DNA of 45,552 nt from Ligilactobacillus agilis DSM 20509 (lineage in GTDB: Bacteria; Bacillota; Bacilli; Lactobacillales; Lactobacillaceae). This document shows positions 1 to 45,552 of the stretch, piece by piece. Each line of letters starts with the position of its first letter. Position 1 is the stretch's first letter. The stretch is from contig NZ_AYYP01000011.1 of assembly GCF_001436215.1 (NCBI RefSeq), positions 1 to 45,552 on the forward strand, given 5' to 3'. The notes under the pieces were generated by a model. That model saw only the letters and a program-made list of their open reading frames with translations. It did not search any database and was not told the DNA's origin. Made by a program: the position numbers and the translations under genes.

Positions 1-2
1 AT

Positions 3-110
3 ATCAAGAGAATAGAGAATTTTTATGCTCTTTTTTGCTTTCAAGTTTCAGTTAAAAATAATGATGAAATTATTGAAACTAATTATAAAAATTCCCGTAA
101 TGTTGTTTAA
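3..110 (+). CDS. C-terminal end of an unknown protein, cut by the left window edge
   Basis: The third forward frame is open from the window edge for 35 codons and stops with TAA at 108-110. The other two forward frames stop within 53 bases. The encoded tail is mixed polar and ends in NSRNVV. I do not recognise a family. A clear terminator follows 50 bases downstream, which supports a gene ending here. The base composition is AT-rich, like the accessory cluster to the right. It could also be a non-coding stretch that is open by chance. Confidence 0.4.
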   Translation: MKRIENFYALFCFQVSVKNNDEIIETNYKNSRNVV

Positions 111-159
111 TAAAGTAGCAGCACTCTGAAGAATGTTCTGAAAAATTAAGCATTAAAAA

Positions 160-197
160 CTCCTAGGAAAGTGGTAACTTTCTTAGGAGCTTTTTTA
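160..197 (+). terminator. Rho-independent terminator after the left-edge gene
   Basis: The arm CTCCTAGGAAAG (160-171) pairs with CTTTCTTAGGAG (178-189) across a 6-nt loop, with one wobble pair. A C and six T residues follow at 190-196. It separates the left-edge gene from the dynamin cluster. Between it and position 365 I see only AT-rich DNA that must hold the cluster promoter. TTGACT at 314-319 and TATTAT at 333-338 are suggestive, but the 13-nt spacing is too short. Confidence 0.85.
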
Positions 198-365
198 ATA
201 CCTGGTCAAATAATGTCTAGCAGTTTGTTAATAATATAGTCAACAAGAATGAGTTTAGCAATTATTATGCAAACTTAGTGTAAATGACCAAATCAAAGTC
301 AATAGATAAACTTTTGACTTTAGAGTAAATTTTATTATGGAATTTAAAAAGAAAGAGGTGGCAAT

Positions 366-611
366 ATGTACGAATATAATAAGGTTTACCAAGAATTGGC
401 CGAAATCTTAAACGAGCGAGATGTCGAGAAAATTTACAAAAATTTTCGGGGGATGCAAGTCAATTTTCCGATGCGACTTTATTCGCGAGAATCAGTCAAA
501 AAAGAGTTAGCTACTCATAAAGGCGAGATTGATATTAAGGATACGGCCATGAAGACTGGTTACAGTGTCTATACTATTCGCCGAATGATTAATGAGATTA
601 AAGGTGAATAA
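366..611 (+). CDS. Small Mor-like helix-turn-helix protein, probable regulator of the dynamin cluster
   Basis: This 81-aa protein resembles the short Firmicute members of the Mor transcription activator family (phage Mu Mor/C). The N-terminal half is helical with a YKNFRG segment followed by NFPMRLYSRE near residues 24-42. That matches the family pattern of 'NF(K/R)G...FP.(K/R)LYS(R/K)E'. The C-terminal half (about 45-80) has the helix-turn-helix shape, with the turn around TGYSV and a recognition helix YTIRRMI. The start is an ATG preceded by AGAGGTGG at 5-nt spacing. It is the first gene of the cluster and ends 50 nt before the first GTPase gene, so local control of the cluster is a reasonable inference. 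The family match is from memory of its pattern; DNA binding is not shown. Confidence 0.65.
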   Translation: MYEYNKVYQELAEILNERDVEKIYKNFRGMQVNFPMRLYSRESVKKELATHKGEIDIKDTAMKTGYSVYTIRRMINEIKGE

Positions 612-661
612 GCAGACAGAGAATATTTTAAACTAGGTTATACAAAAAGGAGTTGGAAGAA

Positions 662-2338
662 ATGGTACTAACAAAAACAGGATTAATTAAGGATCTTAAT
701 AAAGCAAGCGATATTTTAGTAAAACATGAATTGGGCGACAGTAAGGTGGCGCTAGATGTAGGCCAAGAAGTTAAAGCAGTTGAGAATTTTGAAGCCAAAG
801 TGTTGATGGTAGGAACATTCAGTGCCGGTAAATCTGCTTTATTAAATACATTCATGGATGGGGTCAGCGGTGAAGAAATTTTAAAAGAAAATATTAGCAT
901 GGAAACTGCGATTGCAACGGAACTTCGCTATAGCGAACAAGCATATGCTATCAAGGTAAAGCAAGATGGTAGTCGTGAAAAATGTTCGATTGAAGAAGCT
1001 AAGAGTGCAGATCCAACTGGTTATTTGAAATATGAATTTTATTTGCCAATCGAAAACTTAAAAAAGTTGAAGAACATTGTTATCGTTGATATGCCCGGCC
1101 ATAGTTCTGGTGTTAAGGAACACAATAAGGCTATTGCCCAATACATAAATAGTGCGGCGGGTTATGTATACGTAATTTCCTCAGATAATGGAACCTTTGA
1201 TATTCAATCACAAAATTTCCTAAGAGAAATTCAGCACTATAGTGGTGAGATTAAGTATGTGCTAACTAAGTGTGATAAACATGCTAAAGAAGATCTTAAC
1301 GATATTGCAGAAGAAATTAAAGATAACATTGAGGAAATCGTAGAACATGATGTGACCCTCACTAAGACTTCAAGTCGCTATTCAGATGCACAAGCTACGA
1401 TGTACTCTTTATTTAGCAGTTTTGACCCAACAGACCTTTTGGCGGCTAAAGAGGGTTATAAGAGTTATGGCTTACTAGAAAGTACCAAGGGAATGCTGAC
1501 TGAACAAAAGCAAGCCTTGGTTTTAGATACAAGTGAGATTGATAAAAAAATTGCAGAAAATGAAGCTAAAAAGGCTAGCTTAGCACAAAGATTGGAAGAA
1601 AAACGGGAAGAATACCTGGCTAAGTTGAAAACACAGGGGACAGAGAAAGTCGTAAGTAAAGTGGAAGATAAGTTGCGGCAAAATGTTAGTGCCTTGGTTA
1701 GAGCGGCCAAAGGTGGTAGTAATACGTTTGGTAACACAGTAAGTTCTTTAATTCGGCCAGAACTATCTCAAGCAACTAGCGACTTTATGACTGCAACTTA
1801 TGGAGAATTATTAGAAGATGTTACCAGTGGCATTTTTGGTGATAGCAACTATGTGGCAGATCGAGCCGGCACGTTATTTGGTGGGCTAAAAGACTTTGGT
1901 CAGAAGTATGCAGCTAAAGAAAATTCACGAATTGCAACTAGTATTTTGGCTGGATTAGCGATTGTAACGGATTTTGTAGCACCAATTGTGGAATTGATAA
2001 TACTGTTTATTCCAGAGATAGTTGGTTTCCTAACCAAAAACATCCAGGAAAGAAAATTGAGGGAACAGATTGAAAATGAAATAATTCCCCAAATCGTTGA
2101 GGACTTAAGACAAAAATTACCTGAGTACATGGAACAAGTGGGAAGCGATACTCTAAAAAATATTGAGGACAGCATTAACTTGCAAATTGATTCTGCTAAC
2201 GAAGCTATTCAAAAGCTCAGGGATGATAAGAAAGAACAGGAAGTAAATCTCGATGAAAAGAAACAAGCACTTGATCAAAGCTTAAACGAGATTGCTGACA
2301 TGATGTCTGAAATGGAAAAGGATTTAGATAAGGAGTAG
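662..2338 (+). CDS. Dynamin-like GTPase 1, with a hydrophobic membrane-binding segment
   Basis: This is a 558-aa dynamin-superfamily GTPase. Visible GTPase motifs are G1 GTFSAGKS (51-58), G3 DMPG (143-146) and G4 TKCD (202-205). A long coiled coil follows (about 285-340). A strongly hydrophobic stretch at about 424-456 (ILAGLAIV...VELIILFIPEIVGFL) fits the membrane-inserting paddle or transmembrane hairpin of bacterial dynamin-like proteins. A second coiled coil closes the protein (about 480-555). I chose the ATG at 662 because AAGGAG lies 9 nt upstream; a TTG at 653 would abut that site. The stop is only 5 nt before the next GTPase gene. Bacterial dynamins bind and remodel membranes by nucleotide-dependent oligomerisation; the specific role here is unknown. 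Confidence 0.85.
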   Translation: MVLTKTGLIKDLNKASDILVKHELGDSKVALDVGQEVKAVENFEAKVLMVGTFSAGKSALLNTFMDGVSGEEILKENISMETAIATELRYSEQAYAIKVKQDGSREKCSIEEAKSADPTGYLKYEFYLPIENLKKLKNIVIVDMPGHSSGVKEHNKAIAQYINSAAGYVYVISSDNGTFDIQSQNFLREIQHYSGEIKYVLTKCDKHAKEDLNDIAEEIKDNIEEIVEHDVTLTKTSSRYSDAQATMYSLFSSFDPTDLLAAKEGYKSYGLLESTKGMLTEQKQALVLDTSEIDKKIAENEAKKASLAQRLEEKREEYLAKLKTQGTEKVVSKVEDKLRQNVSALVRAAKGGSNTFGNTVSSLIRPELSQATSDFMTATYGELLEDVTSGIFGDSNYVADRAGTLFGGLKDFGQKYAAKENSRIATSILAGLAIVTDFVAPIVELIILFIPEIVGFLTKNIQERKLREQIENEIIPQIVEDLRQKLPEYMEQVGSDTLKNIEDSINLQIDSANEAIQKLRDDKKEQEVNLDEKKQALDQSLNEIADMMSEMEKDLDKE

Positions 2339-2343
2339 GTACA

Positions 2344-4515
2344 ATGAGTTCAGTAACAATTAAAGATTTAGATGCACTTGCTAGTAAGACCCTAAAGATA
2401 GTTGTGGAAGGAAAAGACTTGGTAGGGGAAGATGCTATCAACAACTATCAGAAGGCTTATGATGATTTTAAAAAGAATGCTAAAGCGGTCATGGAACCAG
2501 ACCGTACAATGCGTTTAGGGATTGTTGGGCAGGTTAAAGCTGGGAAATCTTCATTTTTGAATGCACTCCTTTTTAACGGACGTGATATTTTACCCAAGGC
2601 TGCTACGCCAATGACAGCCAACCTAACCAAAATCTGCTATGCTGAAGAACCATATGCTAAGGTCCACTACTATAGTGAAGAAGCTTGGCGAGGAATCAAG
2701 GATCTTTCGCAAAAATATGATAAAGCGTATCAAGAGGAATACGAGAAATTAAAAAGCAGCATTAAAAATGAACGAAAGTTACACAGAGAAATTGTTCAAA
2801 ATATTGATGAAGATTGGAAAGCTTGTAAGGAATTAACAGAAAAAGCCAAGGCGCTAAGCCCAGCTGAACTAAGTGAGAAGCTTAGGGAAGGCGAAAAGAC
2901 AATAAGACTAGAGGAATTAGCAGAGTATGTTGGTTCGCAAGGAAGATTAGCCCCAATCGTTGAGTGGACAGAAATGGGAATTGACACACAAAGCTTAAAG
3001 GACGTAGAAATCTATGATACTCCGGGGTTAGGAGATCCGGTTCGTTCACGGGGAAAGAAGACAGAGGATTTTCTTAAAAAATGTGATGCGGTTATCGTTT
3101 TAAGCATGGCTTCACAATTTATGGGGGAAGCGGATGTTAACCTAATTTTAGACAAGTTACCTAATGAAGGAATTAGACGGATGTCCTTTGTTGCTAGCAA
3201 GTTTGACTCCGCAATGTTAGATGATAGCAGCCGTGGCAAAGCAAACCTAGAAGAGATTTTTAATAAGACTTACTATGTAATTAAGGGTAGTTTGGAAAAG
3301 AGTTTAGGTAAGCAAGTAGCCCAAGGTAATAAGCGTAAGGAAGCTATCTTTGATAAGGTTAAGGAAGAAGCCAGTGACCATGATTATCTATATACTATCT
3401 CATCGCTTCTATATGGGGTGGCCCAAAAGAAAAAAAAGAATCTACCCTTATCCGACGAAGAAAAAATAATTATTGAACGAATGCAAGAACGCTTTAACGG
3501 AATGTCAACGGAACCAGACTTTTTAGAGGATTTGGCGGGTATTGATGATTTTAAAAAAGAGTTTGAGCTAATTCGGGCTGATAAAGAAAAAATTATTCAA
3601 GAGCGGCAAGCAGACTACCTTAACAAGCAGTCTCTAAAACTTTTAAAAGAACTGGATAATATTTATACCAAGGCCACTAGGCGCTTAGCTGGACTTAAGA
3701 ATAAGGATATCGCTGCTATTAAAGAACAATTAGAGCTAGTTCATGAGTTAATTACTAAGCAGCGAAATAAAATCAAGGTAATCTTTGAGGAAGAAGAATT
3801 TGATATTAGGTCTAGGTATACTGCTTTAGCGGACGAAATCAAGCGCATGAAAAAGAACTATCAACTGTTCCCAGTAAAAAATGTTCAAACAGGTAGTTAT
3901 ACTAGTGGTCATCTTTGGTGGAAAAAGGAGCATATCACCAATGAATACGTTGCAGAAATTGTAGATGTAGAGAACAATATCACCAACTACGTCGATGATC
4001 TTACTAAGAAGATTGGTGACAATCAGCGCCACAGTTTAGATTCTAATTCTTTAGGAAATAAAATTAAATCAATTGTTATTGAAGGAATCGAAAACACTAG
4101 GAAATTAGATGAAGACGAAATTATAGATGTAGTTAACAGCAGGCTAAGAAAACTAGACTTACCTAAGTATAAGGAACTAGATTCAGTTGACTATACAAAT
4201 AAGTTAACGACTAGCTATCCTTCTAGCCGAGTTTACGGTAAAGAAATTTCCGGCTTGAAACAAACGTTAGGACGGATTTTAACCGAAATTGGCAGTGATG
4301 CGGCCAAGACACTGGAAAATAAGGATCAGGAAATAACTAGTTACTTAGACGCTGAATCGGTCTCCTTTGCGGATGAGTTAGAAAAAGCCCTTTCTAAGGA
4401 TTTGCAAGAACAAGAAGTGTTATTACAAAACGCTGAGCAAAGCAAGAGTAGCCTGGAAGGGTATACTACACTTTTGAAGGCTGAAAAAGAAAAACTAGTC
4501 GATTTAACTGACTAA
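2344..4515 (+). CDS. Dynamin-like GTPase 2, large, with an extended insert in the G domain
   Basis: This 723-aa GTPase has G1 GQVKAGKS (62-69), a switch-I threonine region at ATPMTANLT (about 87-95) and G3 DTPGLGDP (225-232). The G4 position is SKFD (285-288), where T or N is usual at the first residue. About 120 residues, rich in charged helix, lie between switch I and G3; this is longer than in DLP1 or DLP3. The C-terminal half is mostly helical and coiled coil. A short beta-hairpin-like insert has paired tryptophans, W525-W526. I see no clear transmembrane segment, so membrane contact could be through DLP1 as partner. It sits 5 nt after DLP1 and 15 nt before DLP3. Heteromeric assembly, as in Campylobacter jejuni DLP1/DLP2 and E. 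coli LeoABC, is plausible but inferred. Confidence 0.83.
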   Translation: MSSVTIKDLDALASKTLKIVVEGKDLVGEDAINNYQKAYDDFKKNAKAVMEPDRTMRLGIVGQVKAGKSSFLNALLFNGRDILPKAATPMTANLTKICYAEEPYAKVHYYSEEAWRGIKDLSQKYDKAYQEEYEKLKSSIKNERKLHREIVQNIDEDWKACKELTEKAKALSPAELSEKLREGEKTIRLEELAEYVGSQGRLAPIVEWTEMGIDTQSLKDVEIYDTPGLGDPVRSRGKKTEDFLKKCDAVIVLSMASQFMGEADVNLILDKLPNEGIRRMSFVASKFDSAMLDDSSRGKANLEEIFNKTYYVIKGSLEKSLGKQVAQGNKRKEAIFDKVKEEASDHDYLYTISSLLYGVAQKKKKNLPLSDEEKIIIERMQERFNGMSTEPDFLEDLAGIDDFKKEFELIRADKEKIIQERQADYLNKQSLKLLKELDNIYTKATRRLAGLKNKDIAAIKEQLELVHELITKQRNKIKVIFEEEEFDIRSRYTALADEIKRMKKNYQLFPVKNVQTGSYTSGHLWWKKEHITNEYVAEIVDVENNITNYVDDLTKKIGDNQRHSLDSNSLGNKIKSIVIEGIENTRKLDEDEIIDVVNSRLRKLDLPKYKELDSVDYTNKLTTSYPSSRVYGKEISGLKQTLGRILTEIGSDAAKTLENKDQEITSYLDAESVSFADELEKALSKDLQEQEVLLQNAEQSKSSLEGYTTLLKAEKEKLVDLTD

Positions 4516-4530
4516 AGATGAGGTAATTGC

Positions 4531-5799
4531 ATGGGGATTAGAGATAGGATTAGGAATAAAGTTAATAATAAGGAAATAGTAGCTAGTAAAAATAGCTACC
4601 TTGAGGATCCTAATAAGGCTTTAGCTTTAATTACACAAATTTTAGCCAAAAGATATGCAGAAAATGAACGAGCTACAGCTTTAAATGAGCTGGAAGAATT
4701 AATTAAGGTCGACTTACCGACGATTCTTGAAAACTTACAGCTTCCGGATGTAATTGAGCGCTTGCAGAGACTAGAAAAATTAGGGTTTAGATTAGGAAAA
4801 AATGAACGGACAGAGCTTTTTCAAGGCAGAAAGGTAGTTGGCTTGGGGGGATTGTTTAGCGCAGGAAAATCTTCTTTCATTAACGGGCTTATTAATGGTG
4901 GCTCTAAGTTAATGTTACCCGAAAATCAAAGTCCGACCACGTCTATCTTAACCTACGTTATGGCTGGTGCAAAAGGCAAGCAAAATGTGGTAGTGTCTAA
5001 TCAAAAGTTAGAAATAGATGCAGATGCATTGCAGGCTCTATCACATGAATTTGAGGAACAATATCATCTTTCCTTGAGTCGGTTTATTGATTGTATTACG
5101 ATTGAAACTACGAATTTTCCTGCTGAAATCTCAGATGAAATTGTTTTGTTAGATACGCCTGGTTTTAATAAGAGTACAAACAAGCATGATAAAACGGAAG
5201 TTTCTGATAGAGAGATAGCATTCAAGCAACTTGTGAAAGCTGATTATCTGATCTGGTTAGTAAATGCAGAAGCCGGTGCAATCAAAGAGGAAGAAGTTAA
5301 GTTTTTAGCAGAATTTGACACTGTTAAGCAGCTATTAGTTGTTTTCACCCGGGCGGATAAACGTGATAAGAAAAATATCCAAGAAATAATTAGAACAGCT
5401 GAGCAAACCTTAGCGGACCATGATATTAATTTCTACGCAGTGACAGCCTATGATTCGCGAGCGGGCAAGGAATTTGATGATAATGGCTACATTAATAACT
5501 TCTTTAAATCAATTGCTACTGAGCCTAATTCAGATCAAGAACAGGATTCGAAAGAGTTAAGCGCGGACTTGTTAGAATTACAGGCTGAGTTTGCTAATGA
5601 AATGAAGCAACTACGTGCGAATTTAAAAGAGTTAACCAAGCAAATTGAGACAGAAAAAAACATCTTAGCTACAAAATCGTTAGCTAGTTTGTCTCTAGAT
5701 ATAGTCTTGCAAGTCGATAGGTTAGGTAGAAACGAAGCGCAATTTATTAATCTTCAAGAAAAAATAAAGTGGAGAGTAAAAAAACTAGAACAAGGATAG
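4531..5799 (+). CDS. Dynamin-like GTPase 3, short form
   Basis: This 422-aa GTPase begins with about 95 helical residues. G1 GLFSAGKS (107-114), a switch-I SPTTSI (134-139), G3 DTPG (208-211) and G4 TRAD (273-276) follow. TRAD replaces the usual (N/T)KxD, with R at the lysine position. The end is a coiled coil of about 80 residues (340-422). There is no hydrophobic paddle, so compared with full dynamins it is a G domain with a short stalk. The ATG at 4531 is preceded by GATGAGGTAATTGC, giving an acceptable ribosome binding site. The next gene starts 6 nt after its stop. Its family differs from DLP1 and DLP2 in the flanking regions, so the three do not look like simple recent tandem duplicates. 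Confidence 0.82.
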   Translation: MGIRDRIRNKVNNKEIVASKNSYLEDPNKALALITQILAKRYAENERATALNELEELIKVDLPTILENLQLPDVIERLQRLEKLGFRLGKNERTELFQGRKVVGLGGLFSAGKSSFINGLINGGSKLMLPENQSPTTSILTYVMAGAKGKQNVVVSNQKLEIDADALQALSHEFEEQYHLSLSRFIDCITIETTNFPAEISDEIVLLDTPGFNKSTNKHDKTEVSDREIAFKQLVKADYLIWLVNAEAGAIKEEEVKFLAEFDTVKQLLVVFTRADKRDKKNIQEIIRTAEQTLADHDINFYAVTAYDSRAGKEFDDNGYINNFFKSIATEPNSDQEQDSKELSADLLELQAEFANEMKQLRANLKELTKQIETEKNILATKSLASLSLDIVLQVDRLGRNEAQFINLQEKIKWRVKKLEQG

Positions 5800-5805
5800 G
5801 TAAGA

Positions 5806-8571
5806 ATGATGGATAATAGTAAGCAGCTAGAGTTGCTATCTAAATTGCTTAACACTGAGGATAATCGCAGTGATAATGAATTACAGTTGGAATTAAAAAA
5901 ATATATAGAAGAAAACTTACTACCATTATTGAGAAAGTCTTCTCTGCCAGGAATTAGTAAGTATAAACAAATTTTAGACCAACTTTTTGCGGATTTAGAG
6001 TTTGCTAATGACTACCCAGAGCTAATGAGGCATAAAAATATTGGGATTATTAGTTGGACAGAAAAAAAAGCTAGTGCTAGCTATTTACGAGGGGCGTTTG
6101 ACTCAGCAGTACTGGATGCTTTATTAAAGCCAAATGCGGTTCCAGTCGTCCTTTCTGCTACAACTAACGATGAACCAAGAATAGCAGCTATTAATACTGG
6201 TGTTTCAAACGAGTTAACACTTGACGAATATAATGATTCAGAAAAGCTTGAGCATAGTGAGATTGACGTCACTAACTTTATCGACACTTATAAGATAAAA
6301 GCCCAAGACGTTAAAGCAACAGTTACATTCTTTCCGGCAGCTACTAGACTAGACAAAGCGGTAGTTAAAAAACTACTGGCGGTTCAAGATGAGATTATTA
6401 TTTTAGTTGATGATACTAGCACTGGTCAGTCTAATTGTTTTAAGGAACGTTTAGCTTTGATTAAGAGACTAGCGGAACAGGCTCAAGTTTATGTCCTGGC
6501 AAATAATGATGAGAATAGTCGTCCTTGGGAAATAGGAAATGTAAAGTTTGTTTCGCCAAAAGATCACCCGGAGTTTTTAACCACTACTTTTAAGCAAAAG
6601 CAAGCCTGTCAAACGGCTTTTGTGCAACCAACAATCGACTACCTTTTCTCCGATTTATTTACTAATTATGATGTAAGTATTCAAAAAGATAATGAACGCT
6701 TACATGGGATTGGTTTGGATTTAATACGTGTTGGAGATAGCTCGGTGTTAAAGGCAAAAAGAAAAGAGCTCAGTGATCGAGTTGCTAAGTTGGAAAATGA
6801 ACAAACTGATTTTGAAGAATGCTATCAACAACTGCGGAAACTCGCCGAAAAAGTTGATGATAGCAACCGCTTTGCTGAATTATTTAATAGCTATGGACTA
6901 AATGTTGATGAACAAAGGCTGTTGTTGCGTCGTTTTAGCTTAGATAGACAGGTTGAGTTATCAAAGAAAGAAATTGAAAAGTTACAGCAAAAATTTAAAG
7001 AAGCAGAAGATACTAACGCAGATTTTAAAAATTGCTATCAAGCGATGTTAACTTTAGCTAAGGAGGTTAACGACAGCAAGTTATCTTCAACAAAAAGACG
7101 CCAGGCAATTTATACCAACTTGTGGAACAGCTTAAAAAAAGATAATACTAATAATGAAACCATAGATTTAATAGACCAATTAAAAGCTGATAATGATCCT
7201 AATGCCTTAGTTTTTGAATTGATGGTAGATAAAATTAACGACTGGGTTTTATCCCCTGCGAAATTAAACAAGCTACTTGAGTATCCTGATACAGAATTAG
7301 TTAGAAAGGCTAAAATTATTCTAGCTTCTGAACTCTCTTTAACAAAGGCCCAATGTAATGAGCTAGCAGCTAAGCTTGATAAAGTAGAAACAGGTGCAGA
7401 GTACTACTATTTGAGTTATCAATTTGAGGGCGAAGTAGCGATTGACTATTTAAAAGAGGCCTTTAAATTAGGTGAGAAAAGAGCCACTGACGAGTTACTT
7501 AAACTAGCACGAAATTCAGCCGACGAAACTTTACTTAGGTACTTGTCTCAAAGACAAGTACCTGCCGCTAGTTATCAACTAGGCAAAGCTAAAGAAAGTA
7601 GTGATCCGGGTAAAGCAGAAAATTACTATCGCATTGCCGCCTCATGGGGAGATACACTGGCAATTTATAAGTTGCTGGAGATGGAGTTTGATAAAAATTG
7701 GCATGAGGATGAAGTTGAAACAGAAGATGTTGTTGTTGGATACTCATGGTGGGAGAGAACTGTTACCAAAAAAATAATTAATGAAAAAATTATTAATGTA
7801 GATGAAGAAACAGCAAATAACATCATTAACTTATGTGATTACCTGTTAAATCTAGATACTAAGCGCGGATTATCTATAAGTCGCATCTCCTATATCATGG
7901 GTTGTGCTTACTTGTCGAAAAACAATCAACGGCAGGCCCTTAAATGCTTTGAAAAAAGTCGGCAAGCCGCTGCTTATTACTACCGTGGTAAGATTTACAT
8001 GAATAATGAAGGTGATGTTAGTCAAGACTTGAATCTGGCTAAAAAATATTTTACTCAAGCCAAGAATAAGGGTTATAGTTTGGCTGAAGTTTGGCTAGAA
8101 CAAGTGGACGACCTGATTCGTCAAGAAGATGAAAAAAGAGCCAAACTAGAAGAAGCAATGGAATCTGACACTGGGTATGCAGCTGAACACCATACTGTAG
8201 ATAAGGGCTGTTTTATCACCACTGCAACCTGCATGAGTTTAAATAAGGGGGATGACTGTGAGGAATTGATGGCGATGAGACGCTATCGGGATATGTCAAC
8301 TGTCAAGAACCCGCTTATTGCTGAATTAGTTAGGGAATACTATCGGATTGCACCAGTAATTGTTAAGCGTATCGATGCTCGGCCAGAAAAAGCGCAAATT
8401 TACCAACAACTATGGAATAAGTATATTTCTAAGACCTATGCTTGCATCAAACGTGAAGACTATGACAATGCGACTAAGCTATATGTCAGCATGGTAGCTG
8501 ATCTTAGTGAGGAATACGGAGTTAGATTACGTAAGGAAGCCGTTAAAAATATTAGGTTAATTAAAGGTTAA
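5806..8571 (+). CDS. Pseudo-GTPase / coiled-coil / Sel1-TPR protein with a C-terminal CFI-box domain
   Basis: This 921-aa protein seems to combine several parts. Residues 78-240 follow the strand pattern of a dynamin G domain but lack its catalytic motifs. IGIISWTEKKAS (79-90) stands where a P-loop would be, PVVLSATT (113-120) at switch I, TFFPAAT where DTPG is expected, then IIILVDD and VYVLANND in place of G4. Coiled coil covers about 310-410. Helical repeats of Sel1/TPR type are visible around 590-625 and 690-765, with patterns such as AASYQLGKA, ALKCFEKS and AKKYFTQA. An insert contains W648-W649. The end starts with CFITTATC (802-809) and matches what I recall as the CFI-box-CTERM domain. 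It may be the scaffold or sensor for the three GTPases. The function is unknown and the pseudo-GTPase reading is an inference. Confidence 0.75.
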   Translation: MMDNSKQLELLSKLLNTEDNRSDNELQLELKKYIEENLLPLLRKSSLPGISKYKQILDQLFADLEFANDYPELMRHKNIGIISWTEKKASASYLRGAFDSAVLDALLKPNAVPVVLSATTNDEPRIAAINTGVSNELTLDEYNDSEKLEHSEIDVTNFIDTYKIKAQDVKATVTFFPAATRLDKAVVKKLLAVQDEIIILVDDTSTGQSNCFKERLALIKRLAEQAQVYVLANNDENSRPWEIGNVKFVSPKDHPEFLTTTFKQKQACQTAFVQPTIDYLFSDLFTNYDVSIQKDNERLHGIGLDLIRVGDSSVLKAKRKELSDRVAKLENEQTDFEECYQQLRKLAEKVDDSNRFAELFNSYGLNVDEQRLLLRRFSLDRQVELSKKEIEKLQQKFKEAEDTNADFKNCYQAMLTLAKEVNDSKLSSTKRRQAIYTNLWNSLKKDNTNNETIDLIDQLKADNDPNALVFELMVDKINDWVLSPAKLNKLLEYPDTELVRKAKIILASELSLTKAQCNELAAKLDKVETGAEYYYLSYQFEGEVAIDYLKEAFKLGEKRATDELLKLARNSADETLLRYLSQRQVPAASYQLGKAKESSDPGKAENYYRIAASWGDTLAIYKLLEMEFDKNWHEDEVETEDVVVGYSWWERTVTKKIINEKIINVDEETANNIINLCDYLLNLDTKRGLSISRISYIMGCAYLSKNNQRQALKCFEKSRQAAAYYYRGKIYMNNEGDVSQDLNLAKKYFTQAKNKGYSLAEVWLEQVDDLIRQEDEKRAKLEEAMESDTGYAAEHHTVDKGCFITTATCMSLNKGDDCEELMAMRRYRDMSTVKNPLIAELVREYYRIAPVIVKRIDARPEKAQIYQQLWNKYISKTYACIKREDYDNATKLYVSMVADLSEEYGVRLRKEAVKNIRLIKG

Positions 8572-8600
8572 TCTGCTTTTATTGAAAGGAGGCGAGAGCT

Positions 8601-8753
8601 ATGTCAATTTTTGGAAGCAAATCACCAAAGGATACCCATGGGCCAGTGGTGAAGACGGGGCCAACTGCAGGGCAAAATAGGTCACGCAATAAGGATGGTG
8701 CTTGGCGGGCTAAGCGTAGCGATGCCGGTCAACCACGCAAGAAGAAAGACTAA
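8601..8753 (+). CDS. Small basic protein of unknown function (50 aa)
   Basis: A 50-codon ORF opens with ATG, preceded by a very strong site AAAGGAGGCGAG at optimal spacing. It starts 29 nt after the 921-aa protein and ends 20 nt before a terminator. The product is rich in K, R, G and S, has no hydrophobic segment, and ends in RKKKD. Its middle contains GAWRAKRSDAGQP. I recall similar short basic proteins in other lactobacilli that do not sit beside dynamin genes. It may therefore be a conserved chromosomal gene marking the right boundary of the accessory block rather than part of the system. It may still be read through from the cluster. Confidence 0.72.
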   Translation: MSIFGSKSPKDTHGPVVKTGPTAGQNRSRNKDGAWRAKRSDAGQPRKKKD

Positions 8754-8772
8754 TTTGGGATATTAGACGCTA

Positions 8773-8811
8773 AACAGGGTGTCTGCCAGGCGGCAGGCAC
8801 CCTGTTAGTTT
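8773..8811. terminator. Terminator between convergent genes
   Basis: AACAGGGTG-T-CTGCC pairs with GGCAG-G-CACCCTGTT, giving a long GC-rich stem with one mismatch. The TAG then TTTT on the + strand serves the cluster. The minus-strand gene's stop (8805-8807) lies inside the right arm. Confidence 0.8.
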
Positions 8812-9635
8812 TGGTTGAGGCGGTAATTGAGTTGGCGGTAGTAGTTAAGCGAGGTTAAATCTAGGCGCAGGCGGGTGGCTAGTTGCTGGTCGCTTAAATC
8901 TTGGTGGCTGACTAAGAAGTAGCAGACGGCATTTTGGTAAAGTTGGCTGGGCTTAAAGCTAAAAGGAAGCTGGGCTTGGTCTTGCTTCAAATACTTATGT
9001 AAAGCCGGCAAGGTTAGGGTGGGGTTAGCCAAGTTGAGCCGTTGTTTTAAGAAGAGCTCCAAGCTATTCTGGCGGGCCTGTAAGTCGGCCTGGTGTTTTT
9101 TAAATTCGGCTAAAAAGGTTTGTTCAAAGTCCAACCAGCTTTCACGGTCTAGGATCTGGTAAAAGCCGGGTTGAAGCATTTCCTTAACGGTATAAAAGTG
9201 ACTGGTTAACAACAAAACCAAGCGGCCGTAATAAGACAGGCTGTCATCACTTAACAGGAGTGGGAGTTGGTCAACCCAGTTAAGGGGAAGGCTGTCATCT
9301 GTTTGGCGTTTTAGGCCCTTTAAGCCGATGGTGGGTAGGCTGGTAGTTAGTTTATTTTGAAAGAGAAAGTTGAAGTAGGTGGTAAGGTGGGTTAAGACCT
9401 TATTGTAGGTGGTGTTTTTAATGTTACGTTCGACTTGGAGCATATTGAAATAAGCCCGGATATCCGTTTCTTCGAGCTGGTCTAAGTCGGGATTGACTTG
9501 GTATAAGACGTTGAAGTGGCGCAAGTAATTAAAGAGGTCGGCCACGTCGTGGTTGATGTCGTTGATGGTATTGTCTGCTAGGAGACGGTCATGTTTAAGG
9601 TAGTGACTAAAGCGGTCGGCGTAAGGAAAGTCCAT
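8805..9635 (-). CDS. Tyrosine-recombinase-like protein without catalytic residues (XerD-like)
   Basis: This 276-aa protein has the overall layout of a tyrosine recombinase. The N-terminal core-binding-like domain is at about 5-105 (pattern 'FSHYLKHDRLL...TINDINHDV...FNYLRHF', then TTYNKVLTHLTTYFNFLF). A C-terminal half follows. The catalytic set is missing. Where XerC has GMRVSE, the region around SHFYTVKEML has no arginine. Where HELRH is expected, the sequence is KPSQLYQNAV. The GH of the LGH box is lost near LRLDLTSLNYY, although a tyrosine remains. This resembles the catalytically odd XerD-like protein of streptococci. I infer a non-catalytic DNA-binding or structural role. An extended -10 (TGTTATAAT) lies 40 nt upstream, and the ribosome site is TGGAGGAA. 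Confidence 0.6.
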   Translation of the reverse strand: MDFPYADRFSHYLKHDRLLADNTINDINHDVADLFNYLRHFNVLYQVNPDLDQLEETDIRAYFNMLQVERNIKNTTYNKVLTHLTTYFNFLFQNKLTTSLPTIGLKGLKRQTDDSLPLNWVDQLPLLLSDDSLSYYGRLVLLLTSHFYTVKEMLQPGFYQILDRESWLDFEQTFLAEFKKHQADLQARQNSLELFLKQRLNLANPTLTLPALHKYLKQDQAQLPFSFKPSQLYQNAVCYFLVSHQDLSDQQLATRLRLDLTSLNYYRQLNYRLNQN

Positions 9636-9651
9636 GTTAGTTCCTCCATAA

Positions 9652-9666
9652 AAAGTTACTTTAACT
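9652..9666. repeat. Copy 1 of a 15-nt palindromic motif flanking yaaA
   Basis: AAAGTTACTTTAACT contains the inverted repeat AGTTA-CTT-TAACT. The same 15 bases recur at 10450-10464 on the other side of yaaA. Both copies lie in promoter-bearing gaps, so a shared operator is possible. Confidence 0.5.
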
Positions 9667-9672
9667 AAGACG

Positions 9673-9678
9673 ATTATA
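9673..9678 (-). promoter_or_regulatory. Extended -10 promoter for the XerD-like gene
   Basis: On the minus strand TATAAT is preceded by TGT, making a TGnTATAAT extended -10. The -35 region (TTTCCT at 17-nt spacing) is poor. It lies in the divergent gap shared with yaaA. Confidence 0.55.
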
Positions 9679-9684
9679 ACACAC

Positions 9685-9714
9685 TTGGTGACAGGAGGAA
9701 AACTTTGCTAGAAT
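9685..9714 (+). promoter_or_regulatory. Probable yaaA promoter
   Basis: TTGGTG (9685-9690) and TAGAAT (9709-9714) are separated by 18 nt and lie 23 nt before the yaaA start. Confidence 0.5.
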
Positions 9715-9737
9715 AAGTCTAAGGAAGTGAGCAATAG

Positions 9738-10424
9738 ATGCAAATAATTATTTCACCGACCAAGCAGATGAAAGCCTGTGATGATTTTGAAGTGCTTGGT
9801 CAACCACGGTTTTTAAACGAAAGTAAGACTTTAATGACTTACTTACAAGCTTTGAGTTTAGAAGAACTGCAGGCCTTGTGGCGTTGTAGTGATAAATTAG
9901 CCTTAGAGAATTATCAGCGCATCCAGGATTTTAGTTTTGAAAGGCAACTAAGTCCGGCCGTATTTACTTACGTGGGCCTACAGTTTCAAGCGCTAGGGGC
10001 GGATGTTTTTACCCAAGCCCAGTTAAATTACGTTCAAAAGCACCTCTACATCCTTTCGGGCCTTTATGGCTTACTACGTCCTTTTGACGGGATAAATCTC
10101 TACCGCCTGGAAATGCAGGCTAAGCTTAAGGGCTTTTCAAGTCCAACTCTCTACCAATTCTGGGCTTACAAACTTTATCGCGAGCTATTTGCACCCGGGG
10201 AGTTAGTCTTAAACCTGGCCTCTAAGGAGTATGCCAAGGCGGTTAGTCCTTATCTGCAAGCAGGTGACCGCTTCGTAAGCTGTCGCTTTGCCCAGCGTCA
10301 AAATGGGAAGTTAGTCGTAAAAGCCACCGCTGCTAAGCAAGCGCGAGGTGACATGGTTGCTTATTTAGCTAAAGTTAAGGCTCAGGGGGTAGAAGCTGTA
10401 AAGAGTTATCAAGGCTACGGCTAG
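9738..10424 (+). CDS. yaaA: Peroxide stress protein YaaA (UPF0246)
   Basis: The 228-aa product starts with the family signature IISPTKQM and carries the typical 'YLYILSGLYGLLRPFD' type segment (about 101-116; here KHLYILSGLYGLLRPFDGIN) and the C-terminal RGDMVAYLAK region. E. coli YaaA limits free iron and protects DNA under peroxide stress. Family members are usually about 240-260 aa, so this one is slightly short at the C-terminus. The ribosome site AAGGAAGTGAG precedes the ATG. It stands alone, divergent from the XerD-like gene and separated from the beta-glucosidase by 175 bases. Family assignment is firm; its biochemical activity in lactobacilli is less well known. Confidence 0.93.
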   Translation: MQIIISPTKQMKACDDFEVLGQPRFLNESKTLMTYLQALSLEELQALWRCSDKLALENYQRIQDFSFERQLSPAVFTYVGLQFQALGADVFTQAQLNYVQKHLYILSGLYGLLRPFDGINLYRLEMQAKLKGFSSPTLYQFWAYKLYRELFAPGELVLNLASKEYAKAVSPYLQAGDRFVSCRFAQRQNGKLVVKATAAKQARGDMVAYLAKVKAQGVEAVKSYQGYG

Positions 10425-10449
10425 CGAGTTAGTTTTTGTTAAACAATAG

Positions 10450-10464
10450 AAAGTTACTTTAACT
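10450..10464. repeat. Copy 2 of the 15-nt palindromic motif
   Basis: This is an exact copy of AAAGTTACTTTAACT found at 9652-9666. It is located 26 nt after the yaaA stop and 136 nt before the GH1 start. Confidence 0.5.
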
Positions 10465-10525
10465 TCGAGAATAAAAAACAAAAAGAAACAGGGGAATTTT
10501 ATCTCTTGTTTATTCTATAAGCAAA

Positions 10526-10569
10526 TGTTACCGCTTTACAAATTTGTACCAACATGTTATTATTGTACC
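10526..10569 (+). promoter_or_regulatory. Candidate control region of the beta-glucosidase gene
   Basis: TGTTACCGCTTTACA at 10526-10540 resembles a CcpA cre site (TGTAANCGNTTACA) but carries one extra base and one mismatch. Next to it TTGTACC occurs twice (10544-10550 and 10563-10569), 19 nt start to start, about two helical turns. A sugar-responsive repressor could bind there. Both assignments are weak and rest on pattern only. Confidence 0.35.
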
Positions 10570-10599
10570 GTTAAGAAAAATGTGAAAGGTGGATGCTAA

Positions 10600-12078
<1,479 letters not shown>

Positions 12079-12193
12079 GACTGTATTCAAAAATCTTTTA
12101 AGATAATGCACATATTATTTGGATACGGTCGTACACTTTTATGGTTTAATGTTTTTGAGGGGAAATAGTATATTTAGTACAGGTGAGGCTGCT

Positions 12194-12376
12194 TTGACAA
12201 AATTTATAGACATTTGTAATAAAGATGAAGTGAATATCTATCTTCCAAATGAAGAAACATTTGCAGCATTTAAGGAAACAGCAGCAATGATTGCTAATAA
12301 GAATTTAACAAGCTACGAAAGTTTACCAACTTATTTCATTCGAATGAAAAATGAAGTTGCAAGGGAAGAGGCTTAA
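12194..12376 (+). CDS. Small hypothetical protein after the beta-glucosidase
   Basis: A 60-codon ORF starts with TTG at 12194, which has AGGTGAGG 5 nt upstream. The same frame is open back to another TTG at 12119 (85 aa), but that start has no visible ribosome site. The product is acidic with a segment NEETFAAFKETAAMI and no membrane helix. I do not recognise it. It ends 10 nt before a strong terminator. That supports a real 3' gene of the beta-glucosidase transcript, or a remnant of one. Confidence 0.5.
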   Translation: MTKFIDICNKDEVNIYLPNEETFAAFKETAAMIANKNLTSYESLPTYFIRMKNEVAREEA

Positions 12377-12386
12377 TTTAAATTAC

Positions 12387-12438
12387 AAAAATCGCTAGTA
12401 ATTGCGTTACTTAAAACGTTAATTACCAGCGATTTTTT
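12387..12438. terminator. Terminator between the small ORF and yitT (convergent)
   Basis: AAAATCGCTAGTAATT pairs with AATTACCAGCGATTTT, followed by a T run. A-rich on the left and T-rich on the right, it can work in both directions. Confidence 0.88.
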
Positions 12439-12467
12439 TGTTTTGAGTCATTGGGGCAGTCTCTTAT

Positions 12468-13352
12468 TTATCTAAATAATTTCTTTTTGGTCACCCGGTA
12501 GGTAAAGCCTTCACCGGTTACTTCGGCCACATCCATAATTGAAATAAAGGCCCGTTTGTCATAGCGGGCGATAATCCGTTTAACGGTGATAATTTCTCCC
12601 GGACTGACAACACAATAAATTGCCCGCCCAGCTTCCCTAGAATAACCACCTTCAATGTCAAGGTAGGTTACCCCGCGGTCCATTTCTTTCATAATGTCTT
12701 GGGCAATCGCTTCGTTAAACTGGGAGATGATAATCATTCCCCGGGCCGCGTAGGCACCTTCAAGGGTAAAGTTAACGACCCGTGAAAAGACATAAGATGC
12801 CAGCAAGGTATACATCATTTTGCGGGTGTCGATATAAGAAAGAGAGGCCACTAAAACCAAGGTATCAACGGCCAGAAGGGACTTACCCATGGCTACCCCG
12901 CGCTCCTTTTCAAAAATACGGGCAACGACGTCAGAACCCCCGGTGGTGCCGTTAAAGCGGTAAACAATCCCAGAACCAAGGCCCCCGATAAGTCCAGCTA
13001 AAATCCCGGCAATAAACATGTCGTGGTGAATATTTAGCTGAAAATCAAGTCTTTGCCAGACCCAAATCCAGGCTGAGAGAATGCCGGTACCATAAATGGT
13101 ATAAATGAGCGCTCGTTTACCTAGGTAGCGCCAACCAATTAAAATTAGAGGGATGTTGAGTGCCAGCGTAGTATAAGCAGGGTCAATGTGTAACCAGTAG
13201 CGGACGATTAAGGTAATCCCGGTCACTCCACCTTCTGCCAGGCTGTTGGCCATATTAACTTTGACAAAGCCAAGTGCATACAAACCACAGCCAATTGTAA
13301 TCATTAAAAGGTCTAAGAAGCTAATTTTTTCTTTTTCATCACTTGCGACCAT
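12468..13352 (-). CDS. YitT family membrane protein (DUF161/DUF2179)
   Basis: This 294-aa integral membrane protein has about five hydrophobic segments between residues 15 and 190. They include LLMITIGCGLYALGFV and a glycine-rich IAGILAGLIGGLGSGIVY. The GGTGITLIVRY and NGTTGGSDVVARI motifs are typical of the YitT family. The C-terminal cytoplasmic part (about 205-290) is the DUF2179 domain with IISQFNEAIAQDI and RGVTYLDIEGGYSREAGRAIY. The function is unknown; paralogues are common in Bacilli. The start has TTGAGGTGAG upstream. It is a single gene, convergent to the beta-glucosidase unit and divergent from dapB. Confidence 0.92.
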   Translation of the reverse strand: MVASDEKEKISFLDLLMITIGCGLYALGFVKVNMANSLAEGGVTGITLIVRYWLHIDPAYTTLALNIPLILIGWRYLGKRALIYTIYGTGILSAWIWVWQRLDFQLNIHHDMFIAGILAGLIGGLGSGIVYRFNGTTGGSDVVARIFEKERGVAMGKSLLAVDTLVLVASLSYIDTRKMMYTLLASYVFSRVVNFTLEGAYAARGMIIISQFNEAIAQDIMKEMDRGVTYLDIEGGYSREAGRAIYCVVSPGEIITVKRIIARYDKRAFISIMDVAEVTGEGFTYRVTKKKLFR

Positions 13353-13463
13353 TAAAACTCACCTCAATTTATTAAGTTTTCTAGTCCATCATAGCATTTT
13401 TAAAGGCTGAAAAACGAAAAAGCTACTCAATTCTCATTATTTTCTCAAAGCTTAGTTATGTGT

Positions 13464-13469
13464 TAGAAT
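13464..13469 (+). promoter_or_regulatory. Extended -10 promoter for dapB-cca
   Basis: TGTTAGAAT is an extended -10 box 48 nt before the chosen dapB start. The -35 position (TTTCTC) is poor. Confidence 0.45.
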
Positions 13470-13516
13470 AAGATTAATATATTGGTAAATAAAATTGTAA
13501 AGGAATGATTTTGCTC

Positions 13517-14302
13517 ATGGTGAAAGTATTAGTTGCCGGCTTTAAGGGTCGGATGGGTAATACCACAGTTCAAATGGTCTTAGAACACGAAGGATTTGAC
13601 TTAGTGGGTGTCTTTGACCCAATGGCAAGTGAAAAGAACTTAAACGAAAATCCAGCTTACAGTCAAACGGATGTCCCAGTATTTACAAACTTAGCTAATA
13701 TTAAGACGGACGCTGAAGTTTGGATTGACTTTACCCGCCCAACTTCTGTTTTTGAAAATACCAAGTTTGCCTTAGAACATGGTATTTCGCCAGTGATTGG
13801 GACTACAGGGATGACTGATGATCAAGTTAAGGAATTGCAAGCCCTAGCCAAAGAAAAGCAAGTAGGTGGCTTGATTGCACCTAACTTTGGGATTTCAGCA
13901 GTCTTGTTAATGCAATTTGCTAAGCAAGCTGCCAAGTACCTCCCTGACGTTGAAATTATTGAAATGCACCATGATAATAAGTTAGATGCTCCTTCAGGGA
14001 CAGCTTTAAATACGGCTAAAATGATTGCCGAAGTTCGTAAGGAACATTACCAAGGTAACCCAGATGAAAAAGAAACATTACCAGGCGCACGGGGGGCAAA
14101 CTACGAAGGAATGCGCATCCACGCCGTACGCTTACCTGGATATGTAGCACATGAACAAGTTCTCTTCGGGGGTAAGGGAGAAGCCCTCACAATTCGCCAA
14201 GATTCATTTGACCGGATTTCCTTTATGTCTGGTGTGGCTGTAGCTACGGAAAAAATCCGTAACTACTCCGAATTAATGGTTGGATTGGAAAACATTCTGT
14301 GA
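13517..14302 (+). CDS. dapB: 4-hydroxy-tetrahydrodipicolinate reductase
   Basis: DapB reduces 4-hydroxy-tetrahydrodipicolinate with NAD(P)H in the diaminopimelate/lysine pathway, which also supplies peptidoglycan precursors. The nucleotide motif GFKGRMG is at residues 8-14. The catalytic block [16 protein letters not shown] has H151/H152 and K155. The 261-aa length is typical. I prefer the ATG at 13517 because AAAGGA directly abuts the earlier ATG at 13505; a TTG at 13511 is also possible. The stop overlaps the GTG of cca by four bases (GTGA), so the two genes are translationally coupled. No other dap gene is in the window. Confidence 0.95.
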
Positions 14303-15510
14303 GAGTAACTAATCTACCGCAAGCCTTTAAACGAGCTTTGCCCATCTTGGAAAAAATCCAGGCAGCTGGTTTTGAGGCTTATTTTGTTGGCGGCAGCGTT
14401 CGTGATACCATTTTAAATCTCCCTATTCATGATGTGGATATCGCAACCAGCGCTTACCCAGCAGAAATTAAGGAACTTTTTGCTAAAACAGTCGATACCG
14501 GGATTGAACACGGCACGGTAATGGTTATCGACCATGGAATTGGTTATGAAATTACAACCTTTAGGACCGAATCTACCTATCAAGATTTTAGGCGTCCAGA
14601 TAAAGTTGAATTTGTCCGCTCCTTAAAAGAAGATTTAAAACGGCGGGATTTAACAATCAACGCCTTAGCATTACGGCCAGACGGCGAAGTAATCGACCTA
14701 TTTGATGGTTTAGCTGACCTTGAGTCAAAGACAATCCGGGCGGTGGGACAAGCGCGCGAACGGTTCCATGAAGATGCTTTGCGGATGATGCGGACGGTTC
14801 GCTTTGCTAGTCAGTTAGACTTTGAAATTGAAGCCCAAACCTTAGCAGCTATCAAGGAAAACGCGGCCCTGTTAGCTAAAATTGCCCTGGAACGCATTAA
14901 CGTTGAATGGGTTAAGTTAATGCTAGGCAAAAATCCTAAGGCGGGGTTAGCGGACTTCATGGCCACCGGGTTGTTTGCTTACTGTCCTCAATTTAAGGAA
15001 CACCAAGCCCAGTTAGAAAGCCTGCTAACCATTGAAAACTTACACCTTGATAATGAAGCCGAGGTTTGGACCTTATTAGCCGCTTGCTTTGGCTATCGGC
15101 CTGAACAAGGAGGACAGTTAGTCCATGCTTGGAAGGGCTCAAATGAACTCAAGGCCCAGGTAACCAAGGCTTTGCGTACGCTAGAAGCCATGAAAGCCGG
15201 AGACTTGAGTCCTAAGCTGCAATACCTAACCGGTTCAGAAATGTTGGCTGTAGCTTGTCGGGTGGCACGCTTATTAGGCTTGGCCGATTATAGCAGTATG
15301 GCAGTACTATTAGCCTACGAGGGCTTACCTATCCACAGTCGGGCTGAGCTAGCTGTTAATGGCAAGGATTTAATCACGCTGCTTAATTTAAAGCCAGGTC
15401 CAATTTTAGGACAGTTATTAGACCAGATTGAAGAGGCCGTTTTAAACCGCCAAGTAAAAAATGATAAACTCGCTTTACTAGAGTACGGGCGTAGTCAATT
15501 AGAAGAGTGA
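14299..15510 (+). CDS. cca: CCA-adding tRNA nucleotidyltransferase
   Basis: This enzyme builds or repairs the 3' CCA of tRNAs. It is a class II enzyme of the Bacillus type. GGSVRD is at 31-36, the metal-binding aspartates are in HDVDIAT (44-50), RRDLTINAL is at 115-123, and the [16 protein letters not shown] region (about 154-170) binds the tRNA and nucleotide. The full length is 403 aa, normal for lactobacilli. It starts with GTG overlapping the dapB stop and ends 15 nt before the ABC-F gene, so all three are likely one transcript. Confidence 0.96.
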
Positions 15511-15525
15511 GGTTAACTAGAGTAA

Positions 15526-17421
15526 ATGCAGACATTACGTGTTGAAGGGCTTACCAAAACATATGGTGAAAAGACCCTATTTGAAGATTTAAATTTCATA
15601 ATCAATGAACATGACCGGATTGGGTTAATCGGGACTAACGGTTCAGGAAAGACAACATTATTGAACGCGTTAACCGAGGTAGATCCGGCCGATAAGGGGG
15701 CGTTGATTAAGCCCAATGATTACCGGATTGGTTACTTAATGCAACAACCTAAGTTAGATGATAAAAAAACCATCATGGAAGCAATTTATGACGGGGCAGG
15801 TCCAGTTTTTAAAACCATCCGTCATTACGAAGAAGTTCTGACTGCCTATAGCGCTAACCCAACAGATGAAAAGCTACAGGCTCGGTTTGATGAAGCGGAA
15901 CGGCTAATGACTAAAGAGGACGCTTGGAATGTTGAAAGCGAAGTCAGCACCATTTTAACCCAGTTGCATATTAAAGATATGGATCAAAAAGTAGCCACTC
16001 TTTCTGGGGGGCAAAGAAAGCGGGTAGGGTTAGCCCAAGTTTTGATTCAAGCACCTGATTTACTGATTTTAGACGAGCCAACTAACCACCTTGACTTTGA
16101 TTCTATCGCCTGGTTAGAGGAATACCTGGCTAGTTATAAGGGGGCCTTGCTAGTTGTTACCCACGACCGCTATTTCTTAGACCAAGTGGCTACTAAAATC
16201 ATGGAATTATCTTTTGGTAAATTATATGAGTACACCGGTAACTATGAAGCTTTTGTTAGCCAAAAAGCCGAGCGCGTAGAACGGGAAATCACGGCTGAGC
16301 ACAAGCAACAACAGCTCTACAAAAAAGAACTGGCCTGGATGCGGACTGGGGCTAAAGCTAGAACCACCAAGCAACAGGCAAGAATTAATCGCTTTAACGA
16401 ATTAAAGGACAATCTAAACACCCTCCAAGTCGACGCCGACGTTGATATTAACCTAGGTCAACAACGGTTGGGTAAAAAGGTTCTAGAGGTTAAAGACGGT
16501 AGCCTAACATTAGGTGACCACAAGATTATTCAGGACTTTAACCTGTTGATTCAAGCCGGGCAAAGAATCGGGATTACTGGGGTCAATGGCGCTGGTAAAT
16601 CAAGTTTTCTAAACGCTTTAGCCGGTGATTTACCCCTTGATTCTGGCCAGGTAATCCAGGGTGAAACCGTGAAAATGGCTTACTATCGCCAACAAACCGA
16701 GGATATTCCAGATGATAAGCGGGTCATTAACTACCTAAATGAAGTGGGCCAAAGTGTCGTTAATAAGGATGGCGAACGAATCTCAACGACGAGCCTCTTA
16801 GAGCAATTTCTCTTTCCGAGGTTTATGCACGGGACTTTAATTAGGAAGTTATCCGGAGGAGAAAAGCGTCGGTTGTACCTACTTAAACTTTTAATGGAAC
16901 AACCTAACGTTTTACTATTGGATGAGCCAACCAATGATTTAGATATTGGTACCTTGACCGTCTTAGAAGATTACCTAGATAAATTCAACGGAACCGTAAT
17001 TACTGTTTCCCACGACCGTTACTTCTTAGACAAGGTGGCTGACCGGCTGTTAATCTTTGAAGGGGCTGCTAAAATCGACCACTATCGGGGCCGGTTTACT
17101 GATTACCTAGCGCAAACAAATGAGAAGCAAAGTCAGGCCCAAAAGAAAAAGGCTAAGACCGCGCCCACCAAGGCTCCTAGTGCCAACCAAAGCAAGGTCA
17201 AAACTAAGTTGACCTACGCAGAACAAATGGAATATGACCAACTAGAAGGGCAAATCGATAAACTAGAGTCTAAAAAGGCTCAATTAGAAGCCGAAATGGG
17301 GCAGGTACCCGGAACCGATTATGGACGGTTAGGGGAGCTCCAAGGCCAAATCGACCAGCTTGATGAAGAAATTTTAAGCAAGATGGACCGTTGGGATGAA
17401 CTTAGCCAGTACGTTGACTAG
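15526..17421 (+). CDS. ABC-F family ATPase (Uup/YfmR-like)
   Basis: The protein has two ATP-binding cassettes on one chain and no membrane segment, the mark of the ABC-F translation factors that act at the ribosomal E site. The first cassette has Walker A GTNGSGKTT (about 36-44), signature LSGGQRKR and Walker B LILDEPTNHLD. The second has GVNGAGKSS (about 352-360), LSGGEKRR and LLLDEPTNDLD. A linker of charged helices lies between. The C-terminal extension (about 540-631), with a lysine-rich tether and a coiled coil, fits the Uup/YfmR subgroup, which helps stalled or polyproline translation. It is 631 aa. An antibiotic-resistance role is possible for some ABC-Fs, but nothing here points to it. 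Confidence 0.9.
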   Translation: MQTLRVEGLTKTYGEKTLFEDLNFIINEHDRIGLIGTNGSGKTTLLNALTEVDPADKGALIKPNDYRIGYLMQQPKLDDKKTIMEAIYDGAGPVFKTIRHYEEVLTAYSANPTDEKLQARFDEAERLMTKEDAWNVESEVSTILTQLHIKDMDQKVATLSGGQRKRVGLAQVLIQAPDLLILDEPTNHLDFDSIAWLEEYLASYKGALLVVTHDRYFLDQVATKIMELSFGKLYEYTGNYEAFVSQKAERVEREITAEHKQQQLYKKELAWMRTGAKARTTKQQARINRFNELKDNLNTLQVDADVDINLGQQRLGKKVLEVKDGSLTLGDHKIIQDFNLLIQAGQRIGITGVNGAGKSSFLNALAGDLPLDSGQVIQGETVKMAYYRQQTEDIPDDKRVINYLNEVGQSVVNKDGERISTTSLLEQFLFPRFMHGTLIRKLSGGEKRRLYLLKLLMEQPNVLLLDEPTNDLDIGTLTVLEDYLDKFNGTVITVSHDRYFLDKVADRLLIFEGAAKIDHYRGRFTDYLAQTNEKQSQAQKKKAKTAPTKAPSANQSKVKTKLTYAEQMEYDQLEGQIDKLESKKAQLEAEMGQVPGTDYGRLGELQGQIDQLDEEILSKMDRWDELSQYVD

Positions 17422-17434
17422 AAAGGACTAAAAA

Positions 17435-18391
17435 ATGACTGTTGTAGAGCAACCTTACTTGCAATTAATTCGTGATATCTTAGAAAAAGGGCACGAAAAA
17501 ACTGACCGCACAGGAACAGGGACTAAGAGTCTCTTTGGCTACCAAATGCGCTTTGATTTAAGTCAGGGTTTTCCCTTACTAACCACCAAGAAGGTACCTT
17601 TTGGTTTGATTAAGAGTGAATTATTGTGGTTTTTGAGGGGGGACACTAACATCCAGTACCTTCTAAAACATAAAAACCATATTTGGGACGAGTGGGCCTT
17701 TAAAAACTGGGTTCAAAGTAGCGACTACCAGGGACCGGATATGACAGATTTTGGCCTTAGATCTCAAGCAGATCCTGCTTTTAATGAGGTCTACCAGGCG
17801 CAAAAACAAGCTTTCTGTGACCGAATTGTCAATGATGACGAATTTGCCGCTAAGTTTGGTAATTTAGGTGACGTTTACGGAGCCCAGTGGCGTCACTGGC
17901 AAACCCGCCAGGGCGAAACCATCGACCAAATTCAAAACGTAATCGAAGCCATCCAAAAGACCCCAGATTCTAGGCGGTTAATTGTTTCCGCTTGGAATCC
18001 AGAGGACGTCCCAACTAGTGCGCTACCACCTTGCCACACCCTCTTCCAATTTTATGTTAATGACAACAAGTTGAGCTGTCAGCTTTACCAACGAAGTGGG
18101 GATGTCTTTTTAGGGGTGCCGTTTAACATTGCTAGTTATGCCTTGTTAACGAGCCTAATTGCCCGCCAAACCGGATTAGAAGTTGGCGAATTTATCCACA
18201 CCTTAGGAGATGCTCACATTTATAAGAACCACTTTAACCAAGTCGAAGAGCAACTAAACCGGACTCCGTTTGATGCGCCGAACTTATGGCTAAATCCGGC
18301 TAAAAAAGACATTATGGACTTCGAAATGAGCGACATTAAAGTATTAGACTACCAAAGCGGTCCGGCTATCAAAGCGCCCGTGGCTGTTTAG
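17435..18391 (+). CDS. thyA: Thymidylate synthase
   Basis: ThyA makes dTMP from dUMP using methylene-tetrahydrofolate. The 318-aa length includes an insert of about 50 residues (about 90-140) characteristic of the Lactobacillus casei enzyme. The catalytic cysteine is C200 in [15 protein letters not shown] (25-30) binds phosphate, and the C-terminus ends in APVAV as in ThyA proteins. It follows the ABC-F gene by 13 nt and precedes dfrA by 15 nt. That pairs it with the enzyme that recycles its dihydrofolate product. Confidence 0.98.
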
Positions 18392-18406
18392 TTAGGAGGA
18401 ATTGGG

Positions 18407-18916
18407 ATGTTAGCGTACATTTGGGCAGAAGATCGCGCAGGGCATATTGGTAACGAGGGTAAACTCCCTTGGAATTTACCTGCCGATTTGGCTTACTTTA
18501 AAAAACAAACTATGGACCACCCCATGTTAATGGGCCGTAAGACTTTTGACAGTTTCCCAGGGTTATTACCCCACCGCTTGCACTTAGTTTTAACTCGTAG
18601 TGCCGCCCTCAAAAAGCAAGCAGAAACGACTGAAAACCTAGCTGTATTTAACTCAGTCGAAGAAATGTTAACTTGGCTAACAAAACATCAGGCTGAGGAA
18701 GTCTTTGTGATTGGCGGGGCTAGTCTCTTCGAGTTATTAAAAGATCAAGTAGATGTTTTATATCAAACTAAGATTGACGCTGTATTTGCTGGGGACGTTA
18801 CCTTTCCCGAGATAGATTACCAAAAATTTGACTTAATCTCGGTAACCCCTGGTCAAGTTGATGAAAGGAATAAATATCCTTACGAATTCCGGGTTTATAA
18901 GCGTAAAGAAAATTAA
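18407..18916 (+). CDS. dfrA: Dihydrofolate reductase
   Basis: This 169-aa enzyme reduces dihydrofolate to tetrahydrofolate with NADPH. Family features are IWAEDRAGHIGNEGKLPWNLP (from residue 5), D27 at the substrate-binding site, MGRKTFDSFP (43-52) and VIGGASLFELL. The ATG at 18407 has TTAGGAGGAATTGGG upstream. It is the last gene of the dapB-to-dfrA run and is followed by a terminator 11 nt after its stop. It is a chromosomal housekeeping copy; I see no sign of a transferred trimethoprim-resistant type. Confidence 0.97.
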   Translation: MLAYIWAEDRAGHIGNEGKLPWNLPADLAYFKKQTMDHPMLMGRKTFDSFPGLLPHRLHLVLTRSAALKKQAETTENLAVFNSVEEMLTWLTKHQAEEVFVIGGASLFELLKDQVDVLYQTKIDAVFAGDVTFPEIDYQKFDLISVTPGQVDERNKYPYEFRVYKRKEN

Positions 18917-18927
18917 TTACTCATTAC

Positions 18928-18968
18928 AAATGACTGTCGATGGATGATACCATTGATGGTCATTTTTT
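18928..18968 (+). terminator. Terminator after dfrA
   Basis: A 16-bp stem including G-U pairs, AAATGACTGTCGATGG with CCATTGATGGTCATTT, is followed by a T run. The region from here to 19160 is AT-rich. It shows only a small inverted repeat ACTTGTT/AACAAGT at 19050-19069 and no convincing gene. Confidence 0.85.
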
Positions 18969-19160
18969 ATTTAAAATGCTCATACATAGTCATTAGGGAA
19001 ATAAGGTGCAATAATCAATAGTTAATATTAAGATAATTTATGATATGTAACTTGTTGAAAAAAACAAGTCATAAAATTAAGAAAAGGGTTACTTTTACCA
19101 TAAGGGTTTAGGGAATTAGAATTGTTTAATTGATAAAAGAAAACGTGATTAATTAATTAG

Positions 19161-19198
19161 ACACCGTAAATTCATTCTTGTCTATGAATTTACGGTGT
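19161..19198. repeat. Perfect 15-bp inverted repeat
   Basis: ACACCGTAAATTCAT (19161-19175) and ATGAATTTACGGTGT (19184-19198) pair perfectly around an 8-nt loop. The downstream TCTTACTTTT is a weak T tract, so it may be a terminator, but no gene ends just before it. Confidence 0.75.
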
Positions 19199-19227
19199 TC
19201 TTACTTTTAAGGCTAGGCACCTTACAG

Positions 19228-19247
19228 CTTAAAGTTGTATTATAAAA
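19228..19247 (+). repeat. 20-nt direct repeat, copy 1, with a -10-like core
   Basis: The 20 bases starting CTTAAAGTTG and ending TATTATAAAA occur again at 19434-19453. TATTAT could act as a -10 box for the small ORF at 19272. Confidence 0.6.
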
Positions 19248-19271
19248 TACGTAAAGGGGGATGTTCTTGTA

Positions 19272-19373
19272 ATGGGAGAAAAAATAATAGACATTATAGG
19301 GGAAGATTATCAGTTAACATTAGAAATTGAAGTATTGAAAGAACGTGGTGCAACTATTTTAACTCGTTTTTAG
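19272..19373 (+). CDS. Candidate 33-aa peptide in the dfrA-ypmR gap
   Basis: The ORF starts with ATG 11 nt after AAAGGGGG and ends in TAG at 19371-19373, immediately beside a hairpin terminator. The peptide starts MGEKIIDIIGEDY, is mixed charged, and ends ILTRF; it has no signal sequence. A three-codon ORF (ATG TTC TTG TAA, 19261-19272) overlaps its start codon by one base. With the repeat and -10-like box upstream and terminator downstream, the segment looks like a complete small transcription unit. It could equally be a small RNA. No homologue is recalled. Confidence 0.35.
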   Translation: MGEKIIDIIGEDYQLTLEIEVLKERGATILTRF

Positions 19374-19406
19374 TGATTATCGGTAATTTGTGGTAATCAC
19401 TTTTTG
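19372..19406 (+). terminator. Terminator of the small unit
   Basis: AGTGATTA (19372-19379) pairs with TAATCACT (19394-19401) across a 14-nt loop, followed by TTTTTG. Confidence 0.6.
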
Positions 19407-19433
19407 TTAGGACAAAATATTGGTCTTTTCATC

Positions 19434-19453
19434 CTTAAAGTTGTATTATAAAA
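19434..19453 (+). repeat. 20-nt direct repeat, copy 2
   Basis: This is identical to 19228-19247. TTGGTC lies 18 nt before its TATTAT, so this copy makes a plausible promoter for the ypmR-like operon about 90 nt downstream. Confidence 0.6.
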
Positions 19454-19546
19454 ACATAAGTTCGCCAATTGATAAACTAGGCTTTTTTGCGTCGATGCGT
19501 TAAAATAAAGGGAACTAACCTAGTAAATTCATGAGAGGGAATATGT

Positions 19547-20485
19547 ATGTCGAAAGTAAAAGAAGGATTAATCTTCTTAGGCGTTGTGCTAGTATTGGTT
19601 GGGGCATTTTTTTCTATTATGAGGCTAACTAGTAGCAAGACCCATCAAGGAGTCAGTCCGACTGTAAGTAAGAAGCAAGCCCAGGTTAAAGCTAAAAAAG
19701 TTCCTAGCATTTCACTATATGCACTAGGTGACTCTTTAACCCACGGCGTTGGTGATACGAGTAACCGTGGTGGCTACGTTTACTTGGTTAAGCAAAAGCT
19801 TGAACACCAAAACCAAGTCAAAGTGACTAGCCATAACTACGGCAAGACCGGCGACAGGAGCGACCAAATTCAAGCGCGCCTAGAAAAGTCAAAGCAGATG
19901 CAAGCTGAGCTAAAGCAGGCGGATGTCATTACCCTAACCGTTGGTGGTAACGATATGATGAAAGTTTTACAGGATAACTTCCTATTACTGGCTAACAATA
20001 AGTTAGCGGGAGCGATGCCCCAGGCTAAGGAGGACTACCGCTTAAAACTCACCTCCTTATTTAAAACGATTAGACACTATAATGAAGATGTGCCTATCTT
20101 TTTGATTAGTATCTATAATCCGTTTTACGTTTACTTTCCAACCTTAACTGACTTGCAAAAATACACGAACCAGTGGAATGTATTAGCAAAACAGGTAGCT
20201 AAGCGGGATGGAAATACTTACTTCGTGGACGTAAACCAGCAGTTATCAGAGGGCCAATACTTAGGCCAGGATAAAAAGCGGCTGATTAAAGAAAGTAAGC
20301 TCAACTTAAATTTGGTTTCGTCTACTAAGTTAGAGGATATTTTAAGTGACCAAAAAGAAAAAAATAACTACTTGTCTGACGCCGATCATTTCCACCCTAA
20401 TGATAAGGGGTATCGCTATATGACTAAAGAGTTATATCAAGTAATGATGGCTCATAAAGATAAGTGGTTAAAGGAGGACAAATAA
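19547..20485 (+). CDS. Membrane-anchored SGNH/GDSL hydrolase (YpmR-like)
   Basis: This 312-aa esterase-like protein has one N-terminal membrane helix (about 8-27) and an extracellular SGNH domain. Block I GDSLTHG carries the nucleophile S63. Block III is GGND with N135. Block V DHFHP carries D280 and H283. The substrate is unknown; lipid, acylated polysaccharide or peptidoglycan esters are possible. It resembles Bacillus subtilis YpmR in domain content, and the YpmS-like gene follows directly, as in Bacillus. The ribosome site is AGAGGGAA before the ATG. The stop is 1 nt before the GTG of the next gene. Confidence 0.88.
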   Translation: MSKVKEGLIFLGVVLVLVGAFFSIMRLTSSKTHQGVSPTVSKKQAQVKAKKVPSISLYALGDSLTHGVGDTSNRGGYVYLVKQKLEHQNQVKVTSHNYGKTGDRSDQIQARLEKSKQMQAELKQADVITLTVGGNDMMKVLQDNFLLLANNKLAGAMPQAKEDYRLKLTSLFKTIRHYNEDVPIFLISIYNPFYVYFPTLTDLQKYTNQWNVLAKQVAKRDGNTYFVDVNQQLSEGQYLGQDKKRLIKESKLNLNLVSSTKLEDILSDQKEKNNYLSDADHFHPNDKGYRYMTKELYQVMMAHKDKWLKEDK

Positions 20486-20486
20486 G

Positions 20487-21095
20487 GTGGCTGAAAAAAG
20501 AGCGCAGGCTAAGCAAATCAACTACTGGAAGTGGGCCTTTGCAATTTTACTAGCCCTAGTAATTGCGACGGTCCTATTTATCGGACACAAGCTGACTACT
20601 CCAAGCGTTGACCAAACCCGGATTAGCCAACAAACTAAACAGGTAGATAAGAACGTCGACTTAGATGTGTCTATGAATAAACAACAGCTAAGCGCAATGA
20701 TTAATTACTACTTGCGTAAAAGTCAAAAGAAAAGCAAGATTAAGTATCGCTTTATTTTAGATAAGTCAGCAATTTTGATGGGAACGACTAAGGTTTTAGG
20801 TAGCAACGTGTCCTTTACCTTGTACGCTAAACCAAGTTTAGATGCTAAGGGTAACATTGTTTTAGACGCTAAGTCCGTCAGTGTAGGTTCTTTGAATGTT
20901 CCTGCTAACTTTGTCTTGCGGTATGTAAAAAATAATTATGATTTAAGTAAATTTGCAACGATTGATTACAAAAAGAGCAGAATTATCTTAAATCTTGCTC
21001 AAGTTTCGGCCAAGCAGGGCATCAAGGTTAACGGGCAAAAATTTGATTTGAAGCAAAACGAATTCTTGTTTAACGTTGCCTTACCACTAAAATAA
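20487..21095 (+). CDS. YpmS family protein (DUF2140)
   Basis: The 202-aa protein has one N-terminal membrane helix at about 15-35 (WAFAILLALVIATVLFIG) and an outer domain rich in beta strands. It starts with GTG, with AAAGGAGGAC 8 nt upstream inside the previous gene. Pairing with the SGNH hydrolase matches the ypmR-ypmS order of Bacilli. The function is unknown. The tight coupling suggests it works with the hydrolase at the outer face of the membrane. Confidence 0.85.
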   Translation: MAEKRAQAKQINYWKWAFAILLALVIATVLFIGHKLTTPSVDQTRISQQTKQVDKNVDLDVSMNKQQLSAMINYYLRKSQKKSKIKYRFILDKSAILMGTTKVLGSNVSFTLYAKPSLDAKGNIVLDAKSVSVGSLNVPANFVLRYVKNNYDLSKFATIDYKKSRIILNLAQVSAKQGIKVNGQKFDLKQNEFLFNVALPLK

Positions 21096-21110
21096 GAGAG
21101 GATGATGTTT

Positions 21111-21332
21111 GTGCGCCAAAGTTTTTACCGCTATTTGATGACCTTGAGAAATCCCAATAGTCAAGACGAACTAGCTCAATTTGCCAATAATGCCTTTTAT
21201 GACCAAGCTTTTCCTAAGCAAGCTAGCGATTATGACGAGGTCTCACAATACTTAGAATTAAACGGCTCTTACCTTCCTAGCATGACAATTTTTGATCAAG
21301 CCTGGGAAGCTTATTTAGAAAAAATGGCCTAA
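21111..21332 (+). CDS. YozE family SAM-like protein
   Basis: This 73-aa soluble protein matches Bacillus Yoz[15 protein letters not shown] at the start, then [29 protein letters not shown] and a final [10 protein letters not shown]. The GTG at 21111 is chosen because AGAGAGG lies 9 nt before it. The in-frame ATG codons at 21102 and 21105 are too close to that site. The fold is a small sterile-alpha-motif-like helical domain of unknown function. It lies between the YpmS-like gene and the S41 protease, with gaps of 15 and 17 nt. Confidence 0.88.
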
Positions 21333-21349
21333 GAAAGAAGGTATTTTAG

Positions 21350-22786
21350 GTGGCAAAAGAAAGTAAACCTAAAAAGCAAGCAAAAAAAGTCAGTCTGTGG
21401 ACTTTAATCTTAACGGGCGTTATTAGTCTGTTAATCGGGGCTGGGGGAACCTATGCCTTTATGTATAAAACTGTTAGGGATGCGCAAACGGTCAACGCCT
21501 CGATGGCGAAAATCCAAGCTGTTTATCAAACCCTGTATTACAACTACTATCGTAAAGTTGATGCTACTAAGTTAGAAAAGGGTGCGATTGATGGGATGCT
21601 TAAAGCCTTAAACGATCCGTTCTCTGAGTACATGACCAAATCTGAAGCTAATAGTTTGAACAACACCATTTCTGGTAGTTTTGTTGGAATTGGAATCGAG
21701 GTACAAAAGGATGGTGACTACATTAAAGTTATCGCGCCAATCAGTAAGACCCCAGCAGCTAAGGCAGGTTTAAAGGCTAAAGACGTTATTACCGCAATCG
21801 ATGGTAAATCCATCAAGGGCTTAGCACTAGAAAAGGTTATTACCAAAATTCGGGGAAAGAAGGGGACAAGTGTTACCCTAACCGTTAAACGCGGGCAAAC
21901 TAGTTTTACTAAGACCGTTAAGCGGGCAAGCATCCCCGTTGCAACCGTTTATGGTAACCTTGATGCTAAGGATAAGACCGTGGGGTATCTGCGGGTGACA
22001 ACTTTCTCAACCAACACCGCTAAAGAATTTAAGCAAGAAATCAAGCGGTTGCGCCAAAAAGGGGCCAAGTCATTTATCGTCGATGTGCGCGATAACCCAG
22101 GTGGGTTAATGACAACGGCCTTACAAATGGCATCTATGTTTGTTAAAAACGGAAAAAATATTATGCAGGTTCAAGGGCGCGATGGTCAGGTTGAAGTTTA
22201 TAAGTCCAGCAAAGACTATAGCAAGGGTTTTAAGATTACTGAACCGACTGTGGTCTTAGTTAACGGCGGGTCTGCTTCCGCTTCAGAAATCTTTGCTTCC
22301 GCTTTGAATGAATCAGCTAATATTAAATTAGTGGGAACAACCACTTACGGTAAGGGAACCGTGCAAACCACCCAAGAATTTAAGGATGGAACGGAACTTA
22401 AATTAACGATTGATAAGTGGCTTACTGCCAATGGTAAGTGGATCAATAAGACTGGCATTAAGCCAACGATTAAGGCTGATTACCCGGCAGTTGCAAGTCT
22501 AGCCGCCATCAATACTAAGAAAACCTACCAAGAAGGCCAGGTTTCTAACCAAATTAAGAGCCTGCAAAAAATGCTGGCTTATCTAGGTTACTTCAAGGGC
22601 CAAGCTAATGGTTACTACGGAGCAGATACCAAGGAAGCAGTTACTAACTTCCAAAGTGCTAATGGGTTGGCTACTAGTGGTCAAGCTGATAAGCAAACGG
22701 TAGTCAAGCTTGAAACCCAAGTTGCTACGAAAGTTACTGAACATGATAATGCCTATGAAGCCGGCCTTAAGGCACTGGGTGAATAA
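21350..22786 (+). CDS. S41 family C-terminal processing protease with PDZ and peptidoglycan-binding domains
   Basis: This 478-aa membrane-anchored CtpA/CtpB-type serine protease has a membrane helix at about 15-37 and a PDZ domain at about 100-190 (GSFVGIGIEV, AGLKAKDVITAIDG). The S41 catalytic domain has GGSASASE (serine at 308 or 310) and K335 in YGKGTVQT. A C-terminal peptidoglycan-binding-1 domain (about 395-460) carries LQKMLAYLGYFKG and NFQSANGL. It acts outside the cell on C-terminal peptides of envelope or secreted proteins. The start is GTG after AAGAAGG. A strong terminator follows. Confidence 0.94.
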   Translation: MAKESKPKKQAKKVSLWTLILTGVISLLIGAGGTYAFMYKTVRDAQTVNASMAKIQAVYQTLYYNYYRKVDATKLEKGAIDGMLKALNDPFSEYMTKSEANSLNNTISGSFVGIGIEVQKDGDYIKVIAPISKTPAAKAGLKAKDVITAIDGKSIKGLALEKVITKIRGKKGTSVTLTVKRGQTSFTKTVKRASIPVATVYGNLDAKDKTVGYLRVTTFSTNTAKEFKQEIKRLRQKGAKSFIVDVRDNPGGLMTTALQMASMFVKNGKNIMQVQGRDGQVEVYKSSKDYSKGFKITEPTVVLVNGGSASASEIFASALNESANIKLVGTTTYGKGTVQTTQEFKDGTELKLTIDKWLTANGKWINKTGIKPTIKADYPAVASLAAINTKKTYQEGQVSNQIKSLQKMLAYLGYFKGQANGYYGADTKEAVTNFQSANGLATSGQADKQTVVKLETQVATKVTEHDNAYEAGLKALGE

Positions 22787-22801
22787 AAAAACAACTAAAG
22801 T

Positions 22802-22852
22802 AACATCACCGTTGGTTACGTTTTATGGCGTAATTGACGGTGATGTTTTTAT
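22802..22852 (+). terminator. Terminator of the envelope operon
   Basis: AACATCACCGT (22802-22812) pairs with ACGGTGATGTT (22837-22847). An inner stem GTTACG/CGTAAT extends it, and a T run follows. Confidence 0.87.
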
Positions 22853-22934
22853 TTGGACAAACAAGAAGCACTTGAAGCTTACGAACGTACCATGACTGTA
22901 GCTTAGACCAAAAATTAAATCTGACCCTCCGCGG

Positions 22935-22972
22935 GCCCAAGTTAAAGCCGAAATACTTTAACTGGGGCTTGT
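22935..22972. repeat. Orphan hairpin upstream of rbgA
   Basis: GCCCAAGTTAAAG pairs with CTTTAACTGGGGC with one mismatch, followed by TTGTTT. It resembles a second terminator, but no gene ends at it. Its arms contain AGTTAAAG/CTTTAACT, close to the motif repeated around yaaA. Confidence 0.55.
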
Positions 22973-22977
22973 TTACA

Positions 22978-23006
22978 TTTACCTCACGTTAAAAATGGTC
23001 TAAAAT
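22978..23006 (+). promoter_or_regulatory. rbgA promoter
   Basis: TTTACC (22978-22983) and TAAAAT (23001-23006) are separated by 17 nt, 42 nt before the rbgA start. Confidence 0.55.
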
Positions 23007-23048
23007 GAAAGAGATTGGAAATTTTATTTCAGAAAGGACTGTTTTTTC

Positions 23049-23912
23049 ATGACAACAATCCAATGGTTCCCAGGGCACATGGCTAAGGCCCTCAGACAAG
23101 TTAAAGAAAATTTGAAATTAGTTGACATTGTCCTTGAGTTGGTGGATGCACGTTTGCCAGAATCCTCGCGTAACCCCCAATTAAAGGAATTGTTGGCTAA
23201 TAAACCTAGTATTTTAGTGTTAACTAAAATGGATTTAGCCGACCCTAAGCAAACTACCGGCTGGCTTAAGTATTACGAAGAAATGGGACAACCTGCGGTC
23301 GCTGTAAATAGTACCCAGGGTAGCTTGAAAGTTATTGAAAAAAAGATTAAGGAGGTTTTAGCGGATAAATTAGCGGCCAAGGAAGCTAAGGGGATTATGA
23401 ACCAACGAATCCGGGTAATGTGCATTGGCATCCCTAATGTTGGTAAATCAACCCTGTTAAACCACTTAGTAAAGAAAAACGTGGCTCAAGTTGGTAATAA
23501 ACCAGGGGTAACCAAATCACAACAGTGGCTAAAGGCCGGAAGCAGCCTGCAATTACTGGACACCCCAGGGATTTTATGGCCTAAATTTGAAGACCCACTG
23601 GTTGGTAAAAAATTAGCTTTAACGGGGGCGATTAAGGACACCCTTTATAATAAAGATGACGTGGCCTTATATGCTTTGGAACATTTTAATGATACTAACC
23701 CCCAAGCCTTAATGGAACGTTACAAGTTAACGCAAGCTAACTTGGACGATACCACGGTTGAATTGCTTTTGGAGCTGACACGGAAGATGGGCTTTAAGGA
23801 TGACTACGACCGTGCTAGCGAACGGTTGATTTTTGAAATTAGGCGGGGCAAGCTGGGAAGATATACGCTTGATTTTGTTCCGGTTAGTGCCGCGGAGGTT
23901 AAAAATGACTGA
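23049..23912 (+). CDS. rbgA: Ribosome biogenesis GTPase RbgA (YlqF)
   Basis: RbgA is needed for a late step of 50S subunit assembly. The G domain is circularly permuted as expected: G4 TKMD (59-62) comes before G1 GIPNVGKS (127-134) and G3 DTPG (171-174). The N-terminus TIQWFPGHMAKA is the family signature. The 287-aa length is normal. Its last eight bases overlap the start of rnhB, so translation is coupled, the same order as in Bacillus subtilis. A terminator hairpin and a plausible promoter lie upstream. Confidence 0.97.
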   Translation: MTTIQWFPGHMAKALRQVKENLKLVDIVLELVDARLPESSRNPQLKELLANKPSILVLTKMDLADPKQTTGWLKYYEEMGQPAVAVNSTQGSLKVIEKKIKEVLADKLAAKEAKGIMNQRIRVMCIGIPNVGKSTLLNHLVKKNVAQVGNKPGVTKSQQWLKAGSSLQLLDTPGILWPKFEDPLVGKKLALTGAIKDTLYNKDDVALYALEHFNDTNPQALMERYKLTQANLDDTTVELLLELTRKMGFKDDYDRASERLIFEIRRGKLGRYTLDFVPVSAAEVKND

Positions 23913-24678
23913 AAAACTAACCATTAAAGCAATTAAGGACCGCCTAGCAAGTGCGGATTTAACCGCAGCTGAGCTAGCTAGCTTTCGTCAAGATGATCGT
24001 AAGGGGGTTATTAGTGCGCTCAATAGCTACGATAAGAAGCAAGCCCGCCTAGCGCAAAAGCAACTTGAATTTGAAAAACGGTTGGAAATCGAACGCTCTT
24101 TTTGGAGACAAGGTATCGCTTATATTGCTGGGATTGATGAAGTTGGCCGGGGCCCATTAGCAGGGCCGGTAGTATCAGCGGCCGTAATCTTACCGACTGA
24201 TTTTGCCTTAAGCGAAGTTAACGATTCTAAGCAGCTGAGTCCTAAAAAGCGAGAAGAACTTTACGGTAAAATTCTTGAGCAAGCCCTAGCAGTGGGAATA
24301 GGTGTGGCCTCTAATAAGGTAATTGATGAAGTTAACATTTACCAAGCCAGTCGTTTGGCCATGAAGGAAGCGGTGGCTAACTTACAAATTCAACCCCAAC
24401 AACTAATTATTGACGCAATGACGATTGACAGTACCATCCCCCAGTTAAAGTTAATCAAGGCCGATGCTAAATCCGCTTCGGTGGCCGCTGCTAGTATCGT
24501 AGCTAAGGTTTACCGTGACCACCTAATGCAATTTTATGAGCGGGTTTATCCTGGCTATGGTTTTGTCCAAAACGATGGTTACGGAACAAAACAGCATTTA
24601 GCTGGCCTGGCCAAGTTAGGTCCTAGCCCCATTCACCGCCATAGTTTTGAACCAGTAAAAAAAGCCTTACAAAAATAA
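23905..24678 (+). CDS. rnhB: Ribonuclease HII
   Basis: RNase HII cuts RNA-DNA junctions and removes single ribonucleotides from DNA. The GIDEVGRGPLAGP motif has catalytic D78 and E79, and further acidic residues lie in LIIDAMTID and LIKADAKSASVAAAS. The first 65 residues are the helical N-terminal extension usual in Bacilli. The ATG at 23905 has CGGAGG 5 nt upstream and overlaps the rbgA stop by eight bases. An upstream ATG in the same frame at 23833 lies inside rbgA without a ribosome site and is rejected. The length is 257 aa. Confidence 0.97.
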   Translation: MTEKLTIKAIKDRLASADLTAAELASFRQDDRKGVISALNSYDKKQARLAQKQLEFEKRLEIERSFWRQGIAYIAGIDEVGRGPLAGPVVSAAVILPTDFALSEVNDSKQLSPKKREELYGKILEQALAVGIGVASNKVIDEVNIYQASRLAMKEAVANLQIQPQQLIIDAMTIDSTIPQLKLIKADAKSASVAAASIVAKVYRDHLMQFYERVYPGYGFVQNDGYGTKQHLAGLAKLGPSPIHRHSFEPVKKALQK

Positions 24679-24685
24679 ATTAATT

Positions 24686-24740
24686 CCTCCTATTTTTGCG
24701 TATCTTAATATAGGGACAGCAAAAATTAGGAGGTTTTTTT
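24686..24740 (+). terminator. Terminator-like hairpin containing the dprA ribosome binding site
   Basis: CCTCCTATTTTTGC (24686-24699) pairs with GCAAAAATTAGGAGG (24719-24733) with one bulged T. Seven T residues follow (24734-24740) and the dprA ATG comes next. The AGGAGG of the 3' arm is the dprA Shine-Dalgarno. The element can therefore end rnhB transcripts and, when read through, hide the dprA ribosome site. Confidence 0.85.
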
Positions 24741-25610
24741 ATGGACTTACGAACATTTTTAATGCTACTCCATCTGTGTGAAGGGATTGGCAATGCCAAC
24801 GAGTTGCGGGTTGCCGCCTTCTTACGTATCTATCAGCGGCTGCCGACTAAAAATGAGTTAACTCAAGTCTTGAAGCTTACACCCGCAAAAAGTCACAAGC
24901 TGATAGCACAGCTAGAGTGCGCAGAGTTAGTTGAGCAATTACGGGCTAACTTACAGGTCAGTCAGGTTGTAACCATCCTCGACCAAGACTATCCCCTTAA
25001 GTTAAGGGAGAGTTTTCGCCCCCCAACCGTCTTATTTTATCAAGGTAAGCTCGCCTTACTAAAAAAACCTTGCTTAGCAATTGTTGGTGCTAGGCAAGCA
25101 GATGCATACGCACTAGAAGCATTAACGAAGCTCTTAAAACCTGTCTTGGCTAAGGGAATTGTTACTATCAGTGGCCTGGCTAAGGGGGTGGATGCCTTGT
25201 GTCACCAACTAACCTTAGCTGCTAATCAAGCTACCATTGGTGTAATTGGTACGGGGCTAGATAGTGCTTACCCTAGGCAAAATCGTAATTTGCAAGCTAG
25301 GGTTGCAAAAGCCGGGCTCTTATTAAGCGAATACCCCCTTGGCGCCCAACCACTGCGCCATCATTTTCCTGAACGCAATCGGATTATTGCGGGATTATGT
25401 GACAGCATCTTGGTTGTAGAGGCCCGACATCATAGTGGGAGTTTAATTACGGCCAACCTGGCCTTACAAAATAACCGCAATGTTCTCGCTGTGCCAGGGG
25501 AGATTACAAGCGACATTAGTTGTGGGTGTAACGAACTAATTGCGGCGGGAGCTAAGTTAGTCAGTCAGCCTGACGATATTCTTGCCGAATTTGCCAATCA
25601 ATTAATATAA
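24741..25610 (+). CDS. dprA: DNA processing protein DprA (Smf)
   Basis: DprA loads RecA onto incoming single-stranded DNA during natural transformation. The 289-aa protein has a small N-terminal helical domain (about 1-75) and the Rossmann-like DNA-binding core. Motifs include AIVGARQAD, SGLAKGVDALCH, GVIGTGLDSAYPRQN, RNRIIAGL and ARHHSGSLITANLA. It lacks the extra C-terminal winged-helix domain found in some species. Translation starts right after the terminator-like hairpin described at 24686. No other competence genes are in the window, so DNA uptake ability cannot be judged here. Confidence 0.96.
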   Translation: MDLRTFLMLLHLCEGIGNANELRVAAFLRIYQRLPTKNELTQVLKLTPAKSHKLIAQLECAELVEQLRANLQVSQVVTILDQDYPLKLRESFRPPTVLFYQGKLALLKKPCLAIVGARQADAYALEALTKLLKPVLAKGIVTISGLAKGVDALCHQLTLAANQATIGVIGTGLDSAYPRQNRNLQARVAKAGLLLSEYPLGAQPLRHHFPERNRIIAGLCDSILVVEARHHSGSLITANLALQNNRNVLAVPGEITSDISCGCNELIAAGAKLVSQPDDILAEFANQLI

Positions 25611-25729
25611 TAGTAGAAAAAATTTTTAGTTAGCTAAGCTTGAGTAAAAAAACCAGTCTTGAAAAGCTTTCATTTTGATTTTCAGATAGTTGAAAGTATT
25701 AAATTTCCCCAAACGAAAAGTAGTCTGAC

Positions 25730-25759
25730 TTGACAAAGAGCATTCTTATGCAATACGAT
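25730..25759 (+). promoter_or_regulatory. topA promoter
   Basis: TTGACA (25730-25735) and TACGAT (25754-25759) are 18 nt apart. They lie 52 nt before the topA start, in the 200-nt gap after dprA. Confidence 0.65.
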
Positions 25760-25810
25760 AAAATGGATTTTTGAGTAAGAAGTCTTACTTACGAAGGAGG
25801 GGTTAGCTGA

Positions 25811-27934
25811 ATGCCTACTCAAAGTGCTACTAAAGCGACAAAAACAAAGAAGAAAACAAGTAAACGTAAAGTAAAGAAAAATTTAGTGATTGTGGAATCA
25901 CCATCTAAAGCTAAAACGATTGGCAAGTACCTTGGTTCACGTTATAAGGTGATGGCCAGTGTCGGTCATATTCGGGATTTACCTAAGAGTACGATGGGGA
26001 TTGACATTGAAAATAACTACGAACCCCATTATATTTCCATTCGGGGTAAGGGCCCGGTTATCAAGGAATTACGCAAGGAAGCTAAAAAAGCAGCTCATGT
26101 CTACTTAGCATCTGACCCGGACCGGGAAGGAGAAGCGATTGCTTGGCATTTATCCCACTTACTGGACCTAGATCCTCAAGACAAGAACCGGGTTGCCTTT
26201 AACGAAATTACGAAGGAAACGGTCAAAAATGCCTTTAAAACTCCGCGGGCAATTGATATGGATAAGGTTAATGCCCAACAAGCACGGCGGGTCTTAGACC
26301 GGTTAGTCGGTTATTCAATCAGCCCTTTGCTATGGTCCAAGGTTAAAAAAGGCTTATCTGCTGGCCGGGTTCAGTCAATTGCGCTTAATTTGATTATTAA
26401 ACGCCAAGAAGAAATCAAGAACTTTAAGCCGGAAGAGTATTGGACGATTGACGCCGAATTTAGTAAGGATAAGAAGCAATTTGCGGCTAGTTTTTATGGG
26501 TTAGCGGGGAAGAAAAAAGAGTTAGGAAATAACGACGACGTAAAAGAAATCCTCGCGCCACTTGATAAAAACCAACCATTTACCGTAACGACGGTTAAAA
26601 AGAGCGAACGGCTACGTAAACCCAACCAGCCCTTTACGACGTCAACGATGCAACAAACTGCCAATAACGTCTTGAAATTTAAGACCTCTAAGACTATGAT
26701 GTTAGCTCAACAACTCTACGAAGGAATTAGTCTAGGCAAGGGGGGCGCCGTTGGGTTAATCACTTATATGCGGACGGACTCAACCCGTATTTCCGACCAA
26801 GCTAAGCACCAAGCGGCTAGCTTCATTCACGATACTTATGGTGAGGAGTACGCAGCCTTAAAACCCCAAGCGGTTAAACTCAGCGAAGGAGCCCAGGATG
26901 CCCACGAAGCAATTCGGCCAACATCTGTACTAAGAACGCCGGCAGAATTAGAACCTTATTTAACTAAGGACCAGTTAAAACTTTACAGTTTGATTTGGTC
27001 ACGGTTTGTGGCTTCCCTAATGACTCCGGCAGTAATCGATACTGTTCGCGTCGATATTGAACAAAATGGCCGGACTTACCGGGCTAATGGTTCGCAGATG
27101 AAGTTTCCTGGTTTTACCAAGGTTTACCAAGAGTCTAAACGCAAGGATAACCTCTTACCTGCTTTAGCAGAGGGTGATCAGGTCACACTAGTTGCTAACC
27201 AACCTAACCAACACTTTACCCTTCTACCTGCCCAGTATACGGAAGCTAGTTTAATCCGGACCTTGGAAGAAAATGGGGTGGGCCGGCCTTCAACTTACGC
27301 CCCAACTTTAAGCGTCATTCAAAAGCGCTATTACGTTAAATTGGTAGCCCGTAAGTTTGAACCAACGGAACTAGGGGAAATTGTCAACCACATTATGGAA
27401 GAGTGCTTCCCAGATATTTTAAACGTTGGGTTTACGGCGAAGCTAGAAAACGACCTAGATAGCGTTGAAGAAGGAAAGCGGCAGTGGGTCAAAGTCATTG
27501 ATGAATTCTACCAGCCGTTCGCTAAGGAAGTCAGTGCTGCTGACGAAAAACTGGCTAAGGTTAAAATCAAGGACGAACCCGCCGGAATTGACTGTGAAAT
27601 CTGTGGGGCCCCAATGGTTATTAAGTTAGGCCGCTTTGGTAAATTCTATGCCTGCAGTCGTTTCCCTGATTGCCGGAATACTAAAGCCATCATCAAGGAA
27701 ATTGGGGTGACTTGTCCGCAATGTAAAGAAGGACAGGTGGTCGAACGAAAATCAAAGAAAAACCGGACTTTTTATGGCTGTTCCCGTTACCCAGACTGTG
27801 ACTTTGTTTCCTGGGATAAGCCGGTTGGCCGCGACTGTCCTAAGTGTCAACATTACCTAATTAGTAAGAAAACTAAGCAGGGAATGCAAGTTAAATGTAG
27901 TAACTGTGATTACGAAGAAGCAATTCAAAAATAG
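25811..27934 (+). CDS. topA: DNA topoisomerase I
   Basis: TopA relaxes negative supercoils by single-strand passage. The TOPRIM part has [19 protein letters not shown] (from residue 25) and [12 protein letters not shown]. The catalytic tyrosine is Y319 in TYMRTDSTR. Three four-cysteine zinc-binding segments close the protein (CEIC...C..C, CPQC...C..C, CPKC...CSNC). It is 707 aa, typical for lactobacilli. The lysine-rich first 25 residues are a low-complexity tail. The ribosome site is GAAGGAGGGG. trmFO follows after 15 nt. Confidence 0.98.
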
Positions 27935-27949
27935 AATGGAGAAATTTTT

Positions 27950-29260
27950 ATGGTAGCGACTGTTAATGTTATCGGAGCCGGGTTAGCCGGTAGTGAGGCC
28001 GCGTGGCAAATTGCAAATCGGGGCGTAAAGGTTCGTCTTTACGAAATGCGCCCAGTTAAGCAAACGCCAGCCCACCATACTGAGAATTTTGCGGAGTTAG
28101 TGTGTACCAACTCCTTACGGGCAAATCAATTAACCAATGGGGTCGGTTTATTAAAAGAAGAGATGCGGCAGTTAAATTCGGTTGTAATGCAAGCTGCTGA
28201 CAAGCATAACGTCCCCGCTGGGGGAGCATTGGCCGTTGATCGTGATTCCTTTTCCAAGGCAATTACCGCGGCAGTTAAGAACCACCCCAACGTTGAAGTA
28301 ATTACTGAAGAAGTGACTAGCATCCCTAGTGGCTTAACTGTAGTTGCGACAGGTCCGTTGACATCCGACCTTTTAGCAAAGGAAATCGTTAAGTTTACTG
28401 GTGATGACGGCTTGTATTTCTATGATGCGGCTGCCCCTATTGTGGCTAAGGACTCGTTAGACATGGATAAAGTTTACCTTAAGTCACGTTATGATAAGGG
28501 GGAAGCAGCTTACCTTAACTGCCCGATGACAGAAGAGGAATTTACCGCCTTTCATAAGGAGCTAGTTAACGCCGAAATGGCCGAATTACACGATTTTGAA
28601 GACGAAAAATTCTTCGAAGGTTGCATGCCGATTGAAGAAATGGCTAGTCGGGGGGCAAAAACCATGCTCTTTGGGCCGCTAAAACCAGTCGGTTTGGAAG
28701 ACCCTAAGACGGGCAAAGAACCATTTGCGGTAGTCCAACTACGTCAAGATAACGCCGTAGGGGACTTGTATAACATCGTTGGGTTCCAAACCCACCTCAA
28801 GTGGGGAGAACAAAAACGGGTCTTCTCGATGATTCCTGGTTTAGAAAATGCCCGCTTTGTGCGCTACGGGGTAATGCACCGTAATACTTACTTACGGTCG
28901 CCTGAAATGATGACGGCAACCTATCAAACCAAGGCACGGTCCGACCTCTTCTTTGCTGGGCAGATGACCGGGGTGGAAGGTTACGTAGAAAGTGCTGCTA
29001 GTGGGCTTTATGCCGGAATTAATGCGGCAAGGCTTGCTTTAGGCCAAGAGCCAGTCGTTTTCCCAACGGAAACCATGATGGGGGCTATGGCTCACTATAT
29101 TACCCATGCAAGCAAGAAGAACTTCCAACCAATTAATGCTAACTTTGGGATTGTGCCCCGACTCAAGCAAAAGATTAGGGACAAGCGCGAACGGAATTTA
29201 CAGCTCTCACAAAGAGCTTTGACAACCTTAGATGCTTTTAAGGCAGAAAAAACCCTATAG
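27950..29260 (+). CDS. trmFO: Methylenetetrahydrofolate-tRNA-(uracil-54-C5)-methyltransferase TrmFO
   Basis: TrmFO makes ribothymidine at position 54 of tRNA, using methylene-tetrahydrofolate and FAD. The FAD-binding [11 protein letters not shown] is at residues 9-19. The '[11 protein letters not shown]' block holds the cysteine involved in the FAD adduct or catalysis, and '[13 protein letters not shown]' is the C-terminal FAD site. The 436-aa length is normal. It is grouped with topA, as in many Bacilli (topA-gid). A terminator follows within 50 nt. Confidence 0.97.
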
Positions 29261-29270
29261 ATTTATTACT

Positions 29271-29315
29271 AACCGAGTATTGAGGGAGTTTGCCTCGTAC
29301 TCGGTTTTAATTTTA
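29271..29315 (+). terminator. Terminator after trmFO
   Basis: AACCGAGTA (29271-29279) pairs with TACTCGGTT (29298-29306). An inner GAGG/CCTC pair extends it. A broken T tract follows, a few bases before the next ribosome site. Confidence 0.8.
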
Positions 29316-29331
29316 AAATGAGGTGAAAAAC

Positions 29332-31239
29332 GTGAAAGAAATTGTCACCGGCATTATCGCCAACGTTGATGCGGGTAAAACGACCTTATCAGAAGCGCTA
29401 CTTTATGAAACCGGGGCACTTAGAAATTTAGGCCGAGTTGATAAGGGGGACGCCCACCTTGACACAGCTAGTTTGGAAAAACAGCGGGGGATTACGATTT
29501 TTTCGCACCAGACTAAACTTACGACTGGCAATACCAGCTTAAACTTATTAGATACTCCTGGTCACCTTGATTTTATCGAGGAAACAGAAGCTGTGCTAGC
29601 CGTTTTAGACTACGCCATTATGGTTATTGCTGCTCCGGACAAACTTTCGCAACAAACGAAGACCCTGTGGAAATTATTAGCCCACTACCAGGTCCCCACC
29701 TTTATTTTCGTCAATAAGATTGATGCAAGCACTGAGAGCCAGGCTAGCATTTTGGCTAGGCTCAAAGCGGAGTTAGCGGAAGGATGCCTTGCTTTTTCGC
29801 AGCCAGATTTAGAAGAAATCGCCCTTCAAGATGAGGCAACTTTGAGCCAGTTTTTAGAAACGGGAACTGTATCAGACAGCCAAATTCTTGATTTAATTGC
29901 CAAGCGGCAGGTTTTTCCGGTTTACTTTGGAGCCGCCCTCAAACTAAGAGGTATCAAAGACTTCTTAGCCGGCCTAGACCAGTGGACAAGGGTCAACCAA
30001 GCCCCAACCGACCTAAGTTTACGGGTTTTTAAGATAAGCCATGATACCCAAGGCCAACGTTTGACTTGGGTCCGTATGTATGGCGGCAGCCTTCAACCCA
30101 AAGATGTTTTATTTGGCGAAAAGCTCAATCAAATTCGGGTCTATGATGGGGCCAAGTTTGAACTGCGCCCCAAATTAATCGCCGGGCAAGTCGCAGCGTT
30201 AACCGGGTTAACCAAGACCTATCCTGGTCAGGCATTAAGAATTGAGAACACCCAGCCCGTGATGAAGCCGGTTTTGAGCTATCAAGTTGATTTAAAGGGG
30301 CATGATATTCACGAGGTATTGCCAGCTCTTAAGCTGCTAGAAGACGAGCATCCCCAAATTCAAGTCAGCTGGTCTAGCCAGTTGCAACGACTGGCTGTGC
30401 AAGTGATGGGTAAAATCCAACTTGAGGTTTTACAGGCCTTACTAAAAGAGCGCTTCAACCTAGAAGTGGGCTTTGATCAAGGTTCCATCCTCTATCAAGA
30501 GACAATTACCGCCCCAGTTGAAGGGGTAGGGCACTTCGAGCCCCTTCGTCACTATGCTGAGGCCCACATTTACTTAGAACCAAACCCTAACGCAGGGCTT
30601 AGCTTTGCTAGTGATTGTAGTTTAGAGCTACTCGCAAGTAATTATCAAAGTCAGATTATGACGGCTCTAAAACAAAAGGAACACAAGGGCGTCTTAATTG
30701 GGGCTTCCTTAACCGATGTTAAGCTAACCCTAGTCGGCGGTAAGGCCCACTTAAAGCATACTGAGGGCGGTGATTTTCGCAAAGCCACTAGTAGGGCAGT
30801 AAGGCAGGGACTAATGGAGTTAAGACGGCGCGGTAACTGCCAGTTGCTTGAACCTTGGTATGATTTTGTAATTGAGGTCAACCAGGATTTAATAGGAAAG
30901 GTGATGACCGATATTAGCCGCTTAGCTGGAAAGCTGGATTCGACTAAGAGTAAGGGTAATATTTTAGTTGGGAAGGCACCGGTAGCGACTATGCGCTCCT
31001 ATCCTACCAGCTTACGTTCTCTTAGCCACGGGGAAGGCCTGATTGAACTGAGTTTTGCCGGCTACTACCCTTGCCATAATCAAGCAGAAGTATTAGCGGC
31101 AAGTGACTACCAACCAGAAAGTGACGCGGACAACACCCCGCAATCTGTCTTTTGTTCACATGGAGCCGGGCATACCGTTAATTGGCAAGCTGTACCACAA
31201 ACCATGCACTGTCCTTATTACCGCTGGCAGGTAGATTAA
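29332..31239 (+). CDS. TetM/EF-G-like translation GTPase (chromosomal homologue)
   Basis: This protein has the layout of tetracycline ribosomal protection proteins: G1 NVDAGKTT (11-18), G3 DTPGHLDF, G4 NKID, then EF-G-like domains II to V, including a C-terminal RRRGNCQLLEPW region. It is 635 aa from GTG 29332, which has GAGGTG 6 nt upstream; an earlier GTG at 29323 overlaps that site. The sequence differs visibly from Tet(M) itself, and the gene sits between housekeeping genes with no transfer signs. It more probably is a native paralogue than an acquired resistance gene. The effect on tetracycline susceptibility cannot be read from sequence. Confidence 0.85.
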   Translation: MKEIVTGIIANVDAGKTTLSEALLYETGALRNLGRVDKGDAHLDTASLEKQRGITIFSHQTKLTTGNTSLNLLDTPGHLDFIEETEAVLAVLDYAIMVIAAPDKLSQQTKTLWKLLAHYQVPTFIFVNKIDASTESQASILARLKAELAEGCLAFSQPDLEEIALQDEATLSQFLETGTVSDSQILDLIAKRQVFPVYFGAALKLRGIKDFLAGLDQWTRVNQAPTDLSLRVFKISHDTQGQRLTWVRMYGGSLQPKDVLFGEKLNQIRVYDGAKFELRPKLIAGQVAALTGLTKTYPGQALRIENTQPVMKPVLSYQVDLKGHDIHEVLPALKLLEDEHPQIQVSWSSQLQRLAVQVMGKIQLEVLQALLKERFNLEVGFDQGSILYQETITAPVEGVGHFEPLRHYAEAHIYLEPNPNAGLSFASDCSLELLASNYQSQIMTALKQKEHKGVLIGASLTDVKLTLVGGKAHLKHTEGGDFRKATSRAVRQGLMELRRRGNCQLLEPWYDFVIEVNQDLIGKVMTDISRLAGKLDSTKSKGNILVGKAPVATMRSYPTSLRSLSHGEGLIELSFAGYYPCHNQAEVLAASDYQPESDADNTPQSVFCSHGAGHTVNWQAVPQTMHCPYYRWQVD

Positions 31240-31324
31240 TTTAGTAAGCATTTACTTAAGTCTTGCGTGGGTGCTTGACTATCTTTGACCAATGTAAGAA
31301 AATATGTTTTAAGGAGTGATTTAC

Positions 31325-32224
31325 TTGGAAAAAGAGTGGTTAGCAGAATTTAAGAAGTATCTCTTAGTCGAGCGCCAGTATTCGGCTAAGACGGCGCTAG
31401 CTTACGAAAAGGATTTACAAAATTTTGTGACCTTTTTAGACGAAAGTGGGGGGGCGGCATCATTTGCGACTATCTCTAACTTAGATGTCCATGCCTATAT
31501 GAGCTATTTATACGAACAAAATTATAAAACTAGCTCAATTTCACGGCGAATTTCAAGTTTGAGAACCTTTTACCGCTTTTTGATGAAAAATGATTACGCT
31601 AGCAATAACCCCTTTGCCTACGTTCAGCTTAAGCGGCGGCCTAGAAGCTTGCCTCATTTCTTTTACGAACAGGAAATGAATGCCTTATTTGCAGCCACCC
31701 AGGGAGATGAGCCACTAATAGTCAGGGACAACGCCTTACTTGAAACCTTGTATGCCACCGGAATGCGGGTGAGTGAGTGTACCGGTTTAACCATGGAAGC
31801 GATTGATTTTTCCATGGAGGCAATGCTTTTACACGGTAAGGGGTCAAAGGATCGTTACGTTCCCTTTGGCCGTTACTGTAAGCAAGCATTAGAACGCTAT
31901 TTTGAGCTCGCTCGTACTCCAATAATGGCCAAGTATCATAAGGACCATCCCTATGTCTTTGTAAATCACTATGGTGATCCGCTAACGCCAGCCGGAATAA
32001 CCTATATTTTAAATAGCATTATTAAAAAAAGCTCGCTTGAAACGACGATTCACCCCCACGAATTAAGGCATACCTTTGCTACCCATTTAATGAGCAACGG
32101 TGCCGACTTACGGGCGGTGCAAGAGTTATTGGGACATAGTAGTTTATCTACGACTCAAATTTATACGCACGTGACCCCAGAGCACTTGCAACGGGACTAC
32201 CGCAAGTTTTTCCCACGAGCTTAG
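31325..32224 (+). CDS. xerC: Tyrosine recombinase XerC
   Basis: XerC resolves chromosome dimers at dif. The full catalytic set is present: R148 (GMRVSE), K172 (HGKGSKDR), H245 and R248 (HPHELRH), H271 (LLGHSS) and Y280 (QIYTHV). The TTG start at 31325 is preferred because AAGGAG lies 8 nt before it. The GTG at 31316 overlaps the ribosome site. The 299-aa length fits. It is followed after 16 nt by hslV and then hslU, the conserved Bacillus order xerC-clpQ-clpY. It contrasts with the degenerate recombinase-like protein at 8805-9635. Confidence 0.96.
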
Positions 32225-32240
32225 AGGAGGAAAAAAGTTA

Positions 32241-32783
32241 ATGACAGTTTCATTTCACGCAACAACCATTTGTGCCGTTAGACATAACGGACACTGTGCC
32301 ATGGCCGGTGATGGTCAGGTAACAATGGGCGAAAAGGTAATTATGAAAAATACGGCCCACAAGGTTAGACGAATCTACAACGACCAAGTGGTAGTAGGAT
32401 TTGCAGGTAGTGTGGCTGATGCCTTTAACCTGGAAGAACGGTTTGAAAAGAAATTAAATGAATACAGTGGTAACTTACAACGGGCCGCCGTTGAACTTGC
32501 GCAAGAATGGCGCAGTGACCAAGCTTTGCAAAAATTAGAGGCCCTTTTGATTGTGATGGATAAGGACACCATTTTATTGGTATCCGGTTCCGGAGAAGTC
32601 ATTGAACCAGACGATAATGTCTTAGCCATTGGTTCCGGTGGTAACTACGCCTTAGCCGCTGCCAAGGCGTTAACCAAACACGCTAGCGACATGTCCGCCA
32701 TTGAAATTGCCAAAGCCGCCATCAACATTGCCGGTGATATTGACATCTTCACCAACCACAATGTTATTGCCGAAGAATTATAA
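32241..32783 (+). CDS. hslV: ATP-dependent protease proteolytic subunit HslV (ClpQ)
   Basis: This 180-aa proteasome-like peptidase subunit assembles with HslU. The N-terminal region is [12 protein letters not shown], and processing is expected before the nucleophile near this point. The family usually exposes Thr, while Bacillus ClpQ uses Ser. Here a TT pair is at residues 8-9 and a Ser at 4. [17 protein letters not shown] and [14 protein letters not shown] are conserved. AGAGGAGG precedes the ATG. hslU follows 13 nt later. Confidence 0.97.
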
Positions 32784-32796
32784 AGGAGGCCTTTTT

Positions 32797-34215
32797 GTGA
32801 AAGCAACTGATAAAACACCTAAACAAATTGTAGCTGAACTTGATCAATATGTGGTCGGTCAAGCTAAGGCTAAAAAGGCGATTGCAGTCGCCTTACGAAA
32901 TCGTTACCGCCGGATGCAGTTAGACCCTGCAATGCAAGAAGAAGTTACCCCCAAAAATGTCTTAATGATTGGTCCTACCGGGGTAGGTAAAACCGAAATT
33001 GCCCGCCGGTTGGCTAAAATTGTGGGCGCCCCCTTCATTAAGGTTGAAGCCACTAAGTTTACCGAAGTTGGTTATGTCGGCAGAGACGTTGAATCAATGG
33101 TCCGGGACTTAGCGGAAGTTGCCTATAAACAAGAAGAAGATAGACTCTATAAAGAAGTTAGGAGCCAAGCCGCTCAACGGGCCGATAAGCGCCTAATCAA
33201 AGTTTTAGTTCCAGCTAAAAAGAAGGAACAAAAAGAACAACAACCTAACTTAATGCAAATGATGCGGGACTTACAAAGTGGTAAGTTACCTGATTATTTG
33301 ACACAAGCGCCAGAAGAACAAGAAGAAGTAACGGATGCAATTAGAAATGAACGTTTAAGCGTCAGTGAACAACTTAAACGTGGGTTGCTGGAAAATACCG
33401 AGGTTACCATCCAAGTTGAAGAAGCTAACCAAACCTTCAGTCCTCAAAATGATATGCTAGGCTCAATGGGGATTGACTTAAATGAGACCCTAGGTGCCTT
33501 AAGGCCAAAGAAAATGGTGAAGCGGACCATGACCGTTAAGGAAGCCCGGGAAGTCTTTATCAAAGAAGAGTCAGCTAAACTGGTCAATAGCGCTGACTTA
33601 GCCGATGGAGCCATTAAACGGGCAGAAAATACTGGGATTATCTTTATCGACGAAATCGACAAGATTACCTCTAAGTCAAAGCAAGCTAGTGGTGAAGTTT
33701 CACGTGAAGGGGTTCAACGCGACATTTTACCAATCGTTGAAGGCTCCCAAGTTAAGACTAAGTACGGGCTATTAAAGACCGACCACATCTTATTTATCGC
33801 CTCAGGTGCTTTCCACGAAAGTAAACCTAGTGACTTGATTGCCGAATTGCAAGGCCGCTTCCCAATCCGAGTTGAATTAGAGGAACTCAAGGCCGAAGAT
33901 TTCTACCGGATTTTAACCGAACCAACCAACGCTTTAATCAAGCAATATATGGCCTTAATTGGGACAGACAATATTCAAGTAACCTTTACTAAGGAAGCTA
34001 TTCAAAAGATTGCTGAAATTGCCTACAAGGTTAATCATGAAACCGAAAACATTGGGGCCCGGCGGTTACACACCATCCTAGAAAAATTACTAGAAGACCT
34101 GCTTTATGAAGGGCCTGATATGCAAATGGGCGAAATTACCATTACGGAAGCTTACGTAACTGATAAGATTGGCTCAATTGCTGGTGACAAAGACTTAAGT
34201 CGCTATATTCTTTAA
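32797..34215 (+). CDS. hslU: HslUV ATPase subunit HslU (ClpY)
   Basis: This AAA+ unfoldase feeds substrates to HslV. Walker A GPTGVGKT is at 59-66, Walker B is in GIIFIDEIDKI, and the intermediate I-domain is at about 110-235. The C-terminal sensor-2 GARRLHTILE and the last residues SRYIL dock on HslV. The GTG at 32797 has AAAGGAGG 7 nt upstream. An ATG at 32701 in the same frame lies inside hslV and is rejected. The length is 472 aa. Confidence 0.97.
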   Translation: MKATDKTPKQIVAELDQYVVGQAKAKKAIAVALRNRYRRMQLDPAMQEEVTPKNVLMIGPTGVGKTEIARRLAKIVGAPFIKVEATKFTEVGYVGRDVESMVRDLAEVAYKQEEDRLYKEVRSQAAQRADKRLIKVLVPAKKKEQKEQQPNLMQMMRDLQSGKLPDYLTQAPEEQEEVTDAIRNERLSVSEQLKRGLLENTEVTIQVEEANQTFSPQNDMLGSMGIDLNETLGALRPKKMVKRTMTVKEAREVFIKEESAKLVNSADLADGAIKRAENTGIIFIDEIDKITSKSKQASGEVSREGVQRDILPIVEGSQVKTKYGLLKTDHILFIASGAFHESKPSDLIAELQGRFPIRVELEELKAEDFYRILTEPTNALIKQYMALIGTDNIQVTFTKEAIQKIAEIAYKVNHETENIGARRLHTILEKLLEDLLYEGPDMQMGEITITEAYVTDKIGSIAGDKDLSRYIL

Positions 34216-34231
34216 GAAAAGGGGTAATAAT

Positions 34232-35104
34232 ATGGCAGTCTTTTTAGAAAATGATTACTTAGTTGCAACTATCAAAGAACACGGGGCCGAACTAGCTTCT
34301 TTAAGAAGTAAGGAAACTGGCTTGGAATATATTTGGGCCGGTGACGCCAAGTATTGGGGTCGGCAAGCCCCCGTCTTATTTCCAATTGTTGGCCGCCTTA
34401 AGGATGATCAGTATCAAGTTGCAGGTAAAACCTACCATTTAGGCCAACACGGCTTTGCCCGGGACCGGGATTTTGCAATCAGAGAACAAACGGCCACCAA
34501 AGTTGTGTTAGAGCTAAAAGCAGATGAAGCTAGCAAAGAACTTTACCCCTTTGATTTTTGCTTACAACTAAGCTATGAATTAACTGCTAGTGGGTTAGTT
34601 GTTGGTTACCAGGTAGATAATCCAAGCCAAGAGCCAATTTACTTTGGCATTGGTGGCCACCCTGCCTTTAAGACCCCGCTAACACCTAAGGAAAGCTTTA
34701 GCGACTATGAACTAACTTTTAGTGCCGACTACCGTTTACCTAAGATTCCTTTGACTAACGGCCTAACCGATATTGACAGTGCTCGGTTAGGCGCCCCAAC
34801 AGCAACAGTTAGCCGGGAGTTATTCAAGGATGACGCGTTAATCTATGATTTGGAACAAAAGCCAACCAAGGTTAGCTTAACTTCTAAGACAAGCGGTCAT
34901 GGTGTGAGCTTGAGTGTCACTGACGCCAAGTTCATGGGAATTTGGTCCACTTATCCTAAGGAAGGCCAATTTGTGTGCCTAGAACCTTGGTGGGGGTTGG
35001 CCGATACTACTGACAGTAACGGCGACTTCACCCAAAAGTATGCGATTAATCGCCTAGATAAAGCAGCTAGCTTTAATCATCAATACGAAATTACGGTCTT
35101 TTAA
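34232..35104 (+). CDS. Aldose 1-epimerase family protein (LacX-like)
   Basis: This 290-aa beta-sandwich protein of the galactose-mutarotase superfamily has LFPIVGRLKDDQY, a catalytic-type histidine in GQHGFARD (about 70-77), GIGGHPAFK (about 140-148) and a C-terminal FVCLEPWWGLAD. It is closest to the LacX branch, whose substrate is not certain. It lies 16 nt after hslU, so it is probably cotranscribed, and ends before a perfect bidirectional terminator. No galactose or lactose genes are near. Confidence 0.88.
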   Translation: MAVFLENDYLVATIKEHGAELASLRSKETGLEYIWAGDAKYWGRQAPVLFPIVGRLKDDQYQVAGKTYHLGQHGFARDRDFAIREQTATKVVLELKADEASKELYPFDFCLQLSYELTASGLVVGYQVDNPSQEPIYFGIGGHPAFKTPLTPKESFSDYELTFSADYRLPKIPLTNGLTDIDSARLGAPTATVSRELFKDDALIYDLEQKPTKVSLTSKTSGHGVSLSVTDAKFMGIWSTYPKEGQFVCLEPWWGLADTTDSNGDFTQKYAINRLDKAASFNHQYEITVF

Positions 35105-35120
35105 TGTGTAATTAGAGCTA

Positions 35121-35154
35121 AAAAAACAGTCCCTAAATTTAGGGACTGTTTTTT
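35121..35154. terminator. Perfect bidirectional terminator
   Basis: ACAGTCCCTAAA and TTTAGGGACTGT form a perfect palindrome, with A6 on the left and T6 on the right. It serves the LacX-like gene and the convergent plsY. Confidence 0.93.
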
Positions 35155-35159
35155 AGTCA

Positions 35160-35780
35160 TTATTTTACTTGTTTTTGCCGGCGGCTATAGCCAAGTCCAA
35201 ATGGAACCATACTTTCCGTTCCATTCTTAATCCGCTCGATGTTGCCCCAGTGTCTAATAAATACAAAGATGGTGAGGGCAAAGGCAACGATAATTAAGAT
35301 CCAATCTCCAAAAAAAAGTGAAATAATTGCAGTTAAAGTAAAACCTAGCATGCTGGCAACACTAACCATGCTGGTCAGGTAAAGGGTAATCAAAAAGATT
35401 GCCCATGAAATTCCAAAGAAAAGTGGGTTATAAATCAATAAGACCCCCACGCTAGTAGCAACAGCCTTACCACCTTTAAAGCCAGCAAAGATTGGGAAAA
35501 CATGGCCGATAATGGCGGCTAGTCCAATTAACAAGACGTTGGCGTTTGAGTGAAATAAGGCGGGCAGGCAGGCTGCTAAGGTGCCCTTAAACATATCCAT
35601 CAATAAGACAATAATTCCGGCCTTTTTACCTAAGACCCTAAAAGTATTGGTGGTTCCCATATTACCACTTCCGAATTGGCGGACATCTTTACCATAAAAG
35701 ATTTTGCCAATCCAAACTCCAGAAGGAATTGACCCCAAGAGGTAGCCAATGACCAACATTAAGATAATTTTTGAATTCAA
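35160..35780 (-). CDS. plsY: Glycerol-3-phosphate acyltransferase PlsY
   Basis: PlsY moves an acyl group from acyl-phosphate to glycerol-3-phosphate, the first step of phospholipid synthesis. The 206-aa membrane protein has about five helices and the three conserved loops: [10 protein letters not shown] with [31 protein letters not shown], and the TSMVSVASM region. It is divergent from parE. The plsY-parE-parC neighbourhood is conserved in Bacilli. Confidence 0.96.
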
Positions 35781-35960
35781 AAAAGGTCCCCCTTAAAAAA
35801 ACTTACCAACTAATTGTAGCACGCTAATAGGGGCTCCACAAATTAAATTATAATAATCCTTGAACATATATTCGAATTTTGCTAAGATAAGTATTTGGAA
35901 TCAAAGAAAACTTTACTTAGTGAACTTATTTAAGTTATCATAGAAACGATACTGCGCTCA

Positions 35961-35990
35961 TTTTTAGGCGCACGAATCCTAAAAAGGAGG
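35961..35990 (+). promoter_or_regulatory. Stem-loop abutting the parE ribosome binding site
   Basis: TTTTTAGG (35961-35968) pairs with CCTAAAAA (35978-35985) across a 9-nt loop. The GGAGG Shine-Dalgarno follows at once (35986-35990). It may tune parE translation, or may be chance in an AT-rich leader. Confidence 0.35.
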
Positions 35991-35997
35991 AAATTTA

Positions 35998-38013
35998 ATG
36001 GCAAAAAAACCAAACTACGATGACGATTCCATTCAGGTTTTGAAGGGACTTGAAGCCGTTAGAAAGCGGCCGGGAATGTATATTGGTTCAACGGATGCGC
36101 GTGGCCTTCATCACCTGGTTTATGAAATTGTAGATAATGCAGTCGATGAAGCCTTATCTGGCTATGGTAAACAAATTGATGTAACTATTCACAAAGATAA
36201 TTCAATTACCGTTGTTGATTACGGCCGGGGGATGCCAGTCGGCATGCACTCATTAGGAATCCCAACCGTTGAAGTCATCTTCACGGTCCTCCATGCCGGG
36301 GGAAAATTCGGGCAAGGCGACTACAAGACATCCGGTGGGCTTCACGGTGTCGGTGCTTCCGTTGTTAACGCCTTATCGTCTAAATTGACAGTTAACACTG
36401 TCCGTGATGGGATTGAATACGAAGAAGACTTTGTTGACGGGGGCAAACCGGTCGGAACTTTGCGTAAGTTAGGCAAAACTAAGCGTCAAAGTGGGACCAC
36501 CGTTACCTTTACTCCCGACGCTACTATCTTCTCAACGACTAAGTTTAACTATGAGACCCTAGCCGAACGCTTGAGGGAAGCGGCCTTCCTCCTAAAAGGA
36601 GTTAAGATTACCCTAACAGATGAGCGCACTGACACAAGTGACACCTTCTTATTTGCAGAGGGAATTAAAGAATTTGTTAGCTACCTTAACGAAGATAAGG
36701 ATACGCTCGGGGCGGTAATGTACTTTGAAGGCAGCAAGGATGGGATTGAAGTCGAAGTGGCTGGTCAATACAATGATGGTTACTCCGAAACAATTATGTC
36801 CTTTGTTAATAACGTCCGGACTAAAGACGGGGGAACTCATGAAGCGGGGATGAAGTCAGCCTGGACCAAGGCCTTTAATGAGTACGCCCGTAAAGTTAAC
36901 CTCCTAAAAGATAAGGATAAGAACCTTGAAGGTAGCGACGTTAGGGAAGGGTTGGCAGCCGTTGTTTCCGTCCGGGTACCTGAGGAGTTACTCCAATTTG
37001 AAGGCCAAACCAAGGGCAAACTCGGTAGCCCTGAGGCGCGGACGATTGTAGATAGCATTGTCAGCGAACAACTAACCTACTATTTAATGGAAAACGGTGA
37101 GTTTGCACAAGAGTTAGTTAGAAAGGCCCTAAAGGCAAGAGAAGCGCGGGAAGCGGCCCGTAAAGCCCGGGATGAAAGTCGTTCTGGCAAGAAAAAAAGA
37201 AAGGTCGAACGGAACTTATCAGGAAAGCTAACCCCGGCACAATCTAAGAATGCCAAGAAAAATGAGCTCTTCTTAGTTGAAGGTGATTCTGCCGGCGGTT
37301 CTGCTAAACAAGGGCGTGACCGCAAGTTCCAAGCCATCTTACCATTGCGGGGAAAAGTGCTAAATACCCAAAAGGCTAAGTTACAAGACATTATCAAAAA
37401 TGAAGAAATTAATACAATGATTTATACCATTGGGGCTGGGGTTGGACCCGAGTTTAAGTTGGAGGACGCTAACTACGATAAAGTCATTATCATGACGGAT
37501 GCTGATACCGACGGAGCCCACATTCAGACTTTGCTATTAACTTTCTTTTATAAATACATGCGGCCAATGATTAATGCGGGCCGGATTTATATTGCCTTAC
37601 CACCTTTGTATAAATTACAAAAACAGGTTAAAAAGAAGGCGCAAATTCGTTATGCTTGGACCGACTCTGAGTTAGAATTAGCTCAAAAAGAATTGGGCAA
37701 AGGCGCTACCCTGCAAAGATTTAAGGGACTAGGGGAAATGAACGCCGACCAACTTTGGGAAACAACCATGAACCCCGAAACCCGGACCCTGGTTAGAGTT
37801 AAGATTGACGATGAAGCCCTAGCGGAAAAACGGGTAACGACTTTGATGGGCGATAAGGTTGAACCTAGACGTAAGTGGATTGAAAAAAATGTTCAGTTTA
37901 CCTTGGAAGAAGACGGCAGCCTTTTAGATACAGCCGCGGCAGAAGGAGCACACCAAGAAAATGGTAGTGTCAGTTCCGCGGATTTAAAGCAGGCTAGCTT
38001 ACTTGATGACTAG
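35998..38013 (+). CDS. parE: DNA topoisomerase IV subunit B
   Basis: ParE is the ATPase subunit of topoisomerase IV, which unlinks daughter chromosomes. It shows VRKRPGMYIGST, DNAVDEA, YGRGMPVG and GLHGVGASVVNALS in the ATPase part, and EGDSAGGSAKQGRDR and DADTDGAHI in the TOPRIM part. It is 671 aa. The call as ParE rather than GyrB rests on the parC partner 20 nt downstream and the plsY neighbour. AAAAAGGAGGAAATTT precedes the ATG. Confidence 0.97.
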   Translation: MAKKPNYDDDSIQVLKGLEAVRKRPGMYIGSTDARGLHHLVYEIVDNAVDEALSGYGKQIDVTIHKDNSITVVDYGRGMPVGMHSLGIPTVEVIFTVLHAGGKFGQGDYKTSGGLHGVGASVVNALSSKLTVNTVRDGIEYEEDFVDGGKPVGTLRKLGKTKRQSGTTVTFTPDATIFSTTKFNYETLAERLREAAFLLKGVKITLTDERTDTSDTFLFAEGIKEFVSYLNEDKDTLGAVMYFEGSKDGIEVEVAGQYNDGYSETIMSFVNNVRTKDGGTHEAGMKSAWTKAFNEYARKVNLLKDKDKNLEGSDVREGLAAVVSVRVPEELLQFEGQTKGKLGSPEARTIVDSIVSEQLTYYLMENGEFAQELVRKALKAREAREAARKARDESRSGKKKRKVERNLSGKLTPAQSKNAKKNELFLVEGDSAGGSAKQGRDRKFQAILPLRGKVLNTQKAKLQDIIKNEEINTMIYTIGAGVGPEFKLEDANYDKVIIMTDADTDGAHIQTLLLTFFYKYMRPMINAGRIYIALPPLYKLQKQVKKKAQIRYAWTDSELELAQKELGKGATLQRFKGLGEMNADQLWETTMNPETRTLVRVKIDDEALAEKRVTTLMGDKVEPRRKWIEKNVQFTLEEDGSLLDTAAAEGAHQENGSVSSADLKQASLLDD

Positions 38014-38033
38014 ATGATTAAGGAAGTGATTTT

Positions 38034-40472
38034 TTGGCACACAATAATATTCAAGAACTCTCGCTTGAAGCAGTAATGGGTGAACGTTTCGGTCGTTATT
38101 CTAAGTACATCATCCAGGAACGGGCCTTACCTGATATTCGCGATGGCTTAAAGCCCGTGCAAAGAAGAATCCTCTTTGCCATGAATGAGGATGGAAATAC
38201 CTTTGACAAACCATTTCGCAAGTCGGCTAAAGCGGTCGGAAATGTCATGGGGAATTTTCACCCTCACGGTGATAGTTCTATTTACGAGGCGATGGTCCGC
38301 CTTAGTCAAAACTGGAAATTGCGTGACCCCTTAATTGAAATGCACGGAAATAATGGGTCCATGGACGGCGATCCTCCGGCAGCGATGCGTTATACTGAAG
38401 CGCGCTTGGCCGAGATTGCCGGGGAGATGCTAAAGGATATTGAAAAAGACACCGTTGAAATGGTTTTAAACTTCGATGATACCGAGTACGAACCAACCGT
38501 TTTACCGGCCCGCTTTCCTAACTTATTAGTTAACGGTGCCACCGGGATTTCGGCGGGGTACGCTACCGAAATCCCAACCCATAATCTAGGCGAGACGGTG
38601 GCAGCCACCATCCACCTCCTCGAACATCCCCAAGCCAGCCTTGATGACTTGATGCAATTTGTTAAAGGGCCCGACTTCCCAACCGGGGGAATTTTACAGG
38701 GGCTAGACGGCATTAAGCAAGCTTACCAAACAGGCCGGGGGCGCTCTATTTTACGGGCCAAAACCGAGATTGAAGCCATCCGGGGTGGTAAGGAACAAAT
38801 TGTTATCACAGAGATTCCTTACGAAGTTAACAAGTCCTTACTGGTCAAGCGCATTGACGAATTACGCCTACTTAAAAAGGTCGAGGGCCTGGCTGAAGTT
38901 CGGGATGAAAGTGACCGAGAAGGTTTACGGATTGTAGTCGAGTTAAAGAAAAATGCTAACGCCCAAGGGATTTTAAACTACCTCTTTAAGAATACGGATT
39001 TACAAATTTCCTATAACTTTAACATGGTTGCTATCAATAACAAGCGTCCTGAGCACGTCGGTTTGAAGACGATTTTAGAGGCTTATATTAAGCACCAACG
39101 TGAGGTAACTAGCAAGCGGACGCAATACGATTTAGCCAAAGCCAAAAAACGCCAACACATCGTGGCCGGGTTAATCAAAGCTTTATCTATCCTAGATCAA
39201 GTTATTAAAACCATCCGGGCTTCAAAGAATAAAGGGGATGCTAAGGCTAACTTAATCGCTAACTTTGCTTTTAGCGAAGCACAAGCTGAAGCAATTGTGT
39301 CCCTGCAACTCTACCGTTTAACTAATACCGATGTAACCGCGCTAGAAAAGGAAGCGGCAGACTTAGCCCAAAAGATTGCGCGCTACGAAAAAATCTTGGC
39401 TAGTCAAAAGGAACTAGATAAGGTGATTAAAAAAGAACTCACCGCCCTGGCTAAGAAATACGCTAGTCCCCGTTTGACCGAGATTCAAGCTGAGATTGAA
39501 ACTATTCAAGTCGATACAGAGGTGACTGTTGCCCAAGAAGAAGTTATGGTCCTTGTTTCTCATGATGGCTACGTAAAGCGTTCTTCCTTGCGGTCGTTTA
39601 ACGCTTCTGGGGATGGCGAAAATGGCTTGAAAGACGAAGACTATCCCGTTTTACAACAAACAGCCAATACCTTAGACCACCTTTTAATCTTCACCAACAA
39701 GGGCCATTTAATTTACCGGCCAGTCCATGAAATCAGCGAAGAACGGTGGAAGGATACCGGGGAACACCTGTCACAAACAGTCGGGTTAGGTCCTGATGAA
39801 ATTGTCTTGAAGGCTTACATCTTTAACACGTTAGAGACTGAGGGCTTATTCGTATTTGCAACCAAGAATGGCTTTATCAAGCAAACACCGCTGAGTGATT
39901 TAAAGCCGGGCCGGACCTACAAGTCACGGGCTGCTAGTTTTATGAAGTTAAAGCAAGCCGATGATGAATTAATCCTCATTGCTTATGGAAGCCAAGCTGA
40001 ATTAGCTAATAAAGAGGTCTTTTGTGTTACCTACGGGGCATATGGCCTACGTTATGATTTAAGCGAGGTTCCTGTCAATGGTGCTAAGGCCGCCGGGGTT
40101 AAGTGCATGGATCTTAGGGATGATTACTTAACTAGCGTTATACTTACAGACGAGAAGCAAGCAGTTGCTTTGGTAACGAATCGCGGGGCCTTTAAGAAAA
40201 TGAAGGTTTCTGAGGTAGCTAAGACTACCCGGGCCCGGCGCGGTGTCCAAATCATGCGGGAATTAAAGCGCAACCCTCACCGGATTGTGTTAGCGCGAAT
40301 AATTACTGAAGACAAGGTGCAGCTCATTACTGACCACCAAGAAGAAATCACCATTTCTTACGCTGCACACTCCTTTGGTGATCGTTATTCAAACGGGGCT
40401 TATATCCTAGATATCGATAGTCAAGGTCTACCGTTAACTTGGCAACCATTGAGTGAAGCCAAGGAAGAGTAA
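38034..40472 (+). CDS. parC: DNA topoisomerase IV subunit A
   Basis: ParC cuts and rejoins DNA. The catalytic tyrosine is Y120 in AMRYTEARL. The quinolone region reads HPHGDSSIYEAM, with the usual serine and glutamate, so no obvious fluoroquinolone resistance change is seen. The C-terminal beta-propeller starts around residue 495. It has a TTG start with TAAGGAAGTG upstream and is 812 aa. It forms one transcription unit with parE and ends in a terminator shared with the convergent rqcH. Confidence 0.97.
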   Translation: MAHNNIQELSLEAVMGERFGRYSKYIIQERALPDIRDGLKPVQRRILFAMNEDGNTFDKPFRKSAKAVGNVMGNFHPHGDSSIYEAMVRLSQNWKLRDPLIEMHGNNGSMDGDPPAAMRYTEARLAEIAGEMLKDIEKDTVEMVLNFDDTEYEPTVLPARFPNLLVNGATGISAGYATEIPTHNLGETVAATIHLLEHPQASLDDLMQFVKGPDFPTGGILQGLDGIKQAYQTGRGRSILRAKTEIEAIRGGKEQIVITEIPYEVNKSLLVKRIDELRLLKKVEGLAEVRDESDREGLRIVVELKKNANAQGILNYLFKNTDLQISYNFNMVAINNKRPEHVGLKTILEAYIKHQREVTSKRTQYDLAKAKKRQHIVAGLIKALSILDQVIKTIRASKNKGDAKANLIANFAFSEAQAEAIVSLQLYRLTNTDVTALEKEAADLAQKIARYEKILASQKELDKVIKKELTALAKKYASPRLTEIQAEIETIQVDTEVTVAQEEVMVLVSHDGYVKRSSLRSFNASGDGENGLKDEDYPVLQQTANTLDHLLIFTNKGHLIYRPVHEISEERWKDTGEHLSQTVGLGPDEIVLKAYIFNTLETEGLFVFATKNGFIKQTPLSDLKPGRTYKSRAASFMKLKQADDELILIAYGSQAELANKEVFCVTYGAYGLRYDLSEVPVNGAKAAGVKCMDLRDDYLTSVILTDEKQAVALVTNRGAFKKMKVSEVAKTTRARRGVQIMRELKRNPHRIVLARIITEDKVQLITDHQEEITISYAAHSFGDRYSNGAYILDIDSQGLPLTWQPLSEAKEE

Positions 40473-40473
40473 G

Positions 40474-40518
40474 AAAAAAGTCATGTATTCACGTTAATGT
40501 GAGTACATGACTTTTTTT
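40474..40518. terminator. Bidirectional terminator between parC and rqcH
   Basis: A run of A then GTCATGTA-TCAC pairs with GTGA-TACATGAC then a run of T. The rqcH stop codon lies in the T run. Confidence 0.92.
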
Positions 40519-42214
40519 ATTTGGCTTTTAAGCGCGCTACTAACTCCTTGTCCGGGGTGACAAACAAGGTTTGTTGGCCTTCGTAAATCACAAATCCAGG
40601 CTTAGCTCCGTTGGGTTTGCGCAGGTGTTTTACCTGTACATAGTCAACCGCTACGTTTGCGGAACCTTGGGCCTTAGAATAGTAGGCCGCTAGGTTAGCC
40701 GCCTCTAAGAGGGTTTCCTCACTAGGATGAGGGTTAGCGATGATTACGTGGGAGCCCGGAATATCTTTGACGTGTAACCACCAATAATTTTTGGCAGCCG
40801 TTTTTAGACTGAGGCGGTCATTTTGCAGGTTATTTTTACCTACTAAAATTTCGCTGCCGTCGCTAGCCTTAAACTTAGCTGGCTGACTTAACTTTGGCTT
40901 ACGCTTGGCCTTTTGCTTAGGCTTTTTAAGGTAACCACCGCTTTCTAATTCCAGGGCGATATCTGGCAAGTCCTTAGGTTCCGCTAATTCGATTTGGGCC
41001 TGGATACTATCGAGGTAGGCCAACTCCTGCTCGGTTAAACTAATTTGTTCGTTAATGTAGCCGACCGCATTTTTTAGCTTGGTATAGCGTTTAAAATAAC
41101 TTTGGGCATTTTGTGCGGGGCTAAGTTGGGGTTTTAAACTAATAGTTACCGGCTGTTCATTAGCATAATAATTAGGTAAAGTTACCGTTTTTTGCTTAGG
41201 TTCAATCTGATACAAGTAGGTGGTCAATAGTTCTCCTTTTAGACGGTAGTCGTCCGCATTTTCGGTAGCAGCTAATTCTCGCTTTAGCTTACCTAGTTTC
41301 TTTTTGTTTTTCTTGTAATTATTCTTGACCACTAGGATTAGCCGGGCACCTTGTTGCTTAACCCGATCTCTCGTTGCCTTAGTCCCATAGAATTCGTCTA
41401 ATAATTCACTTAGGCTTTCAAAGCGGGTGCTAGCCGTAGCTGACGGGTAATCAAAGGCACTGAAGTTTAGTTTGGGTTCCGTTAGCAAACTAGGAGTAGG
41501 CTGAGCTAATTTAGCCCATAAAGCAGCCAAACTAGCCGCACTAACCCCAGCTTGGTGGAAATAATCGGCTAAATAAAGGGCTGAATCAAGGGCTAAGCCT
41601 TGGAAATTTGCCTGTAATTCCTTGGCTAAAACCTCACGGTTAGGGTAAGCTGCTACTAATTGCTCAAAGTCAGCCGGACTAGCCGTTAGGGGGTTTTGCT
41701 TAGCCTGTTTAGGGGGCAGGCGGTAAGTTGAACCTGGTAGTAAGGTCCGGTAGCGATTTTGATCTAAACCGACGTGCTTAATCGTATCAATAATCTTATT
41801 TTCGGCTTGGTTGATCAAAATTACGTTACTATGCCGGCCCATAATTTCAATACTTAGTAGGAGGGGGAGCTTGTCACCAAGCTCATTGCGGTTGCTAAAG
41901 GCAAAATTAATCACCCGGTCGCACTCTAGTTGTTCAATTGCCACCAACCGCGCCCCTTCTAGGTATTTACGCAACATCATCGTAAAGTTCGTTGGTACCG
42001 GGGGGTTTGTATAGGGGATGGTAGTTATCTGCGCCCGCGCATAACTGGGGTTAGCAGATAGGAGCAAGGGATAGTTTTTCCGCTGCGACCTAATTGTTAA
42101 AATTACTTCGTTAGGGTAGGGTTGGGAGATTTTCATCACCCGGCCCTCAACTAACTTAGCTTGCAATTCTTGGACCATTGCGTGTGTAAAAAGGCCATCA
42201 TAAGACATGGTCAT
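40517..42214 (-). CDS. rqcH: RqcH / NFACT family ribosome quality control protein (FbpA-like)
   Basis: This 565-aa protein of the NFACT family binds stalled 50S-peptidyl-tRNA complexes and adds C-terminal alanine tails. It has often been named fibronectin-binding protein. The NFACT-N domain starts YDGLFTHAMVQEL. The D99-R100 pair in ECDRVINF matches the Asp-Arg pair needed for tailing in Bacillus subtilis. The coiled coil is at about 290-420. The NFACT-R domain at the end has GKNNLQNDRLSLKTA, WLHVKDIPGSHVII and a PGFVIYEGQQTL strand. An in-frame ATG two codons later is an alternative start. Confidence 0.94.
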   Translation of the reverse strand: MTMSYDGLFTHAMVQELQAKLVEGRVMKISQPYPNEVILTIRSQRKNYPLLLSANPSYARAQITTIPYTNPPVPTNFTMMLRKYLEGARLVAIEQLECDRVINFAFSNRNELGDKLPLLLSIEIMGRHSNVILINQAENKIIDTIKHVGLDQNRYRTLLPGSTYRLPPKQAKQNPLTASPADFEQLVAAYPNREVLAKELQANFQGLALDSALYLADYFHQAGVSAASLAALWAKLAQPTPSLLTEPKLNFSAFDYPSATASTRFESLSELLDEFYGTKATRDRVKQQGARLILVVKNNYKKNKKKLGKLKRELAATENADDYRLKGELLTTYLYQIEPKQKTVTLPNYYANEQPVTISLKPQLSPAQNAQSYFKRYTKLKNAVGYINEQISLTEQELAYLDSIQAQIELAEPKDLPDIALELESGGYLKKPKQKAKRKPKLSQPAKFKASDGSEILVGKNNLQNDRLSLKTAAKNYWWLHVKDIPGSHVIIANPHPSEETLLEAANLAAYYSKAQGSANVAVDYVQVKHLRKPNGAKPGFVIYEGQQTLFVTPDKELVARLKAK

Positions 42215-42321
42215 TCACATTCTTTCTATCTAAAAATAAGTTCAGCTTCAATTTTATCATATTGACTAGCCATTTAACATTTTGAGGTTTGACGTAGGTA
42301 AATTAGCAGTCAAAAAAATTA

Positions 42322-42349
42322 TTGACAGACCTTAACCTTAATTTAATTT
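42322..42349 (+). promoter_or_regulatory. Possible degV promoter
   Basis: TTGACA (42322-42327) and TAATTT (42344-42349) are separated by 16 nt in the 260-nt gap between the divergent rqcH and degV genes. Confidence 0.4.
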
Positions 42350-42474
42350 GCACTTTTGGTTATTTTCGTCCATAATTATAACTAATTGGGTAATTTTACC
42401 ATGAAAGCTAGTAGCAGCTAGTTTTGTATGGTATGATTAATTTGCGAAAAATTTATAAAGTAGGTGCAAGCACA

Positions 42475-43341
42475 ATGAAAATTGCTGTTGTTACAGACAG
42501 TACGGCCTACCTTCCACAGGAAACCGTAGAAAAATATAACATCAAAGTGGTACCTATTCCCTTTATTATTGATGGACAGGTATATAATGAGGGGGAAGAT
42601 ATTTCAACCGCAGAGTTCTATGAAAAATTACGTACTTCTGAAACTTTTCCTAGCACTTCACAGCCAGCCGTTGGGGAATTAATTGAATTATATCAATCTT
42701 TAGGTAAAGAAGGTTACGATACCGTAATTAGTATTCACTTAGCAAGTACAATTTCGGGACTACACCAAACTTTAGTAAATCTTGCGGATGAACTAACAGA
42801 CATTAAGTTAGTTCCTTACGATTCCCAAATCACAGTAATGTTGATGGGAAACCTAGTCATCGAGGCTGCTCGCTTAGCCCAAGCAGGTGCTAGTTTAGAT
42901 GAAATTTTAGGTCGTTTGGACGCTTTACGAGCTACTACTAACGAGTATTTTATCGTGGATGACTTACAAAACCTCGTTAGAGGGGGCCGGCTTTCTAATG
43001 CTTCTGCCTTTATCGGTAACGTCTTGAAAATCAAACCCATTCTAACCTTTGACGATGATAGTCATAAGATTATCGCCTTTGAAAAGGTTCGTTCTACTAA
43101 ACGGGCCTTAAAGCGAGTAGAAGATTTATTTGCCGAAGAAATGGCGCACATCAACTACCCGGTTAGAATTATTGTCATTCACGCTAACGATTTACCAGCG
43201 GCCGAAAAATGGCAAGCAAAGTTAAAGGCCCAGTACCCTGACTGTCAAATTGACATCAGTTACTTCGGTCCTGTTATCGGTACCCATCTTGGTGAAAAAG
43301 CCCTTGCCTTAGCATGGATGCGCGATATTGACAAAGCTTAA
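42475..43341 (+). CDS. DegV family fatty-acid-binding protein (FakB-like)
   Basis: DegV proteins hold a fatty acid, and FakB members present it to the kinase FakA. The 288-aa product has KIAVVTDSTAYLP at the start, STSQPAVGE (about 60-68), SIHLASTISG (about 87-96) and the NLVRGGRLSN loop. GTHLGEKALAL is near the end. The ATG at 42475 is chosen because the family begins at MKIAVVTDS and GTAGGTG lies upstream. An earlier ATG at 42424 would add 17 residues that do not fit. Confidence 0.93.
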   Translation: MKIAVVTDSTAYLPQETVEKYNIKVVPIPFIIDGQVYNEGEDISTAEFYEKLRTSETFPSTSQPAVGELIELYQSLGKEGYDTVISIHLASTISGLHQTLVNLADELTDIKLVPYDSQITVMLMGNLVIEAARLAQAGASLDEILGRLDALRATTNEYFIVDDLQNLVRGGRLSNASAFIGNVLKIKPILTFDDDSHKIIAFEKVRSTKRALKRVEDLFAEEMAHINYPVRIIVIHANDLPAAEKWQAKLKAQYPDCQIDISYFGPVIGTHLGEKALALAWMRDIDKA

Positions 43342-43400
43342 TAAGTTTAGAGGGTGGACCTTATGGTTACACCCTTTATTTTTTGAAAAGAGGTTATGTT

Positions 43401-44210
43401 ATGCAAATTCCCTTGGGGCTTAAAGCTAGTGCGGACTTGCGCCAGGTTAAAGATCGACTGCAATACAAACCGGAGGTCTTTGAATTTTTCACCGCCGAAA
43501 GTGATTTTACTAACGACGGTTTAAAGCGGCTACAAGTAGCAATTGAAGAAGTTAAGGCGGCGGGTATCAAGCAGATTGTTTTACACCATCCCATGCGTTA
43601 CCGTGATACCTTTACCGAACTGATTGCTCCACAAGAACAATGTCGTGAGCTTTATTATTTTATAGATAAGTCAACTAACGATCTCTTGCAGTTAGCCTTT
43701 GATTATAATTTACAAGTCTTAGTGCACGGATCTTACTCGCGCCAGACTCAGACCTTTATCTCCATGTACCCTAACCTAAAGGCAGCACAGGCGGCGGCCT
43801 TTAAACGCCTGGATTACTTCAAACAGTTGGGCCAAGTACACATCATGTTTGAAAATTCCATCTCACCTATCTTTTATTATGGAGAACAGGACAGTGACGA
43901 AGAAATTCTGGCTAAAAATTACCGCCTAGCCTTTGATACTTCGCACTGTTTTATCAAGGTTAAAGCTAATAACGAAAAACTACTAGCCTCATTGACGAGA
44001 CTAAAAGATCAAATTGTTCATTATCACCTAGTGGACTCGTATGGTCAAACTCACGATAGTCTAACTTTAGGGCAGGGGTTAATTGATTGGCGCCGGGTGC
44101 TACCAAGGCTTAATCCAGCTGCTACTAGCATCTATGAAATCAACCTAAAAGATCAGCTGGATGCCAGTGAACAGGTTAAAAGTCACGAGTATTTACTAAA
44201 CTTATTATAG
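43401..44210 (+). CDS. TIM-barrel protein of the xylose isomerase / AP-endonuclease-2 superfamily
   Basis: This 269-aa protein shows the alternating strand-helix pattern of a TIM barrel with metal-ligand-like residues. They are H in QIVLHHPM, H in LQVLVHGSYS, E in HIMFENSISP, D and H in AFDTSHCF, and H in IVHYHLVDS followed by E in IYEINL. This suggests a divalent-metal sugar isomerase/epimerase or endonuclease-like fold; the substrate is unknown. The ATG at 43401 has AAGAGG 9 nt upstream. It lies between degV and lepB on the same strand, 13 nt before lepB. Confidence 0.75.
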   Translation: MQIPLGLKASADLRQVKDRLQYKPEVFEFFTAESDFTNDGLKRLQVAIEEVKAAGIKQIVLHHPMRYRDTFTELIAPQEQCRELYYFIDKSTNDLLQLAFDYNLQVLVHGSYSRQTQTFISMYPNLKAAQAAAFKRLDYFKQLGQVHIMFENSISPIFYYGEQDSDEEILAKNYRLAFDTSHCFIKVKANNEKLLASLTRLKDQIVHYHLVDSYGQTHDSLTLGQGLIDWRRVLPRLNPAATSIYEINLKDQLDASEQVKSHEYLLNLL

Positions 44211-44223
44211 TGGAGGAATTTAT

Positions 44224-44808
44224 ATGTCAAAATTTAAGGAGATTATGGGCTGGTTATGGCCGATTATCCTCGGGTTATTAATCGCCTTAGTGATTAAAAC
44301 CTACTTCTTTTCTTTAGTTAGGGTCGATGGGACCTCAATGTATCCTAACTTACAAAATAATGAACTGGTTGCCTTGTTCAAACAGGGCAAAATCAAGCGG
44401 GGCACGGTCATCGTTTTTGATGCTTACGGGGTCGATGCTAACGCGCAACCTAAGGATAAATACGTTAAGCGGGTTATCGGGCTTCCGGGTGATAAAATTG
44501 AATACAAAAATGACGGCAAACTTTACGTTAACGGCGTCCGGCAATCACAAAGTTACATCACAAAAAAGCAACAAGTTGCTGGTACCCTAACCCTTCAAGC
44601 TAACGAGGCTAAGGGCGTAACCCTTGGTAGCGGGCAAATATTTACCGTACCCAAGGGTAAATACTTTGTTTTAGGTGATAACCGGGCTGCTTCAAACGAC
44701 AGCCGCTATTACGGCTTCGTACCGACTAACAAAATTTTAGGCACGGTTAAGACCGGCTTTTGGAATGACAAGGCGCAAGTGATTAACCACTTTGTACCTG
44801 CGAATTAA
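44224..44808 (+). CDS. lepB: Signal peptidase I
   Basis: LepB removes signal peptides from exported proteins at the membrane. The 194-aa protein has one N-terminal membrane helix (about 10-30). The catalytic serine is S38 in GTSMYP and the catalytic lysine is K82 in YVKRVIGLPGD. The late box is GDNRAASNDSRYYGFV. GTGGAGGAATTT precedes the ATG. Length fits the short Gram-positive type. Confidence 0.96.
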   Translation: MSKFKEIMGWLWPIILGLLIALVIKTYFFSLVRVDGTSMYPNLQNNELVALFKQGKIKRGTVIVFDAYGVDANAQPKDKYVKRVIGLPGDKIEYKNDGKLYVNGVRQSQSYITKKQQVAGTLTLQANEAKGVTLGSGQIFTVPKGKYFVLGDNRAASNDSRYYGFVPTNKILGTVKTGFWNDKAQVINHFVPAN

Positions 44809-44857
44809 GTACTTAGGGATGTCTTTGGGCATCCTTTTTACTTGGAAAGGAATTATT

Positions 44858-45268
44858 ATGATTAGAGAAATTATTAAAGACGAAGCAGTTTTACAGCAAA
44901 AAAGCGTGCCCGCAGGCCCAGGCGACCTCCAAATTGTCCAGGATTTAAAGGATACCTTGCTTGCCCATAAGGAGCACTGTGTAGGGATGGCTGCCAATAT
45001 GATTGGCTTTCACAAAAATATCATTATCATTTCACTAGGGGTCTTTAATCTAGTTATGATTAACCCTAAGATTAATAAGAAATTCAAACCCTATGAGACT
45101 GAGGAAGGCTGCTTATCACTGGTAGGAACCAGGAAAACTAAACGCTATCACAGTATTGAGGTGACTTACTTAGACGAGCATTTTAAACAACAAAGGCAGA
45201 CCTTCAGTGATTTTCCAGCTCAGATTATTCAGCATGAACTCGACCATTGTCAGGGCATTATTATCTAA
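44858..45268 (+). CDS. def: Peptide deformylase (short type)
   Basis: Deformylase removes the N-formyl group from nascent proteins. The metal ligands are C85 (EGCLS), H126 and H130 (QHELDH), with the catalytic E127. Motif 1 reads GMAANMIG (43-50) where the classic type has GxGxAAxQ; the glutamine is replaced by methionine, as in a known short branch in Firmicutes. It is 136 aa, starting at the ATG with GGAAAGGAATT upstream. An earlier in-frame start at 44792 overlaps lepB and is rejected. The full-length second deformylase expected in lactobacilli is not in the window. Confidence 0.93.
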   Translation: MIREIIKDEAVLQQKSVPAGPGDLQIVQDLKDTLLAHKEHCVGMAANMIGFHKNIIIISLGVFNLVMINPKINKKFKPYETEEGCLSLVGTRKTKRYHSIEVTYLDEHFKQQRQTFSDFPAQIIQHELDHCQGIII

Positions 45269-45272
45269 AAAG

Positions 45273-45312
45273 CTAGGCAGTTAGCAAGACTTGCTAACTG
45301 CCTAGTTGATTT
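45273..45312. terminator. Bidirectional terminator after def
   Basis: CTAGGCAGTTAGCAAG and CTTGCTAACTGCCTAG form a perfect 16-bp palindrome, with T-rich flanks on both sides. Confidence 0.85.
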
Positions 45313-45552
45313 TAATTTCCTGTAAGCTAGCCAACCATTGGTTTTCAAAGTCAGCTGCTTGCCACTCATGTCTTCTTCTAACCCCGGCCGCGCCCAAAGT
45401 AAATCGCGGTGGGGCACAAAGTGAGTCAAAAAGATTACCCGTTTGCCCGCCGTTTTAGCAGCGGTCAGTTGTTCTTGCACCTGGGTAATTACTAGGTTCA
45501 TTAATTTAGGGCGGGATACCAGTGGTTTTAACCACTGGAGGGATAGCCCTCA
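45302..45552 (-). pseudogene. Broken metallophosphoesterase gene, continuing past the right edge
   Basis: On the minus strand one frame reads 'KRVIFLTHFVPHRDLLWARPG', which matches the histidine segment of calcineurin-like phosphoesterases (about 45395-45470). Further on, the overlapping frame reads GVRRRHEWQAADFENQW and stops at 45302-45304. That is the expected C-terminal end of the same family. The GHTH segment that should lie between is absent, so an internal deletion with frame change is likely. Upstream, EGY in one frame and SLQWLKPLV in another hint at a second frameshift near 45540. An ATG-started 78-aa frame (45265-45501) is open but its tail is not protein-like. A separate short gene cannot be excluded. 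Confidence 0.55.

Follow-up and report, generated by a model that had tools for sequence, protein, structure and literature searches.

Like the locus described here, LeoABC of Escherichia coli is a multi-gene dynamin-like operon; it is located on a genomic island, and as an anti-phage system the LeoABC type carries the name Eleos. LeoABC has been characterized as a pair, one member of which is split into LeoB and LeoC (PMC4159319). The Campylobacter jejuni pair Cj-DLP1/Cj-DLP2 (PDB 5owv/5oxf) binds lipids and is reported to be inactive unless both proteins are present (PMC6104087), and a 2:2 tetramer is the mark of this type of pair. In DynA of Bacillus subtilis, two dynamins are fused in one protein (PMC6104087), for which an anti-phage effect with delayed lysis has been described (PMC8844932). 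For Helicobacter pylori, three dynamin-like proteins were reported in a genomic island (PMC8935386). Searches of an open-access library turned up neither a conserved operon of three dynamins nor a description of dynamins accompanied by CFI-box proteins.

The window analyzed here comprises 45,552 nucleotides of Ligilactobacillus agilis DSM 20509 (contig NZ_AYYP01000011.1), and the features of its dynamin locus, including the four large gene products D1, D2, D3, and C4, are summarized in Table 1. Five open reading frames were found between positions 366 and 8571, all on the plus strand, and the gaps between the large genes were confirmed from the coordinates as 5 (2338/2344), 15 (4515/4531), and 6 nt (5799/5806). 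The preliminary description had counted five genes, and a sixth one encoding 50 amino acids, which precedes a terminator-like site, was overlooked. When the flanks were scanned for terminators, one site was detected upstream and one downstream, compared with a mean of 0.3 in shuffled sequences in either case. Since the upstream site closes the preceding unit, the region 366–8753 reads as one operon. A 78% identical match of the 50-aa protein follows C4 in Limosilactobacillus mucosae, and matches were obtained in 3 of 251 Lactobacillaceae genomes, one of which (G222) is without the cassette; the protein was searched against Pfam only and gave no match there. For the first gene, a Mor-like small regulator had been proposed. 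The protein is encoded as described, but its similarity to Mor (E 0.011) is below the Pfam cut-off. A 175-aa two-copy homologue from the same genus, the gene of which adjoins another dynamin-type gene, shares 38% identity over 78 residues of one half with the 81-aa protein (E 3e-19), and its own match to Mor is likewise below the cut-off (E 7e-5).

Table 1. Features of the dynamin locus and its boundaries (positions in the window)
Feature	Position	Strand	Basis or remark
Terminator-like site, ends upstream transcription unit	160..189	+	13-pair stem, T tail
81-aa Mor-like helix-turn-helix protein, likely regulator	366..611	+	Weak Pfam Mor match
D1, dynamin-like GTPase with hydrophobic membrane segment	662..2338	+	Dynamin_N E 1e-13
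D1 hydrophobic segment, presumed membrane paddle	1955..2011	+	Kyte-Doolittle 19-mer mean 2.44
D2, dynamin-like GTPase, Cj-DLP1-like, without long N-terminal domain	2344..4515	+	Dynamin_N E 3.7e-22
D2 beta-hairpin 511-538, aromatic tip GHLWWKK, presumed lipid-binding	3874..3957	+	AlphaFold2 secondary structure
D3, short dynamin-like GTPase without TM-like segment	4531..5799	+	Dynamin_N E 7.8e-16
C4, pseudo-GTPase/Sel1-type repeats/CFI-box protein, 921 aa	5806..8571	+	
Pseudo-D3 part of C4 (residues 3-352), lacking P-loop and DxPG	5812..6861	+	HHalign vs D3
C4 Sel1 repeat, residues 721-757	7966..8076	+	Pfam Sel1 E 6e-4, below cut-off
C4 CFI-box C-terminal domain (CFITTATC), residues 802-874	8209..8427	+	NCBIfam NF041770
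Small basic protein of 50 aa, encoded by final gene of operon	8601..8753	+	Homologue 3' of C4 in Limosilactobacillus mucosae (G215)
Terminator-like site, 3' of operon	8773..8806	+	15-pair stem
Integrase-SAM-like chromosomal gene, boundary, outside cassette	8805..9635	-	Pfam Phage_int_SAM_1 E 1.5e-6

D1, D2, and D3 are three adjacent but distinct P-loop GTPases, as had been claimed: All of them score above the Pfam Dynamin_N cut-off, and their motifs (GTFSAGKS/DMPG in D1, GQVKAGKS/DTPG in D2, GLFSAGKS/DTPG in D3) were confirmed. The presumed G4 motif of D3 in the window is TRAD and not NKxD. For D1, the ATG at 662 is the more likely start codon than the alternative TTG at 653, because an AAGGAG is present at 647–652; counted from 653, the P-loop is at residue 54, the DMPG at 146, and the hydrophobic peak at 435–453. 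Among whole open reading frames of at least 380 amino acids, the P-loop is present in 76/79 D1, 84/84 D2, and 80/80 D3 proteins and DxPG in all of them; the three D1 proteins lacking a P-loop are split reading frames. A TM-like segment was detected in 76 of the 79 D1 proteins but in only one of 84 D2 and two of 80 D3 proteins; hydrophobic segments of the membrane type thus occur almost exclusively in D1. The best 19-mer hydropathy of D3 in the window was 1.18. In the AlphaFold2 model of D2 (pLDDT 87.2), the aromatic hairpin sits between long helices, and the stalk beyond the GTPase domain involves helices 414–453, 456–506, and 634–695. The hairpin motif T[SE]G[HM][LF][WF]WK is common to the three members of group A1.

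Judged by profile comparison, the C. jejuni pair represents the closest solved relatives, with subunits homologous to D1, D2, and D3. When profiles of 39–40 sequences were used, the best PDB match was Cj-DLP1 (5owv_A, E 1.7e-27) for D2 and Cj-DLP2 for both D1 (40-sequence profile; 5owv_C, E 1.4e-21) and D3 (E 1.3e-16), with chains assigned to names from the chain lengths and PMC6104087. With narrow three-member profiles, D1 matched best to BDLP (2j68) and D3 to EngB (8qua). Foldseek returned BDLP, SynDLP, Cj-DLP1, and IniA as top matches of D2. BDLP1, SynDLP, IniA, and the mitofusins are relatives of D2 at the level of fold, with identities of 10–14% and TM-scores of about 0.2–0.6. The locus also differs from the C. 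jejuni pair in several respects. First, the pair consists of two dynamins, whereas here three families are found together at 74 of 80 loci. Second, the 119-aa N-terminal assembly domain described for Cj-DLP1 (PMC6104087) is missing from D2, the P-loop of which starts at residue 55–90 in 84/84 sequences and thus leaves no room for such a domain. Third, passages of PMC6104087 on the pair describe no fused pseudo-GTPase such as that of C4. Identity with LeoABC/Eleos was not supported, since the PDB matches listed for the three families do not include LeoA (4aur) and the dynamins are not split. Whereas LeoABC has one dynamin divided into LeoC and LeoB, each of D1, D2, and D3 keeps its P-loop and DxPG in one frame, and in the fold comparison with D2, LeoA ranks 42nd. 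Unlike D1–D3 plus C4, DynA comes without triplet or scaffold, and we rejected D1 as DynA equivalog, since its match to the NCBIfam model NF052648 (E 0.013 over about 50 residues) scored 13.4 bits where the cut-off is 1600. No named system in PADLOC, NCBIfam, or the open-access library matched gene for gene.

The pseudo-GTPase recognized earlier in C4 was corroborated by HHalign. The N-terminal part of this protein aligned with D3 with a probability of 99 and an E-value of 8e-18 over 341 columns, which is most of D3, compared with E 9e-6 over 145 columns for D1 and E 0.03 for D2. No P-loop and no DxPG were present in any of the eight C4 sequences examined, including that of the window. By its alignment, the stretch of the first approximately 350 residues is a D3 paralogue lacking P-loop and DxPG; Foldseek matches of this part to mitofusins (E ≤ 0.001) had low TM-scores. 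Helical repeats extend from about residue 455 to 785, as indicated by AlphaFold2 helices and TPR matches in Foldseek, but the AlphaFold2 model of C4 is of moderate confidence only (pLDDT 70.7, pTM 0.37). The Sel1/CFI-box assignment could be upheld for the tail, which matched the CFI-box-CTERM model NF041770 above its curated cut-off (E 1.1e-12, 47.6 bits, cut-off 40), whereas the Sel1 match was below the Pfam cut-off. NF041770 covers the tail only and its name gives no function. In two Lachnospiraceae (L025, L027), a Hint-like end takes the place of the CFI box.

The genes recur together in other genomes. D1 and D3 were encoded on the same strand at 74 of the 80 GTDB loci found with D2, and four of the six exceptional loci lie close to the end of a contig. 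In a set of 72,556 plasmids, D1, D2, and D3 were detected in 14, 15, and 15 records, and all D1 records fell within the shared D2/D3 set. Pairwise distances of the three families correlated with each other (r 0.885–0.931, 68 loci) and none of 2000 permutations gave values as high. Many triplet genes abut or overlap. By these comparisons the three-dynamin triplet is a deeply conserved unit that is inherited as one. The CFI-box scaffold had been regarded as part of the set; the combination does recur, but the scaffold is one optional partner, with a Hint-like tail, TerB, TPR, and zinc-ribbon/Sel1 as others, and the triplet is the conserved core. The four-gene cassette was also found in Limosilactobacillus, on Escherichia plasmids, and in Citrobacter, Selenomonadaceae, and Synergistales.

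The GC content is 33–38% over 1–8 kb of the window, 39–45% over 8–19 kb, and again 35% at 19–20 kb. Genome G265 carries a 64% identical copy of the integrase-SAM-like gene and, 127 bp on at its 3' side, a transporter gene, which we take to be ribU; no dynamin gene was found beside the integrase-SAM-like gene within the 14 kb examined. Because the GC content is below that of the adjoining 11 kb, the cassette is absent at the same place of G265, and copies occur on plasmids, the gene set is, on compositional and comparative grounds, mobile. Integration linked to tRNA genes was rejected: There is no tRNA in the window, and among 27 loci scanned two had a tRNA, neither abutting the cassette. Carriage by phages was discarded as well, since D2 had no match in 50,697 phage records and was also missing from the 43 and the 47 stretches that two IMG/VR scans had matched by pattern.

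Several relatives have defence genes as neighbours. At loci that were picked and not drawn at random, BrxP and BrxC (BREX) lie downstream of C4 (L021), ZorC (Zorya) is near the cassette (L018), and HsdR/HsdM (type I restriction, L092) and MkoA-like proteins (Mokosh-like, L060 and L079) are neighbours. A WYL gene is present at most 1.2 kb upstream in 15/62 loci. The 139 flank proteins matched 121 PADLOC models, compared with 46 for 139 control proteins; these figures count matched models, of which the 25 commonest were listed, and not genes, and many models cross-match (an HsdM, for instance, also matches mad2). AbiEii, PD-T7-5, PD-T7-1, and PsyrT models were matched by control proteins, too. 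The genes to the right of the cassette in the window itself look ordinary, and the source genome has its candidate defence genes on a separate contig. At E ≤ 0.1, none of the PADLOC models matched D2, D3, or C4, and the matches of D1 (E 0.007) and the helix-turn-helix protein (E 0.03) were weak; with PADLOC and NCBIfam, no known system was called from the five proteins. The role in membrane surveillance or phage defence suggested in the preliminary description thus gains some support from the neighbours of the relatives and is still put forward conditionally, the abortive outcome above all.

Alternatively, the dynamins may form a general envelope-repair or stress machine, which patches membrane damage caused by antibiotics, antimicrobial peptides, or osmotic shock and is not directed against phages. 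DynA, described as taking part in the surveillance of membranes against both antibiotics and phage (PMC8844932), provides a precedent, but we consider this explanation unlikely. The cassette is patchily distributed, being present in 2 of 251 Lactobacillaceae genomes and, in near-identical form, in 5 of the 5,426 genomes of E. coli, and some loci have BREX, Zorya, restriction, or Mokosh-like neighbours; for both reasons, defence is favored over housekeeping. It is rather improbable that the genes serve the upkeep or transfer of plasmids and islands, for example by excluding or assisting conjugation or by stabilizing the element. A Photobacterium copy among tra genes and Escherichia copies near parM/parA-type and SOS-type genes (parM, umuDC) point in this direction, but no tra or par family was among the 25 flank families listed of 165, and the listed record titles of the relatives name no plasmid, although drafts cannot settle this point. 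Against our main reading, D2 is fragmented in five of ten Escherichia plasmid records. A virulence or vesicle-secretion system, as proposed for LeoABC, appears very improbable. LeoABC has been connected with the release of vesicles (PMC4159319), and the H. pylori island with three dynamin-like proteins was read as helping toxin release (PMC8935386), but the relatives come from rumen, hot spring, seashore sediment, and lactic-acid niches, and LeoA is missing among the PDB matches listed for the three families. Chance clustering of unrelated GTPases without joint function is refuted by the co-inheritance of D1, D2, and D3, with its one-strand order at 74/80 loci, its many abutting or overlapping genes, and its correlated distances.

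We consider it reasonably probable that the gene set encodes a membrane-acting, hetero-oligomeric dynamin machine for the damaged or infected cell, which would most likely act against phages, and its sensor parts are best read as exchangeable. D1 would be the membrane-inserting member, D2 its Cj-DLP1-like assembly partner with the aromatic hairpin touching lipid, and D3 a soluble switch. C4 may replace D3 or pair with it via its dead G domain, and may link the GTPases to a sensor consisting of the repeats and the exchangeable cysteine-bearing tail. By analogy with the Campylobacter pair, single subunits would be inactive until C4, or the TerB, TPR, or zinc-ribbon partner of another variant, reads a signal and the set assembles. 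The assembled set would then hydrolyze GTP and remodel the membrane. Either the membrane would be sealed and lysis delayed, as for DynA, or it would be broken and the infected cell killed; we lean slightly toward sealing. More tentatively, the triplet might be central to a so far unnamed class of immune machines, a ternary GTPase assembly of three obligate dynamin paralogues. Exchangeable partners would set its trigger; one such partner would be a duplicate of D3 turned into a dead adaptor that carries repeats and a tail, either cysteine-bearing or self-cleaving (Hint-type), which can be swapped.

In the papers cited here, bacterial dynamins are mostly single or paired, and the conserved trio would offer a natural system for studying hetero-dynamin assembly and its triggers. 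It occurs across many groups of bacteria, and since the tails of its dead-GTPase scaffold are interchangeable, the sensor half can be tested by swapping them. Because the trio recurs in distant bacteria and several copies are located beside virus-defence genes, the gene set is probably an unnamed defence machine acting on membranes. If the defence role is true, multi-dynamin membrane remodelling would join the known ways of stopping phages, and a ternary dynamin immune machine would be a bacterial counterpart, in its logic, of antiviral dynamins such as the Mx proteins.

The window is an entire contig of a 2.06 Mb genome, and its left end is occupied by six same-strand genes between two terminator-like sites (see table). 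Three of them encode dynamin-like GTPases (D1, D2 and D3, together the triplet) and these are followed by C4, which encodes a 921-aa protein with a pseudo-GTPase region, Sel1-type repeats and a CFI box; D1-D2-D3-C4 is referred to as the cassette. The gaps between these large genes are 5, 15 and 6 nt. The preliminary description had proposed a five-gene cluster of a small Mor-like regulator, the three dynamins and C4 with these gaps. This arrangement was retained, but the gene of a 50-aa basic protein belongs to the cluster as a sixth member. For D1, the ORF tool placed the start at TTG 653, and an AAGGAG at 647-652 fits ATG 662. Only one other dynamin-type match over the cut-off was found in the window genome, a 306-aa frame, the size of which suits Era.

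Features of the predicted operon in the window and fourth genes of two related loci
Feature	Position	Remarks
Terminator-like site	160-189	upstream of the six genes
HTH gene, 81 aa	366-611	Mor-like
D1	662-2338	Dynamin_N over Pfam cut-off
D2	2344-4515	Dynamin_N over Pfam cut-off
D3	4531-5799	Dynamin_N over Pfam cut-off
C4	5806-8571	
Basic protein, 50 aa	8601-8753	
Terminator-like site	8773-8806	after the 50-aa gene
Hint-like-tailed fourth gene	L025:6456-9335	CFI box replaced; below Pfam cut-off
Hint-like-tailed fourth gene	L027:13395-16226	CFI box replaced; below Pfam cut-off

Judging from its co-occurrence in related loci, the triplet is a conserved core. When genome contigs were scanned for D2 with patterns that favour some homologues over others (LPKAATPM and an aromatic-tip motif), 181 stretches matched, 96 of which encode relatives, and the best 80 of these 96 were analysed. 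Their ORFs were scored with HMMs from three-member alignments (threshold at least 50 bits). Here, 74 of the best 80 loci contained all of D1, D2 and D3, in every case (74/74) on one strand. As exceptions, D2 of loci L023, L030, L033 and L066 lies within 1-406 bases of one contig end; the 3.4 kb available on the other side in L030 still lack D1 and D3. In L047 and L097, D2 and D3 were present with no D1 match in the sequence examined, and in L047 the gene preceding D3 runs off the contig start. The plain order D1-D2-D3 was found in 49 of the best 80 loci, this order followed by C4 in 4 further loci and with a second D3 frame in another 4 (a split frame in L041). Two D1 frames (some split) were seen in 4 more loci, and the orders D1-D3-D2, D3-D1-D2 and D3-D2-D1 in 8, 4 and 1, respectively. 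Tandem D3 genes are present in L059, L078 and L083, which form one clade of the D2 tree (support 1.0); both copies retain the GTP motifs, unlike C4.

In a separate comparison of Pseudomonas plasmid proteins with plasmid records (E <= 1e-10), D1 matched 14, D2 15 and D3 15 records, and all D1 records fell within the D2/D3 set; the Moraxella record yielded no D1 at this threshold. These plasmids represent five groups, Escherichia (10 records), Pseudomonas (2), Calditerrivibrio, Photobacterium and Moraxella. Strong D1 matches outside the analysed loci were few (genomes G281 and G285 among 25 genomes reached via hand-picked loci), and a second D1 match in G274 fits another analysed triplet (L063). 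After removal of near-identical copies, 68 loci had the complete triplet, and in these the pairwise distances of the three proteins correlated (D1-D2 r 0.904, D1-D3 0.885, D2-D3 0.931; 0/2000 permutations as high for each), as expected for co-inheritance, with a contribution from shared host ancestry.

When a profile of 8 C4 sequences was aligned with one of 39 D3 sequences, the probability was 99, with E 8e-18 over 341 columns (C4 3-350 versus D3 37-435 of 484). The matches to D1 (E 9e-6, 145 columns) and D2 (E 0.03, 35 columns) were far weaker and thus, the kinship of C4 is with D3. Neither GxxxxGK[ST] nor DxPG was detected in any of the 8 C4 sequences. The pseudo-GTPase partner of the preliminary description was therefore confirmed, and the CFI box also proposed there passed the NCBIfam cut-off at the C-terminus. 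An AlphaFold2 model (pLDDT 70.7, pTM 0.37) predicted an N-domain of mixed strands and helices with a body of helical repeats, and Foldseek retrieved TPR superhelices and mitofusin G domains (E 1e-4 to 1e-3, low TM-scores). Two Lachnospiraceae loci carry a fourth gene with this N-terminus and repeats and a Hint-like end (best Pfam E 2.4e-5), hinting at a C4 tail that may be exchangeable or self-cleaving. In the D2 tree, which omits L026 (near-identical to L012), the CFI-type loci, five in number, cluster together (support 0.77), and the CFI and Hint types jointly make up a clade (0.935). The latter clade spans lactic-acid bacteria, Enterobacteriaceae, Selenomonadaceae, Synergistales and Lachnospiraceae, which we take to represent different phyla, so that the cassette has moved between phyla.

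Among 251 family genomes drawn from a larger group, the C4 search and the D2 profile search identified the same two, the window genome and Limosilactobacillus mucosae, in which the gene order (D1-D2-D3-C4-small protein) is identical. On Escherichia plasmids, these four genes recur with their order unchanged. Near-identical copies were found in 5 of 5,426 complete E. coli genomes, each time on a plasmid, and 72,556 plasmid records contained cassette relatives in 10 Escherichia records, seemingly near-clonal. Since window and E. coli proteins share 23-30% identity, the cassette has been shared for a long time and was not copied recently. D2 is broken into two or more pieces in 5 of the 10 Escherichia records, in one of them with an IS3-family transposase within it, and the cassette seems to decay on these plasmids.

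As to the genomic site, a relative without the cassette has the integrase-like gene that adjoins the cassette in the window and ribU (a label we presume for the transporter gene) 127 bp apart, and thus the cassette sits in a variable stretch. In the window genome ribU lies on a separate contig, C61, and other genes occupy about 7.4 kb behind it. Among these (L133:3638-7897), two PADLOC candidates were matched, PDC-M40B at E 4.9e-36 and PDC-M09A at E 5.5e-7. A TerB-like match there stays below the cut-off, and a WYL-like regulator (assigned by eye) is disrupted, being split over two overlapping frames. Eleven other relatives have different synteny here and were uninformative on the site.

Beyond the GTPase domain, 76/79 D1, 1/84 D2 and 2/80 D3 proteins have a TM-like segment, taken as a Kyte-Doolittle 19-mer score of 1.6 or more. 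The D2 model (pLDDT 87.2, pTM 0.66) has an aromatic-tipped beta-hairpin between two long helices, and PMC6104087 places a lipid-binding tip at the matching position of other dynamins. The best fold matches of D2 were BDLP, SynDLP, IniA and Cj-DLP1, the latter a member of the Campylobacter jejuni dynamin pair. With diverse sequence profiles, D2 was nearest to Cj-DLP1, and D1 and D3 to Cj-DLP2; narrow three-member profiles gave BDLP as best match for D1 and EngB for D3. The resemblance of D2 to one Campylobacter protein and of D1 and D3 to the other suggests that the trio may have arisen from a pair when the DLP2-like member was duplicated, a dead copy later making it a quartet here.

Other loci have other partners. 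In a mostly marine clade (L028, L031, L032, L034 and L043; support 1.0 in the D2 tree), TerB-type proteins sit between the dynamins, as assigned by scanning for L028 (E 7e-10) and by eye for the others. The neighbour protein in L039 matched DUF5050, not TerB, and the L096 partner is a TPR protein. One protein between D1 and D2 (L084:7269-8672) combines a zinc-ribbon, Sel1 repeats and an acyl-carrier domain. D1 lies within a 1207-1317-aa protein in L031 (1824-5492), L028, L032, L034, L039 and L046. Of the 62 loci with 1.5 kb or more of sequence upstream, 15 have a WYL-type gene no further than 1.2 kb away on that side, as judged with an HMM extended from two seeds (some matches weak); the window has its Mor-like HTH gene instead. 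A same-genus genome carries another cluster (L160:5578-11143) with this Mor-like regulator as two fused copies, a match, interrupted by a stop, to the 50-aa protein, a 352-aa Dynamin_N GTPase and 559- and 490-aa proteins without Pfam match. It is perhaps a second dynamin-type system with the same accessory genes.

Defence genes lie beside some relatives. We scanned 19 loci and 19 control stretches of the same genomes with PADLOC (E <= 1e-10; a twentieth of each left out because of its size), covering proteins of up to 700 aa (139/159 flank, 139/208 control). Matches were obtained to 121 models in the flanks and to 46 in the controls. WYL models (10-11 members) topped the flank list and were absent among the 25 control models listed, which were headed by DpdF, PsyrT and BrxH and included AbiEii, PD-T7-5 and PD-T7-1. 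Because models and not genes were counted, only the first 25 were listed and the controls were thinned by hand, these counts support a defence context rather than measure enrichment. Among 20 neighbours picked for large size or closeness, clear systems were recognised at five loci. L021 carries BREX genes downstream of C4, BrxP at E 2.6e-241 and BrxC at E 3.5e-169, with one 460-aa gene without a match intervening; L018 has ZorC (E 2.3e-211), L092 type I HsdR and HsdM, and L060 and L079 MkoA-like genes. Helicase-type matches in L087, L095 and L098 may be cross-matches. Five of the 20 gave no match (2/10 at E <= 1e-10, 3/10 at E <= 1e-5).

The best account of these data is that a hetero-dynamin complex would assemble on a signal, which C4 might sense, and would then act on the membrane, either sealing it or killing the cell, probably as a defence against phages. 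A named system for the cassette was found neither in the PADLOC nor in the NCBIfam copies used, and searches of an open-access library, judged by their listings, yielded no account of a three-dynamin triplet. The triplet is built from known dynamin families, resembles the Campylobacter pair and is of the multi-dynamin operon kind, and it has a fair chance of proving a distinct defence class.
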